NCBI RefSeq assembly: GCF_024623785.1 | Contig: NZ_JANKBZ010000018.1 | Location: forward strand, 124,001-188,000 | Length of the DNA: 64,000 nucleotides | Direction of reading: 5' to 3' | Source: Archangium lipolyticum | GTDB taxonomy: Bacteria > Myxococcota > Myxococcia > Myxococcales > Myxococcaceae | Notes under the pieces: model-generated | The model's database searches: none | What the model was told of the DNA's origin: nothing | The model's input: only the letters and a program-made list of their open reading frames with translations | Part shown: piece after piece, positions 1 to 64,000 of the stretch | Numbering within the stretch: position 1 is the first letter of the stretch | Layout of the letters: the number at the start of each line of letters is the position of its first letter | Translations under genes and position numbers: made by a program

Positions 1-2
1 TG

Positions 3-245
3 GCGGTGGAACGCATGGCGAGGGCAACCCGCGAGGACAGCATCGAGGCCATCCTCCGGCAGATGCCCCGGGCGATCTCCTCCGAAAGCGGCCTGAAGCA
101 CCGGCAGGTTCTGGCCGACCCCGCATTCCAGCGCGAGCGCCTCGCCTCCCTCGCGCCCCTGGCTTTCGAGCGGGTATCCGCCGCACGCACGGCGGACTTG
201 ATCGGGCTGTTACATGACTGGGAGCACGAGCTCGGAATGCAATAG
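3..245 (+). CDS. C-terminal part of an unknown protein (cut by window edge)
   Basis: The frame is open from the first base of the window to a TAG stop, giving about 80 residues rich in Arg, Glu, Ala and Leu and probably helical. In-frame GTG (6) and ATG (15) codons exist, but neither has a ribosome binding site that can be judged, and the frame continues upstream, so this is probably the tail of a longer protein. No motif was recognised. It converges on the DUF1634 gene, whose stop lies 18 bases further on. The function is unknown. Confidence 0.45.
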   Translation, partial: AVERMARATREDSIEAILRQMPRAISSESGLKHRQVLADPAFQRERLASLAPLAFERVSAARTADLIGLLHDWEHELGMQ

Positions 246-262
246 CGCGAAGTCGAAAGGCA

Positions 263-748
263 TCAAGCGTGGAAGCCCGCGCCCACGGCCAGGGCGAGCA
301 GTCCGAGCACTCCGGCCGCGTAGACGGCGTACCGCCACTCGCCGCGGATTCCCAGGGTGGTGCCCGCCACCACCAGCCGCACCACCGGAGTCACCAGCAG
401 CGCCGAGGCCGCGCCCTTGCGCAATACGTCGATGGCCACGTGCACGGACTCGGACTCGGGCAGGCTCTCCAGCACCAGTGAGGAGAGGAAGAGCGCCCCG
501 CTGCACATGGCGCCCGTCCTCAGGAGCCGGGAGATCCACCGCTCCCCCGCCTCCGCCCGTTTGACGTGCGCGGGGGTGTCGTCCCGCAGCGGAGCCACTG
601 GCGCACCGGAAACCGCTTGCTGACGTGGAGGTGTCTCCTGCGTCAGTCCCGCGGGAGTGGCGCTCGTCATCTCCACCCGGACCGCGTTCGTCAGTTCCAC
701 GGGAGCAGCCCCCACCGTCACCACGGCGGGAGCCGCCGCACTCGTCAT
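263..748 (-). CDS. DUF1634 family membrane protein, partner of TSUP permease
   Basis: A protein of 161 residues. The first ~80 residues are a low-complexity Ala/Thr/Pro-rich lead; the rest carries three hydrophobic segments (about 85-105, 115-133 and 138-158), matching the small DUF1634 membrane family. DUF1634 genes are usually found beside TauE/SafE permeases. Here the ATG overlaps the stop of the TSUP gene by four bases (ATGA at 745-748), so the two are translationally coupled. The partner role is inferred from this arrangement; no catalytic residues are seen. The long N-terminal extension is unusual for the family. Confidence 0.8.
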   Translation of the reverse strand: MTSAAAPAVVTVGAAPVELTNAVRVEMTSATPAGLTQETPPRQQAVSGAPVAPLRDDTPAHVKRAEAGERWISRLLRTGAMCSGALFLSSLVLESLPESESVHVAIDVLRKGAASALLVTPVVRLVVAGTTLGIRGEWRYAVYAAGVLGLLALAVGAGFHA

Positions 749-1521
749 CTCAGCAGATTCGGCCACAGTCCCTCCCCCCCCTTCCACAGCATCTGCGCCG
801 CCACCAGCAGCAGCACCAGAGCGAACAACCGCCGCAGCACCGCCGTGGGCACGCGAGGCATCACCTGGCTCCCCACGGACGCGCCCGCCAGCACTCCCAC
901 CACCAGCGGCGCCACCAGCGCGAGCTTCACGTGCCCGCGCCACGCGTAGGCGGCCACACTCGCCGCCCCCGTCACGCCGATCATGAGGTTGCTGGTGGCA
1001 CTGGCCACCTTGAAGGGCACTCCCATGCCCTGACTCATCAGCGGCACCTTGAGCGGACCGCCCCCCACCCCCAGCAGCGCCGACAGGCTCCCGGCCACGA
1101 AGGAGCCGGAGATGCCCAACGGGTAGTTGTGGGGCACGTAGTCCTCCACGCACTGCTCCTTCGGCGGACGCGACAGCAGCATCTGCGCCGACACGTAGAG
1201 GGTGAAGAGGCCGAACACCAGCGCCACCCACGCCGGGGCCAGCAGGCCCGCCACCAGCCCTCCGGCGATGGCTCCCATCACCGTGGCCAGCTCCAGCGTC
1301 AACCCCAGGCGGATGTCACTCAGCCGGCGCTCCACGTAGCTGGCCGCCGCACCGCAGGAGCTGGCCACCACGCACATGAGGCTCGCGGGGACCGCCTCCT
1401 CCAGCGGTACGTCGAAGCCCAACACCAGTGTGGGAACGAGGATGACACCTCCGCCTACCCCCAGGAGGGCACCTGTCGCACCCGCGAGGACACCGGCGGA
1501 GATGAGAAGGAGTACCGTCAT
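745..1521 (-). CDS. TauE/SafE (TSUP) family sulfite/organosulfonate-type permease
   Basis: A protein of 258 residues with about eight hydrophobic segments and the two internally repeated Gly-rich motifs of the TSUP family: GALLGVGGGVILVP near residue 18 and SALLGVGGGPLKVPL near residue 140. The family moves sulfur-containing or other small organic anions across the inner membrane; the substrate here cannot be read from sequence. The ATG at 1521 is chosen because family members begin right before the first helix. An upstream GTG in the same frame would add only two residues. It is the first gene of a two-gene unit with the DUF1634 protein. Confidence 0.88.
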   Translation of the reverse strand: MTVLLLISAGVLAGATGALLGVGGGVILVPTLVLGFDVPLEEAVPASLMCVVASSCGAAASYVERRLSDIRLGLTLELATVMGAIAGGLVAGLLAPAWVALVFGLFTLYVSAQMLLSRPPKEQCVEDYVPHNYPLGISGSFVAGSLSALLGVGGGPLKVPLMSQGMGVPFKVASATSNLMIGVTGAASVAAYAWRGHVKLALVAPLVVGVLAGASVGSQVMPRVPTAVLRRLFALVLLLVAAQMLWKGGEGLWPNLLR

Positions 1522-1643
1522 ACCCACGAAGAGGATAGGGGTCGCCTTGCCGATCGGATAGCGGCATTCCCCGTGACCTCCGGTGCTCGATCGGCTGGCC
1601 GCCCCTCTCTCCGCGTGCAACTTTCCAATGGGCGGCCGAGTGC

Positions 1644-2537
1644 TTAAGCCGCGCACGCACCGATGGTGCCCTCGGGGAACTCCTCGAGGAAACGCGCGCG
1701 GGCACGCGGCGTGAAGATGCCTCGCGCCATGTACGCCAGCAGACGCCGCAACACCCCGCGGCACTGAGCCACCGCGTGCTCCACCTCGGAGGCGAAGTCG
1801 AAGGCGTCGTTGCGGTACAGCTCCTGGAAGCTCAGCTGCGAGTAGGCGGGCAGCGCCCTCATCCGCCCCAGCGGGCTGGAGAGGTACAACCCCGCCGTGT
1901 ACAGCCCCCGCGCCCACCCATCCACCTGTTGCTTGGTGGGCGCCTGCTGCAACGTCTCCTGCGAGGCCAGCCGCACCAGCTCGTAGATGCCACGGCCGAT
2001 GCCCTTCACCGGGAAGCCCGCGCTCTTGGTCACCTCGAACTTCGAGCGCAGGCGCGGGCTGCCCACCAGATCCACCCCGTGCAGCTCACGCAGGTAGAAG
2101 AGCGTCTGCGTCCACTCGATCTTCCGGTGCGCGACGAGCGCGTGCTCCCCCATGCGCCGGTGGCGCACCACCAGAGTGTCCACATGTGGATGGAGCACGC
2201 GGTCCAGGGACAGGTGGGTGAAGTAGCCGGCCAGCAGCGCGAGCCCCGCCTCGGTGCCCACCAGGGCTCCGGCGGCCACCAGCTCGGCCATCTTCAGGCC
2301 CATGCCCACCGGCGCGCGCTCATGGTACAGCCGCGCGAACTGGGGCCAGTCCGTCCCGGAGGAGCACGCGTTGAGCCCGCCGCGCAGCCCGTCACACAGG
2401 GGCAGGTCGGGCAGCGCCGCGCCGAAGCGCGCGTAGGCCAGGTCCTCGGACAGCGCGCGTACGAAATCCTCGGGCAGGTCTCCCGGATTGGTGGCCAGTC
2501 GCTCGATGGCGGTCAGGTGCAGCAGCAACGAGGGCAT
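1644..2537 (-). CDS. Zinc-dependent phospholipase C-like family protein
   Basis: A protein of 297 residues. The N-terminus has the His/Asp-rich pattern of the zinc-dependent phospholipase C fold: a conserved HLTAIERL helix, then YARFGAALPDL, a YHERAPVG stretch and AGYFTHLSLDRVLHP, supplying His and Asp ligands for a metal cluster. There is no signal peptide, so it is probably cytoplasmic, and phospholipase activity is not certain. The start ATG (2537) fits the family N-terminus; an ATG at 2567 would add ten residues, and neither has a strong ribosome binding site. It is divergent from pepA, leaving a short shared promoter region (2538-2654). Confidence 0.75.
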   Translation of the reverse strand: MPSLLLHLTAIERLATNPGDLPEDFVRALSEDLAYARFGAALPDLPLCDGLRGGLNACSSGTDWPQFARLYHERAPVGMGLKMAELVAAGALVGTEAGLALLAGYFTHLSLDRVLHPHVDTLVVRHRRMGEHALVAHRKIEWTQTLFYLRELHGVDLVGSPRLRSKFEVTKSAGFPVKGIGRGIYELVRLASQETLQQAPTKQQVDGWARGLYTAGLYLSSPLGRMRALPAYSQLSFQELYRNDAFDFASEVEHAVAQCRGVLRRLLAYMARGIFTPRARARFLEEFPEGTIGACAA

Positions 2538-2654
2538 GTGCCGGACGTATCCACCGCGGCGTGTCATTGCAACGACGGATAGCTGGACCGTTCTTGCCTG
2601 AAACATTCGCGGCGTTACAGTCGCCCACCCCTTTTCCAGGAGCCCATCTTCCTC

Positions 2655-4244
2655 ATGAACTTCAGCTTCATCTCCGGCGAGGCCGCACGCGCGAACGGTG
2701 AGCTGCTCGTGATCCCCCTCTTCGACGGGGAGCTCGGGGACAAGCCGCCCGCGTCGCTGGCGGGTGCCGACGCCCCGCTGGACGGCAAGCTCGCCGCCGC
2801 CGCTGCCCAGGAGGGCTTCAAGGGCAAGAGTGATCAGACCTTCGTGATGCACACGCTGGGCAAGCTCGAGGCCGAGCGCGTCGCGCTGCTGGGCCTGGGC
2901 TCGCGTGCCCGGTACACGCCCGAGGTGCTGCGCCTGGCGGCCGGCCGCGCCGCGAAGACGGCCCAGCGCCTGAAGGTGCGCACCGTCGTGTTCGCCGTGC
3001 CCGCGGTGGAGGACCTCGTCTCCGCCCTGCGCGCCACGGTGGAGGGCCTGGAGCTGGGTGCCTACCGCTTCGAGCGCTACAAGTCCTCGGCGGCCAAGGA
3101 GGACAAGAACGCGCCGAAGCTGACCACGGTGCGCCTGGCCCTCCCCGGTGGCACGGACAAGACGAAGGAGCACGATCAGGCGGTGGCGCTCGCGCAGCGC
3201 GTGGCCGAGGCCACCAACTGGGCGCGCGACCTGGTCAACGAGCCCCCCAACGTCGTCAACCCCGAGCGGCTCGCCCAGGCGGCCCAGGAGATGGGGCGCG
3301 AGGGCGGCCTCAAGGTGACGGTGGGCAACCGCAAGGAGATCGAGCGGCTGAAGATGGGGATGTTCCTCGGGGTGGCGCAGGGCAGCGCGAACGAGCCCAA
3401 GCTCATCCACGTCGAGTACACGCCGAAGAACGCGCGGCAGGCGAAGCAGCCCCCGGTGGCGCTGGTGGGCAAGGCCATCACCTTCGACTCGGGCGGCCTG
3501 TCACTCAAGCCCACCGACTCCATGGTGGACATGAAGACGGACATGGCCGGCTCGGCCGCGGTGCTCGGCGCCATGAAGGTGATCGCCACCCTCAAGCCGC
3601 CCTTCCCCGTGCACGCCTTCATCGGCGCCTGCGAGAACATGCCCTCGGGCACCTCCTACCGGCCCAGCGACGTGCTCGTGTCGCGCTCGGGCAAGACGGT
3701 GGAGATCACCAACACGGACGCCGAGGGGCGCCTGGTGCTCGGAGACATCCTCACCTGGGCCACCGAGCACAAGCCGGCGGCGATCATCGACCTGGCCACG
3801 CTCACCGGCGCGTGCGTCATCGCCCTGGGCAACTACATCGTGGGCGCCTTCGGTGATCACGACGCCACGGTGAACGACGTGTTGGAGTCGGCGCGCACTG
3901 CGGGCGAGGAGATGTGGCGCCTGCCCGTCACCGAGCTGCAGAAGGACGCGCTGCGCTCGGAGATCGCCGACATGAAGAACTCCGGCGAGCGCTGGGGCGG
4001 AGCCATCAACGCCGCCCTCTTCCTCAAGGAGTTCGTCGGTGACACGCCGTGGGTGCACCTGGACATCGCCGGCCCGTCGGTGAGCCCCAAGGAGCGGGGC
4101 TACCTGGGCAAGGGCGGCACGGGCGTGGGCGTGCGCACGCTGGTGGAGTACGTGCGGCGCCGCGCGAGCCAGCTCGAGAGCAGTGGAGCCGCCGAGGAGG
4201 CTCCCGCTCCCAAGCCGTCGCGCGGCGGCCGGGCGAAGGGCTGA
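2655..4244 (+). CDS. pepA: Leucyl aminopeptidase (M17 family, cytosol aminopeptidase)
   Basis: A protein of 529 residues. It removes N-terminal amino acids from peptides in the cytoplasm, using two divalent metal ions. The M17 catalytic core is plain: VGKAITFDSGG around residue 271 (metal-binding Lys and Asp), the DMAGSAAV segment, and the family signature NTDAEGRL at about residue 353. The N-terminal macrodomain-like region is divergent, as usual. The last ~35 residues are a Pro/Lys/Arg-rich tail beyond the family's normal end. An AGGAG at 2638 precedes the start by a slightly long spacer. It is monocistronic and convergent with the next lipoprotein gene. Confidence 0.95.
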   Translation: MNFSFISGEAARANGELLVIPLFDGELGDKPPASLAGADAPLDGKLAAAAAQEGFKGKSDQTFVMHTLGKLEAERVALLGLGSRARYTPEVLRLAAGRAAKTAQRLKVRTVVFAVPAVEDLVSALRATVEGLELGAYRFERYKSSAAKEDKNAPKLTTVRLALPGGTDKTKEHDQAVALAQRVAEATNWARDLVNEPPNVVNPERLAQAAQEMGREGGLKVTVGNRKEIERLKMGMFLGVAQGSANEPKLIHVEYTPKNARQAKQPPVALVGKAITFDSGGLSLKPTDSMVDMKTDMAGSAAVLGAMKVIATLKPPFPVHAFIGACENMPSGTSYRPSDVLVSRSGKTVEITNTDAEGRLVLGDILTWATEHKPAAIIDLATLTGACVIALGNYIVGAFGDHDATVNDVLESARTAGEEMWRLPVTELQKDALRSEIADMKNSGERWGGAINAALFLKEFVGDTPWVHLDIAGPSVSPKERGYLGKGGTGVGVRTLVEYVRRRASQLESSGAAEEAPAPKPSRGGRAKG

Positions 4245-4254
4245 GGCCCCCCGC

Positions 4255-4863
4255 TCAGGTCTGATCGGGCATGGTGGGCAGCGGGTGGACGCTCTCGAAG
4301 AGGGCGTTCACCGCCGCGGGCACCTCGTCCGGCGCGACCGACGGCCAGGTGGCCAGCATCATGAAGACGTGGCCGGGGCTGCCATCACGCACCACCACCC
4401 GGCCCCGCACGTTGTCGCCCACGGCGAAGTGGAAGCCCACGGCGCTGTCGGACATGGGCATCGGCTCGGGATCCGAGGTGACGAAGCCGGGCTGGCTGCG
4501 CAGGCCCATCGTCAGCTTCTCGGCGAACTGGGCCGGCGTGGCCACCGCCGGAGCCACCTGGAGGACGATCTGGGCGCCGCTGGCGCGGTGGCGCAGGACG
4601 ACGGGAATGGTGAGCCCCTCGGGGGTCTGCTCGTCCGTCTGGTCCAACGTCCAGCCGTCCCCGGGCTGGGTGAGCTCGAAGCCCAGGGCCTGGTCCACGT
4701 AGCGTCGCGAACCGGACTCATCCGAGCCGGGGGACTGCGCGTCCGCTTCCAGACCCGAGCCACCCATCCCCGGATCGGACGGCTCCCTCACTGCCTGTTT
4801 CGCGCCGCTGCACGCAGTGCACACCACGACCAGCGCCCAAACCCATACCCGCCTTGCGCCCAT
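4255..4863 (-). CDS. Putative lipoprotein, unknown function
   Basis: A protein of 202 residues. The N-terminus MGARRVWVWALVVVCTACSG looks like a lipoprotein signal, although position -3 of the lipobox is Cys rather than Leu/Val. A Gly/Ser/Asp-rich linker follows, then a ~140-residue globular part with a YVDQALGFELTQPGDGW opening that recalls small periplasmic domains in which proteins handle insult or stress, but no family was assigned. The ATG at 4863 is chosen over an upstream ATG in the same frame because GGGAGG lies five bases before it. It converges on pepA, with only ten bases between the stops. Confidence 0.65.
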   Translation of the reverse strand: MGARRVWVWALVVVCTACSGAKQAVREPSDPGMGGSGLEADAQSPGSDESGSRRYVDQALGFELTQPGDGWTLDQTDEQTPEGLTIPVVLRHRASGAQIVLQVAPAVATPAQFAEKLTMGLRSQPGFVTSDPEPMPMSDSAVGFHFAVGDNVRGRVVVRDGSPGHVFMMLATWPSVAPDEVPAAVNALFESVHPLPTMPDQT

Positions 4864-4953
4864 GTAACCTCCCAACAACGGCCTTGGGGGCACAAGCTGG
4901 AGATGGGGTGTGGGGGCGGCTAGGCCCCCCCGACCCCAGTGCGCGCTCCTGTG

Positions 4954-5679
4954 TCAGGCGGCGGAAACTTCCTCGGCGATCGCGCGTGCGGCGGACAGGG
5001 GCTCGGCCGCGGTGTGGATGGGACGGCCCACCACGAGGAGATCCGCACCCGCGCGCACCGCGAAGGCCGGCGTCTCGGCGCGGCTCTGGTCCCCCTTCGC
5101 CGCGCCCGCGGGGCGGATGCCCGGGGTGCAGAGGAAGGGAGAGGGGCCGAGCTCGCGGCGGAAGGCCTCTGCCTCGCGGGGCGAGCACACCAGCCCGTCC
5201 ACCCCCGCGCGCACGGCCAGCCGGGCCAGCCGCAGCGCCGCCTCCTCGGGGGCGCCGGAGAGCCCCACCGAGCTCACATCCTCGGCGGACATGGAGGTGA
5301 GCACCGTCACCGCGAGCACCCGGGGGGCCTCATGGCCCTTGGAGCGGGCCCCCTCGCGGGCGCCCTTCACGGCGGCCTTGAGCATGGCCTCGCCCCCGGC
5401 GGCGTGCACGGTCAGCAGGGAGGCGCCGAGCGCCCCGGCACGCGCGGCCGCCAGCTCCACGGTGTTGGGGATGTCGTGCAGCTTCAGATCGAGGAACACC
5501 TTGGCGCCCAGCTTCAGGAAGGCGGCCACGGCGGCCGGGCCGTGCTCGACGAAGAGCGAGAGGCCCACCTTCGCGTAGGCCACGTGGGGAGCCACCTGCT
5601 GGTAGAGGCGCAGACCGTCTTCCAGCGGCAGATCCGCGGCGAGCGCGAGCCGGGCCCGCGCCTGTGAGGTGTCCGTCAA
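4954..5679 (-). CDS. pyrF: Orotidine 5'-phosphate decarboxylase
   Basis: A protein of 241 residues that converts orotidine monophosphate to UMP, the last step of de novo pyrimidine synthesis. The active-site signature [11 protein letters not shown] is intact near residue 65, and the C-terminal phosphate-gripper region (VVGRPI) is present. Length fits the family. The start is a TTG that overlaps the stop of the DUF4388 gene (TTGA, 5676-5679), so translation is probably coupled. It is the last gene of the lpxC-to-pyrF minus-strand run. The pairing with a signalling protein is probably coincidental. Confidence 0.95.
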
Positions 5680-6938
5680 GCGAGTCCCTCCTGGAGATCC
5701 CTGTAGCTGCGGTAGAGCCGCTCGGACATCTCGCCCGGCAGCACGTTGCGCGCGGAGAAGAGCGCGTAGGAGACGAAGGCGTCGAGCGCCTCGAGCGTCA
5801 TGGCGCGCGCCAGCGCCTCGTCGCCACTGGAGACGTTCTGGCGCAGGCGGGCCACGTCCACCCGGCCATCCGGGCCGAGCTCGACGCCCTCATAGGCCGT
5901 CTCCAACCCGGGCGTGGGCGACTCGAGGAAGCCGCGCAGCAGATCCGGGTTGGCGCCCGCCAGGCGGATGGCGGTGTGGATCTGCGCGAGCAATACGTTG
6001 AAGCGCTCCTCGGGGCTGAGGGGCGCCACCGGAGGAGGAGGCACCGCCATGAAGGTGCCGGAGACCCGCCGGGGAATGAGAGGCGCGTTGGGCTTCTGCT
6101 GGAGGAGGAGCGCACCGTCGCGCGAGCGCTCCTCCACCCAGGTGAGGAAGGAGAAGAGGCTGCCCTCCCAGAGCGAGCGCAGGGCGCCCAGCGTGGTGCC
6201 GGAGGCGGCCCTGGCGAAGAGGGCCTCCTCACCGGGGGGCGGAGCCTCGGGGCCAACCGACACGGGCATGTCGTCCGGGAAGTGCTTGCGCAGCCGCGCC
6301 ACCACCTCGCCGCGCTTCATCCCCTGGAGGACGAGATCCTTGGTGCGCTCCTGGAGCTTCACCGAGTCGCCCTCGGGCGGACGCCCCTCGAGGAAGAGGA
6401 AGCTGCCCTCGGCCATCTCGAAGAGGTTGAGCAGCACCTCGCGCACCAGGTACGTCATGGCGCTGTAGAGGTTGGCCTCGGAGAGGAAGCCCTCGCGGGT
6501 GAGCACCGCGCCGATGCGCAGGGTGGGCGTCACCTTGCCCAGGGCCTGGTGGAGCTGCTCGGGGGTGACGAGGCCCAGCTGCACCACCACGGCGCCGAGC
6601 CGCTCATGGTGGACGCTGGAGACGGCGAAGATGGGCTGGCCGTCGCGGAAGGTGACGGTGCGCTGCACCATGCCGTGCTGGAGGATGAGCTGGCCGCTGC
6701 GGATGCCCGACAGCACGTGGCCGAGCACCTCCTCCACGGCCAGTGAGCTCAGGCTGCCCGCGAAGAAGCCGGAGAGGGAGGCGGGCTCCCGCAACAGCAC
6801 CATCCCCTCGGGCGCATGGAAGTGCGCCGCGAGGGGACGGCCGGGGGAGAGGCTGGCGGCGAGAGGACGCTCCAACTCGAGCGTCGTCGGCTCACCGCTC
6901 AATCCCAGGCGAGGCGTGGCCTTGGGGCGTATCGCCAC
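5676..6938 (-). CDS. DUF4388 domain-containing protein
   Basis: A protein of 420 residues with a GTG start preceded by AAGGAG. Residues ~35-210 match the DUF4388 (PATAN-like) pattern common in myxobacteria: an [18 protein letters not shown] opening, then [18 protein letters not shown] and a helix-rich part ([17 protein letters not shown]). Such domains are thought to act in signalling or protein-protein interaction, often beside receiver domains. The rest is helical and uncharacterised. It follows the DsbA-like gene by 13 bases and overlaps pyrF by four, so it is inside an operon. No enzymatic motif was seen. Confidence 0.75.
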
Positions 6939-6951
6939 GCGGAGAGGCTCC

Positions 6952-8031
6952 TTACTTCTTCGCCTTCAGCTCGGCGTCGATGATGCTCTTGAACTCCTCG
7001 ATGGGCTGAGCGCCGGAGAGGAGGACGCCGTTGATGAAGAAGGCCGGGGTGCCGTTGACGCCCACCTTCTTGCCGGCCTCCAGGTCGGCGTTCACGATCG
7101 ACGCCTTCTCGCCGGAGTCCAGGCACTTGTCGAACTTCGCGGAGTCCAGGCCCACCTTCTTGGCGTGCTCCTTGAGCTGGGGCACCTCGAGCGCCTGCTG
7201 ATTGGCGAAGAGCGTGTCGTGGTACTCCCAGAACTTGCCCTGGTCATTGGCGCACAGCGAGGCCTCGGCGGCCTTGGGCGCCTGCTTGTGGAAGTCCAGC
7301 GGGAACTGGCGGAACACCAGCCGCACCTGGTTGGGGTACGCCGCGAGCACCTCGTCCACCGTCTTGATGGCGCGGCTGCAGAACGGGCACTGGAAGTCGC
7401 TGAACTCCACGATGGTGATGGGCGCGTTCTCGGGGCCGCGCGACGGACCGGTGGCGGCCACTTCCTTGCGCTCGACCGGGGGCTTGGGCGGCTCGGGCAG
7501 GGTGATCTGCACGTTGTTGGCCTTCTTCAGCTCGTCGAAGTAGGTGCGCGCGCGCTCCTGGCGCTTGGAGCCGTTGAGGAAGTCGACGATCTGCGGCTTC
7601 ACCTGCTCATAGGTGGTGCCCGGGGGCAGCCGCTCCTTGGCCTCTTCGTACAGCTTCTTGATCTCCTCCTCGGGCGGCTGCGGGATCTTCCCGTCGATCT
7701 CCGCCTTCATGAGCTCATCCTCGCTCACGCCCCGCTTCTTGGCCTCGGCCTGCACGAGCTTCTCCACCACGAAGCCCTCCAGACCCTGCTTGCGCAGCTG
7801 GTACTTCTGCTTCTCCAGGTTGGCCAGCGGCTCCTTGACGCGCTCGTTGAGCTCGCCAAAGGTGACCTTCTGGCCGTCACCGTAGGTGGCCACGACGGTG
7901 TCCGGAGAGGGCTCCGCCGAGGTGGTGGTCGCCGGGGCGGCGGTCGCCGGGGACTTCTCCTTGTTGCAACCGGAGAAGAGGGAAGCCGCCAGCAACGCGG
8001 CCAGAATGGTGGAAGTAGAGCGCATGAGCAT
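6952..8031 (-). CDS. DsbA-family thiol-disulfide lipoprotein with SurA-like N-terminal region
   Basis: A protein of 359 residues. A lipoprotein signal ends in LFSGC (Cys at ~22), so it should be anchored in the envelope. Residues ~45-175 are helical and resemble the SurA/PrsA chaperone N-terminal region (VATYGDGQKVTFGELNER), followed by a DsbA-like thioredoxin domain from ~195 with the active site FQCPFCSRA and a cis-Pro loop (NGTPAFFING). It probably oxidises or isomerises disulfides of exported proteins while binding them. The ATG at 8031 is favoured over 8025 because AGGA lies at a usable distance. The gene lies just downstream of lpxC. Confidence 0.85.
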   Translation of the reverse strand: MLMRSTSTILAALLAASLFSGCNKEKSPATAAPATTTSAEPSPDTVVATYGDGQKVTFGELNERVKEPLANLEKQKYQLRKQGLEGFVVEKLVQAEAKKRGVSEDELMKAEIDGKIPQPPEEEIKKLYEEAKERLPPGTTYEQVKPQIVDFLNGSKRQERARTYFDELKKANNVQITLPEPPKPPVERKEVAATGPSRGPENAPITIVEFSDFQCPFCSRAIKTVDEVLAAYPNQVRLVFRQFPLDFHKQAPKAAEASLCANDQGKFWEYHDTLFANQQALEVPQLKEHAKKVGLDSAKFDKCLDSGEKASIVNADLEAGKKVGVNGTPAFFINGVLLSGAQPIEEFKSIIDAELKAKK

Positions 8032-8090
8032 GGATAGGGGTCCTTAGTCGAGAAAACCCCGGACCCGCAAAGAAATTTCTCGGGCCGGGC

Positions 8091-9020
8091 TCAGGCCACC
8101 ATCGGCTCGAGGCCGAGCTCCGGCAGGCGCAGCTCCGGTAACTCCAGGTGCTTGCGGGCCGGGACGATCTCGTAGCTGCTGGGATCGGCGAGGACGGCCT
8201 TGACCAGCTTCTGGTTGAGCGCGTGCCCCGTCTTGAAGGCCTTGAGATGGCCGACCACCGGGCGGCCGAACAGGGAGATGTCCCCGATGGCGTCCAGGAT
8301 CTTGTGGCGCACGAACTCGTCGGGGAAGCGCAGGCCGTCCGGGTTGAGGATGGAGAACTCGTCCACGACGATGGCGTTGTCCAGCGAGCCGCCGCGCGCC
8401 AGGCCCATCTTCTTGAGCATCTCCACGTCCCGGAGGAAGCCGAAGGTGCGCGCGCGGGAGATCTCCCGGGCGAAGCACCGGTCGGAGAACTCCAGGTCGA
8501 AGGCCTGCTCGGTGATGAGCGGGTGCTTGAAGTCGATGGAGCAGGAGATGCGGAAGCGGTTGGAGGGAGACAGGCTGGCCTCCTTGTCACCGTCCACCAC
8601 GGAGACCTGCTTCTTGATGACCAGCAGGCGGCGGGGCTCCTCCTGCTCGCGCACGCCTGCCTCGGCGATGAGGGAGGCGAAGGGCGCGGCGCTGCCATCC
8701 ATGATGGGCACCTCGGGGCCGTCCAGCTCCACGCGCACGTTGTCCAGGCCCATGCCGGCCAGCGCCGCCATGAGGTGCTCCACCGTGCTCACCTTCACCC
8801 CTTCCCTGCCCAGGGTGGTGGCCAGGGAGGTGTCCACTACGTACTCCGTCAGCGCGGGAATAGAGACAGGGCGCGGTGTGTCCGTGCGCACGAAGATGAT
8901 GCCGTGGTTCACCGGCGCGGGCAGCAACGAGAGGTTCACCGGCGCGCCAGAGTGAAGCCCCACCCCCTGGCAATGGACGGGCTGGGACAGGGTGCGCTGG
9001 TTGTACGGGTTGGAAGCCAT
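8091..9020 (-). CDS. lpxC: UDP-3-O-acyl-N-acetylglucosamine deacetylase
   Basis: A protein of 309 residues carrying out the committed step of lipid A synthesis, a zinc-dependent deacetylation. The zinc and catalytic residues sit in the expected motifs: STVEHLMAAL (~residue 80), HKILDAIGD (~238) and a GHALNQ His near 265. Length is normal. The ATG at 9020 is preferred over an in-frame GTG/ATG further upstream (9098), because MASNPYNQRTL is the family-like N-terminus. It shows the organism has lipopolysaccharide. Its upstream region holds palindromes described separately. Confidence 0.96.
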   Translation of the reverse strand: MASNPYNQRTLSQPVHCQGVGLHSGAPVNLSLLPAPVNHGIIFVRTDTPRPVSIPALTEYVVDTSLATTLGREGVKVSTVEHLMAALAGMGLDNVRVELDGPEVPIMDGSAAPFASLIAEAGVREQEEPRRLLVIKKQVSVVDGDKEASLSPSNRFRISCSIDFKHPLITEQAFDLEFSDRCFAREISRARTFGFLRDVEMLKKMGLARGGSLDNAIVVDEFSILNPDGLRFPDEFVRHKILDAIGDISLFGRPVVGHLKAFKTGHALNQKLVKAVLADPSSYEIVPARKHLELPELRLPELGLEPMVA

Positions 9021-9254
9021 GGTTCGGTGTCGCCTCTTCGATGCGGGTGCTTCACTGTTCACTGCCCATCTGACGCGCCGCGTATCGTTGCAAGCCACAC
9101 GCCACTGAATCCACCCCTGGGATGGAGCCCCGCGAGGGCCTCCGGAATTCCCAAACCGTGAGATTCACTGGCTTTTTACATCCGCTCGCAGGGGAGGCCG
9201 GGCTCTCCAACCTCCACTACCCCCTCGACTCACTGTGTACCTACCTCGTCACCG

Positions 9255-9376
9255 TGACAATTGTGTCAGAACTTCCACACGCAGGGAGTCGCCATGACGC
9301 GTCAAGACGGCCCCCAGATAGCGCAAGCGGATGCCCGGAATCAAACGCTCGGCGGGTGAAATCGGGGCGTGTGGAA
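9255..9376. promoter_or_regulatory. Palindromes in the 387-base region upstream of lpxC
   Basis: The gap 9021-9407 contains no convincing gene. It holds a palindrome TGACA-ATTG-TGTCA (9255-9268) and a 10-base inverted pair, TTCCACACGC (9273-9282) with GCGTGTGGAA (9367-9376). Because the two arms face each other 84 bases apart and each is next to a GTGAC-like motif, they may be two copies of one protein-binding site rather than a hairpin. The probable target is the lpxC-to-pyrF transcript. No known operator was recognised, and no clear -35/-10 pair was identified. Confidence 0.3.
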
Positions 9377-9407
9377 ACTTTACAGTGACGTGTCTGCGAC
9401 AACCCCG

Positions 9408-10898
9408 TCACCGGGTGGCGGCGAGGAAACGGTCTCGAAGCAACTCGGCCTCGGCCCGGTCGAAGGTGAAGCCGCGCAGCTGGGCGCGCCGGCTCACCGC
9501 CGCGAAGGTGTTCTCCAGCACCAGGGAGAAGCCGCGCAGGTCCTCGATGAGGCGGGTGCGGATGGCGGGGCCCTCGGGCGGCCAGGGCAGCTCGGTGAGG
9601 AGCGCGCTGAAGCGATCGAAGGCCTCGTAGTCCACGTAGCGCAGCAGCTGGTAGCTGCCGTCCTGGAAGTAGCCGAGGAAGGCCACGATGCTGGAGATGG
9701 TGGCCTCGGCGGCGACCACGTCGTCGTTGCGCAGGTGGCCCTCGGCGGCGCGGCACAGCTGGGAGAAGACCCAGAGGTCCTTGCGCAGCCGCTCGGCGGA
9801 CTCCATGGAGGAGACGAGCTGCTCGAAGGGGGCCTCGCCGTGGGCGGAGCCGGGGGCGAGCGCCTCGGTGAGGGCCACCACCTGGGCCTGGAAGAGCTGG
9901 GTGAAGGCGTAGGAGGCGCGGGCGGCGGCGGCGCGGTCCCGGTCCAGCTCCACGAGGATGTCGCGGGCGATGCGCTCCGTCTCGCGGGCGATGTCGCGCG
10001 CCACGCGCAGGCACGCGGCCTGGAGGGGCTTGGGGCCGGCCTTGGGGGCGAGCTCGTTCTTCAGGTAGCCCACCAGGCTGAGCGCCTCGCTGCGCACCAG
10101 GGCGAGCACCACGCGCACGCGGCGCGGAATGGGGCCCTGGGCGTCCTGGCTCACGTAGGCCAGGTAGTGCAGCAGGCGGAACAGGCCCAGGTAGGCGATG
10201 GTGAAGAGGGGCCGCGTCTCCGCCGGCACCGTGGCGAGCAGCGTCAGCAGGCGGATGGAGCGCAGCCGGTCGTACTCCAGGCGGAACTCGTTGAGGCGGA
10301 AGGGCCGGAAGTAGCGGTTGAGGACGATCTCCCTCAGGACGAGGTTGCCCACGTCGTTGAAGAGGTTCAGCCCGCACACCGGCAGCTGCAGCAGGTGGTC
10401 GATGAGGTTGCGCAGCGACTCGAAGGACTGGCGCAGGACGAAGAGGCCCTCCTGGGGCGTCTCCTGATCCAGCTCGCCCTCGATGCGCGAGCGGCGCGTC
10501 TTGTCGTCGGACAGCTGCGTCTCCACGTAGCGGCGGAACTGGAGCTTCTGGGTGGAGTCCGGATCGAGCAGGTGCCGCGCCAGGCGGATGGCCTGGCTGA
10601 GGGTGGCGCGGACGTCCTTGAGCTCCTCGCGGAAGTCGCGGGTGACGAGCGGCTGATCCTGGGGATCGATGACGCCGTTGTCGTGGAGGTGGACGTAGCG
10701 CTCCACGGCGCGCAGGAGCATCTCGAACTCGAAGAGGAGCTCCTCGCGGGCCTCCACGGGCAGCACGCGCAGCCAGCGCTCGCGATCGGCGAGGAAGCCG
10801 GCGCGGTTGCCCTGAGAAGTGCGGACGAGCTCCGCGTAGAAGTCACGGGGAACGCGGGACATGGGAGGCGGCTGGACGGCGGTCGCGGTGGTGCTCAC
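9408..10898 (-). CDS. Conserved helical protein of unknown function
   Basis: A protein of 496 residues, almost wholly predicted helical (regular Leu/Arg/Glu spacing), with no signal peptide, no membrane segment and no catalytic motif that I recognise. The start is GTG, overlapping the stop of ruvB (GTGA, 10895-10898), so it is translated from the ruvB transcript. The gap after it (9021-9407) separates it from lpxC. The coupling to ruvB may mean it works in DNA repair or may be fortuitous. I know no name for it. Confidence 0.7.
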
Positions 10899-11932
10899 CA
10901 GAGGGACCCCTGCGCCGTGGTGGGCGCCTTCTTGTTGAAATAGGCGTACGCCCGGTGCGTGGCCACTCGGCCCCGCGGCGTGCGCTGGAGGAAGCCTTCC
11001 TGCAGGAGGTACGGCTCGTACACGTCCTCGATGGTATCGCGCTGCTCACCCACGCTGGCGGCGATGGTCTCCACGCCCACCGGGCCCCCGCCGAACTTGT
11101 CGAGGATGGTGAGGAGGATCTTCCGGTCCATCGCGTCCAGGCCGGAGGGATCCACCCCGAGCCGGGTGAGCGACTGGGAGGCCAGCTCCTCGGTGATGGT
11201 GCCATCACCCTCCACCTCGGCGAAGTCGCGCAACCGGCGCAGCAGCCGGTTGGCGATACGCGGGGTGCCGCGGGCGCGGGTGGAGATCTCCTTCGCGCCT
11301 CCACGGTCCAGCTTGACGCCGAGGATGCGCGCCGAGCGGTTGAGGATCATCTCCAGGTGCTTGGGCTCGTAGTACTCGAGCCGCTCCTGAATCTGGAAGC
11401 GGTCGCGCAGCGGCGAGGTGAGGAGGCCGGTGCGGGTGGTGGCGCCGATGAGGGTGAAGGGCGGCAGGTCGATCTTCATCGCCCGGGCGGCGGGGCCGGT
11501 GTCGATGGTGATGTCCAGCCGGAAGTCCTCCATGGCCGGGTAGAGGTACTCCTCGATGGCGGCGTTGAGGCGGTGGACCTCGTCGATGAAGAGGATGTCG
11601 CGCTCGTTGAGGTTGGTGAGGAGGCCGGCCAGGTCGCCCTTGCGCTCGAGGGCGGGGCCGCTGGTGACGTGGATGCCCACGCCCAGCTCGGTGGCCATGA
11701 GGTAGGCGAGGGACGTCTTGCCCAGACCCGGGGGGCCGGAGAAGAGGCAGTGGTCGAGCGCCTCGCCGCGGCTCCTGGCCGCCTGCACGTACACCCTGAG
11801 CTTCTCGACGACGGCGCCCTGACCCACGTACTCGTCGAAGGTGCGCGGACGCAGCGAGGCCTCGACGCGGACCTCGTCGTTGAGCGCCTCTCCTGAGAGT
11901 GTGTCGTCGGACTTCCGCTTCGCCTTCGCCAT
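10895..11932 (-). CDS. ruvB: Holliday junction branch migration ATPase RuvB
   Basis: A protein of 345 residues. It is the hexameric AAA+ motor that, with RuvA and RuvC, drives and resolves Holliday junctions. Visible are Walker A ([15 protein letters not shown], ~residue 65), Walker B ([11 protein letters not shown], ~112), sensor 1 (IGATTRTG) and the C-terminal winged helix. It sits 12 kb from ruvC-ruvA (23.1-24.3 kb) instead of beside them. The start is ATG at 11932. The downstream 496-aa gene overlaps it by four bases. Confidence 0.97.
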
Positions 11933-12046
11933 ACAGTCAACCCTCTGCCGTCACCCTACCAGAACGGACCCTGTGTCGCGGGTCCTCTCGCGGGCTAGAC
12001 TCCGCGTCCCCCGCCGTCAGGCCGCCTGCCCAGGGAGCTTGCCCCC

Positions 12047-13288
12047 GTGAAGGGACTCGTCTTCGCACTCTCCATCCCCAAGTACGTCCTCGCCAAGGGG
12101 ATTGGAGGAATGTACCCGAAGGTGCACTACGGGCGTGGAAGCTGTCTCTCCCTGCGTGAGCTGCCCTCCCCCACTCTGCCCGGCCCGGACTGGGTGCGGC
12201 TGCGTCCACTGCTGGCGGGCCTGTGCGGTTCGGACATGGGGACGATCTTCTTCAAGATGAGCCCCCAGATGGAGCCCTTCAACAGTTTTCCAGCGGTGCT
12301 GGGCCACGAGGTGCTCGCCGAGGTGACGGAGCTGGGGCCCCAGGCGCGCGGCGTGGAGGTGGGACAGAAGGTCGTGGTGAACCCGCTGCTGCCCTGCCGC
12401 CTGCGAGGCATCCAGCCGCCCTGCCCGCCGTGCGCGGCCGGCCAGGAGAACGGCTGCGAGCACAGCGCCGAGGGCTGCCTCGCACCGGGGCAGATGCTCG
12501 GCTTCCAGAAGGACCTGCCCGGGGGAATGGGGACGGAGATGGTGGCGCACCCCTCGCAGCTCCACCCGCTGCCGGAAGCGGTGGGCGACAAGGCGGGCGT
12601 GCTGGTGGAGCCGCTCGCGGTGGGCCTGCACGCGGTGCTGAAGGTGCCGCTGAAGGACGGGGATCGGGTGTTGGTGATTGGAGGAGGACCGGTGGCCTTC
12701 GCATGCCTCTGGGCCCTTCGCGCGCTGGGCCACCGCTGCCACGTGACGCTGCTGGCGGCCGAGGAGTACCAGCTGCGGCTGGCGAAGCAGCTCGGGGCGG
12801 ACGAGGCCTTCCGGGTGATGCGGGACGACACCGCCGAGGCCGAGGAGGTGGCGCGGCGCACGGGCGCGAAGGTGTACCGCCCGATCCTCGGCCCGCCCGC
12901 GCTCATGGGCGGCTTCGAGGTGACGTTCGACTGCATCGGCAGCGCGGCCTCGGTGCAGGACTCGTTGAGATACACGCGCTCGCTGGGGAAGGTGGTGCTG
13001 GTGGGAGCGGCGGGCATCCTGGAGCAGGTGGACTGGACGACGGTGTGGCGCAACGAGCTGACGCTGCTCGGCTCCTTCGTGTACGGCCCGGAGAGCGTCC
13101 GGGGCGAGCGCAAGCACACGTTCGACCTGGTGTTGGAGCTGCTCGCCCGCCGGGAGGGCCCGGACCCGAGCGTGCTCGTGACACATACCTTTCCGCTCGC
13201 GCGTTACCAGGAGGCCATCGAGGCCAACCTGGCGCGTGGCCAGTACCAGTCGGTGAAGACCGTCTTCGACCTCACGGTGAACCCATGA
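12047..13288 (+). CDS. Zinc-binding alcohol dehydrogenase family protein (MDR)
   Basis: A protein of 413 residues, longer than the usual ~350. It has the medium-chain dehydrogenase layout: a catalytic zinc site (AGLCGSDMG, then PAVLGHE), a structural-zinc Cys cluster (around CPPCAAGQENGC, with an extra insert), and a Rossmann fold (VLVIGGGPVAFA). The product would oxidise or reduce an alcohol with NAD(P)H, but the substrate is not readable. The start is GTG with AGGGAG nine bases before it. Its stop overlaps the ATG of the metallo-beta-lactamase-fold gene, suggesting the two act in one pathway. Confidence 0.85.
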   Translation: MKGLVFALSIPKYVLAKGIGGMYPKVHYGRGSCLSLRELPSPTLPGPDWVRLRPLLAGLCGSDMGTIFFKMSPQMEPFNSFPAVLGHEVLAEVTELGPQARGVEVGQKVVVNPLLPCRLRGIQPPCPPCAAGQENGCEHSAEGCLAPGQMLGFQKDLPGGMGTEMVAHPSQLHPLPEAVGDKAGVLVEPLAVGLHAVLKVPLKDGDRVLVIGGGPVAFACLWALRALGHRCHVTLLAAEEYQLRLAKQLGADEAFRVMRDDTAEAEEVARRTGAKVYRPILGPPALMGGFEVTFDCIGSAASVQDSLRYTRSLGKVVLVGAAGILEQVDWTTVWRNELTLLGSFVYGPESVRGERKHTFDLVLELLARREGPDPSVLVTHTFPLARYQEAIEANLARGQYQSVKTVFDLTVNP

Positions 13289-14358
13289 ACGCCCCCTTCC
13301 GTCCCCTGCCCTTCCTCAAAGAGGCCCGTGCCGAGCCGGTGTCCGGCGTGCGGCTGCAGAAGCTCCGCCGTGCGGCACAGGAGGCGCGCGACGTGTTCAC
13401 GGCCGCGGGCCCGGTGGCGGCGGTGGCCACATGCGATCTCGTCACGTTCCCCTACCCCTCGCTGTTCGCCTTCAGCGGAGGGGCGCTGTCACCGGCGCCC
13501 TACGTGATGATGACGAACCGGATGCAGGTGGTGCAGTTCCAGGAGGAAGGGGTGACGCGCACCCTGCTCTTCAATCCGAGCGACTACGAGCGCGGACAGG
13601 CGGCCCCCTTCTACGCGTCGTTGCGAGAGAAGTACGGCAACTTCCTGTCGGACAAGGTGATGACGCGGCGGCTGGGCACGGTGCAGAGCCACCTGGCGGC
13701 GCTGGGGCTGCATCCGCAGGACGTGGACTACATCGCGTTCGATCACCTGCACGTGCAGGACGTGCGGCGGTGGCTGGGCGGAGACGGAGAGCCGGCGTAC
13801 TTCCCGAGGGCGAAGCTGCTGGTGCAGCGGACCGAGTGGGAGTCGGTGAAGAACCTGCATCCGCTGGAGAAGGTCTGGTACGTGCCGGGCGGGACGGACG
13901 GAGTGCCGGAGGAGCGGGTGGTGCTGCTGGACGGGGACGTGTGGCTGGGGCGGGGCGCGGCCATCCTGTCGACGCCGGGACACACGATGGGGAACATGTC
14001 GCTCGCGGTGGCCTCGGACAAGGAGGTGTTCGTGGTGAGCGAGAACGGCGTGGCCTCGGAGAGCTACACGCCGCTGCAGTCGAGGATTCCGGGAGTGCGC
14101 GCCTACGCCGAGCAGATGGGCCTGGAGGTGGTGCTCAACGGCAACACCCGGGAGAGCTCGCTGGAGCAGTACTCGTCGATGATCGTGGAGAAGATCTTCG
14201 CGGGCCCGTCGCGAGTGGAGGGGGCGTTCGTGAACTTCCATCCGTCATCGCTGCTGACGAGCGGACTGGTGGCACCGGGCCTGTCGCCGACGATCACCCT
14301 GCCCGCGCCGAATCACGGGGACATCCGGCCCACCACCGCCGCGCGCCGGGCAGCTTGA
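13285..14358 (+). CDS. Metallo-beta-lactamase-fold protein with altered metal site
   Basis: A protein of 357 residues. Residues ~155-330 have the metallo-beta-lactamase fold order. The metal motif is changed: FDHLHVQDVRRW replaces the usual HxHxDH, so two His and one displaced Asp remain; STPGHTMGNMSL (third His, ~235) and a late NFHPSS His are present, while the usual bridging Asp position reads SENGVAS. It may bind one metal or none. The ATG overlaps the dehydrogenase stop (ATGA, 13285-13288), so it is translationally coupled. The pairing with an alcohol dehydrogenase suggests a lactone or ester step, which is only an inference. Confidence 0.75.
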   Translation: MNAPFRPLPFLKEARAEPVSGVRLQKLRRAAQEARDVFTAAGPVAAVATCDLVTFPYPSLFAFSGGALSPAPYVMMTNRMQVVQFQEEGVTRTLLFNPSDYERGQAAPFYASLREKYGNFLSDKVMTRRLGTVQSHLAALGLHPQDVDYIAFDHLHVQDVRRWLGGDGEPAYFPRAKLLVQRTEWESVKNLHPLEKVWYVPGGTDGVPEERVVLLDGDVWLGRGAAILSTPGHTMGNMSLAVASDKEVFVVSENGVASESYTPLQSRIPGVRAYAEQMGLEVVLNGNTRESSLEQYSSMIVEKIFAGPSRVEGAFVNFHPSSLLTSGLVAPGLSPTITLPAPNHGDIRPTTAARRAA

Positions 14359-14363
14359 GTTCA

Positions 14364-14404
14364 CCTCAACCCCTCTCCCTCTGGGAGAGGGACGGGGTGA
14401 GGGT
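14364..14404 (+). repeat. REP-like palindromic repeat, copy 1
   Basis: A perfect 9-base stem, CCCTCTCCC-TCT-GGGAGAGGG (14371-14391), lies inside an outer imperfect stem CCTCAACCC/GGGGTGAGG. It is a few bases after the stop of the metallo-beta-lactamase-fold gene. Four further copies lie at 27338, 27404, 30548 and 37577. Its tail (gagggt..tcga) is also similar to the copy at 27338. It could double as a transcription terminator hairpin, although no T-tract follows. Confidence 0.8.
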
Positions 14405-14448
14405 GTCGAGCCCCTCGAGTTGAACCACGAACCGAGGAACCGTGCCGC

Positions 14449-14811
14449 TCAGTAGTTCACGGCCACGATGAAGCTCCGGTGGATCCAGCCCGGCTTGTAC
14501 GGGCCAGACAACCGGGAGTACTCGACGTAGAAGCGCTCGTTCGAGGGACACGCCTGCAACAGGCGCACGCTGATATTGGCCCCGCCACAGTAGATCGTAT
14601 CGATCGCGGTGGTGCTCGTGGCCGAGCTGTACACGGGGACCGTAGCGCATTGGACCGAGTAGCGCTGGGAGAGGCTGTGGCAGGTATTGGTGAGCGCCTG
14701 CTCCGTGGAGCCCACGGGTTCCGAGAGCCCCTCGTCCTCCGGCAGACCGCACCCGGAGAGAAGACCCGCCACCACGAAAGCCAACGGCCAGCGCCAGAGA
14801 GACATCGTCAT
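14449..14811 (-). CDS. Small secreted lipoprotein, unknown function
   Basis: A protein of 120 residues. The signal ends in VAGLLSGCG, a standard lipobox with Cys at about 20. The mature part has a SEPVGSTEQAL stretch of a type I have seen in myxobacterial exported lipoproteins, then a small Cys-containing domain ending SFIVAVNY. The ATG at 14811 is chosen over 14835 because a GAGGA sits ~10 bases upstream. It is the last gene of the antiporter-regulator run and 37 bases after a small membrane protein gene. Function unknown. Confidence 0.6.
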   Translation of the reverse strand: MTMSLWRWPLAFVVAGLLSGCGLPEDEGLSEPVGSTEQALTNTCHSLSQRYSVQCATVPVYSSATSTTAIDTIYCGGANISVRLLQACPSNERFYVEYSRLSGPYKPGWIHRSFIVAVNY

Positions 14812-14848
14812 CGCACCCGTCCTCGTCGAATCCATCGCAGATGGCGTT

Positions 14849-15022
14849 CTACCGTGTCTTGAGGGCGAGGCGGATGAGCCAGAGACCCAACGCGATCAGG
14901 CCCACCATGAGCCCGCCCCCCGCGCCGAGCGCGAGCAACCGCCAGCGAGCTCCGGACAGCGCGAGCACATGAGGGGGCACCCAGGAGAGCGTCCCCACCA
15001 GCACCTGGCTCGTCTTCATCAT
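14849..15022 (-). CDS. Small single-pass membrane protein
   Basis: An open frame of 57 residues, below usual length cut-offs. It begins MMKTSQVLVGTL and has one hydrophobic span (about 32-52, rich in Leu/Gly/Ile) followed by basic residues (RLALKTR), so the N-terminus is probably outside and the C-terminus inside. A strong GAGGAGG sits eight bases before the ATG. It follows the XRE-EIIA gene by 12 bases and is probably in the same operon, which supports its being real. No homologue was recognised. Confidence 0.6.
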   Translation of the reverse strand: MMKTSQVLVGTLSWVPPHVLALSGARWRLLALGAGGGLMVGLIALGLWLIRLALKTR

Positions 15023-15034
15023 GACCGCACCTCC

Positions 15035-15853
15035 TCATCTCAGGGCTTCCAGCTCCGTGAGCAGGGTAAGCAATTGTTGGGGCTGCTCCTCGTCGGCGAG
15101 CCGCTCGGCCAGACCATGACTGGCCAGCCGTGCCACATGCGCCAGCCGAACCAGGTGCGCACGCCCGCGCTCTCCGCCCACGAGCACCACCAGCAGCCGC
15201 AGGGGCAGACCATCCGGTGTCTCGGCCTTGAGGGGCTTGGCCAACGTCACCAAGGCGGCCACCGGCGCGGCATGCTCGACGATGGCGTGGGGCACCGCCA
15301 CGCCGTTGCCCACCATGCTGGAGGCCTCCGCCTCGCGCCGCTTCAGCTCCGCCACCAGCCCGGGGGCACTCATGCCGGGGCAGGACCCCACCAGCCGTCC
15401 CGCGGCCACATCCAGCGCGTCCTCGAGCGCGGCGCAGGTGAGGCGCAACACCATCCGCTCCGGCGCCAGCAGCGGGGCCAGCGCCGGCACCGGGGCCTCG
15501 CTCGCGGCGGCACGCATGGGAAACTCCGCGTCGAGGAACTCGCGCACCCGGGCGAGCTGCGGGCCCGAGAGGCCCCGGCGCGCCATCTCCAGGAAGAGCA
15601 TGCCGGCGCCGGGCACCTGCTCCAGGTAGTGGGCCACGAAGGGGCTCACCCGGTGCGCCACGTCCACGAGGAGCGTGGGGGGCACGCCCAGCTCGCGGGC
15701 GATGGCGGCGAGCCGCTCCGGTGTGGGGGCGGCGTCCAGCCCGTTCTCCACGCGGCTGAGGTAGGCGCTGGACACGCCGATACGACGGGCGAGGTCGCGC
15801 AGGCTCAGCCCCGCGTCCACACGCAGCAGTCGGATGGTCGCTCCCAGGTGCAT
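15035..15853 (-). CDS. XRE-family HTH fused to PTS EIIA-like domain
   Basis: A protein of 272 residues. Residues ~5-60 form an XRE-type helix-turn-helix (GLSLRDLARRIGVSSAYLSR). Residues ~130-270 form an EIIA (PTS_EIIA_2-like) domain with the conserved His motif GNGVAVPHA, the phosphorylation site of such domains. The start MHLGATIRLL is taken at ATG 15853; the upstream part of the frame overlaps the antiporter gene. It lies 46 bases downstream of a Kef-like antiporter in the same direction and ahead of two small envelope genes, so it may sense phosphate flux and control this operon. That role is an inference. Confidence 0.85.
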   Translation of the reverse strand: MHLGATIRLLRVDAGLSLRDLARRIGVSSAYLSRVENGLDAAPTPERLAAIARELGVPPTLLVDVAHRVSPFVAHYLEQVPGAGMLFLEMARRGLSGPQLARVREFLDAEFPMRAAASEAPVPALAPLLAPERMVLRLTCAALEDALDVAAGRLVGSCPGMSAPGLVAELKRREAEASSMVGNGVAVPHAIVEHAAPVAALVTLAKPLKAETPDGLPLRLLVVLVGGERGRAHLVRLAHVARLASHGLAERLADEEQPQQLLTLLTELEALR

Positions 15854-15899
15854 GACGTCGGTGTCTCGCTTCCGTTCCGTAGGGGTGGGTGACAGTAAC

Positions 15900-18011
15900 T
15901 CAGGAGAAGGGGCCGTCGGCCGGGAGCGCCGGGGCCGCGTCGGGTTTGTCATCGGCGACATCGGCGGTCTCACCTGCGCTGGCCGGACGGTGTGGGTGAA
16001 CCAACAAGAGTGACGTGGAAGCCTCGCGGATGAGGCGCTCGTGGTGCTCGGCCTCCACTCCCACCACCACGAGGTCATACCCCCGGCGTGCTTCCTCCAG
16101 GATCGCGTCCTCGGGCGAGTCGTGCGCCACCACCCGGGTGTGCACGCGCCCGGGCTCCTCCAGCGTGTGCTCGCGGGGACCCGCGGAAGGCGTGACGTGC
16201 AACACCGTCACCTGTGCGTCCGTGGAGCGCAGCAGACGCCGGGCGAGCCCCAGCGCCGCCCGGTCCTCCCGGCCGCCGATGAAGGGCACCAGCACCCGGC
16301 GCACGTTCTCCAGGCCCCGGTCCACCAGCACCGCCACGTCCGTGCCCGCTTCCCGCATCACCTCGCGCACGGTGCCGCCCAGCATCGTGCGGCCGAAGAG
16401 CGGCTCGTGCCAGCCCAGCAGGATGAGGCTGGCCTGCTTGGCCTCGGCCGTGCGGCAGATGTCCAGCCCTGGCTCGGTGGACACGAACGACAGCGGCCTC
16501 ACCTCCAGGCCCAGCGTGCTCGCGCGTCCCAGCAGCGGGGCCAGGGCATCTCCTGACGTGTCCTCTTCCCGCCGGGGTTGCAAGGAGGAGCGATCGCTGG
16601 GGGCCACGAGGTGCAGGGCGTAGAGTTGGGAGGGCTCGGCGAGGGGACCGGTGAGGGCATACCCCAGGGCCACCATCGCGCTGCCCACCTGTCCCCGGCC
16701 CACGCACATCAGCACGGTGAAGGGCGCGGGAGCCACCTGGGGACTCACGGGGGCGAGCGGCACCCGGTCCCGCGCTTGTTCCCCGGGCGGATACACCCAG
16801 CGCAGCAACGGCGAGGCGATGAGGGCGGTCACCAGGGCCATCACCACCAGCATGGTGAAGAGCTTGGGAGAGATGAGCCCCAGGTCCAGGCCGAGGTTGA
16901 GGACGATGAGTCCCATCAACCCGCGCACGTTCATCAGGATGCCGAGCGCCCCCGCCTCGCGCCAGCGCATGCCGGTGAGCCGCGCGGACACCGCGCTGCC
17001 GCCGAACTTGCCCACGCAGGCCACCAGGAGGATGAGACCGCACAGGGCCCAGTCCGAGGCGCTCCCCAACAACTCCAGGTGGGTGCGCAGGCCGCTGTAG
17101 ACGAAGAAGACGGGCAGCAGCAGCACGCCCACCACGTCCTCCAACCGCTCCACCAGCGCCTCGGCCAGTCCACCCTCCTTGGGGACGATGACCCCGAAGA
17201 GGAAGGCGCCGAAGAAGGAATGGATGCCGATGTATTCGGTCGCCCACGTGGACGCCAGCAGCAGCAGCAGAATGAGGACCACCACGTTCTGGTTGAGGCC
17301 CTCCCTGCTCGCCACACGCGCGCCCAACCGCTGAAGGAAGGGCCGCACCACGCCCAGCATGAGGCCAATGTAGAGCAGCACGAGGAGCGTGGTGGACACC
17401 GCCTGCTCCAGCCCCGAGGCACGCACCCCGGACACGACGAAGGCCAGCAGGCACCACGCCGTCACGTCATCCACCGCCGCGCAGGTGAGGGCCAGGAGCC
17501 CCACCTTGGAGCGCAGCAGGCCTCGCTCCGAGAGGATTCGCGCCAGCACCGCGAAGGCGGTCATGCTCAGGGCCACCCCCAGGAAGAGCACGAAGAAGGG
17601 GCGCGGCACGGAGGGCTCGGACAGGCGCGGGTAGAGCCACCACGCCATTAGCGCCCCGAGCAGCAGGGGCACCAGGAGGCTGGTGTAGCTGATGACGATC
17701 GAGGCGCGGCCCTGGCCTCGGAGCACCCGCGGATCCAGCTCCAGCCCGATGAGGAACATGAAGAGGATGAGCCCCAACTGGCTCAGCATCTTCAGCACCG
17801 GCAGGCTGCTGGCCGGGAACAGCCACTCCATCGTTCCCGGGGCCACCCACCCCAGCAGCGAGGGTCCCAGGAGGATGCCCGCGAGCACCTCGGCGATGAC
17901 CAGCGGCTGCCCCAGCCAGCGCGCTCCCCGCCCGATCAGCCGGGACAGGCCGATGATGACCACGAGCTGAACGAGGAGCAGGCTGAGCGGGTTGTGCGCG
18001 AGGTCTGCCAT
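15900..18011 (-). CDS. CPA2-type cation:proton antiporter with C-terminal universal-stress domains (copy B)
   Basis: A protein of 703 residues. Residues ~5-400 hold about 12 membrane spans of the Na+/H+ exchanger (Kef-like, CPA2) type: an IGLSRLIGRGARWLGQP opening, GLELDPRVLRG near 95 and a GRFFG-type region with Asp in TAAVDDVTAWCLLAF. Residues ~420-690 form a soluble tail with two universal-stress-like units (FTVLMCVGRG and RVLVPFIGGREDRAALG). The antiporter should exchange K+ or Na+ for protons at the inner membrane, with the tail sensing nucleotides. AGGAGG-like GGAGG precedes the ATG. It is a close paralogue of the next gene. Confidence 0.88.
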   Translation of the reverse strand: MADLAHNPLSLLLVQLVVIIGLSRLIGRGARWLGQPLVIAEVLAGILLGPSLLGWVAPGTMEWLFPASSLPVLKMLSQLGLILFMFLIGLELDPRVLRGQGRASIVISYTSLLVPLLLGALMAWWLYPRLSEPSVPRPFFVLFLGVALSMTAFAVLARILSERGLLRSKVGLLALTCAAVDDVTAWCLLAFVVSGVRASGLEQAVSTTLLVLLYIGLMLGVVRPFLQRLGARVASREGLNQNVVVLILLLLLASTWATEYIGIHSFFGAFLFGVIVPKEGGLAEALVERLEDVVGVLLLPVFFVYSGLRTHLELLGSASDWALCGLILLVACVGKFGGSAVSARLTGMRWREAGALGILMNVRGLMGLIVLNLGLDLGLISPKLFTMLVVMALVTALIASPLLRWVYPPGEQARDRVPLAPVSPQVAPAPFTVLMCVGRGQVGSAMVALGYALTGPLAEPSQLYALHLVAPSDRSSLQPRREEDTSGDALAPLLGRASTLGLEVRPLSFVSTEPGLDICRTAEAKQASLILLGWHEPLFGRTMLGGTVREVMREAGTDVAVLVDRGLENVRRVLVPFIGGREDRAALGLARRLLRSTDAQVTVLHVTPSAGPREHTLEEPGRVHTRVVAHDSPEDAILEEARRGYDLVVVGVEAEHHERLIREASTSLLLVHPHRPASAGETADVADDKPDAAPALPADGPFS

Positions 18012-18062
18012 CGGTCTGCCTCCGTGAAGCGCGGGAATTCACGCCCCACCCGACCCGAGGCC

Positions 18063-20225
18063 TCAGGAGGCGGCGTTGCCCGCGGACAGCGAGGGGACCG
18101 CCTCCGTCCTGGAAGTGGCCTCCGCGGCGGGGGCGGCGGCCGAGTGTCGCACGATGAGCAACGAGGTGGGAGCTTCCCGGAGGAGCCGCTCGCCGCGCAA
18201 GCCGAAGAGCTGATCCTCCAGGCCCCACTCCGCGCCCACACCCGCCACCACCAGGTCATACCCGTGCCGGCACTCCTCCAACGCCGCGTCCTCGGGCGAG
18301 TCGTGCGCCACCACCTTGAAGTGCACCCGCCCGGAGCCCCCCGGGAAGAGCTCCTCGACCAGGGGGCGGGTACTCGTGTGCTCGCGCGTGCCCTCGGACT
18401 GGGTGACGTGCAGCACCGTCACCTCGGCGGCGGAGTGCTGCAGCAGGCGCCGGGCCAGCCCCAGGGCCGCCCGGTCATGCGGGCTGCCGATGAAGGGCAC
18501 CAGCACCCGGCGCACGTTCTCCAGGCCCCGGTCCACCAGCACCGCCACGTCCGTGCCCGCCTCCTGCATCACCTCGTGCACGGTGCCGCCCAGCATCGTG
18601 CGGCTGAAGAGCGGCTTGTGCCAGCCCAGCAGGATGAGGCTGGCCTGCTTGGCCTCGGCCGTGCGGCAGATGTCCAGCCCCGGCTCGGCCGACACGAACG
18701 ACAGCGGCCTCACCTCCAGACCCAGCGTGCTCGCGCGTCCCAGCAGGGGCGCCAGGGTGTTGCCGCTGGCCTTCTCCGGATCATGCCGCAGGTGGAAGGA
18801 GGCGCGCTCCGTGGGGCGGATGAGGTGCAGCGCGTAGAGCTGGGAGGATGGCGAGGGCGTACCGAGGAGCGCACGCCCCAGGGTGACCATGCCGGCTCCG
18901 GCCTGCTCGTGGGAGACGCACATCAGCACGGTGAAGGGGGGCGCCTCCGCCAGCGGGGCCTCGGGGGTGAACGACACCTGGTCCCGGGCCATCTCCTCGG
19001 GGGGGTAGATCCACCGCAGCAGCGGCGTCGTCATGAACGTCGTCACCAGCGCCATCACCACCATCATGGTGAAGAGCGTGGGAGAGATGACGCCCAGGTC
19101 CAGGCCGATGTTGAGCACGATGAGCTCCATCAACCCGCGGGTGTTCATCAGGATGCCGAGCGCCCCCGCCTCACGCCAGCGCATGCCGGTGAGCCGCGCG
19201 GCCACCGCGCTGCCACCGAACTTGCCCAGACAGGCCAGGAGGATGATGACGCCGCACATCACCCAGTGGTCGCCGGTGGACAGCAGGCCGATCTCCGTCC
19301 GCAGTCCGCTGAAGGCGAAGAAGAGGGGCAGCAGCAGCACCACCGCCACGTCCTCGAGCTTCTCGGCCAGCGCCTGCGCCAGCCCGCCCTCCTTGGGGAT
19401 GACGGAGCCCATCATGAAGGCGCCGAAGAGGGCATGGATGCCGATGAGCTCCGTGGCCCACGCGGAGGCCAGCAACATCATCAGCGTCAGGGCGACACCG
19501 TTCTGGTTGAGCCCCTCCTTGTTGGCCACGCGCGCGCCCAGCCGGGCCAGGAAGGGCCGCACCACGCCCAGCATGAAGGCGATGTAGAGCATCGCGAAGA
19601 GCGTGGTGAGTCCCGCGTGCATCAGGTCCGAGGCGCGCACGATGGAGACGACGAAGGCCAGCAGGCACCACGCCGTCACGTCGTCCACCGCCGCGCAGGT
19701 GATGGTCATGGCCCCCACCTTGGAGCCCAGCAGCCGCCGCTCGGTGAGGATGCGCGCCAGCACCGGGAAGGCGGTGATGCTCATCGCCACGCCCATGAAG
19801 AGCACGAAGGAGGAGAAGGGCACCGAGGGCTCGGACAGGCGCGGGTAGAGCCACAGCGCCGCCCCCGCCCCCAGTCCGAAGGGCACGATGATGCTGGTGT
19901 GGCTGATGACCACCGAGGCATGTCCCCGGCCCTTGAGCAGCTTCGGGTCCAACTCCAGCCCGATGAGGAACATGAAGAGGATGAGCCCCACCTGGCTCAG
20001 CATCTTCAGCGCCGACATGCTGCTGGCCGGGAACAGCCACTCCATGGCCTCGGGGGCCAGCCACCCCAGCAGCGAGGGCCCCAGGAAGATGCCCGCGAGC
20101 ACCTCCGCGATGACCAGCGGTTGCCCCAGCCAGCGCGCACCCCGTCCAATCAGCCGGGAAAGCCCGATGATGACGATGAATTGTACGATTAGCAGGGTGA
20201 GTGCGTTGTGTGAGACGGCGTGCAT
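18063..20225 (-). CDS. CPA2-type cation:proton antiporter with C-terminal universal-stress domains (copy A)
   Basis: A protein of 720 residues, plainly a tandem paralogue of the next gene: the same IGLSRLIGRGARWLGQP start, LARILTERRLLGSKVG, CAAVDDVTAWCLLAF and the universal-stress unit VLVPFIGSPHDRAALGLA. The tail has an extra insert (TREHTSTRPLVEELFPG) compared with copy B. A GGAGGAG five bases before the ATG supports the start. The gap to copy B is 51 bases, so a common transcript through the XRE-EIIA gene is likely. It may serve potassium or pH homeostasis. The substrate ion cannot be read. Confidence 0.88.
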   Translation of the reverse strand: MHAVSHNALTLLIVQFIVIIGLSRLIGRGARWLGQPLVIAEVLAGIFLGPSLLGWLAPEAMEWLFPASSMSALKMLSQVGLILFMFLIGLELDPKLLKGRGHASVVISHTSIIVPFGLGAGAALWLYPRLSEPSVPFSSFVLFMGVAMSITAFPVLARILTERRLLGSKVGAMTITCAAVDDVTAWCLLAFVVSIVRASDLMHAGLTTLFAMLYIAFMLGVVRPFLARLGARVANKEGLNQNGVALTLMMLLASAWATELIGIHALFGAFMMGSVIPKEGGLAQALAEKLEDVAVVLLLPLFFAFSGLRTEIGLLSTGDHWVMCGVIILLACLGKFGGSAVAARLTGMRWREAGALGILMNTRGLMELIVLNIGLDLGVISPTLFTMMVVMALVTTFMTTPLLRWIYPPEEMARDQVSFTPEAPLAEAPPFTVLMCVSHEQAGAGMVTLGRALLGTPSPSSQLYALHLIRPTERASFHLRHDPEKASGNTLAPLLGRASTLGLEVRPLSFVSAEPGLDICRTAEAKQASLILLGWHKPLFSRTMLGGTVHEVMQEAGTDVAVLVDRGLENVRRVLVPFIGSPHDRAALGLARRLLQHSAAEVTVLHVTQSEGTREHTSTRPLVEELFPGGSGRVHFKVVAHDSPEDAALEECRHGYDLVVAGVGAEWGLEDQLFGLRGERLLREAPTSLLIVRHSAAAPAAEATSRTEAVPSLSAGNAAS

Positions 20226-20327
20226 GGGGTCTCCTCCCGCGAAGCGTTAAGTTCGCACTTACCATCTTCTGGCACAGCGTGTCACCCCGCCAGGGCCAAG
20301 AGCCCATGAATTACCGGCTTCTCAGAG

Positions 20328-20963
20328 TCAGGTACCTGGCGGCTTGCGCGGGAGGTCCACGCTGAGAACGGCCTGCATCAGGTCGACGAGACCGGGCCAC
20401 GCCTCGGCCGACAGCCACACGCCTTCCGGCTCATGCTCGGCGTTCATCAGGAGCGAGGAGGCCTCGAAGAGACGGGCCGCCACCACGCCCTCCTTCGGGA
20501 GCGGCCCGGACACGCGGAAGCGCTGTCCGTCCCAGCTCAGCCCCTCCGGCATCACCTGGTCGAGCAGGGTGCGCAGCGCGGCCTTCCCGCCGCCCACGCG
20601 CAACACGCCCTGCACCAGCGCCGAGGCCATCTTCGACTCCTCCAGGTCCACCCGGCCCGGGGTGAGCAGCGTCAGGTGGTAGCGGCCCGAGACCAGCTCC
20701 AGCCGCTCCAGGGCCACCTCCACGCGCAGCTTCCAGCCGGAGACCGCCAGCCGCACGTCATAGGTCTTCGGCAGGCTGGCCCAGTCGCCCACCGTCAACG
20801 GACGCACGTCGCGCAGCACCCGCCGGGTGATGGCCTCCACCCGTCCGTGGGACAGGCGCAGCCGCTTGCGGGCCACGTCCACTGCCACCTCGTTGGACAG
20901 GCCCACGGGCAACTTCCCCACCCACTCCCTGGCACTGTCCCACCACCGCGAAGCACCGGACAT
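20328..20963 (-). CDS. Conserved protein of unknown function
   Basis: A protein of 211 residues with no signal peptide or membrane segment. It has a basic, beta-rich middle (VRLAVSGWKLRVEVALERLELV) and a helical C-terminus. No family was recognised. Start choice: AGGAGG is two bases before an ATG at 20969 and eight bases before the ATG at 20963, so the latter is preferred (MSGASRWWDSA). It is 103 bases downstream of nothing transcribed in the same direction except the stop of its own frame; the antiporter gene begins at 20225. Confidence 0.65.
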   Translation of the reverse strand: MSGASRWWDSAREWVGKLPVGLSNEVAVDVARKRLRLSHGRVEAITRRVLRDVRPLTVGDWASLPKTYDVRLAVSGWKLRVEVALERLELVSGRYHLTLLTPGRVDLEESKMASALVQGVLRVGGGKAALRTLLDQVMPEGLSWDGQRFRVSGPLPKEGVVAARLFEASSLLMNAEHEPEGVWLSAEAWPGLVDLMQAVLSVDLPRKPPGT

Positions 20964-21061
20964 TTCCATCGCCTCCTGGGGTACCGCGCCCTGTATCTGG
21001 CCCGGGACACACCTCGGATTCAAGCGCGGCGGCACGCCCCCTGCTTGATACGTTGGCGGCC

Positions 21062-21223
21062 GTGCCCTCATTCCGTGCCCCGCTCCCGGCCCTGCTCGTG
21101 CCCCTGCTCCTGCTGGCCTCCGGTTGCGCCACGTTCACCTCCCACCGCCAGTTCCCTCCCGAGGGCTGCCAGGTGGTGTCCTGGTGGATCAAGGCACTCG
21201 GTGCGCAGCCCTCGCGGCCGTAG
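21062..21223 (+). CDS. Very small lipoprotein
   Basis: A 53-residue frame below common length cut-offs. It starts at GTG and has a signal of the pattern LLVPLLLLASGC, a textbook lipobox with Cys at ~21, followed by a 30-residue tail with one more Cys (EGCQVVSWWIKALGAQ). No Shine-Dalgarno site is obvious. The intact signal sequence is the main evidence. It lies in the gap between two larger genes and precedes the zinc-finger gene by 46 bases. Function unknown. Confidence 0.5.
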   Translation: MPSFRAPLPALLVPLLLLASGCATFTSHRQFPPEGCQVVSWWIKALGAQPSRP

Positions 21224-21269
21224 TGCGAGCGTGTGCACCCCGTTTCCGTGTGATTAGATACCTCCAGGC

Positions 21270-21917
21270 ATGACGAACGGCTCCCCAGAAGGTCCCCCGC
21301 CTCCATGGCCCGACATCCACCGGACGGTGCTCTCCACGCTCGATGCGCTGGCCTCGTCCACCGGGTGGATTCCCACCGCCGCGACCGTTGGTATCGAACC
21401 GATCTTCGAGCGCGTGCTGAAGCAGATCTGCGAGCCCCAGGGAGTGACCCCCTCGGCCTACATCGACGTCCTCACCCGGGACGCCACGCTGCGCGGTGAG
21501 GTCCAGAAGCGCCTGGCGACGTTGATGGAGAACCCGGCACTCGTGAGCATGCGCCGCGAGGCCCAGCGCCGCGAGGCCGAGCACCAGCTCCACATCCTCC
21601 ACTACCTGCTGTCGGGCCAGAAGCCGCCCGACTGGGTGTGGACGTCGCTCGAGGAGGAGCAGCAGCAGCAGCTCCGCGACGCGGCCGAGTCGGGCGAGGA
21701 GAAGGATCCCGTCCTGCTCCCCCGCGTGCAGGGGGCGCTGAAGAAGCTGGCCACGGCCCCCACCACCTACGGCCAGTGCGAGGACTGCGGCACGCCCATC
21801 CTCCTGGAGCGCCTGCAGCTGGTGCCCTGGGCGGAGTGCTGCGCCGCCTGCCAACGCAAGCGCGAGGGCGTCCCGGACGAGCCGCCGGAGCCCCAGGTTC
21901 CCATCCTCTATTTCTGA
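21270..21917 (+). CDS. DksA/TraR-type zinc-finger protein
   Basis: A protein of 215 residues. The N-terminal ~145 residues are helical and unfamiliar. The C-terminus has a C-x2-C-x17-C-x2-C zinc finger at C170, C173, C191 and C194 (YGQCEDCGTPI...CCAACQRKREG), the exact spacing of DksA/TraR proteins that bind the RNA polymerase secondary channel. The usual acidic tip of a DksA coiled coil is not seen, so an RNA polymerase role is uncertain. The 3' end overlaps the ATP-grasp gene's 3' end by ten bases (convergent). A Gln-run (EEEQQQQLRDA) precedes the finger. Confidence 0.75.
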   Translation: MTNGSPEGPPPPWPDIHRTVLSTLDALASSTGWIPTAATVGIEPIFERVLKQICEPQGVTPSAYIDVLTRDATLRGEVQKRLATLMENPALVSMRREAQRREAEHQLHILHYLLSGQKPPDWVWTSLEEEQQQQLRDAAESGEEKDPVLLPRVQGALKKLATAPTTYGQCEDCGTPILLERLQLVPWAECCAACQRKREGVPDEPPEPQVPILYF

Positions 21918-22858
21918 GCCCTCGCCCCCTCCACCACGCGCCGGGCGATGGCACGGCTGATGGGGTGTCCGAGCTTCAGCTCGACATCCAGGTAGATGGG
22001 CGAGCTGTTGAGCTCCAGGAACACCCAGTCGTCCCCGAGCTGCTTGATGTCGATGCCGGCGAAGGTGAGGCCGCACGCGCGCGCGGCCTCCCGGCAGAAG
22101 CGCTGGATGGGCGCGGGGAGCGGCACCTCGCGGTAGGAGGCCCCGCCCCCGCTGTAGACGGGGTCCGCCCGGAAGTCGAGGTGCTGCTCGGGCGTCTCGA
22201 TGGCCACGGACGAGACGATCTCCTCCCCCACCAGCATGACGCGCAGGTCGGCGCCCGGGACGCGCTCCTGGAAGATGACGGGCGAGGCGGTGACGTCCTC
22301 GAGCCGCCCGAGCGCCTCGTCATCCAGCACCCGGGTGACGGCCCCGCCCATGATGGGCTTGAAGATGACGTCCTTCACGTCGGCGTGGAAGGCGCGGATG
22401 GCGGCCGGGTCGTTCGAGATGAGCGTCCGGGGCACCCGCGCCCCGAGGCTCCTGAGCGCGTGGAGCTGGAAGGGCTTGTACTGCATGACGCTCGCCGCAT
22501 GAGGGCCGTTGACCAGCGTGGCGCCCCGGTGGGCGAGCTGGAGCAACCACGCCACGTAGTACGAGGCCCGCTCGCGCGTGTGCATGAAGGTGGTGAACCA
22601 GTCCTCGTAGAGGACGAGCTCCCCATTGCGCTCCACGGACGGGGCGTAGGGAGCGGGGATGCCGCGGAGGTAGAAGCCCCGGACATCGCCCACCGGCTCA
22701 CCGAGATAGAACGTCTGCCCATCGAGCATCGACAGCGGCAGACCCCGGTCGAGCGCATCGGGCTCGATGAAGAGCGTGTCCGCGCCGAGCGCGGCGGCCT
22801 CGCGCGCCACCGCCCTGCACTGCACATCCGCCGCCGGGCCAAAGACGCCGATTCTCAA
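21908..22858 (-). CDS. RimK-like ATP-grasp ligase, candidate graspetide macrocyclase
   Basis: A protein of 316 residues. The ATP-grasp core is clear: a Lys-rich KPIMGGAVTRVL loop (~170), QERVPGADLRVMLVGEEIV (~210) and the metal-binding C-terminal motif FLELNSSP (~290). Ligases of this RimK/MdnC/PsnB group couple carboxylates to hydroxyl or amino groups with ATP. The start is TTG 22858, because GGGGGAG is close upstream and MRIGVFG is the family N-terminus; ATGs at 22915/22921 lack a binding site. It is divergent from the 51-aa TTxxxxEE peptide (22939), sharing an 80-base promoter region, which points to a plesiocin-type graspetide ligase. Confidence 0.82.
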   Translation of the reverse strand: MRIGVFGPAADVQCRAVAREAAALGADTLFIEPDALDRGLPLSMLDGQTFYLGEPVGDVRGFYLRGIPAPYAPSVERNGELVLYEDWFTTFMHTRERASYYVAWLLQLAHRGATLVNGPHAASVMQYKPFQLHALRSLGARVPRTLISNDPAAIRAFHADVKDVIFKPIMGGAVTRVLDDEALGRLEDVTASPVIFQERVPGADLRVMLVGEEIVSSVAIETPEQHLDFRADPVYSGGGASYREVPLPAPIQRFCREAARACGLTFAGIDIKQLGDDWVFLELNSSPIYLDVELKLGHPISRAIARRVVEGARAQK

Positions 22859-22938
22859 GGCACTCCCCCCGCGAATGGGACCCACACGTGGTCCGGGCCT
22901 TGCAACCCTGAACATGAACATCCACGGAGGGAAATGTC

Positions 22939-23094
22939 GTGACGAAGACGCGGAAGGGTCCGCCGTTCATCAAGTTCGCGCTGCCGAAACCCCGGAAGCC
23001 CGCCGACAAGCAACCGAGCAAGCCCGACAAGCCGAAGCCCACCGATCGCCTGACGACGATGGCGGTGGGCGAGGAAGGAGGCAGCAACCGCTAG
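22939..23094 (+). CDS. Candidate plesiocin-type graspetide precursor peptide
   Basis: A 51-residue frame below usual length cut-offs, starting at GTG with GGAGGG eight bases upstream. The leader contains GPPFIKFALPKP (7-18), similar in kind to the PFF.RFLE leader motif of microviridin-type precursors, then a Lys/Pro-rich linker. Residues 39-46 are TTMAVGEE, exactly the TTxxxxEE motif in which plesiocin-group precursors form paired Thr-to-Glu side-chain esters; a short GGSNR tail follows. It has only one core motif, unlike multi-repeat plesiocin. It is divergent from an ATP-grasp gene. Modification is inferred; no protease or exporter gene is adjacent. Confidence 0.75.
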   Translation: MTKTRKGPPFIKFALPKPRKPADKQPSKPDKPKPTDRLTTMAVGEEGGSNR

Positions 23095-23108
23095 GAGGGC
23101 CCCGGGCG

Positions 23109-23720
23109 TCAGGCGTTGGTGCGCAGCACCTTGAGGGCCTCGCGGAAGAGGGCCTGGAAGGCGGCCTCGCCCCCGAGCCGCTCGCTGGCGGACTCCGCGG
23201 CCTTCTCCGCCTGGGGCTGCTTGTAGCCGAGGTTGATGAGCGCGGAGACCAGGTCCGCCATGTGCCCGGCCACGGGCGCCGCCGGCGTCGCCTGCGCGGC
23301 CACCTGCTCCAGGTGCAGCGTCTTCACCTTGTCCTTGAGCTCCAGCACGAGCCGCTCGGCGGTCTTCTTCCCCACCCCGTGAATCTTGGTGAGGCGGGCC
23401 ACCTCGCCCCGGCCCAGCGCGGCCACCAGCTCCGGCACCTCCATGCCGGAGAGCACCGCCAGCGCGAGCCTCGGGCCCACGTGGGACACCGAGTTGAGCA
23501 GCAGGAACAGCTCCTCCTCGGCCCGCGAGAGGAAGCCGAACAGCTCGAAGGCGTCCTCGCGCACCACGGTGCGCACGCGCACCTTCACGGACTCGCCCTC
23601 GGGGGGCAGCCGCCCGAGCGTCAGGGAGGAGAAGAAGACGCGGTACCCCACTCCACCCACGTCGATGATGGCCTCGTCGAGGCTCTTCTCCTGAACGATG
23701 CCACGCAGTGCCGCGATCAT
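23109..23720 (-). CDS. ruvA: Holliday junction branch migration protein RuvA
   Basis: A protein of 203 residues that binds the four-way junction as a tetramer and positions RuvB. The N-terminal OB-like domain (MIAALRGIVQEKSLDEAII) and a helix-hairpin-helix region (GVGKKTAERLVLELKDKV, ~residue 112) are visible, followed by the C-terminal three-helix domain that contacts RuvB (~155-203). The ATG overlaps the stop of ruvC by four bases (ATGA, 23717-23720). The stop lies 14 bases from the end of the candidate graspetide precursor gene on the other strand. Confidence 0.96.
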   Translation of the reverse strand: MIAALRGIVQEKSLDEAIIDVGGVGYRVFFSSLTLGRLPPEGESVKVRVRTVVREDAFELFGFLSRAEEELFLLLNSVSHVGPRLALAVLSGMEVPELVAALGRGEVARLTKIHGVGKKTAERLVLELKDKVKTLHLEQVAAQATPAAPVAGHMADLVSALINLGYKQPQAEKAAESASERLGGEAAFQALFREALKVLRTNA

Positions 23721-24295
23721 CCCGCCTCCGGTCGCCGGTAGGACGGCGCGAGCCGGTCCGCCAGCTGCGCCTGCGCCGACTTGCGGCGCGACTTCGAGAC
23801 CTTGCTCTTACCCGAGACCGCCACGCCCAGGCGGCCATGGTTGAGGTGGCAGAGCGCCACCGCGAGCGCGTCGCTGGCGTCCGAGCGCTCCAGCTCCTCG
23901 AGGTCGAGGAAGGTGCACACCATGCGCGCCACCGCGTCCTTGTCGGCGGCGCCGCCCGCGCCCACCGCGCGCTTCACGCGGGCGGGCGGGTACTCGTGCA
24001 CGGAGAGTCCTGCCTGGGCGGCGGCCAGCAGGGCCACCCCGCGCGCGTGTCCGAGGACGAGCGCGCTGCGGGCGTTGCGGAAGGTGAAGACACCTTCCAC
24101 GGCCACCGCCTCGGGCCGGTAGAGCTTCAGGGCCGTCATGAGGGCGCCGTGCAGGTCCTTGAGCCTCAGCTCCAGGGGGGCGTCGGCGTCCACCTTGATG
24201 ACACCATGCCCCACGTGGATCAGCCGGCCGCGCCGCTCCTCCACCACGCCATACCCCATGAAACGGCTGCCGGGGTCGATGCCTAGGACGCGCAA
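23717..24295 (-). CDS. ruvC: Holliday junction resolvase RuvC
   Basis: A protein of 192 residues that makes symmetric nicks in Holliday junctions using an acidic, Mg2+-dependent site. The first motif LGIDPGSRFMGYG carries the first Asp (~residue 6), AVEGVF the next Glu, and DASDALAVAL the last Asp pair. The start is TTG at 24295: GGAG lies six bases before it and the product begins at the family's MRVLGIDPGS, while the upstream TTG at 24313 has no binding site. The tail is ~20 residues longer than in many homologues. Confidence 0.95.
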   Translation of the reverse strand: MRVLGIDPGSRFMGYGVVEERRGRLIHVGHGVIKVDADAPLELRLKDLHGALMTALKLYRPEAVAVEGVFTFRNARSALVLGHARGVALLAAAQAGLSVHEYPPARVKRAVGAGGAADKDAVARMVCTFLDLEELERSDASDALAVALCHLNHGRLGVAVSGKSKVSKSRRKSAQAQLADRLAPSYRRPEAG

Positions 24296-24383
24296 GTGCT
24301 TCTCCGGGGACAACGGAACAGGGGTTCAGCCAGCCCTATAACGCGCGGGCCGCCCGCCTGTCGATGTGCCCTTTCCATCCCCA

Positions 24384-25133
24384 CTACGCCGAGAGCGACT
24401 CCATCAACGCGTCGTCCATCTCGAAGTTGGCGTGCACGTTCTGCACGTCGTCGTTGTCCTCGAGCAGCTCCATCAGCTTGAGCATCTTCTTGGCGTTGTC
24501 GCCCTCGAGCCTGACGGTGTTCTGGGGAATGTACGTCCACTTCTGCTCGCCCAGCTTCAGACCCGCCTGCTCCAGGCTGGCGGCGACGGCGTGCAGGTCG
24601 GCCGGAGCGGTGCGCACCTCGAAGCCCTCGTCACCGTGGTTGAGGACGTCCTCGGCGCCGGCCTCGATGGCCTTCTCCATCACCTGGTCCTCGGAGGGGC
24701 CCGGCTTGACGGTGATGATGCCCTTCTTGTGGAACATCCAGTTCACCGAGCCTTCGGCGCCCAGGTTGCCGCCCTCCTTGGAGAACATGGAGCGCACGTC
24801 GCTGGCGGAGCGGTTGCGGTTGTCGGTGAGGCACTCCACGAGCACGGCCACGCCACCGGGGCCATAACCCTCGTAGACGATCTCCTCGTAGGCGGCACCC
24901 TCCAGTTCGCCGGTGCCCTTCTTGATGGCGCGCTGGATGGTGTCGTTGGGCATGTTCGCCTCGCGCGCCGCGGCGATGGCCACGCGCAGCCGGGCGTTAC
25001 CGTCGGGGTTGCCCCCTCCCAACCTGGCGGAGACGGTGAGCTCCTTGATGACCTTGGTGTAGAGCTTGCCCTTGCTCGCACCCATCGCGGCCTTCTGCCG
25101 CTTGATCTTCGACCATCGGTTGTGACCGGACAT
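24384..25133 (-). CDS. yebC: YebC/PmpR family regulator
   Basis: A protein of 249 residues, normal for the family. It opens with MSGHNRWSKIKRQKAA, the family signature, and keeps the domain with VYEGYGPGGVAVLVE (~88). Members act as transcription regulators or, as shown for some, as factors that relieve ribosome stalling. Gene order yebC-ruvC-ruvA is an old conserved linkage and is kept here, though ruvB is at 10.9-11.9 kb. The gap to ruvC is about 90 bases. The start ATG is at 25133. Confidence 0.95.
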   Translation of the reverse strand: MSGHNRWSKIKRQKAAMGASKGKLYTKVIKELTVSARLGGGNPDGNARLRVAIAAAREANMPNDTIQRAIKKGTGELEGAAYEEIVYEGYGPGGVAVLVECLTDNRNRSASDVRSMFSKEGGNLGAEGSVNWMFHKKGIITVKPGPSEDQVMEKAIEAGAEDVLNHGDEGFEVRTAPADLHAVAASLEQAGLKLGEQKWTYIPQNTVRLEGDNAKKMLKLMELLEDNDDVQNVHANFEMDDALMESLSA

Positions 25134-25266
25134 GGTGGGATGACGCTCCTCGCGGATGCGCTGCGGATCCGTAGGTGATGATGCGACGCCGCGCCTTCTC
25201 GCCTGGACGGGGAGGCGGAGTCAAACACCGAGAGATAACTTCCGGCGCCGTGCCGGGCAGTCCGGC

Positions 25267-26400
25267 TCAGGCCGCCTGGGAGGGCCCCGTGGACTCGAAG
25301 GCCTCGGAGAAGGGCTCCTCCTCCTCCGGATCCAACACCGGCTCGAAGAAGGGCGGGATGACGAGCGGCGGAGGCTCGCGCTCGGCGATGAGGTTGGCCG
25401 GGACCAGCACGCCCTGGGCGTACAGGCACGTCACCGCCTCGAGGGTGGTCACCTCGGGCAGGCTGCACTCCAGGATGGCGGTGTGCACGGTGCGCTGGCC
25501 GTCGAAGAGACGGATGACCTGGCCCAGGTCATCGGGCAGGGACTTGAGCATGTCGGCCAGCCGCTTGAAGTCCACCATGAGGCGGGCGGACAGGGGGATG
25601 CCGAGGGAGCACAGGGCGGAGAAACGCTCGGCGGCCGGCAGCAGCAGCGAGGCGTAGATCTTCAGGTTGACGAGCGGCTTGCCCTCGGCGGGCACGTCAC
25701 CGAAGGACACGGCGTAGGCGCCCGAGCCGAAGAAGAGCAGGCGGCGCAGGGCGGTGAGACCGCGCTCGCCCGCGAAGGAAGCATCGACCAGGTGGCCCTG
25801 GCGGAAGGAGAGCCAGCCCTCGTTGTCACGCAGCTCGACGCGGCCAGCGCGGGTGCCGCACAGGAGCGCGTGGACGACCTGGGCGAGGGACAGGCGGGCG
25901 GTATGGGCCTCGTAGACGGGACTGGAGGTGCTGCGGCCGGCCTTGAGACGGGCGAGCGACACCACCACCTCCGGGGGCAAGGGCTGGAGGAGATAGTCAT
26001 CGGCGCGCACGGCGTCGGCGAGCTCGCGGTGGTGGGGCTCCTCGTGACGGGAGAGCAGATAGACCGGGAGGTGCTCGGTGCGGGCGTCGGCGCGGAGCTT
26101 CTCGCACAAGGCGAAACCATCGAGACCGTCGCCGGAGGGCTCGACCTGGGCGATGACGAGGTGCGGCAGGGGGCAGCCCGGAGCCAGCTCGCCGAGGATG
26201 TCCTCGACGGAGGGAGCGGCGAGCACCTCTAAACCGGCGCTCACGAGCCCCAGGGCGAGGGAGGAGCGCGCGTCCTTGTCGGACTGGACGAGCAGGACGC
26301 GAGGGCGGAAACGGGTGGAGCGCCGCCGGGGGCTGACGTCGGCGGAGGCGGACGAGGCTGCGGGCTCGAGGACGGTGGCGCGGTGTGAACTGGCGACCAT
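25267..26400 (-). CDS. Receiver-like/DUF4388 signalling protein
   Basis: A protein of 377 residues. Residues ~34-160 resemble a response-regulator receiver (PRVLLVQSDKDARSSLALGLVSAG), although the phosphate-accepting Asp position reads VIAQVEPSGDG rather than the usual D-x-x-M-P, so phosphorylation is doubtful. Residues ~165-300 carry a DUF4388-type region (LSLAQVVHALLCGTRAGRVEL, then FRQGHLVDASF). The tail is acidic and Pro-rich. The ATG at 26400 has AGGAG eight bases before it. It is a second DUF4388 protein in the window besides the one at 5.7-6.9 kb. Confidence 0.75.
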   Translation of the reverse strand: MVASSHRATVLEPAASSASADVSPRRRSTRFRPRVLLVQSDKDARSSLALGLVSAGLEVLAAPSVEDILGELAPGCPLPHLVIAQVEPSGDGLDGFALCEKLRADARTEHLPVYLLSRHEEPHHRELADAVRADDYLLQPLPPEVVVSLARLKAGRSTSSPVYEAHTARLSLAQVVHALLCGTRAGRVELRDNEGWLSFRQGHLVDASFAGERGLTALRRLLFFGSGAYAVSFGDVPAEGKPLVNLKIYASLLLPAAERFSALCSLGIPLSARLMVDFKRLADMLKSLPDDLGQVIRLFDGQRTVHTAILECSLPEVTTLEAVTCLYAQGVLVPANLIAEREPPPLVIPPFFEPVLDPEEEEPFSEAFESTGPSQAA

Positions 26401-26627
26401 GAGAAGGCTCCTGGAGCGACGATCCGATGGACCGGGGTCCACTTCCAGCGAAAAACTACGTTATTCCCAGAATGAAGACTACCCGGGAAGGCGGGGGGAC
26501 TCTGCTATAGCGGAGAGGAAGGTAGCATACCAGGACCCAAGGGCTTGAAATTGTTGGATAAGCATCAGCAGAGGGTTTGAGGAAAGGCTCGACGGGCGAG
26601 GGGGCGAGGAGCCAGAGTGCGCGGCCT

Positions 26628-27323
26628 ATGACACGACTGATGCTGGTGGGAGTGCTCGTGCCGTGGGTGGCGGTGGCGCAGGAGACGAAGGCGCAGGAGA
26701 CGACCGCGGAGCCGGCGGCGGTGGCGGTGAGTGAGGAGGCGAGGCGGGAGAACTTCGGAGGGGTGGTGGTGCCGGCGACGATGCCGGACGGGGCGACGGC
26801 TGTCTCCGGGTGGGTGGGAGTACCGGAGGTGGGAGCGGCGTATCGCCAGGGGGTTGGGGGCTGGGAGATTGGAGCGCGAGGCCGGTTCGACTATCTGCGG
26901 CTGGCGGTGACGGGAGAAGCGGTGGGGCGGGTGCAGGTGTGGACGGACACGGAAGCGTGGACGGTGGCGACGGAGCTGGGACTGGGAGTGACGGGGAACA
27001 CGGGGAGCCGGTACTTCGACGAGCAGAACCTGAAGGGGTGGTTCCTGCGGCTGAATCCAGCGGTGGTGGCGAGCTGGAAGGTGGCGGAGACGGTGACGGC
27101 GGTGGGGCTGGTGGAGGTGCCGTACGATCTGGGGCTGAGCCCGAGCGGGACGTGGAGGGTGAAGCCGATGGCGGGGGCGGGAGCGGAGATCTACCTGGGA
27201 GAGGACCTGTCGCTGTCGGCGGTGGGCGAGCTCGGGGTGGACATCTTCAAGGAGCTGCGAGGAGTAACGCAGACACGCCTGGGCTACGGAGTGCGCCTGG
27301 GCCTGGGAGTGCGTCTCTTCTGA
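26628..27323 (+). CDS. Exported beta-rich protein, possibly outer membrane
   Basis: A protein of 231 residues. The N-terminus MTRLMLVGVLVPWVAVAQ is a signal peptide with a likely cut at AVA-QE. The mature part is a run of alternating hydrophobic/polar strands with many Gly and a terminal GVRLGLGVRLF, whose C-terminal Phe is typical of outer membrane beta-barrels. No family was assigned. The ATG at 26628 is chosen so that the signal peptide starts the protein; a TTG at 26577 would add 17 residues. Base use near the end looks skewed to GTG/GGG-rich codons. Confidence 0.6.
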   Translation: MTRLMLVGVLVPWVAVAQETKAQETTAEPAAVAVSEEARRENFGGVVVPATMPDGATAVSGWVGVPEVGAAYRQGVGGWEIGARGRFDYLRLAVTGEAVGRVQVWTDTEAWTVATELGLGVTGNTGSRYFDEQNLKGWFLRLNPAVVASWKVAETVTAVGLVEVPYDLGLSPSGTWRVKPMAGAGAEIYLGEDLSLSAVGELGVDIFKELRGVTQTRLGYGVRLGLGVRLF

Positions 27324-27337
27324 AGTCCCCTGCCCCA

Positions 27338-27442
27338 CTCCTCCCTCTCCCTCCGGGAGAGGGTCGGGGTGAGGGTATCGACCCCATCAGGTTGAATCCG
27401 TGTATGCCCCCTCTCCCTCTGGGAGAGGGCTGGGGTGAGGGT
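27338..27442 (+). repeat. REP-like palindromic repeat, copies 2 and 3 in tandem
   Basis: Two direct copies of the repeat lie after the exported-protein gene. Their cores are CCCTCTCCC-TCC-GGGAGAGGG (27343-27363) and CCCTCTCCC-TCT-GGGAGAGGG (27409-27429), each followed by a GGGTGAGGGT-like arm. The second copy matches, in reverse orientation, the copy at 30548, including the flanking tgtatgcc and gtctacc blocks. The pair sits 3' of a gene, as REP elements usually do. The rest of the gap 27443-27483 holds nothing else notable. Confidence 0.8.
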
Positions 27443-27483
27443 CTACCCAAGAATCACGGAACCCGACTCACGACCCCACCGCA

Positions 27484-27720
27484 TCACCACTCTGGAATGG
27501 GAGTGACGCGAGGAGTCCCAAGGATCTCCAGTGTGCGCAATGCGACCTTGATGAGCGTCTGCGCACAAGGCTCGCACCCACCGGCACAGCACCGAGGCCA
27601 ATGTCCCTCTGGATTGCGCAGAAGAGGCCGGACACAAGCCTCGTAGTAGCTGGGGAAGGACAGCTCCTCGCTGGCGCGGCGGAGCGCGGAATCCATCTGC
27701 TCTTCGGTGAAGTCGGCCAC
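27484..27720 (-). CDS. Small Cys-rich protein of unknown function
   Basis: A frame of 78 residues from GTG (27720); a GTG at 27756 would add 12. The sequence DFTEEQMDSALRRASEELSF leads to a Cys-rich middle (WPRCCAGGCEPCAQTL) that could bind a metal, and a proline-rich end. A protein with this pattern is familiar from myxobacterial genomes, but I have no function for it. There is no strong ribosome binding site. It is divergent from the lipoprotein gene at 27902. Confidence 0.55.
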   Translation of the reverse strand: MADFTEEQMDSALRRASEELSFPSYYEACVRPLLRNPEGHWPRCCAGGCEPCAQTLIKVALRTLEILGTPRVTPIPEW

Positions 27721-27901
27721 AGCCCTATTTAAGCAGACCTGGGGCGCGACGCTCACCGAGGCGGTGCCCCGCTCCTGAGAGTGAACCTTCTCGCTTCGTT
27801 CGCGAAAGCTCGGTGTTCGTGAACGGGAGAAGCACTCTCCCCATGGTATCCCTTCACCGGTTGTCGAAGGGATGCCTGGAGTACCACACCGAGAATCCTA
27901 C

Positions 27902-28594
27902 ATGCCCACCCAGACGTTCGCGCGGAAGCGCATGGCATCGAGCCTCGGGCTTCTCCTTGTTTCCTGTAGCATCAACCAGCCCATTGTCGCGGCGCAGGAC
28001 CCCACCGGTCCGCAAGACCTCGCCCGGTACGCGCTCATCATCCAGGACACGCAAGACGGGCGGGTGACGCACGACTGGAAGCCACTCGAGGAAATCGACC
28101 CGACGAAGCTCCAACAACCCCTGAGTGCGATGAGAGCGAACCGAGGCATCGTGCATGCGTCCTCGACAGGTCTGGATAAGTATTGCGAAGGCCGGCAAGA
28201 CCAGTGCGAGCAAGACTGCCTCTCGAGCCGTAGCCCGGTATGGGTCGGGCACTGGAAGTATGAAAACATCAAGATACAGCCATGGCGCGAAGCCAGGAAG
28301 TGGTGGTGTCCGGAGCATTGCGGGAAGCAAGCGGACATGTGCAAGCGGCGAATGGGCAGTTGGGCCGAAGAATATGCCGCGGAGTTCGATGAGATAGAGC
28401 CAGCGGTGGATTGGATCAAGAATCACCGAGAAGAGATCCTCGTGGGCTCCGTCATCCTCATTGCAGGAGTCACCTTCGTTGCCGCGTCCGCCGTCTCAGG
28501 TGGAGGTGTACTCCTCCTGGTGCCGCTCGTGATTGTCGCGGAACTCCCCCCGGGGTTGCCCACCGCGCCCGCTATCACGGAGGCTACCTGGTGA
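27902..28594 (+). CDS. Lipoprotein with C-terminal membrane helices, possible SitA-like protein
   Basis: A protein of 230 residues. The start region has a lipobox (GLLLVSCSIN, Cys at ~22). A Cys-rich middle (ARKWWCPEHCGKQADMCKRR) follows, then two hydrophobic runs (~185-203 and ~207-222). Some myxobacterial outer-membrane-exchange toxins (SitA) are lipoproteins with a similar hydrophobic stretch before a variable C-terminus; here the protein ends soon after it, so a toxin domain may be absent or truncated. ATGs at 27872 and 27932 are alternatives. Its TGA overlaps the next GTG. The DNA is visibly less GC-rich than its surroundings. Confidence 0.55.
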   Translation: MPTQTFARKRMASSLGLLLVSCSINQPIVAAQDPTGPQDLARYALIIQDTQDGRVTHDWKPLEEIDPTKLQQPLSAMRANRGIVHASSTGLDKYCEGRQDQCEQDCLSSRSPVWVGHWKYENIKIQPWREARKWWCPEHCGKQADMCKRRMGSWAEEYAAEFDEIEPAVDWIKNHREEILVGSVILIAGVTFVAASAVSGGGVLLLVPLVIVAELPPGLPTAPAITEATW

Positions 28595-29436
28595 GCATCT
28601 ATGACTCTCTTGTCAGCGCATCACGATTCGCTGCCTCTCGTTGGCGAGCAGCAAGAGCCGGGGATGGAGAAGAAGCGCAGCTCTGGCGCCATGTAGATGA
28701 ATACAGGGCATTCCTGGGCGAAACAGGTCAGGTCTACCTGTTTGAAGACTACCTCAAGGGAGTCGCTCCCAGACAACGCCCCCTCGTGAGCACCGCCCTC
28801 GAAACGCGTCAGGACGCGGTGGCTTCGAAGAGGGCCATGGAGCTTCTCCTGAAAGCTTTCGACGAAACGCCCGAGCCTGAACAGAAACAGGCGGCGAGCA
28901 CCCTCATCCATCTGCTCAACTTCATCGCCGATACCGGACAACTCGATGACTTCGAGGACTTCGTCAACAACCGCCTCGAGAATGCACCGCTCGCCATCGC
29001 TCACTTCACGACGCGCGATGAAGCGCAAGCATGGCTGAAGGGCCTCGCGAAACCACCCAGTCCGGCACGCATCCTCATTGGCGATGAATATTATCTGGCC
29101 TGGTCTTCTCGTGAAGACAACGCGCGCGACATGTACCGCGACTACATCATCGAGCCGTACATTGGAGAGCTCGTCGCGGGAGGAATACCTTCCACGGCGC
29201 CATCCTTCGAAACCCGTGGAGAAGCAGAGGCGTGGTTGAAGGAACACCCGGCCTCTCCTTTTGGTTTCGTGTCAATCGCCGGGGAGTACTTCTTCGCGGT
29301 GCACCACAAAAGACTGAAGCGTCACACGCTCCACCCTGTCGCCTCTGCCCTGACGAAGTGGGAAGAGATGAAGAGGGCTGCCGAAAGGGAGGAAGCCCGA
29401 GATGCGGTGGCGAAGGATGAGGGAGATGGCGAGTAG
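28591..29436 (+). CDS. Hypothetical protein with two repeat motifs, coupled to the lipoprotein gene
   Basis: A protein of 281 residues, GTG start, GGAGG seven bases upstream, overlapping the previous stop (GTGA, 28591-28594). It has no signal peptide, so the protein stays in the cytoplasm. Residues ~130-230 contain two copies of one motif, FTTRDEAQAWLKG...ILIGDEYYLAW and FETRGEAEAWLKE...VSIAGEYFFAV, each about 45 residues. The pairing with a lipoprotein recalls the accessory or immunity partners of lipoprotein toxins, but no known domain supports immunity. It reads towards the end of rtcA on the other strand. Confidence 0.6.
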   Translation: MSIYDSLVSASRFAASRWRAARAGDGEEAQLWRHVDEYRAFLGETGQVYLFEDYLKGVAPRQRPLVSTALETRQDAVASKRAMELLLKAFDETPEPEQKQAASTLIHLLNFIADTGQLDDFEDFVNNRLENAPLAIAHFTTRDEAQAWLKGLAKPPSPARILIGDEYYLAWSSREDNARDMYRDYIIEPYIGELVAGGIPSTAPSFETRGEAEAWLKEHPASPFGFVSIAGEYFFAVHHKRLKRHTLHPVASALTKWEEMKRAAEREEARDAVAKDEGDGE

Positions 29437-29494
29437 CATCCACGCAGCCTGAGTGCTCGACCAACGATGTGCCTGGACGCAGCATGCAATACGC

Positions 29495-30508
29495 TCAATC
29501 CACTCGCACTTCGAACGCATGAGTCGAGAGCTGCTCCACTTCAACCTTCACATCCAGGAAGTGCACGAACGTCTCAATTTGCGTCCGCGCATGCCCATCG
29601 AGCGGCAGGGTCCGGAACGAGCCTCCCCGAGCCAGCGCCAGCAGCAGCATGAGCTGATCACACAGGTGCTCGCCCACGGGCACACCGGACTCCAGATAGA
29701 CCCGTGCCTCCTCCGCCGCGGACTCCGCCACGTCCTCCGCGCGCACGCCCCGCTCCCCGAACGCGGTGAACACCTCGGTGACGTGCTCGCTCTCGACCTC
29801 CAGGCTCACCACGTTCCCCGGCCCCACCGAGCGCTTCAGCTCCTCGACCCGCCGCTCATCCGGGTACCACCCGAGCTTCCGCCCCACGGCCTCCAGTTCC
29901 CTCTTGGCCACGTCGTACGGCACCTGCGCGATCATCGCCGTGGCCTGCCGACGCACCACCTGCCCCCGCTCGGGCAGGTGCAGGGGCTTCAGCGGCGCGG
30001 GCAGCACGCTCACGCTGAACTTCCCTCCCCCGGCCGGGAAGAACCCGGGCCGCTCCAGCGCGGCCTCCACCTCCGGCCCCATCCGCCGCACGAGCGGCAG
30101 GTACGACTTCGCCAGGAAGTCGAACGGCGGCGCCGCCGGGTTGTGCGTTCCCCCCTCGAGCACCAGCGTCGACGGGCCGCTCGCGCTCAGCAGCGCCGGC
30201 AGCACCGTCTGCAGCACGAGCGTCGCGCTCCCCGCCGTTCCCACCGCGAAGTGGTAGTCCCCGGGTTTCACCGTCCGAGGCCGGAAGGTCAGCTCCTTCG
30301 AGTGCAGTTCCGCTCCCGTGACCTCCGCCTCCCCCACCGCCTCCGCCGCCTTCACCGCCGTCAGGTGCTGGCGCAGCAGCCCCGGCTTCGAGCGTCCCGC
30401 TCGGATGTTCACCATCTGGAAGGGCGTCCCCGTTACCAGCGACAGCGCCAGCGACGTCCGCAGCACCTGTCCTCCGCCCTCCCCCTTCGAACCATCGATG
30501 CGAATCAT
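29495..30508 (-). CDS. rtcA: RNA 3'-terminal phosphate cyclase
   Basis: A protein of 337 residues that converts RNA 3'-phosphate ends to 2',3'-cyclic phosphate with ATP. The family signature is complete: IRIDGSKGEGGGQVLR at the N-terminus, HNPAAPPFDFL around 145, and the active-site His near the C-terminus in VGEHLCDQLML. It follows rtcB in the same direction with a 192-base gap that holds a REP-like repeat, so both may still share the sigma-54 promoter upstream of rtcB. The ATG at 30508 is the only start that fits; upstream spacer AG content is weak. Confidence 0.93.
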   Translation of the reverse strand: MIRIDGSKGEGGGQVLRTSLALSLVTGTPFQMVNIRAGRSKPGLLRQHLTAVKAAEAVGEAEVTGAELHSKELTFRPRTVKPGDYHFAVGTAGSATLVLQTVLPALLSASGPSTLVLEGGTHNPAAPPFDFLAKSYLPLVRRMGPEVEAALERPGFFPAGGGKFSVSVLPAPLKPLHLPERGQVVRRQATAMIAQVPYDVAKRELEAVGRKLGWYPDERRVEELKRSVGPGNVVSLEVESEHVTEVFTAFGERGVRAEDVAESAAEEARVYLESGVPVGEHLCDQLMLLLALARGGSFRTLPLDGHARTQIETFVHFLDVKVEVEQLSTHAFEVRVD

Positions 30509-30547
30509 TTCCGGTACCCCCAAGTGCACTGTGCCCCGAGTCGGTAG

Positions 30548-30588
30548 ACCCTCACCCCAGCCCTCTCCCAAAGGGAGAGGGGGCATAC
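30548..30588 (-). repeat. REP-like palindromic repeat, copy 4 (between rtcB and rtcA)
   Basis: The core CCCTCTCCC-AAA-GGGAGAGGG (30561-30581) has a 3-base loop change and lies in the reverse orientation to copies 1-3, flanked by the shared gtagacc and gggcatacac blocks. It sits in the transcribed gap of the rtc operon. Such hairpins can affect 3'-end stability of the upstream mRNA, which would raise rtcB over rtcA, but this is not shown. Confidence 0.8.
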
Positions 30589-30700
30589 ACGGGCCCGCAC
30601 GTAGCGATGCCCGCTCCCTCATCCTAGCGACCGAAGTCTCGGAGAGAGCGGGCATCTCGGTGTCTCTATCCCCTCATGTGTCTTCCTCCCATGTCCGGAG

Positions 30701-31936
30701 TCATCCCTTCACGCACACCACCTGCCGCAGCGTGTGGACCACCTCCACCAGGTCCGCCTGCGCCGCCATCACCGCGTCGATCGGCTTGTAGGCCGCCGGC
30801 GTCTCGTCGATGACCTCCGCGTCCTTCCGGCACTCGATTCCCTCCGTCGCCTTCGCGTGGTCATCCAGCGTGAAGCGCCGCTTCGCCGCCTCGCGCGACA
30901 TCACCCGCCCCGCTCCGTGGCTGCACGAGTGGAACGCCTCCGCGTTCCCCTTCCCTCGCACGATGTACGAGCGCGCCCCCATGCTCCCGGGGATGATTCC
31001 CAGGTCTCCCTCCCGCGCCCGCACCGCCCCCTTGCGCGTCACCAGCACGTTCTTCCCGTAGTGGTGCTCGCGCGCCACGTAGTTGTGGTGGCAGTTCACC
31101 GCCGCCTCCGTGAGCTCGAACTCCGGCAGCTCACCGCTCGCCTTCAGCGCCTGCACCACCGAGCGCAGCATCAGCTCGCGGTTGGTCGCCGCGTACTCCT
31201 GCGCCCAGCTCACCGCGTGGATGTAGTCCTCGAAGTGCTCCGTCCCCTCGGGCAGGTACGCCAGCTCCTGGTCCGGCAGGTGGATGAAGAAGCGGCGCAT
31301 GTCCTCCTTCGCCAGCTCGATGAAGTGGCTTCCGATCCGGTTCCCCACCCCGCGCGAGCCGCTGTGCAGCATCAGCCACACGTGGCCCGCCTCATCCAGG
31401 CACACCTCGATGAAGTGGTTCCCCGTCCCCAGCGTCCCGAGGTGCCCCAGCTCCGGGCCCCGGTCGATGCGCGGGTGCTTCGCGATGATGGCGTCGTAGC
31501 CGGGCTTCAGGCGGGCCCAGGCCTCGCGGTGCATGGCGGGCGCGTCCTGCCACGCGCCCCGGTCGTTCCGGCCGCCGTTATCCGTACGGCCGTGCGGCAC
31601 CGCCTTCTCGATGACCGAGCGCACCTGCCCGAGCGAGTCCGGGAGCTGCTCCGCGCGCAGCGTGGTGCGCACGGCGATCATCCCGCAGCCGATGTCCACG
31701 CCCACCGCCGCCGGAATCACCGCGCCCGCCGTCGCCACCACGCTCCCCACCGTCGCGCCGTTACCGCGGTGCACGTCCGGCATCACGGCGATCCACTTGT
31801 GGATGAAGGGCAGCGACGAGATGGCGCGCAGCTGCTTCTTCGCCTCGTCCTCGAACGGCACGCCCAGCGTCCACGCCTTGATGGGCACCCCACCCGCCTC
31901 GTTCGACAGCACCTCGTAGTTGCGCTGCGTCTGCAT
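30701..31936 (-). CDS. rtcB: RNA-splicing ligase RtcB
   Basis: A protein of 411 residues. It seals RNA 3'-phosphate or 2',3'-cyclic phosphate ends to 5'-hydroxyl ends, using GTP and Mn2+. Conserved parts are VMPDVHRGNG, GVDIGCGM with the metal-binding Cys, LGTGNHFIEV and the C-terminal SCSHGAGRVMSR, where the His is the GMP-accepting residue. The length fits RtcB. AAGGAG precedes the ATG by seven bases. The sigma-54 promoter at 31980-31994 and the divergent rtcR indicate induction under RNA damage, as in E. coli. Confidence 0.95.
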   Translation of the reverse strand: MQTQRNYEVLSNEAGGVPIKAWTLGVPFEDEAKKQLRAISSLPFIHKWIAVMPDVHRGNGATVGSVVATAGAVIPAAVGVDIGCGMIAVRTTLRAEQLPDSLGQVRSVIEKAVPHGRTDNGGRNDRGAWQDAPAMHREAWARLKPGYDAIIAKHPRIDRGPELGHLGTLGTGNHFIEVCLDEAGHVWLMLHSGSRGVGNRIGSHFIELAKEDMRRFFIHLPDQELAYLPEGTEHFEDYIHAVSWAQEYAATNRELMLRSVVQALKASGELPEFELTEAAVNCHHNYVAREHHYGKNVLVTRKGAVRAREGDLGIIPGSMGARSYIVRGKGNAEAFHSCSHGAGRVMSREAAKRRFTLDDHAKATEGIECRKDAEVIDETPAAYKPIDAVMAAQADLVEVVHTLRQVVCVKG

Positions 31937-31979
31937 GACCTGCTCCTTCGGAATCCGTCTTTCTTGCCGGCTCCCTAGA

Positions 31980-31994
31980 GCAGGGCGCGTGCCA
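31980..31994 (-). promoter_or_regulatory. Sigma-54 promoter of the rtcB-rtcA operon
   Basis: On the minus strand the sequence reads TGGCACG-CGCC-CTGC, i.e. GG and GC exactly ten bases apart, matching the -24/-12 consensus TGGCACG-N4-TTGC except for one T. The transcript would start near 31968, leaving ~30 bases before the AAGGAG and rtcB start. Presence of the sigma-54 activator gene rtcR in the divergent position makes the assignment strong. Confidence 0.85.
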
Positions 31995-32037
31995 GCCCGC
32001 CTCCAGAGGGAGCGGCCGAATCCCCTGTCCGTTTCCC

Positions 32038-32062
32038 TATCCAGCAGGATAAAGTCCTATCC
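32038..32062. promoter_or_regulatory. Candidate RtcR operator (TATCC/GGATA repeats)
   Basis: Three copies of one 5-base motif lie here: TATCC (32038-32042), GGATA (32047-32051) and TATCC (32058-32062). The first two form an inverted repeat with a 4-base spacer, the second and third a second one. They lie about 70-95 bases upstream of the predicted rtcB start, the usual place for a sigma-54 enhancer. Their position in the leader of rtcR would also allow autoregulation. The site has not been tested and is deduced from position. Confidence 0.5.
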
Positions 32063-32064
32063 CC

Positions 32065-33702
32065 ATGGCGAAGACGCAGGCGCGCGAGACGGTGGTCCTC
32101 GGGATGCTCGGGACGACGCTGGACATGGGCCGGGGTCCCAAGCGGTGGGAGAAGTGGCGCCCCACGGTGGGCCTGTGTCAGCAGGACGACCTGGTCGTGC
32201 ACCGGCTGGAGCTGCTCACGCTCCCGGGGCATGACGAGCTGGTCCAGATCGTGACGGAGGACATCGCCCAGGTGTCACCCGAGACGCGCGTACGCCCCAC
32301 GGTGCTGGCCATCCGGGACCCGTGGGATCTCGAGGAGACGTACGGGGCGCTGCTCGACTACGTGAAGGCGTACCCCTTCCAGCCCGAGCAGGAGGACTAC
32401 TTCGTCCACATCACCACCGGGACGCACATCGTGCAGATCAGCATGTTCCTCCTGGTGGAGAGCCGGCACATCCCGGGGCGGCTGGTGCAGACGTCGCCGC
32501 CCCGGGCGGGCCGCGACCACGGGGGGCCGGGGGAGCACGCCCTCATCGACCTCGACCTGTCGAAGTACGACACGCTGGCGAGGCGCTTCCAGCAGGAGCA
32601 GCGCGAGGGCCTGTCCTTCCTCAAGGCGGGCATCGACACGCGCAACCCGGCCTTCAACCGGCTCATCGAGCGCATCGAACAGGTGGCCACCAGCTCGCGC
32701 GCGCCGCTGCTGCTCACCGGGCCCACGGGGGCGGGCAAGTCGCAGCTCGCCAAACGCATCTACCAGTTGAAGAAGGCGCGGCGGCACGTGAGCGGCCCGT
32801 TGGTGGACATCAACTGCGCCACCCTGCGCGGGGATGGGGCCATGTCCGCGCTCTTCGGCCATGTGAAGGGGGCCTTCACGGGGGCGCTGAGCGATCGGCC
32901 GGGGCTGTTGCGCCAGGCCAACGGCGGCGTGCTCTTCCTCGATGAAATCGGAGAGCTGGGCGCGGACGAGCAGGCCATGCTGCTGCGGGCACTCGAGGAC
33001 AAGCGCTTCCTGCCGGTGGGCTCGGACAAGGAGGTGGAGAGTGACTTCCAGCTCATCGCCGGCACCAACAGGGAGCTCCAGTCCGAGGTGGAGCGAGGGC
33101 GCTTCCGGGAGGACCTGCTCGCGCGCATCAACCTGTGGACCTTCCGGCTGCCGCCCCTGCGCGAGCGGCCCGAGGACATCCCGCCCAACCTCCTCTACGA
33201 GCTGGCCCAGGCCTCCCAGGCGCTGGGAACCCAGGTGACGATGAACAAGGAGGCGCAGGAGCACTTCCTGCGCTTCGCCACCTCGCCCGAGGCGCGCTGG
33301 AGCGGAAACTTCCGGGATCTCAACGCCGCGGTGCTGCGGATGGCGACGCTCGCCCCCGGTGGGCGCATCACCCGCGAGGGCGTGGACGAGGAGCTCGACC
33401 GGCTGCGCGCCGCGTGGGCGAAGAGCGGGCCGAAGCAGTCATCGGCGGAGGACCTCGTGGTGGAGGTGCTCGGGGAGGAGCGGGCCGAGGCGCTGGACCG
33501 GTTCGACCGGGCGCAGCTCGCGGAGGTACTCACCGTGTGCCGGCAGGCGCGCTCGCTGTCCGAGGCAGGCCGTACCCTCTTCGCCCAATCACGTGCGCAG
33601 AAGAAGAGCGTCAATGACGCGGACCGGCTGCGGAAGTATCTCACCCGCTTCGGACTGAGTTGGGCCGATGTCTCGGGGCGAGGGCTCTCCGACGTGGCTT
33701 GA
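32065..33702 (+). CDS. rtcR: RtcR, sigma-54 dependent transcription activator of RNA repair
   Basis: A protein of 545 residues. The N-terminal ~180 residues are the RtcR sensory (CARF-like) region (VVLGMLGTTLD..., YFVHITTGTHIVQI). The AAA+ domain has Walker A GPTGAGKS, the sigma-54 contact motif GAFTGA (~269) and a Walker B-like FLDEIGELG. A C-terminal DNA-binding part follows (~480-545). It activates rtcBA when RNA ends such as 2',3'-cyclic phosphates bind the sensory part, according to work on the E. coli protein. It is divergent from rtcB. Confidence 0.94.
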   Translation: MAKTQARETVVLGMLGTTLDMGRGPKRWEKWRPTVGLCQQDDLVVHRLELLTLPGHDELVQIVTEDIAQVSPETRVRPTVLAIRDPWDLEETYGALLDYVKAYPFQPEQEDYFVHITTGTHIVQISMFLLVESRHIPGRLVQTSPPRAGRDHGGPGEHALIDLDLSKYDTLARRFQQEQREGLSFLKAGIDTRNPAFNRLIERIEQVATSSRAPLLLTGPTGAGKSQLAKRIYQLKKARRHVSGPLVDINCATLRGDGAMSALFGHVKGAFTGALSDRPGLLRQANGGVLFLDEIGELGADEQAMLLRALEDKRFLPVGSDKEVESDFQLIAGTNRELQSEVERGRFREDLLARINLWTFRLPPLRERPEDIPPNLLYELAQASQALGTQVTMNKEAQEHFLRFATSPEARWSGNFRDLNAAVLRMATLAPGGRITREGVDEELDRLRAAWAKSGPKQSSAEDLVVEVLGEERAEALDRFDRAQLAEVLTVCRQARSLSEAGRTLFAQSRAQKKSVNDADRLRKYLTRFGLSWADVSGRGLSDVA

Positions 33703-33843
33703 GTCCGAAAGTATGGGTTCAAATTTTCGAGCATCGAGAAGCAGGCAAGCGGATAGCGAGGCTCGATCGTCACTCGACGTCAACGCCCGGGCATGAGAGA
33801 TGCCGGTGCGCGCGAGATGGACTTGATGCGCGGGTGAGTAGAG

Positions 33844-35244
33844 ATGGACGCAGCGGTCACGCAGAGTGGAAGTACGCAGGAGAAGGCGGATCTGGGGCTG
33901 TTCCGGCTGACCTGGCCGATCTTCTTCGAGCTCCTCCTGTTCATGCTGATGGGCTCGGCGGACACGCTGATGATCAGCGGTGTGTCCGACGAGGCCGTTT
34001 CGGCCGTCGGCGTGGTCAATCAGTACATCTTCATCTGCATCCTGATCGTCGCGGTGATCAGCAATGGCGCCGCCATCGTCGTCGCCCAGTACCTCGGTGC
34101 CCGGAGGACGCAAGAGGCGGCCAGGATCTCGGCCCTCGCCATCACGCTGAACTTCCTGCTCGGGCTCACCGTCAGCGGGGGCCTGGTGCTGTTCGGCAAC
34201 GAGATCCTGGAGCACATGAACCTGCGGGGCCAGGTGCTGGCGTATTCGCAGACGTACATGGGAATCGCCGGCGGATTCCTCTTCCTGCAGGCGCTCATCA
34301 ACGCCTTCTCCAGCCTGATTCGCACGTACGGCTTCACCCGGCAGTCCATGTACGTGTCGCTGGGCATGAACGTGCTCCACATCTTCGTCAACTACCTGCT
34401 CATCTTCGGGCACCTCGGTCTGCCCGCGATGGGCGTGGCCGGTGCGGCGATCTCCACGGCGATCAGCCGCGCCGTCGCGCTCCTCGTCTTCATCTGGATG
34501 CTGTACCAGGTGATGGAAGTGCGAATGGTGCTTCGGGACTATCTGACGTTCTCGAAGGAGTACATCCGGAAGATCCTCAAGGTCGGCGTGCCTTCCGCCG
34601 TCGAGCAGCTCACGTATCAGTCCTGCCAGACGGTGTTCGTGTACTACGTCACCTACCTCGGCGCCGAGGCGCTGGCGTCCAGGCAGTATGCGATCTCCAT
34701 CTCCCAGTACGTCTACCTGTTCAGCCTCGCGATCGGGACGGGGACGTCCATCATCGTCGGGCGGCTGGTGGGCGCGAACCGGACGGACGACGCGTACCAC
34801 CGGGTCCTCGTGAGCTTGAAGTGGGCCGTGGCGCTCACCGTCCTGGTGGATGTGATCGCGATCCTGTTCCGCAAGCCGTTGATCGGCTTGTTCACGACCG
34901 ATGGCGGCATCCTCCAGCTGACCTCGCAGCTCATCCTCCTGAGCCTCATCCTCGAGCCCGGGCGGTCCTTCAACCTCGTCCTCGTCAATGCCCTCCGGGC
35001 CACCGGAGATGCCCGGTTCACCGTCTACATGGGCTTCCTGTCGATGGTGTGTGTGAGCCTGACGCTGGGCTACGTCCTCGTGTTCAAGCTGAACCTGGGC
35101 CTGGCCGGCGTCTGGCTCGCCGTCTCGGCGGATGAATGGACCCGCGGCCTCACCTTCTGGTACCGCTGGAAGAGTCGGGCCTGGGAGAAACAGTCGCTCG
35201 TCGCCCCGGCCGAACAGCCCGCCGCGGTGGCGGTCGGCGGCTAA
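33844..35244 (+). CDS. MATE family efflux transporter
   Basis: A protein of 466 residues with about 12 hydrophobic segments and a MATE-type pattern: WPIFFELLLFMLMGSADTLMIS near the N-terminus, QYIFICILIVAVISNGAAIVVAQYLGA, and VGVPSAVEQLTYQ in the second half. Members expel drugs, cationic compounds or metabolites in exchange for Na+ or H+. The gap 33703-33843 after rtcR holds a short hairpin (TTTTCGA-GCA-TCGAGAA). Ligand unknown. Confidence 0.9.
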   Translation: MDAAVTQSGSTQEKADLGLFRLTWPIFFELLLFMLMGSADTLMISGVSDEAVSAVGVVNQYIFICILIVAVISNGAAIVVAQYLGARRTQEAARISALAITLNFLLGLTVSGGLVLFGNEILEHMNLRGQVLAYSQTYMGIAGGFLFLQALINAFSSLIRTYGFTRQSMYVSLGMNVLHIFVNYLLIFGHLGLPAMGVAGAAISTAISRAVALLVFIWMLYQVMEVRMVLRDYLTFSKEYIRKILKVGVPSAVEQLTYQSCQTVFVYYVTYLGAEALASRQYAISISQYVYLFSLAIGTGTSIIVGRLVGANRTDDAYHRVLVSLKWAVALTVLVDVIAILFRKPLIGLFTTDGGILQLTSQLILLSLILEPGRSFNLVLVNALRATGDARFTVYMGFLSMVCVSLTLGYVLVFKLNLGLAGVWLAVSADEWTRGLTFWYRWKSRAWEKQSLVAPAEQPAAVAVGG

Positions 35245-35286
35245 AGCGCTGGGGAACTGCGGGTTCCCTTCCGTAGGATGGCGTCA

Positions 35287-36636
35287 ATGCGAACGCGCAG
35301 GCCCCTGGTCATCGTCGATGCACTCGCCTCGCTGGCCACTGCCTTCAAGGACATCTTCCCCGGCAGCACCACCACCTCGCTGACCGCGGCCGAGCTGTCC
35401 GCCCTGCTCGAGTCGCTCGGCTCCCGCGCGGCCTTCAAGCCCAAGGTGCTCACCCTCGACGAGTCCCGGCTCGTCGCCCTCCTCTACTTCGGCCAGCCCG
35501 TCGCCCAGGGGGCCCTCCTGCTCGACCTGCGGCGCCCCGTGCGCACCAGCGACAGCCACTTCGCCCGCGCCTTCTGCCGCGTCTTCAACGACGACCTCAC
35601 CCACGTCTCCGCCGCCTGGCCCCTGGATGAGCACTGGTCCTCGCTCGAGCAGACCCGCCTGCGCCGCGCCGTCGCCCGCTTCCTCAACTACCGGCCCCAC
35701 AAGATGTCCAACTGGGTGCGCGCCATGGAGGACTCCATGGCCCTCACCTACGAGGGCCGCAACGTCCGCCACTGCCTCATCATCGCCCGCAAGGCCCCCA
35801 AGCTCACCCAGAAGCTCCAGAGCAAGTTCATCCCCCTGCCCGGCGGCATCTCCATCGAGAACGCCCTGCTGCGCGAGAAGTGGATCCGCACCGTCGTCGA
35901 CGGCCGCCGTGTCGCCCTGCTCGGCAGCATGCACTCCGGCAGCATCATCGGCTTCATCTCCCTGGCCGAGGTGGACCGCAACGACGCCGCCCTGCGCTAC
36001 GCCCCCCACGAGACGCTCGTCCCCGTCCAGGCCGTCCTCGCCCATGCCGCCCATGACGTCGCCCTCGTGGCCTCTCCCCAGGGCGACCTCTTCATCCTCA
36101 GTGGCAAGGGCTCCGTCTTCCAGAAGACCCACGGCCACTGGCGCGTCCTCGACTACGAGGCCCTCCACGAGCGCATCTCCTCCCGCTTCCGCGAGGACGT
36201 CGTCATCGGCGTGCTCCGCGCCGCCATCGACCTGTCCTTCGAGCGCACCGGCGCCCTCTTCTGCCTGCTCGACTCCCGCGAGGAGATCACCGATCTCGTC
36301 CCCGACCACGGCCACCCCCTGGCCGCCAACAGCCACCTGCGCCGCAGCCTCCGCGGGCAGAACATCGCCGTCTGGGCCCAGCGTCAGGTCATCACCGCCG
36401 CCGCCGCCACCGATGGCGCCGTCGTGCTCGACAAGGACGGCAACGTCGTCGACATCGCCTGCATGGTCTCCAGTCCCAAGGAGATCTCCCGCCTCGGCGT
36501 GAGGGAGCCCAGCATGCCCGGCGCCCGCTCCCTCGCCGCCTGGCGCGCCAGCTTCCGCGGTGTGGCCGTCAACGTCTCCGAGGACGGCCCCATCACCGTC
36601 TACGAACGCGGCGCGGAGATCGGCCGTATCGGCTGA
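35287..36636 (+). CDS. Protein with diadenylate-cyclase-like (DAC-fold) C-terminal domain
   Basis: A protein of 449 residues. The C-terminal ~120 residues show the DisA/CdaA diadenylate cyclase pattern: TDGAVVLDKDGNVVDIACM (DGA motif, ~378) and MPGARSLAAWRASFRGVAV followed by SEDGPITV. The second motif is GARSLAA where active enzymes have GTRHRAA, so the catalytic RHR is altered and c-di-AMP synthesis is doubtful; it may be one of the sensor-type DAC variants described in the literature. The N-terminal 250 residues are unrecognised. The start ATG (35287) has AGG nine bases upstream, better than ATG 35278. Confidence 0.6.
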   Translation: MRTRRPLVIVDALASLATAFKDIFPGSTTTSLTAAELSALLESLGSRAAFKPKVLTLDESRLVALLYFGQPVAQGALLLDLRRPVRTSDSHFARAFCRVFNDDLTHVSAAWPLDEHWSSLEQTRLRRAVARFLNYRPHKMSNWVRAMEDSMALTYEGRNVRHCLIIARKAPKLTQKLQSKFIPLPGGISIENALLREKWIRTVVDGRRVALLGSMHSGSIIGFISLAEVDRNDAALRYAPHETLVPVQAVLAHAAHDVALVASPQGDLFILSGKGSVFQKTHGHWRVLDYEALHERISSRFREDVVIGVLRAAIDLSFERTGALFCLLDSREEITDLVPDHGHPLAANSHLRRSLRGQNIAVWAQRQVITAAAATDGAVVLDKDGNVVDIACMVSSPKEISRLGVREPSMPGARSLAAWRASFRGVAVNVSEDGPITVYERGAEIGRIG

Positions 36637-36661
36637 GCCCCGTCCGCATATTGGAGTTCAC

Positions 36662-37543
36662 TTGAGGTACTTCGTCATGGTCGCACTGGGAGCCACCCTC
36701 TGGGGGTGCTGGTCCCTCTTCCTGCGGCCCACCGGATTCTCCGGCCCCCAGAGCGCGTTCATCGCCCTGGTGGTCGTCTCCCTCCCCACCCCCTTCGTCC
36801 TCCGCCGCGAGGCCTTCCGCGACCGCCGCGCCACCCTCGCGCTCGCCGTCATGGGGCTCACCGACGCCGCCAACTGCGCCCTCTTCTTCGCCGCCGTCCA
36901 GCGCGGGCCCCTCTCCGTCGCCGTCCTCACCCACTACCTCGCCCCCCTCTTCGTCGCCCTCGCCGCCCCCTGGGTCCTCCGCGAGCGCCGCTCCACCCGC
37001 GCCCTGCTCGGCGCTCCGCTCACGCTCGTGGGGCTCGCGCTCCTGCTGGGTACTCCCCAGGGCGGTGTCGCCGACTCCTGGACCGCGATCCTCGGCGGCG
37101 CCAGCGCCATCTTCTACATGGCCAACGTCCTCGCCGCGAAGGAGGCCTCCCGCTCCTACTCACCCCTCGCCATCACCGCCCTCCACGCCCCCCTGTCCGC
37201 CCTCTCCCTGCTCCTCGTCTTCGGACGCGAGGCACTCCCCACCGCCCTCGACTCGCGTCTCCTCCTGGTGATCGCCGGCGGCATCCTGTGCAGCCTCGTC
37301 GGCAACAGCTTGTTCAATGCCGGACTCCGCCGCATCCCCACCGCCGCCGCCTCCGCCCTCACCTACCTGGAGCCCCTCACCGCCGCGCTTCTCGGGCAGC
37401 TCGTCTTCGGTGAGTCCATTGGCGCTCTGGGTCTCCTCGGCGGGCTGATCGTCCTCGCCTCCGGCGTCTGGGTCGCCAGTGAGCCCCGTGTTCCAGCAGC
37501 TCCTGTCTCGGAGACTCCGGTCGTTTCCACGGGTACGGGGTGA
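36662..37543 (+). CDS. EamA/DMT-family transporter
   Basis: A protein of 293 residues with ten hydrophobic segments in two EamA repeats (first opening RYFVMVALGATLWGCWSLF, second near residue 150). The family moves small metabolites or drugs across the inner membrane; the substrate cannot be read. The TTG at 36662 has GGAG five bases upstream and gives the N-terminus MRYFVMVALGATLWG; an ATG at 36677 with GAGG nine bases before it is almost as good. It begins 25 bases after the DAC-like gene's stop, so the two may be co-transcribed. Confidence 0.85.
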   Translation: MRYFVMVALGATLWGCWSLFLRPTGFSGPQSAFIALVVVSLPTPFVLRREAFRDRRATLALAVMGLTDAANCALFFAAVQRGPLSVAVLTHYLAPLFVALAAPWVLRERRSTRALLGAPLTLVGLALLLGTPQGGVADSWTAILGGASAIFYMANVLAAKEASRSYSPLAITALHAPLSALSLLLVFGREALPTALDSRLLLVIAGGILCSLVGNSLFNAGLRRIPTAAASALTYLEPLTAALLGQLVFGESIGALGLLGGLIVLASGVWVASEPRVPAAPVSETPVVSTGTG

Positions 37544-37576
37544 CCCATGGGGACTCGGGTGGGGTATGGGAGCGCA

Positions 37577-37617
37577 TACCCTCACCCCAGCCCTCTCCCA
37601 GAGGGAGAGGGGGCTTA
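37577..37617 (-). repeat. REP-like palindromic repeat, copy 5
   Basis: The core CCCTCTCCC-AGA-GGGAGAGGG spans 37591-37611 and is preceded by accctcaccccag, as in copy 4. It lies between the 3' ends of the EamA and ArsC-like genes, which converge here. It is thus again intergenic and 3' of genes. Orientation is that of copy 4. Confidence 0.8.
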
Positions 37618-37622
37618 CACCG

Positions 37623-37961
37623 TCAGCCCAGTTCCTTCTCCAGGGCCGCCCGGACTTCCGCCGTGAAACCCGCCAGGAGCCGCTTCCCCGTGTCGATCAG
37701 CGGCCTCCTCACGTGGTTCGGGTTCGCCGCCAGGTGCTTCACCAGCTCCTCCTCCCCCATTCCCCCCAGCTCCGCCTTCCTCTTGGGGGCGATCAGCTCC
37801 TTCACTCCTCCCAGCTTCGCCGCCAGCGTCCGGACCTCGGCCTCGCTGAGCGGCTTCTTCACCAGCTCCCGTATCTCCGCCTGCACTGCCTTGTGCGCGA
37901 GAAACTCCCGCGCTGACTTACAACCCGTTCAACCGTTCTTGATGTAGACCGTGATGGACAT
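37623..37961 (-). CDS. ArsC/Spx-family protein with in-frame UGA, candidate selenoprotein
   Basis: Read through an in-frame TGA at 37929-37931, this gene gives 112 residues starting MSITVYIKNG. The TGA is residue 11 and stands where the first redox Cys of the ArsC/Spx/YffB fold lies: NG-U-TGCKSAREFLAHK, i.e. a U-x-x-C motif. The rest (ELIAPKRKAELGG, HVRRPLIDTGKRLLAGF) matches ArsC-type thioredoxin-fold proteins and is open to the stop. A bSECIS-like hairpin follows the UGA. A caller that stops at TGA starts at GTG (37886) and loses the active site. A nonsense mutation cannot be excluded, nor is the SelB machinery seen in this window. Confidence 0.75.
37895..37913 (-). promoter_or_regulatory. 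Candidate bacterial SECIS hairpin
   Basis: On the minus strand GCGCGGG-AGTTT-CTCGCGC forms a 7-pair stem (one G-U) with a five-base loop that has G in its second place. The stem starts 15 bases and the loop 22 bases after the UGA codon, inside the 16-37 base range known for bacterial SECIS elements. The apical G is the feature SelB recognition depends on. It lies within the coding region, as bacterial SECIS elements do. Confidence 0.65.
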
Positions 37962-38073
37962 GCGCTCCGTGTAGCAGTCCATCCGCACTCCCTCAATTCC
38001 CCGCTTGCGCTCGGGGCCAGGGGAGTGGTCCTCTTGGGTGATCCCGACTGCGCCTACGGGAGCAGTACCCCTC

Positions 38074-38619
38074 ATGGAACCCTCCGTCGACAGCCGTGAG
38101 TACCGCGTCGTCTTCTTCTGCCCGACCTCGAGCGCTCAGTTGGAGCACATCGAGGCCCCCGTGCGCCGCGTCCTCACGCGCATCTCCGCCCCTCCCGCCG
38201 AGCTCGCCCCTCTCGAGGCCGCAGGCACCCTCGGAGAGGCCGGCTGGCGCGTCTACCTGGTTCGCTCGATGACCGAGCGTTCCGCCGCCCACGCCCTCGC
38301 CGCCCACGTCACCGAGGTCGCCTCCGCCATCTCCACCGAGCTGGACACCGAGGTGCTCGGTCTCTACGTGGACGTGGCCAGCGACTCCGCCCGCGTCTGC
38401 CGCTGCCTGCCCGACGAGGGCCCCGAGACGTTCGCCGGTCAGCGCCGCAACGTGCTCGACCGCACCGCCGAATGGTTGGACGTCAACCCGGCCAGCCTCT
38501 CGGCCCTCTTCCAGATCGGCCTGGAGACGGACGACGAGCCCGACGCCGAGGACCGCTTCGTCGAGGCCAAGCTGCGCGAAGCGCGCGAGCTCATGCAGCG
38601 TTATCGTCAGGGCAAATGA
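38074..38619 (+). CDS. Conserved protein of unknown function
   Basis: A protein of 181 residues, soluble, with no recognised motif. It has a mixed N-terminal half (YRVVFFCPTSSAQLEHI) and a helical C-terminus ending in LREARELMQRYRQGK. Its stop overlaps the start of the DTW gene (ATGA, 38616-38619), so the two are translationally coupled. It starts 112 bases from the ArsC-like gene on the other strand. The ATG at 38074 is taken in preference to an upstream ATG/GTG; the spacing from GGAG is long. Confidence 0.6.
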   Translation: MEPSVDSREYRVVFFCPTSSAQLEHIEAPVRRVLTRISAPPAELAPLEAAGTLGEAGWRVYLVRSMTERSAAHALAAHVTEVASAISTELDTEVLGLYVDVASDSARVCRCLPDEGPETFAGQRRNVLDRTAEWLDVNPASLSALFQIGLETDDEPDAEDRFVEAKLREARELMQRYRQGK

Positions 38620-39215
38620 GGTCTCGTACCCCGGAGGATCTCTCCGGTCGCTGTCCCGCCTGCTACCTGCCCACCGCCTTCTGCCTGTGCGCCGACGTGC
38701 CCAGGGTGGACACCCGCACCGACCTCCTCGTCATCCGCCACAACAAGGAGGCCAACAAGTCCACCAACACGGCGCGCCTGGCGGCGCTCGCCCTGCCCCG
38801 CTGCCGCGTCCTCACCTACGGCGCTCCCGGCCAGCCGCCCTTCGATGTCTCGGTGCTCGCCGCGCCGGACACCTGGCTGCTCTTCCCGGATGCCCAGCCG
38901 CATCCCCCCGGCACGCCCCCTCCCCAGCGTCTGGTGGTGCTCGACGGCAACTGGACGCAGGCCCGGCGCATGTACCAGCGCATGCCAGAGTTGCGCCGCC
39001 TGCCGGGGCTGGCCCTGCCGCCTCCCGCCCCCAACACCCGGCGCCTGCGCCGCTCGCCGCACCCCTACGGGATGTCCACCCTGGAGGCCATCGCCGCGGC
39101 CCTCGGCGTCCTCGAGGGCGAGGCCGTGGCCCGCCCGCTCCAGGACATCCACGAGTTGATGATCGATCGCGTGCTGGCCTGCCGCGGCCGCATCAGCGAT
39201 GACGAGCAGGATTAG
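38616..39215 (+). CDS. DTW domain protein (TapT-type tRNA aminocarboxypropyltransferase)
   Basis: A protein of 199 residues. The start has a Cys cluster (GRCPACYLPTAFCLCA) typical of DTW proteins, and the signature is LVVLDGNWTQARRMY near residue 105, with later NTRRLRRS and HPYGMSTLEA. Members (TapT/TuaA-like) transfer the aminocarboxypropyl group of S-adenosylmethionine to a tRNA uridine, giving acp3U. The exact tRNA target is not readable. It is coupled to the preceding unknown gene. Confidence 0.88.
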   Translation: MRSRTPEDLSGRCPACYLPTAFCLCADVPRVDTRTDLLVIRHNKEANKSTNTARLAALALPRCRVLTYGAPGQPPFDVSVLAAPDTWLLFPDAQPHPPGTPPPQRLVVLDGNWTQARRMYQRMPELRRLPGLALPPPAPNTRRLRRSPHPYGMSTLEAIAAALGVLEGEAVARPLQDIHELMIDRVLACRGRISDDEQD

Positions 39216-39220
39216 CCACG

Positions 39221-39272
39221 AAAAAGCATGGCCCGCCTCCTGGAGCCCCCCGGCACCAAGAAGCGGGCCATG
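39221..39272 (-). terminator. Rho-independent-like terminator for the minus strand
   Basis: A 10-base inverted pair, CATGGCCCGC (39227-39236) and GCGGGCCATG (39263-39272), forms a stem; on the minus strand it is followed by a CTTTTT run (complement of AAAAAG at 39221-39226). This would end minus-strand transcripts coming from the porin gene about 245 bases upstream of it. On the plus strand it follows the DTW gene stop by 11 bases but lacks a T run. Confidence 0.55.
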
Positions 39273-39308
39273 TAGAATCCCGCGGGCCCCCCCGGACTCG
39301 CGGGAACA

Positions 39309-39480
39309 GGAAGTGCCTCCCCCCCTTTGATAGCGAGGCGCTTCCCGAGGGTTGAACCGGCGGGCGAAGCAAGCCCCCTCGCTTCGCACCACCGCCCTCG
39401 TTTCTGGAAGGCACCTTCTCATGGTTCCGTCCCAGGGTCTGTGAGCCGACTCACACCAACGGTGTGAAGCCGTTCACACC
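39309..39480. other. Hairpin-rich intergenic stretch
   Basis: The 300-base gap 39216-39515 has no convincing gene. It holds several more hairpins: an 11-pair stem GGAAGTGCCTC/GAGGCGCTTCC (39309-39345, one G-U), a 7-pair stem GCGAAGC/GCTTCGC (39364-39387) and a nest of overlapping repeats between 39441 and 39480: GTGAG-CCGA-CTCAC, TCACACC-AAC-GGTGTGA and GGTGTGAA-GCCG-TTCACACC. The last three cannot form at once and would be alternatives. A small RNA or a structured 3' region of the porin transcript is possible. Confidence 0.45.
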
Positions 39481-39515
39481 CCTCGGGAGGGGCCAGAGGG
39501 CCGGAGGCGGGGCTC

Positions 39516-40904
39516 CTAGAACCACCACTCCACGCGGGTCCCCAGGTAGTGGCCGACCTTCGGCACGGCGGTCCCCGCCGTCGCCACCGTCTGCAGGTAG
39601 GGCGCGGTGAGCGCCTCCCGCGCGTTCTGGTCGTAGAAGGCGGCCGTGTAGATGAGCCGGAAGTGCGGCCGGGCCCACACGGAGCGCTCTCCCGTCGGAA
39701 CGAAGGTGGGGACGATCGACAGCTTCGTCGCCGTGGCCAGCGGTCCGCCACCGGGGCGCAGCCCCTGGAAGGTCGCCTCGTTGATGAGGTGGAAGTTGTC
39801 GTGCAGGTACAGGGTGCTGCGCGCGCCCGCGGCGAAGTTCAGCGACTTGTCCGTCCGCAGGCCGCTGGAACCCTGGTTCCAGTGGAGGATGCCGTACGCA
39901 TTGAGGCTGAAGAGCTTGCTGAAGTTGTAGAGGAAGTGCTCCACCACCTCCACGCCCGCGGCGTTCGAGAACTGCCCATTGAGGTCCGGCAGACCGAAGG
40001 TGTCCCACGTCTGCCCGCCCGCGCGGCCACCGTTGGCGATCCGGCTGCCATAGCGCAGCGACAGGTCATTGAAGCTCCCGTTGCCCAGGTCCAGGTGGGC
40101 CTTGGCGCCCAGCACCCAGCCGAAGTCCGAGGCCAGCCCCACTTCCGTCCCATCCGCCACGCGCGCCTTCAGCGCCGGCAGCAGGTGCAGCTCGCCCAGG
40201 AAGTGGAACGAGTGGCCGGCCTCCAGCTTGTGCACGTACTGGCCCACGAACACGGTGCGCTCGCGCCGCAGATCCAACCGCCCGTCCCCATCCACGTCGA
40301 AGTTGTACTGGCTGCCCGTGGCCGACGTCTGCAGCAGCACCGCCACATCGAGCGGGCCGTACGCGATGCCCGCGCCCTGCGAGCTCAGGTTGTTGAAATA
40401 GAAGTAGTCCGCGATGTGCACGTCTCCACCACGGTAGAAGCGGGCACCGGCCCACACGCGCAGGCGGGGCAGCAGCACGTTGCCCGCCTCCACATAGGCC
40501 TGGAACAGCTCGATCTGCAGGGTCTGGCTGAAGCGGTTGCTGAAGATGCCGACGAACAGGCCGTTGGACGCGTACATGGACGGCGTCAGCACCACGTCCA
40601 CATAGGCCGCGTCCGGATCGTCCTTCTTCTCGAGCAGGTGCAGCTTGATGGTGGGCTCGAGGTAGTCGCCCTCCTCGAGACGTCCGCCGATGGAGCTCCC
40701 CGTCAGGTTGAACGTCCTGCCCTGGATGTAGCGGCCCGAGGGCGTCCACGCGGCGCCAACGCGGCCGTACATGACGAGCTCCAGCCGATCCGCCAACAGG
40801 CTGGCGCTCGCCGACGAGGGCGCGATCGACAGGACCAGGGCACACAACACCAGCAGCGCGCGGCCGCATGCGCGCACAAGGGGGGGGACAGCGACAAATG
40901 TCAT
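39516..40904 (-). CDS. Carbohydrate-selective porin, LamB-like
   Basis: A protein of 462 residues. A signal peptide covers residues ~1-35 (LVLCALVLSIAPSSASA). The mature part is strand-rich with many Tyr/Phe/Trp, ends in VEWWF with a C-terminal Phe, and keeps the LamB layout (ELVMYGRVGAAW, GGRLEEGDYLEP, FYRGGDVHIADYFYFN). It should be a trimeric outer membrane channel for sugars. It is divergent from the sugar-binding protein gene at 41036, with a 131-base shared control region, which supports a maltose/trehalose-type uptake role. Confidence 0.8.
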   Translation of the reverse strand: MTFVAVPPLVRACGRALLVLCALVLSIAPSSASASLLADRLELVMYGRVGAAWTPSGRYIQGRTFNLTGSSIGGRLEEGDYLEPTIKLHLLEKKDDPDAAYVDVVLTPSMYASNGLFVGIFSNRFSQTLQIELFQAYVEAGNVLLPRLRVWAGARFYRGGDVHIADYFYFNNLSSQGAGIAYGPLDVAVLLQTSATGSQYNFDVDGDGRLDLRRERTVFVGQYVHKLEAGHSFHFLGELHLLPALKARVADGTEVGLASDFGWVLGAKAHLDLGNGSFNDLSLRYGSRIANGGRAGGQTWDTFGLPDLNGQFSNAAGVEVVEHFLYNFSKLFSLNAYGILHWNQGSSGLRTDKSLNFAAGARSTLYLHDNFHLINEATFQGLRPGGGPLATATKLSIVPTFVPTGERSVWARPHFRLIYTAAFYDQNAREALTAPYLQTVATAGTAVPKVGHYLGTRVEWWF

Positions 40905-40963
40905 GGAGTCAATCTCTTGGAGGGGTGGAGTGGTACGGCGCCTACAGTGCCACAGATTTTGCC

Positions 40964-40980
40964 ACCCGAATCTATTGGGT
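40964..40980. promoter_or_regulatory. Candidate operator between porin and ABC-importer genes
   Basis: An imperfect inverted repeat, ACCCGAAT-CT-ATTGGGT with one extra base, is centred in the 131-base divergent region. Nearby CGCGCG blocks (40985-40990 and 41005-41010) form another symmetrical pair. These would suit a common repressor or activator of sugar uptake, but no regulator gene is adjacent and no match to a known site was identified. Confidence 0.3.
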
Positions 40981-41035
40981 TTTGCGCGCGATCAGGAGAA
41001 ATTCCGCGCGTCCAGAAGCCAACACCGGAGGAAGC

Positions 41036-42304
41036 ATGCGCAACGTGTTGAAGGGACTCGCTGTCGCCACGGCCGTGGTGGTTCCCACCCTCGCCGTCGC
41101 GGAGACGGTGGCCATCTCGTGTGGCACCGTGGGTCAGGAGTTCGAGCAGTGCAAACTGGGAGCTGAGGCCTGGGCGAAGAAGTCGGGCCATCAGGTGAAG
41201 CTGGTGAGCGGCCCCACGGACGCCAGCGAGCAGCTCACCATGTTCCAGCAGCAGCTGTCCGCGGGGGCTTCCGACATCGACGTCTACCGCGTGGACGTGG
41301 TGTGGCCGGGCCTGCTGGGCGCGCACTTCATCGACCTGAAGCCCTACGTGTCCGAGGACGTGCTCAAGCAGCACTTCCCCGCCATCGTGGAGAACAACAC
41401 GGTGGGCGGCAAGCTGGTGGCCATGCCGTGGTTCACCGACGCGGGCCTGCTCTACTACCGCAAGGATCTGCTGGAGAAGCACAAGCAGAAGCCGCCCACG
41501 ACGTGGCAGGAATTGGCCGAGGTGGCCAAGACGGTGCAGGACGCCGAGCGCAAGGCGGGCAATGACAAGATGCAGGGCTTCGTCTTCCAGGCCAAGGCGG
41601 CCGAGACGCTGACGTGCAACGCGCTCGAGTGGATCGACTCCTTCCGCGGGGGCACCATCATCTCGGACGACGGGAAGGTCACCATCAACAACCCGAAGGC
41701 GGTGGAGGCGCTGAAGACGGCGGCCTCGTGGATCGGCACCATCTCGCCGCAGGGCGTGCTCAACTACGAGGAGGAGGGCGCGCGCGGCGTCTTCCAGTCG
41801 GGCAACGCGGTCTTCATGCGCAACTGGCCGTACGCGTGGGCCCTGGCCAACGCGCCGGACAGCCCCGTCAAGGGCAAGGTGGCGGTGATGGCGCTGCCCA
41901 AGGGTGGCACGGACGGCAAGTCCACCGGCACGCTGGGCGGCTGGCAGCTCGCGGTGTCCAAGTACTCCAAGAACCCGGCGGTCGCCGCGGACCTGGTGAA
42001 GTACCTGACGAGCGCCGAGGAGCAGAAGCGCCGCGCCATCGTCGCTTCCTTCAACCCCACCATCGCCAGCCTCTACAAGGACGAGGAGGTGCTCAAGGTC
42101 AATCCCTTCTACACCAGCCTGCTCGAGACCTTCACCAACGCGGTGGCGCGGCCCTCGAAGGTGACGGGCGCCAAGTACAGCCGCGTGAGCGCCGAGTTCC
42201 GCAACGCCGTGCACGCCGTCCTGTCCAAGACGGGCAAGCCGGAGGACAAGTTGAAGGCCCTGCAGAAGAAGCTCGAGAGCCTCGGCCGGGGAGGTAAGTG
42301 GTGA
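41036..42304 (+). CDS. Sugar ABC transporter substrate-binding protein (maltose/trehalose type)
   Basis: A protein of 422 residues. The signal peptide (MRNVLKGLAVATAVVVPTLA) is followed by a type-1 periplasmic binding fold: SGPTDASEQLTMFQQQLSAG, VYRVDVVWPGLL and the GGWQLAVSKYSKNP stretch. Family members bind maltose, trehalose, or related oligosaccharides. An AGGAGG-like GGAGGA lies five bases before the ATG. It is first in a three-gene import unit with two permeases; there is no ATPase gene in the window, so a shared ATPase elsewhere is presumed. Confidence 0.88.
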   Translation: MRNVLKGLAVATAVVVPTLAVAETVAISCGTVGQEFEQCKLGAEAWAKKSGHQVKLVSGPTDASEQLTMFQQQLSAGASDIDVYRVDVVWPGLLGAHFIDLKPYVSEDVLKQHFPAIVENNTVGGKLVAMPWFTDAGLLYYRKDLLEKHKQKPPTTWQELAEVAKTVQDAERKAGNDKMQGFVFQAKAAETLTCNALEWIDSFRGGTIISDDGKVTINNPKAVEALKTAASWIGTISPQGVLNYEEEGARGVFQSGNAVFMRNWPYAWALANAPDSPVKGKVAVMALPKGGTDGKSTGTLGGWQLAVSKYSKNPAVAADLVKYLTSAEEQKRRAIVASFNPTIASLYKDEEVLKVNPFYTSLLETFTNAVARPSKVTGAKYSRVSAEFRNAVHAVLSKTGKPEDKLKALQKKLESLGRGGKW

Positions 42305-43257
42305 GCGTTCCCAGTGGAATGCCCGCCACCACCACCCCCACGGCCACGCCCGCTCCGCCGCCGGCCAGCGTCTCCCAGCTGTCCCGGCAGCGCGTCCGCT
42401 CGGCGTGGCTGTTCCTCCTGCCCACGCTCGTCGTGCTGGGCATGGTGGCCGGCTGGCCGTTGCTCAGAACCTTCTGGTTCGCCTTCACCAACGCGAACCT
42501 GTCCAACCCGGAGCCTCCGCAGTTCATCGGCCTGGAGAACTTCGCCACCGTCTGGGACGACCCGGACTGGTGGCAGTCGGTGCGCAACACCTTCTTCTTC
42601 ACGGGCATCTCCGTGACGCTGGAGACGGTGCTGGGGATGATGATCGCCCTCACGCTCAACACGCGCTTCCGGGGGCGAGGCGTGCTCCGGGCGGCGGTGC
42701 TGGTGCCGTGGGCCATCCCCACCGTGGTGTCCGCGAGGATGTGGGGCTGGATGTTCCATGACGTCTACGGCGTCATCAACGCCATGTTCCTGCACCTGGG
42801 GTTCATCGACGCTCCCATCGCGTGGACGGCGGACCCGCGGCTGTCCATGGCCGCGGTCATCGCCGTGGACGTGTGGAAGACGACGCCCTTCATGACGCTG
42901 CTGCTGCTGGCGGCGCTGCAGATGCTGCCGGACGAGCTCTACGAAGCCGCGAAGCTGGACGGGGCGGGCCCCATCCGCGTCTTCTTCAAGGTCACCCTGC
43001 CGCTCATCCGCGGGCCCATGCTGGTGGCCATCATCTTCCGCGTGCTGGACGCCATGCGCGTGTTCGACCTGTTCTACGTGCTCACCACCAACAGCAGTGA
43101 GTCCATGTCCATGGCCGTCTACGCGCGCCAGCAGATGTTCGAATTCCAGGAGCTGGGACTGGGCGCCGCGGCGGCGTCGATGCTGTTCGCGGTCATCGCG
43201 ATGTTCACCGTGGTCTACCTCGTCCTGGGACGGTCGGCGGTGGAGGAGGCGGCATGA
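42301..43257 (+). CDS. Sugar ABC transporter permease (MalF-like)
   Basis: A protein of 318 residues with about six membrane spans. The EAA-type motif that contacts the ATPase is [24 protein letters not shown] around residue 220. The GTG at 42301 overlaps the binding protein stop (GTGA, 42301-42304) and has GGAGG eight bases before it; an in-frame GTG at 42298 is too close. An unusual Pro/Thr-rich stretch precedes the first span. It forms the channel with the next permease. Confidence 0.88.
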
Positions 43258-44090
43258 GAAAGGCACTTCGTTGGCTGGGCAGGGCCGCGTTCGGACTGCT
43301 CGTGGTGGTCATCACCGCCTACACGCTCTTCCCGTTCTACTGGGCGGTGGTGTCGTCGCTGAAGCAGGGCAGCGCCCTCTTCGAGGTGGAGGCGTGGCCC
43401 CGCAACCCCGCCTGGCAGAACTACGCCCTCGTCTTCACCGAGCAGCCCTTCGGCAGGAACCTGTTCAACTCGGTGATCGTGGCCTCCACGGTGGTGATCA
43501 TCTCGCTCTTCCTGGCCGTCACCGCGGCGTTCGCCCTGGGGCGCATCCGCTTCTTCGGGCGAACCCCGTTGATGCTGATGATCCTCGCCGTCTCCATGTT
43601 CCCGCAGATCGCCGTGCTCTCCGGCATGTTCGAGCTCGTCCGCTGGCTGGGCCTGTACAACACCCTGCCGGCGCTCACGCTCTCCTACCTGCTCTTCACC
43701 CTGCCCTTCACCGTCTGGGTGTTGACGACCTTCATGCGCGAGCTGCCCAAGGAGCTGGAGGAGGCGGCGGTGATGGACGGGGCCTCGCCCTGGGTCATCT
43801 GCATGCACGTCTTCCTGCCGCTGCTCAAACCAGCGCTGGTGACGACGGGACTGCTGGCCTTCATCGCCGCGTGGAACGAGTTCCTCTTCGCCCTCACCTT
43901 CACCCTCTCCCAGGAGGCCCGGACCGTGCCCGTGGCCATCGCCCTGATGAGCGGCGCCAGCCAGTACGAGCTGCCCTGGGGCCTCATCATGGCCGCCTCC
44001 GTCATCGTCACGGTTCCACTCATCGTCCTGGTGCTCATCTTCCAACGGCGCATCGTCTCCGGTCTCACCGCCGGCGCCGTCAAGGGTTGA
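43254..44090 (+). CDS. Sugar ABC transporter permease (MalG-like)
   Basis: A protein of 278 residues with six membrane spans and the motif [31 protein letters not shown] for contact with the ATPase around residue 165. The ATG overlaps the first permease stop by four bases (ATGA, 43254-43257). It ends the three-gene operon; a 99-base gap precedes the next gene. Substrate as for the binding protein. Confidence 0.88.
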
Positions 44091-44189
44091 GCACCCAGGC
44101 AGGTTCCCCGGATTCGCACCCAGTATGCCGGCGGCACGGGGTGAGATACCGTCCGGCCCCAGACCTCACGTCCCCCGCGAACGAGGCCC

Positions 44190-46433
44190 ATGCGCACCTC
44201 ACTCCCGACGCTCATCCTGGCCCTCGGCCTGGCCGCCACCACCGCCGTGGCGGCCCCTCCTCCCGCCGAGTCCTTCCCCTCCCGTGAGGAGAGGCTCGCC
44301 CACCTGGGCCGCCTGTGGGGCCAGGTGCGATACCGGCACCCCTACCTCGCCTACAAGGACATCGACTGGGACGCGGCCCTGGTGGCCGCCATCCCCAAGG
44401 TGGAGGCGGCGAAGGATCGCGCCTCCTACGCCGCGGCCGTGCAGGACCTGTTGGAGGAGCTGCGCGACCCGGCCACGCGCATCCTCCGCCCCGACGAGCA
44501 GCAGGACGGCTCGACGAAGAGCCCGTCCACTCCGAGCCGCGAGCTGCGGAGCTGGGAGGCCAAGGACGTGCTCGTCCTGGACCTGCGCGCCAGCCGGGGC
44601 CGCAACGTCCAGGAGCTGCGCCCGGATATCTCCAAGGCCAAGGCCGTCATCGTCGATCTGCGTGCCCGCGGGCTGGCGCCCGAAACCCAGGCGGCCATGA
44701 CCCAGGCGCTCGGTGACCTGCTGCCCCTCCTGCTGAGCCAGGAGCTGGAGGTCCCCGGACAGCGCTCGGTGTTCCACTCGGGCTACCGCGCGCAGACCCG
44801 CTCCATCAGCGGCTTCACCACCTCGTTCCTCTCCACGGCGGGCGAGCGGATTTCCCCCAAGGGCGACGGCAAGGCGCGCCCCGTCATCTTCCTGCTGGAT
44901 GACCAGTCGGACCTGGATCCCCGCGCCCTCACCATGAAGGCCGTGGGGCTGGCGCAGATCGTCACCGAGGGCCGCCTGGACGACGGCACCGTGGTGGAGA
45001 AGACGCAGGTGGAGCTGGGCGCCGGATTGACGGCGTCCGTGCGGCTCAGCGAGCTGGGCATCCCCATGCGCGCGGACGCCGTGCTGCCCAAGCGCGCCCG
45101 CTCGGAGAAGGACGAGACCCTCCTGAAGGCGCTCGAGCTGGCGCGCAAGCCGGCGAAGAAGGGCAAGGCGCGCGATCTGGACCTGCTGCCCCCCGCCCGG
45201 TGGCAGGCGGACCGGCAGTACGCGGACATGCTCCACCCGAGCCGCGAGTACCGCCTGCTCGCGCTCTTCCGCGCCTGGAACGTCATCCACTTCTTCTACC
45301 CCTACAAGCACCTGCTGGACCGGGACTGGGACGCGGCGCTGACCACGTTCCTGCCCCGGTTCGAGAAGGCCAACGGCGCGGCGGAGTACGCGCTCGTGGT
45401 GGCCGAGCTGAGCAAGCTCGTCCAGGACGGGCACACCACCCTGCGCGGCCACCCGGAGCTGGACAAGCGGGGCATCTCCGGCACGAGCGCCCCCTTCGAG
45501 CTGATGGAGCTCGACGGCCAGCCCGTGGTGATGGAGGTGTGGGACGCGGAGGCCGCTCCGGGAATCGTTCGCGGCCAGGTCGTCGAGACGCTCGATGGCA
45601 AGCCGCTCGCCGAGCGCCTCAAGGCGCTGGAGCCCTATGTGACGGCCTCGAGCCCCGCGCACCTGCGCCACCGCCTGCTGGAGCGGGCGCTGGCGGGCCC
45701 CGAGGGCTCCCAGGCCACGGTGGGCGTGCGTGACGCCAGCGGGCAGCGCAAACAGGTTCGCTTCACCCGGAGCCAGAAGTCGCTCCAGAAGCCCAGGAAG
45801 GGCGAGCCCTACCGCCTGATGGGGACCATCGCCTACGTGGACCTGACGCGCCTGCAGGCCTCGCAGGTGGCGACCGTCTTCGACAAGGCGAAGGGCGCCT
45901 CGGCCCTCGTGCTCGACATGCGCGGCGCTCCGAACGGAACGGCCTCGAGCCTCGTGCCGTACCTCAATACGCGCAAGGCGCGCTACGGGGCGGTGTTCGA
46001 GCGCAACCTCGTCTCGGCGGACGAGACGAATGGCCGGCACAAGTTCCTCCAGGAGTTGCCCAGGGCCCGCGTGCCCGTGTACCCCGGCAAGACGGTGATG
46101 CTCGTCGACGAGCGGGCCAGCGGCGAGGCCGAGCACCTGGGCCTGCTCCTCGAGGCGGCCAATGGCGCCACCTTCATCGGCAGCCCCAGCGCGGGCACGA
46201 ACGGGGAGCTCACGGACCTGGTGCTCCCCGGCGGCATCACGATGACCTTCACCGGCCACGACGTGCGGCACCTGGATGGCCGTCAGTTGCAGCGGGTGGG
46301 CCTGCGGCCCCAGGTCTTCGTGAGGCCGACCCTCGCCGGCATCCAGGCCGGCAGGGACGAGGTGCTGGACCGGGCGATCGAGTACCTCGGGGGCGCGGGC
46401 CCGGGCATGGCGGTGGCCCGCGACACGCCGTAG
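44190..46433 (+). CDS. S41-like peptidase, exported
   Basis: A protein of 747 residues with a signal peptide (MRTSLPTLILALGLAATTAVA). Two N-terminal segments share one repeat-like module: GRLWGQVRYRHPYLAYKDI (~35) and FRAWNVIHFFYPYKHLLDR (~362). The C-terminal ~250 residues are S41 (C-terminal processing peptidase/TSPc) like, with AYVDLTRLQAS, VLDMRGAPNG, a Ser in DERASGEAEHLG at the nucleophile site and GSPSAGTNGELTDL after it. It is probably periplasmic or secreted; the substrate is unknown. It starts 99 bases after the ABC operon. Confidence 0.8.
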   Translation: MRTSLPTLILALGLAATTAVAAPPPAESFPSREERLAHLGRLWGQVRYRHPYLAYKDIDWDAALVAAIPKVEAAKDRASYAAAVQDLLEELRDPATRILRPDEQQDGSTKSPSTPSRELRSWEAKDVLVLDLRASRGRNVQELRPDISKAKAVIVDLRARGLAPETQAAMTQALGDLLPLLLSQELEVPGQRSVFHSGYRAQTRSISGFTTSFLSTAGERISPKGDGKARPVIFLLDDQSDLDPRALTMKAVGLAQIVTEGRLDDGTVVEKTQVELGAGLTASVRLSELGIPMRADAVLPKRARSEKDETLLKALELARKPAKKGKARDLDLLPPARWQADRQYADMLHPSREYRLLALFRAWNVIHFFYPYKHLLDRDWDAALTTFLPRFEKANGAAEYALVVAELSKLVQDGHTTLRGHPELDKRGISGTSAPFELMELDGQPVVMEVWDAEAAPGIVRGQVVETLDGKPLAERLKALEPYVTASSPAHLRHRLLERALAGPEGSQATVGVRDASGQRKQVRFTRSQKSLQKPRKGEPYRLMGTIAYVDLTRLQASQVATVFDKAKGASALVLDMRGAPNGTASSLVPYLNTRKARYGAVFERNLVSADETNGRHKFLQELPRARVPVYPGKTVMLVDERASGEAEHLGLLLEAANGATFIGSPSAGTNGELTDLVLPGGITMTFTGHDVRHLDGRQLQRVGLRPQVFVRPTLAGIQAGRDEVLDRAIEYLGGAGPGMAVARDTP

Positions 46434-46515
46434 CGGCCCTCCCTGGCTCCCGGCGGGTGGCACTCAACACCCCCGCCGGGTAGCGTCGCGCCCCCAACCT
46501 TCCCCGGAGAGAGAC

Positions 46516-46878
46516 ATGCCGACCCTCATCCCCGCCCCCACTCGCGTCACCGCCGCGGGCAACAAGCCCAAGCTCATCGACGAGTACGTGGGGCGGGTGA
46601 ACACGAAGCACTCCGAGCTCAGCGTCGCCCACATGCGCAGCCCCGGCGGGTGGCTGGAGCCCGGCCAGACGCCCGAGTTCCGTGAAATCACCGTGGTCCT
46701 CAAGGGCGTGCTGCGCGTGGAGCACAAGGGCGGCCAGCTGGACGTGCGCGCGGGCCAGGCCGTGGTGACCGAGCCCGGCGAGTGGGTCCGCTACAGCACC
46801 CCCGAGGCCGACGGCGCCGAGTACATCGCCATCTGCCTCCCCGCCTTCTCGCCCGACACCGTCCACCGCGACGCGTAG
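46516..46878 (+). CDS. Small cupin-domain protein
   Basis: A protein of 120 residues forming a single cupin barrel: EPGQTPEFREITVVLKGVLRVEHKGG (~46-71) and AGQAVVTEPGEWVRYSTP (~81). The usual metal-binding His/Glu motif is incomplete (no GxHxH pair), so it may bind metal weakly or none. GGAGAG lies close before the ATG. Its stop and that of the next gene are four bases apart (convergent). Function unknown. Confidence 0.8.
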   Translation: MPTLIPAPTRVTAAGNKPKLIDEYVGRVNTKHSELSVAHMRSPGGWLEPGQTPEFREITVVLKGVLRVEHKGGQLDVRAGQAVVTEPGEWVRYSTPEADGAEYIAICLPAFSPDTVHRDA

Positions 46879-46882
46879 CCGT

Positions 46883-47887
46883 TCACACCACTTCTTCCAG
46901 CACCTCCGGCGCGAGCTTGATCGAGGCGTGCAGTTGCATGTCCTCGTATCCCTCGAACTGAAGGGTCAGGGTGCAGAGGGCGCCCAGGTGCGTGCTGAAG
47001 GTGGGTGGGATGTCCCGAGGGATGGGGAGCTCCACGTCGAACTGGTGCCATCCCCGGGTGAGCCGCGCCGGCAGCTGAACGGGCACCGGACCCATGGAAC
47101 GTTTCTTCGCGACCCCTTCGTAGGCGCTGAGCTCGATCCGGGCCCCGCGTACGGTGAAGGTCGTCGTGAGCTCCAGGAAGACCCGCAGCCGCGCGGTCGC
47201 GCCGAGCGGGAAGCTCTCGGCCAGGGGAATGAAGGAGGCCGCCTTGAACTTCGACACCGTCCGCGCCTTGCCGAAGAGCAGGAAGCCGAAGCCCACGCCC
47301 GCGGCGATCAGGACGAGGCAGAAGATGATTCCCACGGCCCTTTCGCCAGCCGAGTACTTCGTGCCCGAACCGAGCAGGTCACCGAACAGCGCGAACACGC
47401 CCGGACAGATGCAGAACAGCAAGGGAAAGAGCAGGCATCCCCAGGTGCTGGCGGCCACCGCGGAGGAGCCGCGAGGTGCGCGTGGGGTGATCCACTCGGG
47501 TGTCCGCGTCGTCCGGCCCGGTTCGAGCTGGAGCGGCCGGCTCCACCGCATCAGCTCCCCGCCACCCTCTTCGTGCAGGGAGGCCACCAGCTCCCAGGAG
47601 ATCCGCACGTCCTTGCCCTGGTAGCTCGGAGGTGCATCCCGAGGCAGACCCAGGTCGAAGGGGATTCGCAGCTCCCCCCGGAGCGGCCGGTCCCTGACCA
47701 ACTCCGAGCCAGAAAGCACCTCACGGCGCGTCCCTTCATCGTAGTACTCCAGCATCCCCTGGACGCGGATCACCACACGAGAGACCCGCTCCAGCCCGGG
47801 GGTTCCCGCCTGGAGGACCAGCTCACCCCGGAGCGTCTCTCCCGTCCTCGGAGTCGTGTGGAGTTGGAAGGGTTCGAGGTCGCTCAT
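46883..47887 (-). CDS. Arrestin-like membrane protein of unknown function
   Basis: A protein of 334 residues. Two beta-rich halves (~1-135 and ~225-334) flank two adjacent membrane spans (~148-170 and ~185-210). The halves resemble arrestin/SpoOM-type folds (RSRVVIRVQGMLEYYDEG, then TFTVRGARIELSAYEG, VELPIPRDIPPTF), but this is a weak resemblance. The spans include a Cys-containing LLFPLLFCICPGVF stretch. It follows no gene by direction, with dsbD ending 19 bases upstream of its start, so the two may be co-transcribed. Confidence 0.6.
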   Translation of the reverse strand: MSDLEPFQLHTTPRTGETLRGELVLQAGTPGLERVSRVVIRVQGMLEYYDEGTRREVLSGSELVRDRPLRGELRIPFDLGLPRDAPPSYQGKDVRISWELVASLHEEGGGELMRWSRPLQLEPGRTTRTPEWITPRAPRGSSAVAASTWGCLLFPLLFCICPGVFALFGDLLGSGTKYSAGERAVGIIFCLVLIAAGVGFGFLLFGKARTVSKFKAASFIPLAESFPLGATARLRVFLELTTTFTVRGARIELSAYEGVAKKRSMGPVPVQLPARLTRGWHQFDVELPIPRDIPPTFSTHLGALCTLTLQFEGYEDMQLHASIKLAPEVLEEVV

Positions 47888-47906
47888 GGTGGGGCCACCA
47901 CCAACG

Positions 47907-49325
47907 CTAGTCGACCTTCTTCATCTGCACGACGAAGGCGCGCGGATCCAGGAAGCCCGTCACCCTCGGGTCGCGGAGCAGCTCGCCGTTGGACGAGATG
48001 AAGGCCACCGTGGGCAGGCCCTCCACCCCGAAGCGCTCCATCAGCGCGTCCAGCGCGTCGTCGCTCTGGGTGGCGTCCACCTTCACGTTGATGAAGCGGC
48101 CCGCCTCCTCGATGACCTCGATGGCCGGGTACGTCTCCCGGTCCAGCTCCTTGCAGGCCGCGCACCACTCCGCGAAGAAGTCGATCATCACCGGCCGGCC
48201 CTCGCTCTTCGCACGGGCCAGCACCTGCTCGAAGGACTCGGACGAGAAGCCACTGCCCTTGGCGGGCAGCACCGAGTGCCACTCGAAGGTGGGCGCCTTC
48301 GGCGGCTCCATCCAGCCGAGCGACACCCAGAGCATCCCCGCCGACTTCGAGTCCATGGCGCCACCGCGCAGCACCAGGGCCGCCACCACCAGCGCCACGC
48401 CGGCCCCCTTGAGGGCGAAGTCCCGCGCGCCCTCCTTGAAGGACAGGTGGATGGCACCCAGCAGCACGCCCAGCACCGCCAGCACCGAGGCGATGGCCGT
48501 CCCCGGGTGGCGGCCGAGCTGCTCGGCCAGGCCCTTCACCGCCCCGCCCAGCGCCGGAAAGCCGTCCTTCAGGTAGGAGATGGCCAGCGCCACCAGCACG
48601 ATGCCCAGCACGCTCTTCACCCACTCCATCCACACCCCGCCGCGAGGCAGGCGCACGGTGAAGACGCCGATGAGGAAGAAGGGCACGCCGATGCCGAGCG
48701 CGTAGATGAAGAGCAGCGCCGCGCCAAGCACCGTGCTCTGCGACTTGGCCACGAAGGCGAGCAGGCCCGTCAGCACCGGCCCGGTGCACGGCGCAGCGAG
48801 GAAGCCAGACACGCTGCCCATGAGGAAGGCGCCGGTGACGCCCGAGCCGCCCACCGAGTTGAGCCGCTGCTGCAGCCCCTGGGGCAGCGCCAGCTCGAAG
48901 GCGCCGAACATGGACGTGGCCAGCAGCAGGAGGAACACCGCCAGGCCCGTCACCACCACGGGACTGCCGAGCATCGACCCGAAGGCCTGCCCCGTCTTCG
49001 CCGCCAGCACGCCCAGCCCGCTGAACACCACGCCCATGCCGACGATGTACGAGCTGGTCAGCACGAGCGCCTTGCCACGCCCCTCGGCCTTGCGCGCCCC
49101 GAAGACGGACACGGTGATGGGGATGAGCGGGTAGACACAGGGCGTCATCGCGGTGAGCAGGCCACCGGCGAACACCACGGCCGCGCCGAGCGCGAAGCTG
49201 CCGGCCTCCAGGAAACGCGCCGCGTCCAGCCCCGTGCTGGGGCCCGTTGGCAGGAGCCAGGGCACGACCGCCACGGCCAGCCCGATTACCGCCGCGATGA
49301 CTCCCACCTTCTTCTTCGCGTCCAT
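47907..49325 (-). CDS. DsbD-type cytochrome c biogenesis/thiol-disulfide interchange protein
   Basis: A protein of 472 residues. Residues ~45-335 hold about eight to nine membrane spans of the DsbD/CcdA type (GLLTAMTPCVYPLIPITVSVFGA, SGFLAAPCTGPVLTGLLAF), and the C-terminus is a periplasmic thioredoxin domain with FFAEWCAACKELDRE (~380). It carries electrons from the cytoplasm to periplasmic thiol proteins. The N-terminal DsbD-alpha domain is missing. AGAGGAG precedes the ATG. It would help keep DsbA-type or cytochrome-assembly proteins reduced. Confidence 0.88.
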   Translation of the reverse strand: MDAKKKVGVIAAVIGLAVAVVPWLLPTGPSTGLDAARFLEAGSFALGAAVVFAGGLLTAMTPCVYPLIPITVSVFGARKAEGRGKALVLTSSYIVGMGVVFSGLGVLAAKTGQAFGSMLGSPVVVTGLAVFLLLLATSMFGAFELALPQGLQQRLNSVGGSGVTGAFLMGSVSGFLAAPCTGPVLTGLLAFVAKSQSTVLGAALLFIYALGIGVPFFLIGVFTVRLPRGGVWMEWVKSVLGIVLVALAISYLKDGFPALGGAVKGLAEQLGRHPGTAIASVLAVLGVLLGAIHLSFKEGARDFALKGAGVALVVAALVLRGGAMDSKSAGMLWVSLGWMEPPKAPTFEWHSVLPAKGSGFSSESFEQVLARAKSEGRPVMIDFFAEWCAACKELDRETYPAIEVIEEAGRFINVKVDATQSDDALDALMERFGVEGLPTVAFISSNGELLRDPRVTGFLDPRAFVVQMKKVD

Positions 49326-49491
49326 GTCGCTCCTCTTGCCCTCCGGGACCCCCTTTATACGCGCCAGCGTCGGATGGTGACACCCGAGGTTGTCCCAGGG
49401 GCCGAGGAGGTAACGAACGGCGGCCCGGCATGCCAGCCCTCGTCGGCTCCGTCCTCCGGCATCCAGGGAGCCTGTTCTGGAGCAGTCCTCC

Positions 49492-50736
<1,245 letters not shown>

Positions 50737-50812
50737 ACCCCGAACCCTAACGGAGAACCGCCCCGCGCGCTCGGGGGCGGCGCCACGAGACGCCGCCCCA
50801 CGTGGCCCTCAC

Positions 50813-52240
50813 TCAGTGGCCCCGGAGGACGGTGAGCCCCTCGTTGGTGAGGACGTAGAGCATCGCCGGGGTGCCGTTGGGGTCGTAGATGAGCCTGCGC
50901 ACCTGCCCGCCCGGCACGTCCGTCACGCGCGAGAGGGTCCTGTTCGCGTCCATCCGCCACAGGCCCGCGTCATCGGTACCGATGAAGAGCGAGCCATCAT
51001 CCGTGGCCGCCAGCGCCATGATGGCGTCGGTGGGCAGGCCAGCGATCTTCGTGCCCTTCTGGAAGGGATTGCCGCGCGAGATGATGGACATCTCCCACAG
51101 CCCGAAGTCCTTGCTGCCCAGGTAGTAGCGGCCGTCCTTCGTCTGCTCGAAGCCGCGCCAGAAGTCGAACACCTCCAGGGCGTTGACCTCGGGGAGGTAC
51201 GCGGACTCCACCTTCATCGGGTTGAGCTCCTTGGGATTCATCCAATCCCAGACGCCGAGGTCCGCGTTGGGCGTGACGATGCCGAAGGTCCAGTTGTTGG
51301 CGATGAGCACGTCACCGCTCTGGGAGATACCCAGGCCATAGGTGTAACCGGCGCGCTGGGTGGTGCCCTCGAACCACACCGGGTGGCGGTGGCTGTTGTA
51401 GTAGAGCCCCTTGATGCGCGACACGCCGTGGTTGGTGCCGACGTACACCTCACCCTTGTCCCGGCCGCGCATCACCCTCAAGCAGCTGAGCACCGCGCGA
51501 TCCTCGTCGAACGTCCAGTTGTTGGAGTTGCGCAGGCCGATGTTGGTCGGCGGATTCCAGGTGAGGCTCCCGTCGTTCTTCTCCTTGTTCCGCCGGTACG
51601 AACGGAAGAGGTGCTCCTCCAGGACGATGTTGCCATCCGGAGTGAGCTTCACCACGTCCAGATCGCCCTCGCCGAAGACGGGATCCTCGTAGGACTGGCG
51701 CCCGGCCTCCTCGAGCTCGTTGGCGTAGTAGCCCACGTAGGCGCGGCCGGCGCTGCCACCGCAGATGACCGTGGAGGTGAAGCCCCTGGCGGCCTGGCCG
51801 ATGTCCTTCACCCAGATGGGCTGGCTGTCTCCGGGACGCAGCACGCCAATCTGGTTGCCGTTGAGCAGCCAGATGTTGAAGCCTTCATCCACGGCCACGT
51901 CGCGCGGCCGGCCCACGCCGAAGCGCTTCGTGTAGTTGACGGCGGCCTCACGAGGCCACGGATCCGGGGTCTGCTGCACCGGACCGGAGCCGCCATCCGG
52001 CGGAGTGCCCGCATCCGGTGGTGGCGGTGGATTCTCCCCCGCGTCGGGCGGAGGCGTGACGTTTCCACCATCCTTCGGAGGGGGCGAAGGGTTCGTCCCG
52101 GGAGGCGTGCCGTCGATAGGCGTCGGCACATCCTCCTGCGCCGGGCGAGTCGGCGCCTCCGTCGAGTTACCGCACGCCCATGCCCCTGCCACCAACGCCG
52201 CCACTCCACACGCCCCAAGCAGTCTGCGAATCACCGTCAT
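50813..52240 (-). CDS. Propeller-like lipoprotein
   Basis: A protein of 475 residues. The lipoprotein signal ends at ALVAGAWACG. Residues ~23-90 are a Pro/Gly/Asp-rich linker with repeated PPPDAG-like units, often seen in exported myxobacterial proteins. The rest has repeated short strands (RDVAVDEGFNIWLLNGNQIG, AMLYVLTNEGLTVLRG) like the two-component-regulator or WD-type beta-propellers. A probable surface protein of unknown role. AAGGGG lies before the ATG at 52240, preferred over 52270. Confidence 0.65.
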   Translation of the reverse strand: MTVIRRLLGACGVAALVAGAWACGNSTEAPTRPAQEDVPTPIDGTPPGTNPSPPPKDGGNVTPPPDAGENPPPPPDAGTPPDGGSGPVQQTPDPWPREAAVNYTKRFGVGRPRDVAVDEGFNIWLLNGNQIGVLRPGDSQPIWVKDIGQAARGFTSTVICGGSAGRAYVGYYANELEEAGRQSYEDPVFGEGDLDVVKLTPDGNIVLEEHLFRSYRRNKEKNDGSLTWNPPTNIGLRNSNNWTFDEDRAVLSCLRVMRGRDKGEVYVGTNHGVSRIKGLYYNSHRHPVWFEGTTQRAGYTYGLGISQSGDVLIANNWTFGIVTPNADLGVWDWMNPKELNPMKVESAYLPEVNALEVFDFWRGFEQTKDGRYYLGSKDFGLWEMSIISRGNPFQKGTKIAGLPTDAIMALAATDDGSLFIGTDDAGLWRMDANRTLSRVTDVPGGQVRRLIYDPNGTPAMLYVLTNEGLTVLRGH

Positions 52241-52438
52241 GTGCCCCCTTGCCGCGAGGCACGAGAGCAAACCGCGTACCGGGCCAGATGACGGGCAGTG
52301 AACGGCCGCCGGGGCGGATCATGGGAACCGGCTTTCCCACACAAGCCCCACGCCATGCCCGCAAGTCGGACCCGGGCGCCTCACGGCATCCCCTCGGGGC
52401 CCTCAGGAAGCCAGGGCAGGCAGGCGGGAGGCGGCTCC

Positions 52439-54631
52439 TCAGGGCCCCGCGGGAGCCGCCACGGGAGCGGGCTCCACGGTGGGCTCCTCGACGAGGCCTC
52501 CGCGGTCCACTCCAAGCGCCCTGAGGAACGGCAGCAGGCTGCTGCGCTCGTCCGTCCACCGCTTGCGCGGGGCCTCGGCGTAGGCCAGCCGCCGCACCCG
52601 CTCGCCCTCGCGCGAGAAGGTCTCCCCCCGGGTGAAGCGCCCCTCCTTGTCCATCAGCACCCAGGAGCTGCCGCGCGCGTCTCCGTTCGTCTCCGTCGCC
52701 ACCAGCGTGGCATGCATGCCGGAGAACCACGCATGCGCCACGGCGACGGGCAGCAGGTCCAGGTGCACGTTGCTGATGTGCAACGCCAGCACCCCACCGG
52801 GCGCCAGGTGCCGCCGGTAGACGTCCACCGCCTCCTCGGTGAGCAGGTGCACCGGGATGGAGTCCGAGCTGAAGACATCCACCGCGAGCACGTCGAAGCC
52901 CTGCGCCTGGCCGCGCGCCAGCTCCTGCTCGAGCAGGATGCGCGCGTCTCCCTCCAGCACCTCCACCCGGGCCGGCGTGTCGCTCAGATAGGAGAAGTAG
53001 CCGCCCGTGCCCCGCGCCAGGGAGATGATCTGCGGGTCGATCTCATAGAAGCGCAGGGTGTCCCCGGAGCGCCCCAGGGCGGCCGTCGTCCCCACGCCCA
53101 GCCCCAACACTCCCACGCGCAGCGAGGGCGGCAGCCCCGCGGCCTCCTTGAGCCGCCGCTTCTCGGTGAGGGCGAGCCCCAGGCCGCTCTCGGACGTGTA
53201 ATAGGCCGTGGGCCGCATGCGCCGCTCCGGGCGCGTGTACTGGAAGCCGTGGACGATGTCTCCGTGCCGCAGGACGAACGCATGCTCCTCGTCCTCCCGG
53301 CTCAGCGGCTCCGTCACCTGCACCACACCGAAGAAGCCGCGCCACGACTCCACCACGCGGCGCTCGTCCGACACCGCCATGCCGAGACCGCCGGCCACGA
53401 GCAGGAGCAGCAGGGCCGGCACATACCGGAGCGAGGCCCGGGCGATCGTCTCGTCCGGGGCGCGCCGCAACAGGATGAGCGCCGCCATGAAGCAGCAGAC
53501 GCCCAGCGTGAGGGGGTACTCCAGGTAGAGGCTGAAGACGCGCGGGGCGGCCAGGTGGACGAGGGCCGCGCCGAGCACGCCGCCCGCGGACACCCAGAGG
53601 TAGAAGGCGCCGAGGTGGCGCGGCGCGGGCCGCAGCCGGTACAGCTCCCCGTGGCACAGCAGGGCCCCGGAGAAGAGCGCCGTCGAGTGGACGAGCAGTT
53701 GCACGAACAGGGGCACGTGCGCGCCCTCGTAGGTGATGCGTGTCACCCCGCCCACCGCCAGCAACAGCAGCAGCGCGGTGAGGGGCCGCGAGTAGAGCGC
53801 TTCGCGCTCGAAGGCGATGATGAAGGTGACGAGGTACAGGGCCAGCGGCAGCACCCAGACGAAGGGTCCGGCCGATACGTCCTGCGAGAGCTGATTCGTC
53901 GTGGCCAGCAGCAGCACCGAGGCGCACGCGCTCAGCCCCAACCAGGCCAGGGTGCGCGCCAGACCCGGAGACTCCGCTCCCCCCTCCTCCACCGTAACGG
54001 CCCTCGCTGGCTCCGCCGCGTGACGCAGCACCCCCACGGCGCACACCGCGCCGCCGGCGGCGAAGAGGAGGAACCCCGCTCCCCACACCCACGCCTGTAC
54101 CCCGCGGCCCAGCCATGGCTCGACGAGCACCGGGTAGGCCAGCAGCGCCAGCAACGAGGCGGTATTGGAGAGGGCATAGAGCCGGTAGGGCGAGGCGCCC
54201 GGCCGCATGAGGCTGAACCAGCTCTGCAGCAACGGCGCGGAGGTGGACAGCGTGAAGAAGGGCAGCCCCAGGGTGGCCGCGAGCATGGCCAGCAGCCGCG
54301 TGGTGGAGATGCCATCCGCCGCCGGACGCCACTCGGGCCCGGGTGCCACCGGCGAGCCCACCAGCAGCGCGCGCCCGAGCAGTACCACCACCGTCAACCC
54401 CAGCAGCGCCAGATGCACCTGCGCCTGCCGCTTGGGGGCCAGCCAGCGGGAACTGGCGTACGAGTAGGCATATCCCCCCAGGAGCATCGCCTGGAAGAAG
54501 AGCATGCACGTCGTCCACACCGCTGGCGTGCCACCGAACCAGGGCAGCGAGTACTTCCCCGCCAGCGGCTGCACGCCGAAGAGGAGGAAGGCGCTGAGAA
54601 AGAGGGTCACGGCGTAGCGGAGCATGGGCAT
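52439..54631 (-). CDS. Membrane-bound spermidine-synthase-like protein
   Basis: A protein of 730 residues. Residues ~1-430 contain about 12 hydrophobic spans (AVTLFLSAFLLFGVQPLAGKY at the start). Residues ~490-700 are a spermidine synthase-like Rossmann domain (VGVLGLGVGTTAALG, EIDPQIISLARG, DARILLEQELA, VLAVDVFSSDSIP). This architecture is common in bacteria but its product is not known to be spermidine in every case. It is oriented the same way as the propeller lipoprotein, with 198 bases between. Confidence 0.85.
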   Translation of the reverse strand: MPMLRYAVTLFLSAFLLFGVQPLAGKYSLPWFGGTPAVWTTCMLFFQAMLLGGYAYSYASSRWLAPKRQAQVHLALLGLTVVVLLGRALLVGSPVAPGPEWRPAADGISTTRLLAMLAATLGLPFFTLSTSAPLLQSWFSLMRPGASPYRLYALSNTASLLALLAYPVLVEPWLGRGVQAWVWGAGFLLFAAGGAVCAVGVLRHAAEPARAVTVEEGGAESPGLARTLAWLGLSACASVLLLATTNQLSQDVSAGPFVWVLPLALYLVTFIIAFEREALYSRPLTALLLLLAVGGVTRITYEGAHVPLFVQLLVHSTALFSGALLCHGELYRLRPAPRHLGAFYLWVSAGGVLGAALVHLAAPRVFSLYLEYPLTLGVCCFMAALILLRRAPDETIARASLRYVPALLLLLVAGGLGMAVSDERRVVESWRGFFGVVQVTEPLSREDEEHAFVLRHGDIVHGFQYTRPERRMRPTAYYTSESGLGLALTEKRRLKEAAGLPPSLRVGVLGLGVGTTAALGRSGDTLRFYEIDPQIISLARGTGGYFSYLSDTPARVEVLEGDARILLEQELARGQAQGFDVLAVDVFSSDSIPVHLLTEEAVDVYRRHLAPGGVLALHISNVHLDLLPVAVAHAWFSGMHATLVATETNGDARGSSWVLMDKEGRFTRGETFSREGERVRRLAYAEAPRKRWTDERSSLLPFLRALGVDRGGLVEEPTVEPAPVAAPAGP

Positions 54632-54701
54632 CGTCTCGAGCTCTTCTCTCGGGCTGAAGGGCGGAGCATATCCCCGGTGGGCCGGAGAAGCGCCTCCCCC
54701 C

Positions 54702-56015
54702 TCACGGAGATTCCGCCAGGGGGAGGATCCACCGCTTGGGAAGGAAGCCGTCCGACTCGGCGGCGAGGTTCACGCTGGGGTCGATGAGCGGGCGCGGGGG
54801 CCTGCCATTGAGTGACACCCGCACGTCCGCGCGCACCTCGACCCCGGGGAGGCCCGTGCGCTCGGCGAGGACATGCGCGAAGGCGAGGATGAGGTCGGGC
54901 GCCGTCACCATCCGCCCCGCCTGTTTGTCGGAGAGCAGGTCGTCCCCGCGCAGCTCCCAGCTCGTGCCCGTCCTCGGGTCCGTGGCGTAGAAGCGAGCCT
55001 GGCCCTGCTTCTCCATGATCTTCAGGTGCCAGCTGAACCGGAAGCCCTCCTCGTTCCACAGCACGTCGCCCGGGTAGAGCCAGTGCCGGAGCGGCAGGAC
55101 GAGCTGCACGGCGAAGTGCACCGCCAGCACGGGCAGCACCCAGCGCGCCGTCGCGGGAGGCGCCGGGCTCGAGGGGCTCGCCGCGCGCCACCGGAGCCAG
55201 CGCCGGGGCCAGTCGGGCTCGAAGAAGACGAGCAGCGCGAGCACCATGAGCCAGGGGAAGACACCGATGGTCAGGAGGCTGCCCGACATCACGTGGAAGC
55301 CCACGAGCGCCGCATAGGCATACGGCCGGAGCCGGCGCACCAGCATCAGGGGCGGGCAGCACAGCACCACGAAGGCGCCGCCCCAGCTGCTCAACGCCGC
55401 GAGAACATCCAGGGGAACGAGGACCTCGAGGGCCCGAGCCCCCGCGCTCGTTCCGAGCCACAGGCGCATCGGCTGGTTGCGGACGAGCCAATCCGATTGC
55501 ACCTTGGCGAGCCCCGAGAACAGATACACGACGAGCAACTGGGCCCGCAGGGTGTACAGCGTCCAGGCCGGGACGGTGTCATGGGCGAGCTCGGGGCGCC
55601 TGCGCGCATCGAGGGACGCCACGCCGGAGAGCGGCATGAGCGCCAGCAGGCCGCACACCATGCAGACCAGGTAGTAGTGGTTGAGGTAGTGCGTGCGGTC
55701 GAGGAGCTGCACGTAGGCGAAGAGGCTCCCGAAGAGGGCCGCGCACGCGCGAGGCCACGCTCCCACCATCAGCCCGAGGGCGAGCACCCCCAGCAACGCG
55801 AAGAGCGCGTACATGCCCACGGGAGGGAGCGGCCGGAGCCACTCGAAACCGTGGAACGGGAAGTACACGCGCGGAGCGACGTAGTAGGCGTGAATCCAGC
55901 CGTGGAGGAAGTAGCGCGCGATGGCGCATACGAGCACCGCGCCCACGGCGATGCGGAACGCGGCCAGGAAGGCCGCGTCCACCGGCTCGCGCAACCGTTG
56001 ACCCAGGGACTTCAC
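54702..56015 (-). CDS. HTTM-domain protein, vitamin-K-dependent carboxylase-like
   Basis: A protein of 437 residues. About ten hydrophobic segments span residues 10-330 (AAFRIAVGAVLVCAIARYFL, RTHYLNHYYLVCMV, LYTLRAQLLVVYLFSGLAK), matching the HTTM (horizontally transferred transmembrane) family. The later part has NEEGFRFSWHLKIMEK and FYATDPRTG, the conserved region of vitamin-K-dependent gamma-carboxylases. Bacterial members carry out other, mostly unknown, epoxidation-type reactions. The His/Lys active site residues can be checked only by alignment. It shares direction with the lipoprotein gene upstream. Confidence 0.8.
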   Translation of the reverse strand: MKSLGQRLREPVDAAFLAAFRIAVGAVLVCAIARYFLHGWIHAYYVAPRVYFPFHGFEWLRPLPPVGMYALFALLGVLALGLMVGAWPRACAALFGSLFAYVQLLDRTHYLNHYYLVCMVCGLLALMPLSGVASLDARRRPELAHDTVPAWTLYTLRAQLLVVYLFSGLAKVQSDWLVRNQPMRLWLGTSAGARALEVLVPLDVLAALSSWGGAFVVLCCPPLMLVRRLRPYAYAALVGFHVMSGSLLTIGVFPWLMVLALLVFFEPDWPRRWLRWRAASPSSPAPPATARWVLPVLAVHFAVQLVLPLRHWLYPGDVLWNEEGFRFSWHLKIMEKQGQARFYATDPRTGTSWELRGDDLLSDKQAGRMVTAPDLILAFAHVLAERTGLPGVEVRADVRVSLNGRPPRPLIDPSVNLAAESDGFLPKRWILPLAESP

Positions 56016-56029
56016 GCGTCCAGTGGCGC

Positions 56030-56674
56030 TCAGTCGAAGTCCGAACCGCCACCACCACCCGAGGAGGGAGGCTCGCCGATGTCGAGGCTGTCTTCGTGGT
56101 AGGCATTGAAGCGGATGGTGACCTTGGAACCATCCTCGAACTCCATCGTCACCGTGCCATCGATGCTCTCATCGAGCTTGAGGATGGCCTCGATGAGACC
56201 CGCGACGAGCTTGGGGTGCGCATCCGACGAGAGCACCTCCCAGCGATACACGGGCCCGCGGTTGGACGGAGAGCCCGCGTCGCAACCGCCCGTCCCCGCA
56301 TCCGAGACTCCCCCATCCGAGGTTCCCGCGTCCGGGGTGCCACCATCGCTCGTGCCCGGGCACGTCTGCGAGCCGCCCTCCGCCGGCAGCGGAGCGGGCT
56401 CCCAGGGAAACACACTGACCCGCGACAGGGTGCCTTTGACCTTGAGCTTGCCCTTGGCGCAGCTCAAGGTGAGCACGGTCTGCGAGCTGCCCCCCCCATC
56501 CGGGTACACCGTGTGGTGCTCGCTCTCGGGGTCCAGTTCTCCGGAGACATCCACGCCCCCGATGCTTCCCTCACACGTGCCCGTCGAGCTCGTCGCGGTG
56601 AGACACGAGCACCGGGAGGTGGCGACGAGGAGGAGGAGACACAGGGGCAGGAGGCGGCGTACCGGAATTGTCAT
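56030..56674 (-). CDS. Secreted or lipoprotein with Gly/Asp/Thr-rich linker
   Basis: A protein of 214 residues with a signal (LLPLCLLLLVATSRC) whose end could give a lipid-anchored Cys (TSRC-S is not a perfect lipobox). A linker rich in Gly, Asp, Ala and Thr (SDGGTPDAGTSDGG-like) lies in the middle. The C-terminus is acidic (EFEDGSKVTIRFNAYHEDSLD). No family was assigned. It ends 14 bases before the carboxylase-like gene, so the two may be co-transcribed. The ATG at 56674 is favoured over 56713. Confidence 0.55.
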   Translation of the reverse strand: MTIPVRRLLPLCLLLLVATSRCSCLTATSSTGTCEGSIGGVDVSGELDPESEHHTVYPDGGGSSQTVLTLSCAKGKLKVKGTLSRVSVFPWEPAPLPAEGGSQTCPGTSDGGTPDAGTSDGGVSDAGTGGCDAGSPSNRGPVYRWEVLSSDAHPKLVAGLIEAILKLDESIDGTVTMEFEDGSKVTIRFNAYHEDSLDIGEPPSSGGGGGSDFD

Positions 56675-56755
56675 GACGGGGCATGCTACCAGACCAGGCA
56701 GCCTGCCTCCCATGCGCTCCTGTCTCTCGAACCCGTCAACGGCTGACGCCGGAGC

Positions 56756-57046
56756 TCAGCGGGCCCCGAATGTCTTCACCATCTTGTTGTACACGCCCAT
56801 GATGAGCAGCGGCCCCACCCACATGCCCACGAAGCGGCTGGCGCGGGTGCGCTGTGCCAGCTCCGCGCCCAGGGAGAAGGCCATCGCGCACAGGCTGGCG
56901 AAGAGGAAGACGTCCGAGGGAATCTTGGCCGTCTGCTGCTCCAGCAACCGGGTGAACGAGCCCTCATCGTGCTCCGCCCGCATGACCGTCGCGGCCCGGT
57001 AGTCCCGCTTCGACCTCTCACTCGCCGGATTGATGTCCTGTTGCAT
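56756..57046 (-). CDS. Small membrane protein of unknown function
   Basis: A protein of 96 residues with two hydrophobic stretches (~44-63, IPSDVFLFASLCAMAFSLG; ~69-86, FVGMWVGPLLIMGVYN) and a charged N-terminal part, so probably a hairpin membrane protein. It starts MQQDINPASERSKRDYR. It is divergent from the DUF1990 gene with a 74-base gap that should contain both promoters. Function unknown, and no family was recognised. Confidence 0.65.
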   Translation of the reverse strand: MQQDINPASERSKRDYRAATVMRAEHDEGSFTRLLEQQTAKIPSDVFLFASLCAMAFSLGAELAQRTRASRFVGMWVGPLLIMGVYNKMVKTFGAR

Positions 57047-57120
57047 TCCACCCTCCTCCGCCCCGTGTGCCCACCATTGCGCGGTGCACCATATTTAAGG
57101 CGTCTGGCGGAGACAGCGAG

Positions 57121-57738
57121 ATGAGGGAGGTGGGCATGGAGGCAGGCGAGGCCTTGCTGGAGGGATTGCTTTCCGCTGAGGAGGGCGCGGGCCCCCTGCT
57201 GCAACGCGACTACTGGGCGGTCATCGAGAACTGCGGCTGCTCGCCCTCGGAGGTGATGAAGCTGGTGGCCTCCCGGTTCGCGGAGTTCGCGCCGGAGGAG
57301 CTGGTCATCTTCGAGCGGGAGGATGGAGGGAACGCACCGCTCGAGCCAGGCGACGAGCTGCGGGTGCGCATCCGCGGAGCGGGGACCTTCCACGTCCGCA
57401 TCATCCATCGGGATCGCCAGAGCCTCACCATGGCCACCCTGCCAGGACACCCGGAGGCGGGGCGCATCACCTTCGGCGCCTACCGCAACGAGTTGGGCGA
57501 CGTCATCTTCCACATCCGCAGCCGGGCGCGCTCCGGCTCGCGGGTGATGTACCTGGGGTTCCGCACGGGCGGCGAGGCCATGCAGACCAACACCTGGACC
57601 GATTTCGTGAACACCGTCGCGCTCACCGTGGGCGAGGGGGTCATCGGCTTCATCCACGCGGAGACCACCGTGATGGAGAAGGCGCACGAGAGCGCGGATG
57701 ACGTCCGGGGCCCCACCTTCCTGGCGCGCGGAGACTGA
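57121..57738 (+). CDS. DUF1990 family protein
   Basis: A protein of 205 residues. The pattern of GDELRVRIRGAGTFHVRIIH and LTMATLPGHPEAGRITFGAYR matches DUF1990, a beta-rich domain of unknown function. The ATG at 57121 has GGAG eight bases upstream; an ATG at 57136 with GGAGG six bases upstream is also plausible and would give 200 residues. The next gene begins two bases after the stop and carries a similar domain, so they are an operon of paralogous parts. Confidence 0.75.
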   Translation: MREVGMEAGEALLEGLLSAEEGAGPLLQRDYWAVIENCGCSPSEVMKLVASRFAEFAPEELVIFEREDGGNAPLEPGDELRVRIRGAGTFHVRIIHRDRQSLTMATLPGHPEAGRITFGAYRNELGDVIFHIRSRARSGSRVMYLGFRTGGEAMQTNTWTDFVNTVALTVGEGVIGFIHAETTVMEKAHESADDVRGPTFLARGD

Positions 57739-57740
57739 AC

Positions 57741-58988
57741 ATGACGGATGTCGAGTGGCGCTGGCTGCGGAGCTGGTCGGAGGACGAGATAACGGCGCGG
57801 CTCGCGCGGGCCTCCACCCTCCCCCTCAACTTCGAGGTAGCCGAGGAGGAGATGACGCTCGAGAACGGCTGGAGCCAGGTGGAGTCCCAGGCCGTCCTCG
57901 CCCATGAGCGGCCGGGCCCGCCCTCCGGGGACGACGCCTTTGCCCAGCTGAAGCACGCCATCCTGGACCTGGGCTTCTCCGATCCTCGCGTCGTGCACGG
58001 ATACTTCGACGCCGCCACGCCGCTCCAGGGGCGCCCGGTGCTGCTCGAGCTGAAGTCCGTGGGACTGCACTACCTCTGCCCCGTGCGTGTCGGCGCGATC
58101 CGCTCGGGCGACGAGGGCGAGCGGACCGTGTTCGGCTTCCGCTTCGACACCCTGTGGGGGCACATCGAGGCAGGGCGGGAGTGGTTCCTCCTCAGCAAGG
58201 ACCACCGCAGCGGGGAGCTGCGCTTCCACATCAAGGCCTCCTGGAGAGAGGGCCATTTCCCCAACTGGTGGAGCCGGCTGGGCTTCGCGCTGATGGGGCG
58301 GCGCTACCAACGCGCCTGGCACCACCTGGCCCACGCGCGGCTGCGAGAGCTGTTGCGTACCGGTCTCCTGGAGCGGCACGGCAAGGCCGGAGGCCCGCCC
58401 CTCCCGGAGCCACACCTGGCGGATCTGAAGATCGCGTTGAAGCCGGTACAGTTCTATTCCCAGAGGGGAATGGGCCAACGCCTCTCCGGCGTGGAGCGAG
58501 AAGTGGAGCGCGTCAGACGGGACCGGCTGTTGCTCCCCGTGGGCTTCGGGGTGCTGGCCGGGATGAGGGCCCTCAGCGCCCCCGCCCTCCTGAGCCACCT
58601 GCTCTCGCGGGAGCCCGTCGAGGCGCCCGAGGGACGCGCCCATGCGCTCGCCTCGAGGCGGACCTCGCGAGTGCTGGGGGTGCTGGCCATCGGCGAGCTG
58701 GCGGCGGACAAGACCTCGTGGATTCCCTCACGCATCTCGCCGCCCGCCCTGGTGGCGCGAGCCCTCTCCGGCGCACTGACCGGCGCCGCCGTGGCCGCTC
58801 CACACCGGCGTCCGTCCGCGGGCCGTGCCCTGCTCGGCGCGGCGGCGGCCGTGGCCTCGTCCTTCGCCTTCTACAAGCTGAGGCAGCTCGCGACGCGCCG
58901 GCTGGGCCTCCCGAATGTGGTGGCCGGGCTGGTGGAGGACGCCGCGGCCCTCGTGCTCGGAACGAGGCTCCTCGCCGCCATGCATTGA
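57741..58988 (+). CDS. DUF1990-DUF4126 fusion protein
   Basis: A protein of 415 residues. The N-terminal ~215 residues carry a DUF1990-type domain with RTVFGFRFDTLWGHIEAGREWF and a terminal HHLAHARLRELLRTG. The rest is DUF4126, a membrane domain: FGVLAGMRALSAPALLSHLL, LGVLAIGELAADKTSWIPSR, RALSGALTGAAVAA and GLPNVVAGLVEDAAAL. DUF4126 proteins are usually separate, so the joining is a notable fusion. Its function is unknown. The stop overlaps a hairpin described separately. Confidence 0.75.
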   Translation: MTDVEWRWLRSWSEDEITARLARASTLPLNFEVAEEEMTLENGWSQVESQAVLAHERPGPPSGDDAFAQLKHAILDLGFSDPRVVHGYFDAATPLQGRPVLLELKSVGLHYLCPVRVGAIRSGDEGERTVFGFRFDTLWGHIEAGREWFLLSKDHRSGELRFHIKASWREGHFPNWWSRLGFALMGRRYQRAWHHLAHARLRELLRTGLLERHGKAGGPPLPEPHLADLKIALKPVQFYSQRGMGQRLSGVEREVERVRRDRLLLPVGFGVLAGMRALSAPALLSHLLSREPVEAPEGRAHALASRRTSRVLGVLAIGELAADKTSWIPSRISPPALVARALSGALTGAAVAAPHRRPSAGRALLGAAAAVASSFAFYKLRQLATRRLGLPNVVAGLVEDAAALVLGTRLLAAMH

Positions 58989-59049
58989 CGGCCAATGCAA
59001 CGAGGGCGACTGGTGACGACAGTCACCAGCTGATGACCGGTGTCACCGG
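58981..59049. other. Run of three palindromes after the DUF1990-DUF4126 gene
   Basis: The first, TGCATTG-ACGGC-CAATGCA (58981-58999), overlaps the stop codon of the gene. The second, CTGGTGAC-GACA-GTCACCAG (59010-59029), is a perfect 8-base stem. The third is CCGGTG-T-CACCGG (59037-59049). None has a T run, so they are not typical terminators. The second and third share GGTG/CACC arms and could be binding sites controlling the GspE-N gene that begins at 59174. Confidence 0.4.
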
Positions 59050-59173
59050 GCAGATGCGCATGGGGAGGATGCAAGCACCTGAAAACAGGGAGGCTCCCAG
59101 CCGTAGGGAAACGTTCCTGGCATGGCACGCCGGACGCAGAAGGGTTGAACGAGGACAACCCGAGGGCGTGACG

Positions 59174-60208
59174 ATGCGGAAGAAACGGCTGGGAGATCTG
59201 CTTCGGGAGAACGGGCTCGTCGACGAGCTGCAGCTGCGTGCGGCACTGGGCTTCCACAACAAGTGGGGCGTGCCATTGGGGCAGGTGGTGGTGGACATGG
59301 GTTTCTGCACCGCACAGCAGGTGCTCGAGCTCCTGGCCAGCCAGGTACAGCTCCCGACGCTGGACCTGGACGCGGAGCCGCTGGACTCACAGTTGACGGA
59401 ATTGCTGCCCGCGCGAGTGGCGGAAGCGTGCCGTGTCATCCCCCTCCGGCAGGAAGGACCGCGAGACTCCGTGCTGGTGGTGGCCACCGCGGCGCCAGCG
59501 GATCCGACCGCCCTGGATGAAGTGGCGCGGGTGACCGGCAAGGCGCGGGTGGTGACGCTGCTGGCGACCGATGCCGCCATCTCCCAGGCCATCGAGCGGC
59601 TCTACTATCCCCACCTCCTCGATGCGCGGCGTCCGGTGGAACCGATTCCCCTCCCCGAGGCGGATGAGCACCTGCCGCTGGTGACGGATCGCGCCGAGTG
59701 CCTGTTGCTGGGGCAGATCATGCGGGAAGCCGTCCCGGCGTCCACCGTCGAGCGGAGCGGCCTGCCGGTGATGCTGCCGCTGACGGAGGAGTTCCCTGAG
59801 CACGCTCGGCCCACCGAGCCGGAGATGCCCAGGGTGGAGGTGACACGGAAGCCCACGGCGGAACCCGAGCCGGAGGTCTGGGTCTACGGCTGGGGTGCCA
59901 AGGCAACCCGGGGGTTGTTGGAGTTGCTGGAGGACGAGGGCGTGCGGGCGCGAGTGGCACGCACCGAGGACGTACGGGCAGCGAGTGGGAGCGCGGTCGT
60001 CCTGGCGCCGCTGCAATCCGTGGAGAGCGTGAAGCGGCGTGGGATTCAGGCCCGGCTGCTGCTGGCGGGCCGGACTCGTGACGCGGAGCGGGCGAGTGCC
60101 CTGGGAGCACAGGCGTTCCTGTCCGGCCCCCTGCGCTCGGACCTGTTGATCGCCGCGGTTCGCGAGCAGGTGAGCGCAGGCCGCACGGCCCTGCGTCGGG
60201 CCGGGTGA
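59174..60208 (+). CDS. GspE N-terminal-domain protein
   Basis: A protein of 344 residues. Residues ~1-150 match the N-terminal domain of type II/IV secretion ATPases (MshEN/GspE-N): LGDLLRENGLVDELQLRAAL, LGQVVVDMGFCTAQQVLELLASQ and VIPLRQEG. The ATPase domain itself is absent. The end (VWVYGWGAKATRGLLELLED, ALGAQAFLSGPLRSDLLIAAV) looks receiver-like. MshEN domains bind c-di-GMP in some ATPases, so it may be a signalling protein. The ATG at 59174 has GAGGG seven bases upstream. Confidence 0.75.
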   Translation: MRKKRLGDLLRENGLVDELQLRAALGFHNKWGVPLGQVVVDMGFCTAQQVLELLASQVQLPTLDLDAEPLDSQLTELLPARVAEACRVIPLRQEGPRDSVLVVATAAPADPTALDEVARVTGKARVVTLLATDAAISQAIERLYYPHLLDARRPVEPIPLPEADEHLPLVTDRAECLLLGQIMREAVPASTVERSGLPVMLPLTEEFPEHARPTEPEMPRVEVTRKPTAEPEPEVWVYGWGAKATRGLLELLEDEGVRARVARTEDVRAASGSAVVLAPLQSVESVKRRGIQARLLLAGRTRDAERASALGAQAFLSGPLRSDLLIAAVREQVSAGRTALRRAG

Positions 60209-60222
60209 ACCACTCAACGCGC

Positions 60223-60252
60223 GGACGGGTCTCCGCCCGAGGACCCCCGTCC
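60223..60252. terminator. Hairpin between convergent genes
   Basis: The 69-base gap between the convergent GspE-N and flotillin-like genes contains the inverted pair GGACGGG (60223-60229) and CCCGTCC (60246-60252). It could end both transcripts, but there is no T run on either side, so termination is only a guess from position. Confidence 0.3.
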
Positions 60253-60277
60253 CGACACCTCGGTTCCCACCCGGACT

Positions 60278-61531
60278 TCAGGCGTCCTGTGCCGCCGGAG
60301 GTCCGGCCAGCCGGCGGAGCAGCTCACGCGGCTCCACCCCGAACACATGCTTGAGTTGCTCGCCAATCAGCGCCACGCGGGAGGACAGCTCCCCACTCGC
60401 GCCCAGGCGCGTGTCCAGCACGGTGAGCCGCTCGATGGGCGCCTGCCCCACCGGGCCGAGCAGGGTCTCCAGCAAGGGCGCGAGCTTCTGGGCGAGCAGG
60501 ATCTGCCGCGCCGACCCGTCCGAGTCCTCCCAGGTTCGCGCCATCGCCGAGAGGGAGGTGGCGGTGGCCCGGCCCTCCTCCACGATGCGGGAGGCCGCCC
60601 CGCGAGCCGCCGCCACCTGCTCCTGACGCCGCGCCTCGGCCGGCTTGAGGACGTCCGCCTCCAGCAGGAGCCGCACCTGCTCGATGCGCACCCGCTGCAC
60701 GTCCACCTCCGCCCGGGCCCGCGCCAGTTGGGACGCCACCGCGCCCCGCTCCTCGGCCACCCGGGCGGCTCGCCGCGCCTGGGCCTCCAGGATGCGCCGC
60801 TCCGCGTCCGCGCGCGCCATGGCGAACTCCGCCTCCAGGCGCGCCACCTCGCGCACCTCGCGGTTGTGCGCCGCGCGCTCGGCCGCCAGGGTCCGGTTCT
60901 CCGCCTCGGCGATGCGCGAGCGCATCTGCAGCGCCGCGGACTGCTTGCGGCCCAGCGCGTTGAGGAAGCCCCGGTCGTCCGAGACGCTCTGGATCTTCAA
61001 CGTGTCCAGCACCAGCCCCAGCTTGTTGAGATCCTGGTCCGCCTCCTGGAGCAGGCACTGCGCGAAACGGGCCCTGTCGCCATTGACCTCCTCGGGGGTG
61101 AGGGTGGCCAGCACCCCGCGCAGGTTGCCCTCCAGCGTCTCCTTCGCCACGCGGACCACCTCCTCGCGCGGCTTGCCCAGGAAGCGCTCGATGGCGTTGC
61201 CGAGGATGGGCTCCCCGCTGGACACCTTCACGTTGGCCACCGACTCCACATTGAGGGGGATGCCGCCCTTCGAGTAGGCGCCCTGCACCCTCACGGTGAT
61301 GACCATGTTGGTGAGATCCAACGAGTCCACGCGCTCCAGCAGGGGGATGAGCAGGCCGCGCCCGCCGTGCACCAACCGGTAGCGCGCGGGCCGCCCCTCC
61401 ACGAGCCGCCGCGTCCCTGAGAAGACGAGCACCTCGTTGGGGTGGCAGATGTGGATCAGCCGCTGCACCACCCCGGCCACCGTGGCCGCGGCCAGCGCGA
61501 GGACGACGACGAGTACGATGAACACCATCAT
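60278..61531 (-). CDS. Flotillin/SPFH-family protein (second copy)
   Basis: A protein of 417 residues. An N-terminal membrane span (VFIVLVVVLALAAATVAG) is followed by an SPFH/Band 7 domain: CHPNEVLVFSGTRR, VRVQGAYSKGGIPLNVES and a long coiled-coil region (~210-330, rich in Ala, Glu and Arg) as in flotillins. Such proteins form membrane microdomain scaffolds. Its ATG overlaps the stop of the first flotillin-like gene (61528-61531). It is a paralogue of that gene. Confidence 0.85.
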   Translation of the reverse strand: MMVFIVLVVVLALAAATVAGVVQRLIHICHPNEVLVFSGTRRLVEGRPARYRLVHGGRGLLIPLLERVDSLDLTNMVITVRVQGAYSKGGIPLNVESVANVKVSSGEPILGNAIERFLGKPREEVVRVAKETLEGNLRGVLATLTPEEVNGDRARFAQCLLQEADQDLNKLGLVLDTLKIQSVSDDRGFLNALGRKQSAALQMRSRIAEAENRTLAAERAAHNREVREVARLEAEFAMARADAERRILEAQARRAARVAEERGAVASQLARARAEVDVQRVRIEQVRLLLEADVLKPAEARRQEQVAAARGAASRIVEEGRATATSLSAMARTWEDSDGSARQILLAQKLAPLLETLLGPVGQAPIERLTVLDTRLGASGELSSRVALIGEQLKHVFGVEPRELLRRLAGPPAAQDA

Positions 61532-62865
61532 GACCAGGCCTCCTCTCCCGCGTCCTGTCCCGAGCCATCCTTCGCCGGAGGGCGGGGTGCCTCGCGGGGT
61601 GGCCCGCCGAGCACCGCGGGGATGTCCACCCCCAGGGTGGAGGAGACCTCCCGGAGCAGCTCCGCCACCGCGGCGGGATACGCGCGCAGGTAGCCCGCCA
61701 GGGTGGCGCCGTCCCCCGAGTCCAGCAGGGACACCGTGTCCACCCGCACCCGGGACGCGGCGCCCGCCACGGTCCCGAGCAGCTCCTCCAGGTGCTGGAG
61801 GACGAACATCTCCAGCGCGTGGCCCCCGGCGTCCCGCCAGGCCTCCGACACGAGGGCCAGGGACTCGGCGGTGGCGCGTCCGTTCTCCGCCACGGGCGCG
61901 GCGTCCCCGGCCGCCTCCAGCTCCCGGGCGCGCCGCCGGGCCTCCGCCGGGACGATGACGTCCGCTCTCAGCCGCAGCTCCTCCAGCTCGGCGCGTACCT
62001 TCTGCAGCGCCTTCTCCGCCTCCGCGCGCGCCTCCTCGGCCGCCGCCAGGGCCCGCTCCTCCTCCGAGCGCGCCCGGGCCTCGAGCCCGGCCCGCTGCTC
62101 GGCCAGGGCATGGTGGTGCTGCTGGATCCGCGCCTCCGCCTGGGCCTCGGCCACCCGGGCCCGGGCATGGGCCGCCGCCTCCGACTCCTCGGCCGCGCGC
62201 ACCGCGTCGGACTCGGCCACCTCCGCCTCGCGCAGCACCTCGGCGATGCGCACCCGGCCGATGCTGTCCAGGTAGCGCCGCTCATCGGAGACGTGCTGGA
62301 TTTTCAGCGTGTCCAGCTGCAGGCCGAGCTGGCGGAGATCCTCCCCGGCCTCCTCCGCGAGCCGGTCGGCGAAGGTGAGGCGATCCTCGTTCACCTGCTC
62401 GGGCGTCATGGTGGCCAGCACGCCACGCAGGTGGCCCTCCAGCGTTTCCCGGGCCACCTCGGTAATGGTGGCACGGCCGTGCCCGAGGAAGCGCTCCAGC
62501 GCGTTGCCGAGCACCTCGGGCTCGGAGGACACCTTCACATTGGCCACGGCCTGCACGGTGAGGGGGATGCCGCCCAGCGAGTAGGCCCCGGAGACGGTCA
62601 TGGACACCGACAACAGGCTCACGTCCATCCGCTCCATCCGCTCCAGCAGGGGAATGCGGAAGGCTCGTCCGCCGGCCACCACCCGGAAGCCCACCGGGCC
62701 GCCATCCCGCGCACGGTGCGTCCGTCCAGCGAAGACGAGCACCTCGTTGGGCCGGCACACGTGCACCAGGGCCTTGGCCGCCAGCAGCGCCACCACGACG
62801 GCCAGCAGCACCGCGGCGCCGATCACCAGGGGGAGGAACCACGCGCTGCTCCAGAACGGGTCCAT
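61528..62865 (-). CDS. Flotillin/SPFH-family protein (first copy)
   Basis: A protein of 445 residues, with the same layout as its neighbour: a membrane span, SPFH domain (CRPNEVLVFAGRT, GAYSLGGIPLTVQA) and a long coiled coil from ~215 to ~340. It begins MDPFWSSAWFLPLVIGAAV and has a Pro/Ala-rich tail. Tandem flotillins next to an NfeD-like gene are a common operon arrangement. Its start is nine bases from the end of the NfeD-like gene. Confidence 0.85.
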   Translation of the reverse strand: MDPFWSSAWFLPLVIGAAVLLAVVVALLAAKALVHVCRPNEVLVFAGRTHRARDGGPVGFRVVAGGRAFRIPLLERMERMDVSLLSVSMTVSGAYSLGGIPLTVQAVANVKVSSEPEVLGNALERFLGHGRATITEVARETLEGHLRGVLATMTPEQVNEDRLTFADRLAEEAGEDLRQLGLQLDTLKIQHVSDERRYLDSIGRVRIAEVLREAEVAESDAVRAAEESEAAAHARARVAEAQAEARIQQHHHALAEQRAGLEARARSEEERALAAAEEARAEAEKALQKVRAELEELRLRADVIVPAEARRRARELEAAGDAAPVAENGRATAESLALVSEAWRDAGGHALEMFVLQHLEELLGTVAGAASRVRVDTVSLLDSGDGATLAGYLRAYPAAVAELLREVSSTLGVDIPAVLGGPPREAPRPPAKDGSGQDAGEEAWS

Positions 62866-62874
62866 GACTGCTCC

Positions 62875-63456
62875 TCACGAGACGGGAAGGGGTGGCTGGA
62901 GGCCGCGAGGCTCCTCGGCGGAGACGACTCGCACCGAGCCGTCCGCCAGGACGTCATGCACGAACACCTGGTGGGCGGGCGAGAGAGGCACCACCGAGTC
63001 GCCATGGGCGAGGAGGTCCACCGTACGCCCCCTCAGTTCCACCCGCACCTTGCCCGGCTGATTCCTCCCCACCGGCACCACCACCCGGCCGAGCCGCCCC
63101 ACCACATCCTCGGGCCGCACCACGCTGCCCACCTCGGCGCGGCCCAGGCCCCGCAGCACGCGCGAGGCGATGAGCCCCGCGCCCAGCCCCACGCCCGCCG
63201 ACAGGCCCGCGGTGAGCAGCGTTCCCGCCTCTCGCGCCAGGGTGGACAGGAGCACCCCGGTCAACCCGAAGAAGGCGAGGAAGAAGGTCCAGAAGAACAG
63301 CGAGGCCAGCGGGAGCGCGCGGCCCAGGGCGCCTCCCTCCGTGGCGCCCTCTGCGCCCTCGAGCCCGTCCACGCCCCCGGCCTCGCCGCCGAAGAGCAGC
63401 GAGAGCAGCAGCAGCCCTCCACCGATGATGAAGCTCGTGACGTAGAGCGCGAACAT
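62875..63456 (-). CDS. NfeD-like membrane protein with OB-fold tail
   Basis: A protein of 193 residues. Two to three membrane spans (YVTSFIIGGGLLLLSLLF; LASLFFWTFFLAFFGLTGVL; LTAGLSAGVGLGAGLIAS) precede a small beta-rich domain (EDVVGRLGRVVVPVGRNQPG...VELRGRTVDLLA) of NfeD OB-fold type. NfeD-like proteins act beside flotillins in membrane organisation. The ATG at 63456 is chosen because it opens directly on the first span. It is the first gene of a three-gene operon. Confidence 0.75.
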   Translation of the reverse strand: MFALYVTSFIIGGGLLLLSLLFGGEAGGVDGLEGAEGATEGGALGRALPLASLFFWTFFLAFFGLTGVLLSTLAREAGTLLTAGLSAGVGLGAGLIASRVLRGLGRAEVGSVVRPEDVVGRLGRVVVPVGRNQPGKVRVELRGRTVDLLAHGDSVVPLSPAHQVFVHDVLADGSVRVVSAEEPRGLQPPLPVS

Positions 63457-63678
63457 GTGGCCCTCCGCGCGAGGCGATGATGCCCCGGTACGAAATAAGC
63501 TGGGGCCGGGCCATGTCCGCGGCGAGCGAATTCGTATGCTGCTACGCGATTGCGCGGCCCGGCACCCACCGAGCCCAGCAGGCGCCGGGAGGGCGATTGG
63601 CCGCCCAGGCCCTCGCCGCGCCCAGTGGGAGATTCCTCTCCCGTCCGGGGAATGGGCGGGCGCGCGACCTGGTGGTAC

Positions 63679-64000
63679 ATGCGCCTCATGACGAGCCCAG
63701 ACGACCTCGAGGCCCTGATTCAGAATACGGAGAGCGGCACCGGACCCGCCTTGTCGCTCCGGGGCCGCGGTCTGGCAGCCCTTCCCGAATCCATCGGTGC
63801 GCTCACCGGGCTTCATGAGCTCGACGTGACGGGAAACCAGCTCGCCTCCCTCCCGGAGAGCATCGGCCGCTTGACGCGCCTCACGCGGCTCCTGGCCGAC
63901 GACAATCAGCTCGCGTCGCTCCCCGAGTCGCTTGGCCAATTGACCGGGCTCGAGCAGCTCTTCGTGGACGGCAATCAGCTCACCTCCCTTCCCCTGGCCA
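63679..64000 (+). CDS. Leucine-rich-repeat protein (cut by window edge)
   Basis: An open frame from ATG 63679 (or ATG 63688) to the end of the window, at least 107 residues. After a short acidic lead (DDLEALIQNTESG) it has 23-residue leucine-rich repeats of the pattern LPESIG.LT.L..L...GNQLASLPE, three seen in full and a fourth begun. Such proteins usually bind other proteins. It is divergent from the NfeD-like gene across ~220 bases. There is no signal peptide, so it is likely cytoplasmic. The size of the whole protein is unknown. Confidence 0.75.
   Translation, partial: MRLMTSPDDLEALIQNTESGTGPALSLRGRGLAALPESIGALTGLHELDVTGNQLASLPESIGRLTRLTRLLADDNQLASLPESLGQLTGLEQLFVDGNQLTSLPLA

Follow-up and report, generated by a model that had tools for sequence, protein, structure and literature searches.

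Introduction

The described system most like the locus reported here is plesiocin (PsnA2-PsnB), whose TTxxxxEE cores carry the motif that defines group 2 of the graspetides; the likeness lies in a single ATP-grasp ligase, the TTxxxxEE core and a predicted hairpin bicycle. Graspetide ligases generally use ATP to phosphorylate a carboxylate, which a nucleophile then attacks (PMC13097080). Plesiocin has four cores (PMC12291112), its potency is reported to increase with core number, and group 2 loci often include an NHLM-type exporter (PMC13097080). Microviridins (MdnA/MdnB/MdnC) share the Thr-Thr ... Glu-Glu ring logic and a bait residue placed after the Thr pair: in microviridin B residue 5 follows Thr-Thr, and in microviridin L residue 5 sets the choice of protease (F5L, F5R, F5Y, F5M) (PMC7823629). 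They differ in forming an amide besides the esters and in using two ligases (PMC8939145). Corallotide (group 15), from Corallococcus, is likewise a repeat graspetide of myxobacteria for which an ATP-grasp ligase is responsible, but its rings are KxxxD amides and an oxygenase accompanies the ligase (PMC13097080). The same source describes the machine-listed groups 34 and 35 as often having long precursors with repeated motifs, and group 35 as consisting of a synthetase and a precursor and nothing else (PMC13097080); the family described below perhaps already lies within these groups. Published work already covers graspetides, plesiocin with its multiple cores and a group 2 peptide that showed a single dehydration (PMC12291112, PMC9576775, PMC13097080). 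Among the papers listed in literature searches, none describes the Archangium pair, judged by title and the start of the abstract.

Here we analyse a ligase and a 51-residue peptide encoded divergently in a 64-kb stretch of DNA (the window) from Archangium lipolyticum (genome G000, 12.6 Mb). The organism is a predatory soil bacterium. A preliminary description had read the two genes as a graspetide pair, and our observations support that reading. We consider it highly probable that they form a two-gene graspetide system, for which we propose docking of the precursor, formation of two nested esters and protease inhibition as steps. The pair would be a minimal ligase and substrate, of 316 and 51 amino acids, for the production of bicyclic ester peptides.

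Results

Layout of the locus

The coordinates, strands, letters and divergent layout first noted agree with the sequence, as do the strong ribosome binding site, the hydrophobic leader motif and the exact TTxxxxEE. The features are as follows, with window coordinates.

21270..21917, plus strand: DksA/TraR-type zinc-finger gene, context only (6/6 genus genomes)
21908..22858, minus strand: ATP-grasp graspetide ligase, 316 amino acids, probable TTG start (profile, Foldseek, tree)
22859..22938, no strand: divergent intergenic region, 80 bp between both start codons (sequence)
22926..22931, plus strand: ribosome binding site GGAGGG, 7 nt 5' of the GTG (sequence)
22939..23094, plus strand: precursor peptide gene, 51 amino acids, GTG start, stop included (4/6 genus genomes, dN/dS 0-0.42)
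22960..22986, plus strand: leader motif PPFIKFALP, residues 8-16, presumed recognition site of the ligase
22987..23052, plus strand: linker rich in Lys and Pro from leader to core, residues 17-38 (sequence)
23053..23076, plus strand: core TTMAVGEE, residues 39-46 (pattern in 145 cores of 21 precursors)
23077..23091, plus strand: C-terminal tail GGSNR (sequence; relatives commonly have GG following the core)
23109..23720, minus strand: ruvA, flanking, context only (6/6 genus genomes)

The open reading frame of the ligase as listed spans 21908-22921 on the minus strand, and its start is likely the TTG at 22858 (MRIGVFG), since the alignment with relatives begins at that codon. It lies tail to tail with the DksA-like gene, with an overlap of 10 bp. 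Neither a protease nor a peptide exporter was found by Pfam among 14 neighbouring ORFs (10.9-33.7 kb, leaving out about 13.3-15.9 and 27.3-29.5 kb), in agreement with the preliminary description. The neighbours matched two Na/H exchangers, the DksA-like zinc finger, RuvA, RuvB, RuvC, YebC, an alcohol dehydrogenase, a response regulator, an RNA cyclase, RtcB and RtcR; two ORFs had no match.

The ligase is nearest to PsnB

Pfam assigned only general ATP-grasp domains to the ligase (RimK, GSH-S_ATP, ATP-grasp_3), and the top NCBIfam names were graspetide maturases (TIGR04187, MvdC, MvdD), all far below cut-off. A profile built from 16 relatives and searched against the PDB matched 7drm best (214.9 bits, E 1.4e-62), followed by 9bou (103 bits), MdnC (5ig9, 77) and RimK entries (45-51). 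7DRM is PsnB (PMC10452190), and the Foldseek titles give PsnB for 7drm and PruB for 9bou. When an AlphaFold model of the ligase alone (mean pLDDT 82) was used as the Foldseek query, PsnB chains occupied ranks 1-15 (TM 0.77-0.81 by query length), with RimK chains below them. By sequence and predicted fold, the ligase is nearest to PsnB, the plesiocin enzyme.

In a tree of 39 rows, from which the duplicates L047, L048, L052 and L061 (equal to G112, G113, G111 and G123) were omitted, 25 rows, the very long branch of G022B among them, made up the window clade (98/92), and this clade was sister to a 10-row group (96/80) holding PsnB and six paralogues, the L040 and L044 ligases and G010. PsnB and the six paralogues formed a clade of their own (100/99), with the window clade outside it, and the window clade and PsnB group together were separated (100/99) from MdnB, MdnC, CdnC and PruB. 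Since long branches meet in places, as the tree tool warned for 9bou, G022B, G010, CdnC and others, the sister relation is likely rather than certain. Profile, fold and tree identify a graspetide-type ATP-grasp ligase and rule out a RimK-type one, and the tree places the enzyme outside the MdnB/MdnC clade that would mark a microviridin type.

The preliminary description had called the locus plesiocin-type. That holds insofar as PsnB is the nearest solved enzyme and a TTxxxxEE core, as in group 2, stands at residues 39-46; it does not hold for the ligase, which, judged by the tree and not by the published network cut-off, lies beside rather than inside the PsnB clade. The leader differs as well, and so does the gene content, in which an exporter is missing. 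The leader is of a [PS]F[IT]x[YF]xLP-like form without a double-glycine site before the core, and cores in the window family number 1 to 18 against 4 in plesiocin (PMC12291112). Neither a double-glycine leader site nor, among the scanned neighbours, an NHLM-type exporter was found; both are frequent, not obligatory, in group 2.

The precursor is conserved

The precursor contains PPFIKFALP and one TTMAVGEE, and TT....EE occurs once across the six frames of the window. In 40 Markov-simulated 64-kb sequences with a dinucleotide make-up similar to that of the window, means of 0.025 ORFs of 30-100 amino acids with TT....EE and 0.325 occurrences in any frame were found per 64 kb. Conservation provides stronger evidence than this rarity that the gene is real. 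A search of 98 related genomes found a divergent peptide with 74-98% identity at the same place in G001 (A. lansinium), G003 and G005 (A. violaceum Cb vi76), G001 and G005 being congeners of G000, and with the window included the peptide is kept in four of the six genomes of the genus. The nearest pair shows 0 non-synonymous against 4 synonymous changes, and dN/dS is 0-0.42 across six pairs. Conservation and dN/dS rule out a chance ORF and indicate that the 51-residue frame is a real gene.

GGAG or GAGG lies within 20 nt 5' of the start in all 21 precursors of the family. The leader motif recurs in relatives, for example as SFIRYELP, SFIQYELP, PFTRYELP and PFIKYETP, and is weaker in L049, L058 and L059. 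Both Thr and both Glu are retained in all four Archangium precursors. A search for precursor-like peptides among PDB chains found nothing.

Ligase and precursor occur together in the family

At E 1e-50 or better, the ligase has matches in 26 of the 96 genomes of the family. Leaving G010 (40% identity) and G008 (64% across half the protein) out of the tally of ligase genes, 25 genes in 24/96 genomes were retained, all at 61% identity or above, with carriers including Hyalangium versicolor, Pyxidicoccus caerfyrddinensis, P. fallax and Myxococcus sp. RHSTA-1-4. A TTxxxxEE precursor is divergent from and directly upstream of 22 of these 25 genes; in G022 such a precursor lies beside an adjacent second ligase, the G111b gene faces cores with one Thr, and the ligase gene of P. 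fallax (G116) is truncated by the contig end. The mark of a graspetide locus, an adjacent precursor with conserved Thr/Ser donors and Glu acceptors, is present. In relatives that keep the ligase, the expected conservation of TTxxxxEE was borne out, except in the one-Thr offshoots described below (G111b, G010).

The same cut-off gave ligase matches in 32 of 195 genomes sampled across the phylum. Five of them lie outside the order (G156, G162, G181, G182, G183), with 39-43% identity, two over part of the protein. Similar repeats occur near the ligase in G181 (TSQAVGEE) and G182 (TTEAVGEE/TTMAVGEE); the surroundings of the G156 ligase gave no match to the core motifs searched, and those of G162 and G183 one chance-like match each.

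An obligate third gene was ruled out by comparing all frames of 16 loci against each other: apart from the ligase, the precursor and frames that overlap these two, nothing recurred in more than four loci. Separately, an unnamed protein (about 34-45% identity) occurs in 3 of the 16 loci (L058, L059, L060), from three genera, and had no Pfam match in the two that were scanned. Long frames common to four loci (L047, L048, L052, L061) look like shared common domains; the two that were scanned are PAS/GAF/histidine-kinase proteins.

The pair was probably lost twice within the genus

The DksA-like gene and ruvA are kept in all six genus genomes, and the pair is missing from two of them, G002 and G004, which keep remnants of the ligase. 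In G004 the two flanking genes are about 100 bp apart, and translation of the gap by eye gave an early ligase stretch (DIRGFYLR) fused to the ligase C-terminus. In G002 another gene occupies the gap, and the ligase C-terminus alone is left, slightly longer than in G004. Because the break points differ, the pair was most likely present at this site in the ancestor of the genus and lost in two events. Its absence from two of six genomes means that it is dispensable.

The number of cores varies

The preliminary description gave the system just one core motif. This is correct for Archangium; relatives have 2 or 10-18. Among 18 complete precursors, five have one core (four Archangium and one MAG), five have two and eight have 10-18; three incomplete precursors have at least 5, at least 6 and at least 8, and two more complete ones outside that set have 12 (G129) and 15 (G124). 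Ligases 77-80% identical to that of the window face precursors with 2 or 12-15 cores. The single core is therefore the Archangium state, not the family rule. That it is a reduction from many is not proven: parsimony gives 3 changes in core number, and a single clade of few-core ligases was not rejected (AU p 0.234). Two trees disagree on the position of G111b and on the order of the multi-core lines, and for this reason we draw no conclusion from that order.

Nor is a single TTxxxxEE core peculiar to this locus, since two other graspetide loci of G000, C8 and C17 (L068, L069), have a PsnB-clade ligase and one such core each. These single-core paralogues differ from the window locus in their leaders, KKIKELFVQDLARI(Q/E)GG, in a Cys within the core (TTxACxEE) and in each having a C39-peptidase-type ABC exporter, with NHLM_micro_ABC1 as the best NCBIfam match, below its cut-off; C8 additionally has a VKOR-like membrane protein.

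Chemistry of cores and linkers

Cores were counted in 21 precursors, 3 of them cut by contig ends, giving 145; this count omits G124, G129, the broken G059 pair (L027/L056), the half-length G008 (L032), P. fallax/G116, whose ligase is cut by the start of the contig, and the types with one Thr (L031/L062, L118). Within it, Thr is replaced by Ser only (three times at position 1, seven at position 2) and Glu is invariant. Because the search pattern itself demanded T/S and E, cores were counted again with the middle A[VLIMFT]G as the sole anchor, and T/S, T/S, E and E stood at positions 1, 2, 7 and 8 in 137 of 137. Position 4 is A in 141/145, position 5 is V, L, M, I or F in 144/145, and position 6 is G in 138/145 and H, R, N or A in 7. 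Position 3, right after TT (M 52, L 45, K 30, Q 8, A 4, R 3, E 3), varies most in chemical type, yet other positions vary too, and M/L are mixed with K/R there in 9 of 11 precursors with at least five cores.

In relatives, the linkers between cores are rich in G, P and K. Pro follows 147 of 174 linker Lys/Arg (mean 37 and maximum 52 in 500 shuffles) and none of the 35 Lys/Arg inside cores, a pattern consistent with a product that trypsin-like enzymes could cleave only at a bait. The argument rests on relatives, since in the window precursor no linker follows the core; before the core, Pro is next after 5 of its 12 Lys/Arg. Repeats within an array descend from each other, so these tallies are not counts of independent events.

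In two offshoots the cores have one Thr. The ligase of G111b faces a precursor with a related leader (SSFIKYESPRK) and 13 cores of the form [RQYH]T-x-A-x-P-E-E, in which the first donor is lost. In G010, four T[ML]A[IV]PEN units precede a 40%-identical ligase, which lies on the PsnB side of the tree yet is 37-44% identical to window-family ligases.

Discussion

We propose the following model. Once the precursor is translated, its hydrophobic PPFIKFALP would dock on the ligase. The ligase would then use ATP to phosphorylate a core Glu, which the hydroxyl of a Thr would attack, and would do so twice, placing Thr40-Glu45 inside Thr39-Glu46 in a hairpin-like bicycle of 8 residues; the ring pairing of plesiocin is the model for these bonds. 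Given the kinship with PsnB and the conserved core, a product with two nested esters and a loss of 36 Da is most likely. The modified peptide may act as a small serine-protease inhibitor with Met41, right after TT, as its bait, a proposal to which we give about an even chance. The bait is placed by analogy: residue 5, which in microviridin B comes after the Thr pair, sets the choice of protease in microviridin L. An exporter and a leader protease, if any, would be encoded elsewhere.

Two readings would deny the proposed chemistry in whole or in part. One would make the enzyme an amino-acid ligase, RimK-like or otherwise, and the small neighbouring frame unrelated to it or a chance ORF. It would suit the general Pfam domains and the NCBIfam graspetide matches below cut-off, but RimK chains reach 45-51 bits against 215 for PsnB and rank lower in Foldseek, and a peptide conserved at the codon level that travels with the ligase across genera leaves this reading extremely improbable. 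It is more conceivable, though still unlikely, that the pair is real and that in Archangium one ring or an incomplete set is formed instead of two esters. The one-Thr kin, G111b with its 13 units and G010 with T[ML]A[IV]PEN, point that way, as does Gra-5 (Glaciecola, group 2), which showed one dehydration on expression, read by its authors as inefficient modification (PMC9576775); against this, both Thr and both Glu are kept in all four Archangium precursors, and the two-donor type swaps Thr for Ser only (137/137). A similarly low probability attaches to the Archangium copy being a shrinking relic on its way out: it has one core where many relatives carry more, and ligase remnants with different break points are all that is left in two of the six genomes, but where the pair is kept, in four genomes, both genes are intact and purifying selection acts on the precursor.

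A more serious competitor, which we regard as a minority possibility, accepts the graspetide and denies the inhibitor, making the product, for example, a signal, or an extracellular peptide that aggregates or has a structural function. Corallotide, itself a myxobacterial repeat graspetide, has been likened to collagen and, when tested on agar against soil bacteria, is described as having no significant activity (PMC13097080), and a structural role would be in keeping with long arrays joined by flexible G/P/K linkers. Such a role leaves unexplained the chemical variation after TT on a near-fixed scaffold (M/L with K/R in 9 of 11), and gives no clear reason for the Pro after linker Lys/Arg. The variable residue after TT and the K/R-P linkers instead suggest single- to many-headed protease inhibitors. 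Under this inhibitor reading, the family resembles a single inhibitor unit deployed with one head or with many, because the same type of ligase faces 2 or 10-18 linker-joined cores in relatives. The natural series of one unit at 1, 2 and 10-18 copies makes the evolutionary use of core number testable, and is also suited to asking whether the residue after TT sets the choice of protease.

A broader proposal, which we hold only tentatively and think rather doubtful, is that an evolving protease-inhibitor array has its smallest member in this locus. Its unit would have been multiplied (1, 2, 10-18), re-aimed through the residue after TT, protected by Lys-Pro, turned to one ring in G111b and G010 and interleaved with KxxxD in G182; as no exporter or processing gene was found nearby, the full-length array itself would be the product. 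G182 belongs to another family of the phylum. Its precursor, truncated by the contig end, has eight TT[ME]A[VL]GEE cores and two VIKVRADDP units. Downstream of it, in the same orientation, lie a window-type ligase and another ligase that is nearest those of L044/L040 (39%). L040 has FPDDGVIVKIVADDPLR, which equals the corallotide fragment printed in PMC13097080 except for one residue. The G182 array mixes TTxxxxEE with corallotide-like KxxxD beside two ligases, which suggests one precursor serving two ring chemistries; if so, the G182 polypeptide would carry ester and amide rings together.

Apparent loss and possible decay of the ligase-precursor pair

In two Archangium genomes that lack the divergent pair, ligase remnants sit between ruvA and the DksA-like gene, the flanks of the pair in the window (coordinates here and below are those of each locus unless the window is named):

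about 780-860, ligase remnant, L094 (genome G004)
about 1780-1870, ligase remnant, L093 (genome G002)

Since the two remnants break at different points, the pair was apparently lost in two events. In G002, the gap between the flanking genes is occupied by another gene. The only carrier found outside the family of the window's genome yet within the same order, G059 (L027/L056), has a ligase interrupted by an in-frame TGA and a precursor with a shifted frame, defects that may reflect either assembly error or decay.

Variation in cores and ligases

Several loci depart from the plan of one ligase and TTxxxxEE cores:

3844-5037 (+), precursor, L118 (G111:C370)
2966-4093 (-), ligase, L118
991-1482 (+), 163-residue repeat frame, L031 (G010)
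4063-4446, 3013-4059 and 2073-3323 (-), open frames of L117 (G182:C20:239700-244147)
5001-5933 (+), 6102-7034 (-) and frame 6998-7972 (+), ligases and precursor of L060 (G022)

The L118 precursor, whose leader is related to that of window-type precursors, has 13 cores with a single Thr each (for example, RTMAYPEE, QTMAYPEE and RTKALPEE), and is a candidate for a natural one-ring derivative. The L031 frame carries four T[ML]A[IV]PEN repeats and is directly followed on the same strand by a ligase (40% identity). At L117, a single precursor combines KVRADD (KxxxD) units with TTxxxxEE cores and precedes two ATP-grasp ligases, one window-type and the other nearest the corallotide type; it could yield an array of ester and amide rings. 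At L060, a single precursor of 17 cores lies between two ligases, one of which is highly divergent.

One protein family recurs near the pair at three loci, each in a different genus; the two members scanned had no Pfam match:

8108-9061 (-), L060
5021-6136 (-), L059
9696-10931 (+), L058

Other graspetide loci

The window's genome (G000) encodes two more graspetide loci, and single-core peptides adjoin PsnB-clade ligases elsewhere:

2344-2595 (+), L068 (G000:C8)
4994-5176 (-), L069 (G000:C17)
2452-2646 (-), single-core peptide, L033
2551-2919 (-), single-core peptide, L034

L068 and L069 have double-glycine leaders, C39-type ABC exporters and Cys-containing cores (TTLACCEE and TTFACGEE, respectively). 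Because C8 also encodes a VKOR-like membrane protein, its Cys-bearing peptide might possess a disulfide in addition to esters. The L033 and L034 peptides (TTMKVGEE and TTMQVGEE), with leaders devoid of double glycine, possibly represent a further candidate line without an exporter.

Window neighbourhood

Two adjacent genes in the window encode Na/H exchanger-plus-Usp proteins:

15903-18011 (-)
18063-20225 (-)

Their N-termini are highly alike, and the genes are probably a tandem duplication.
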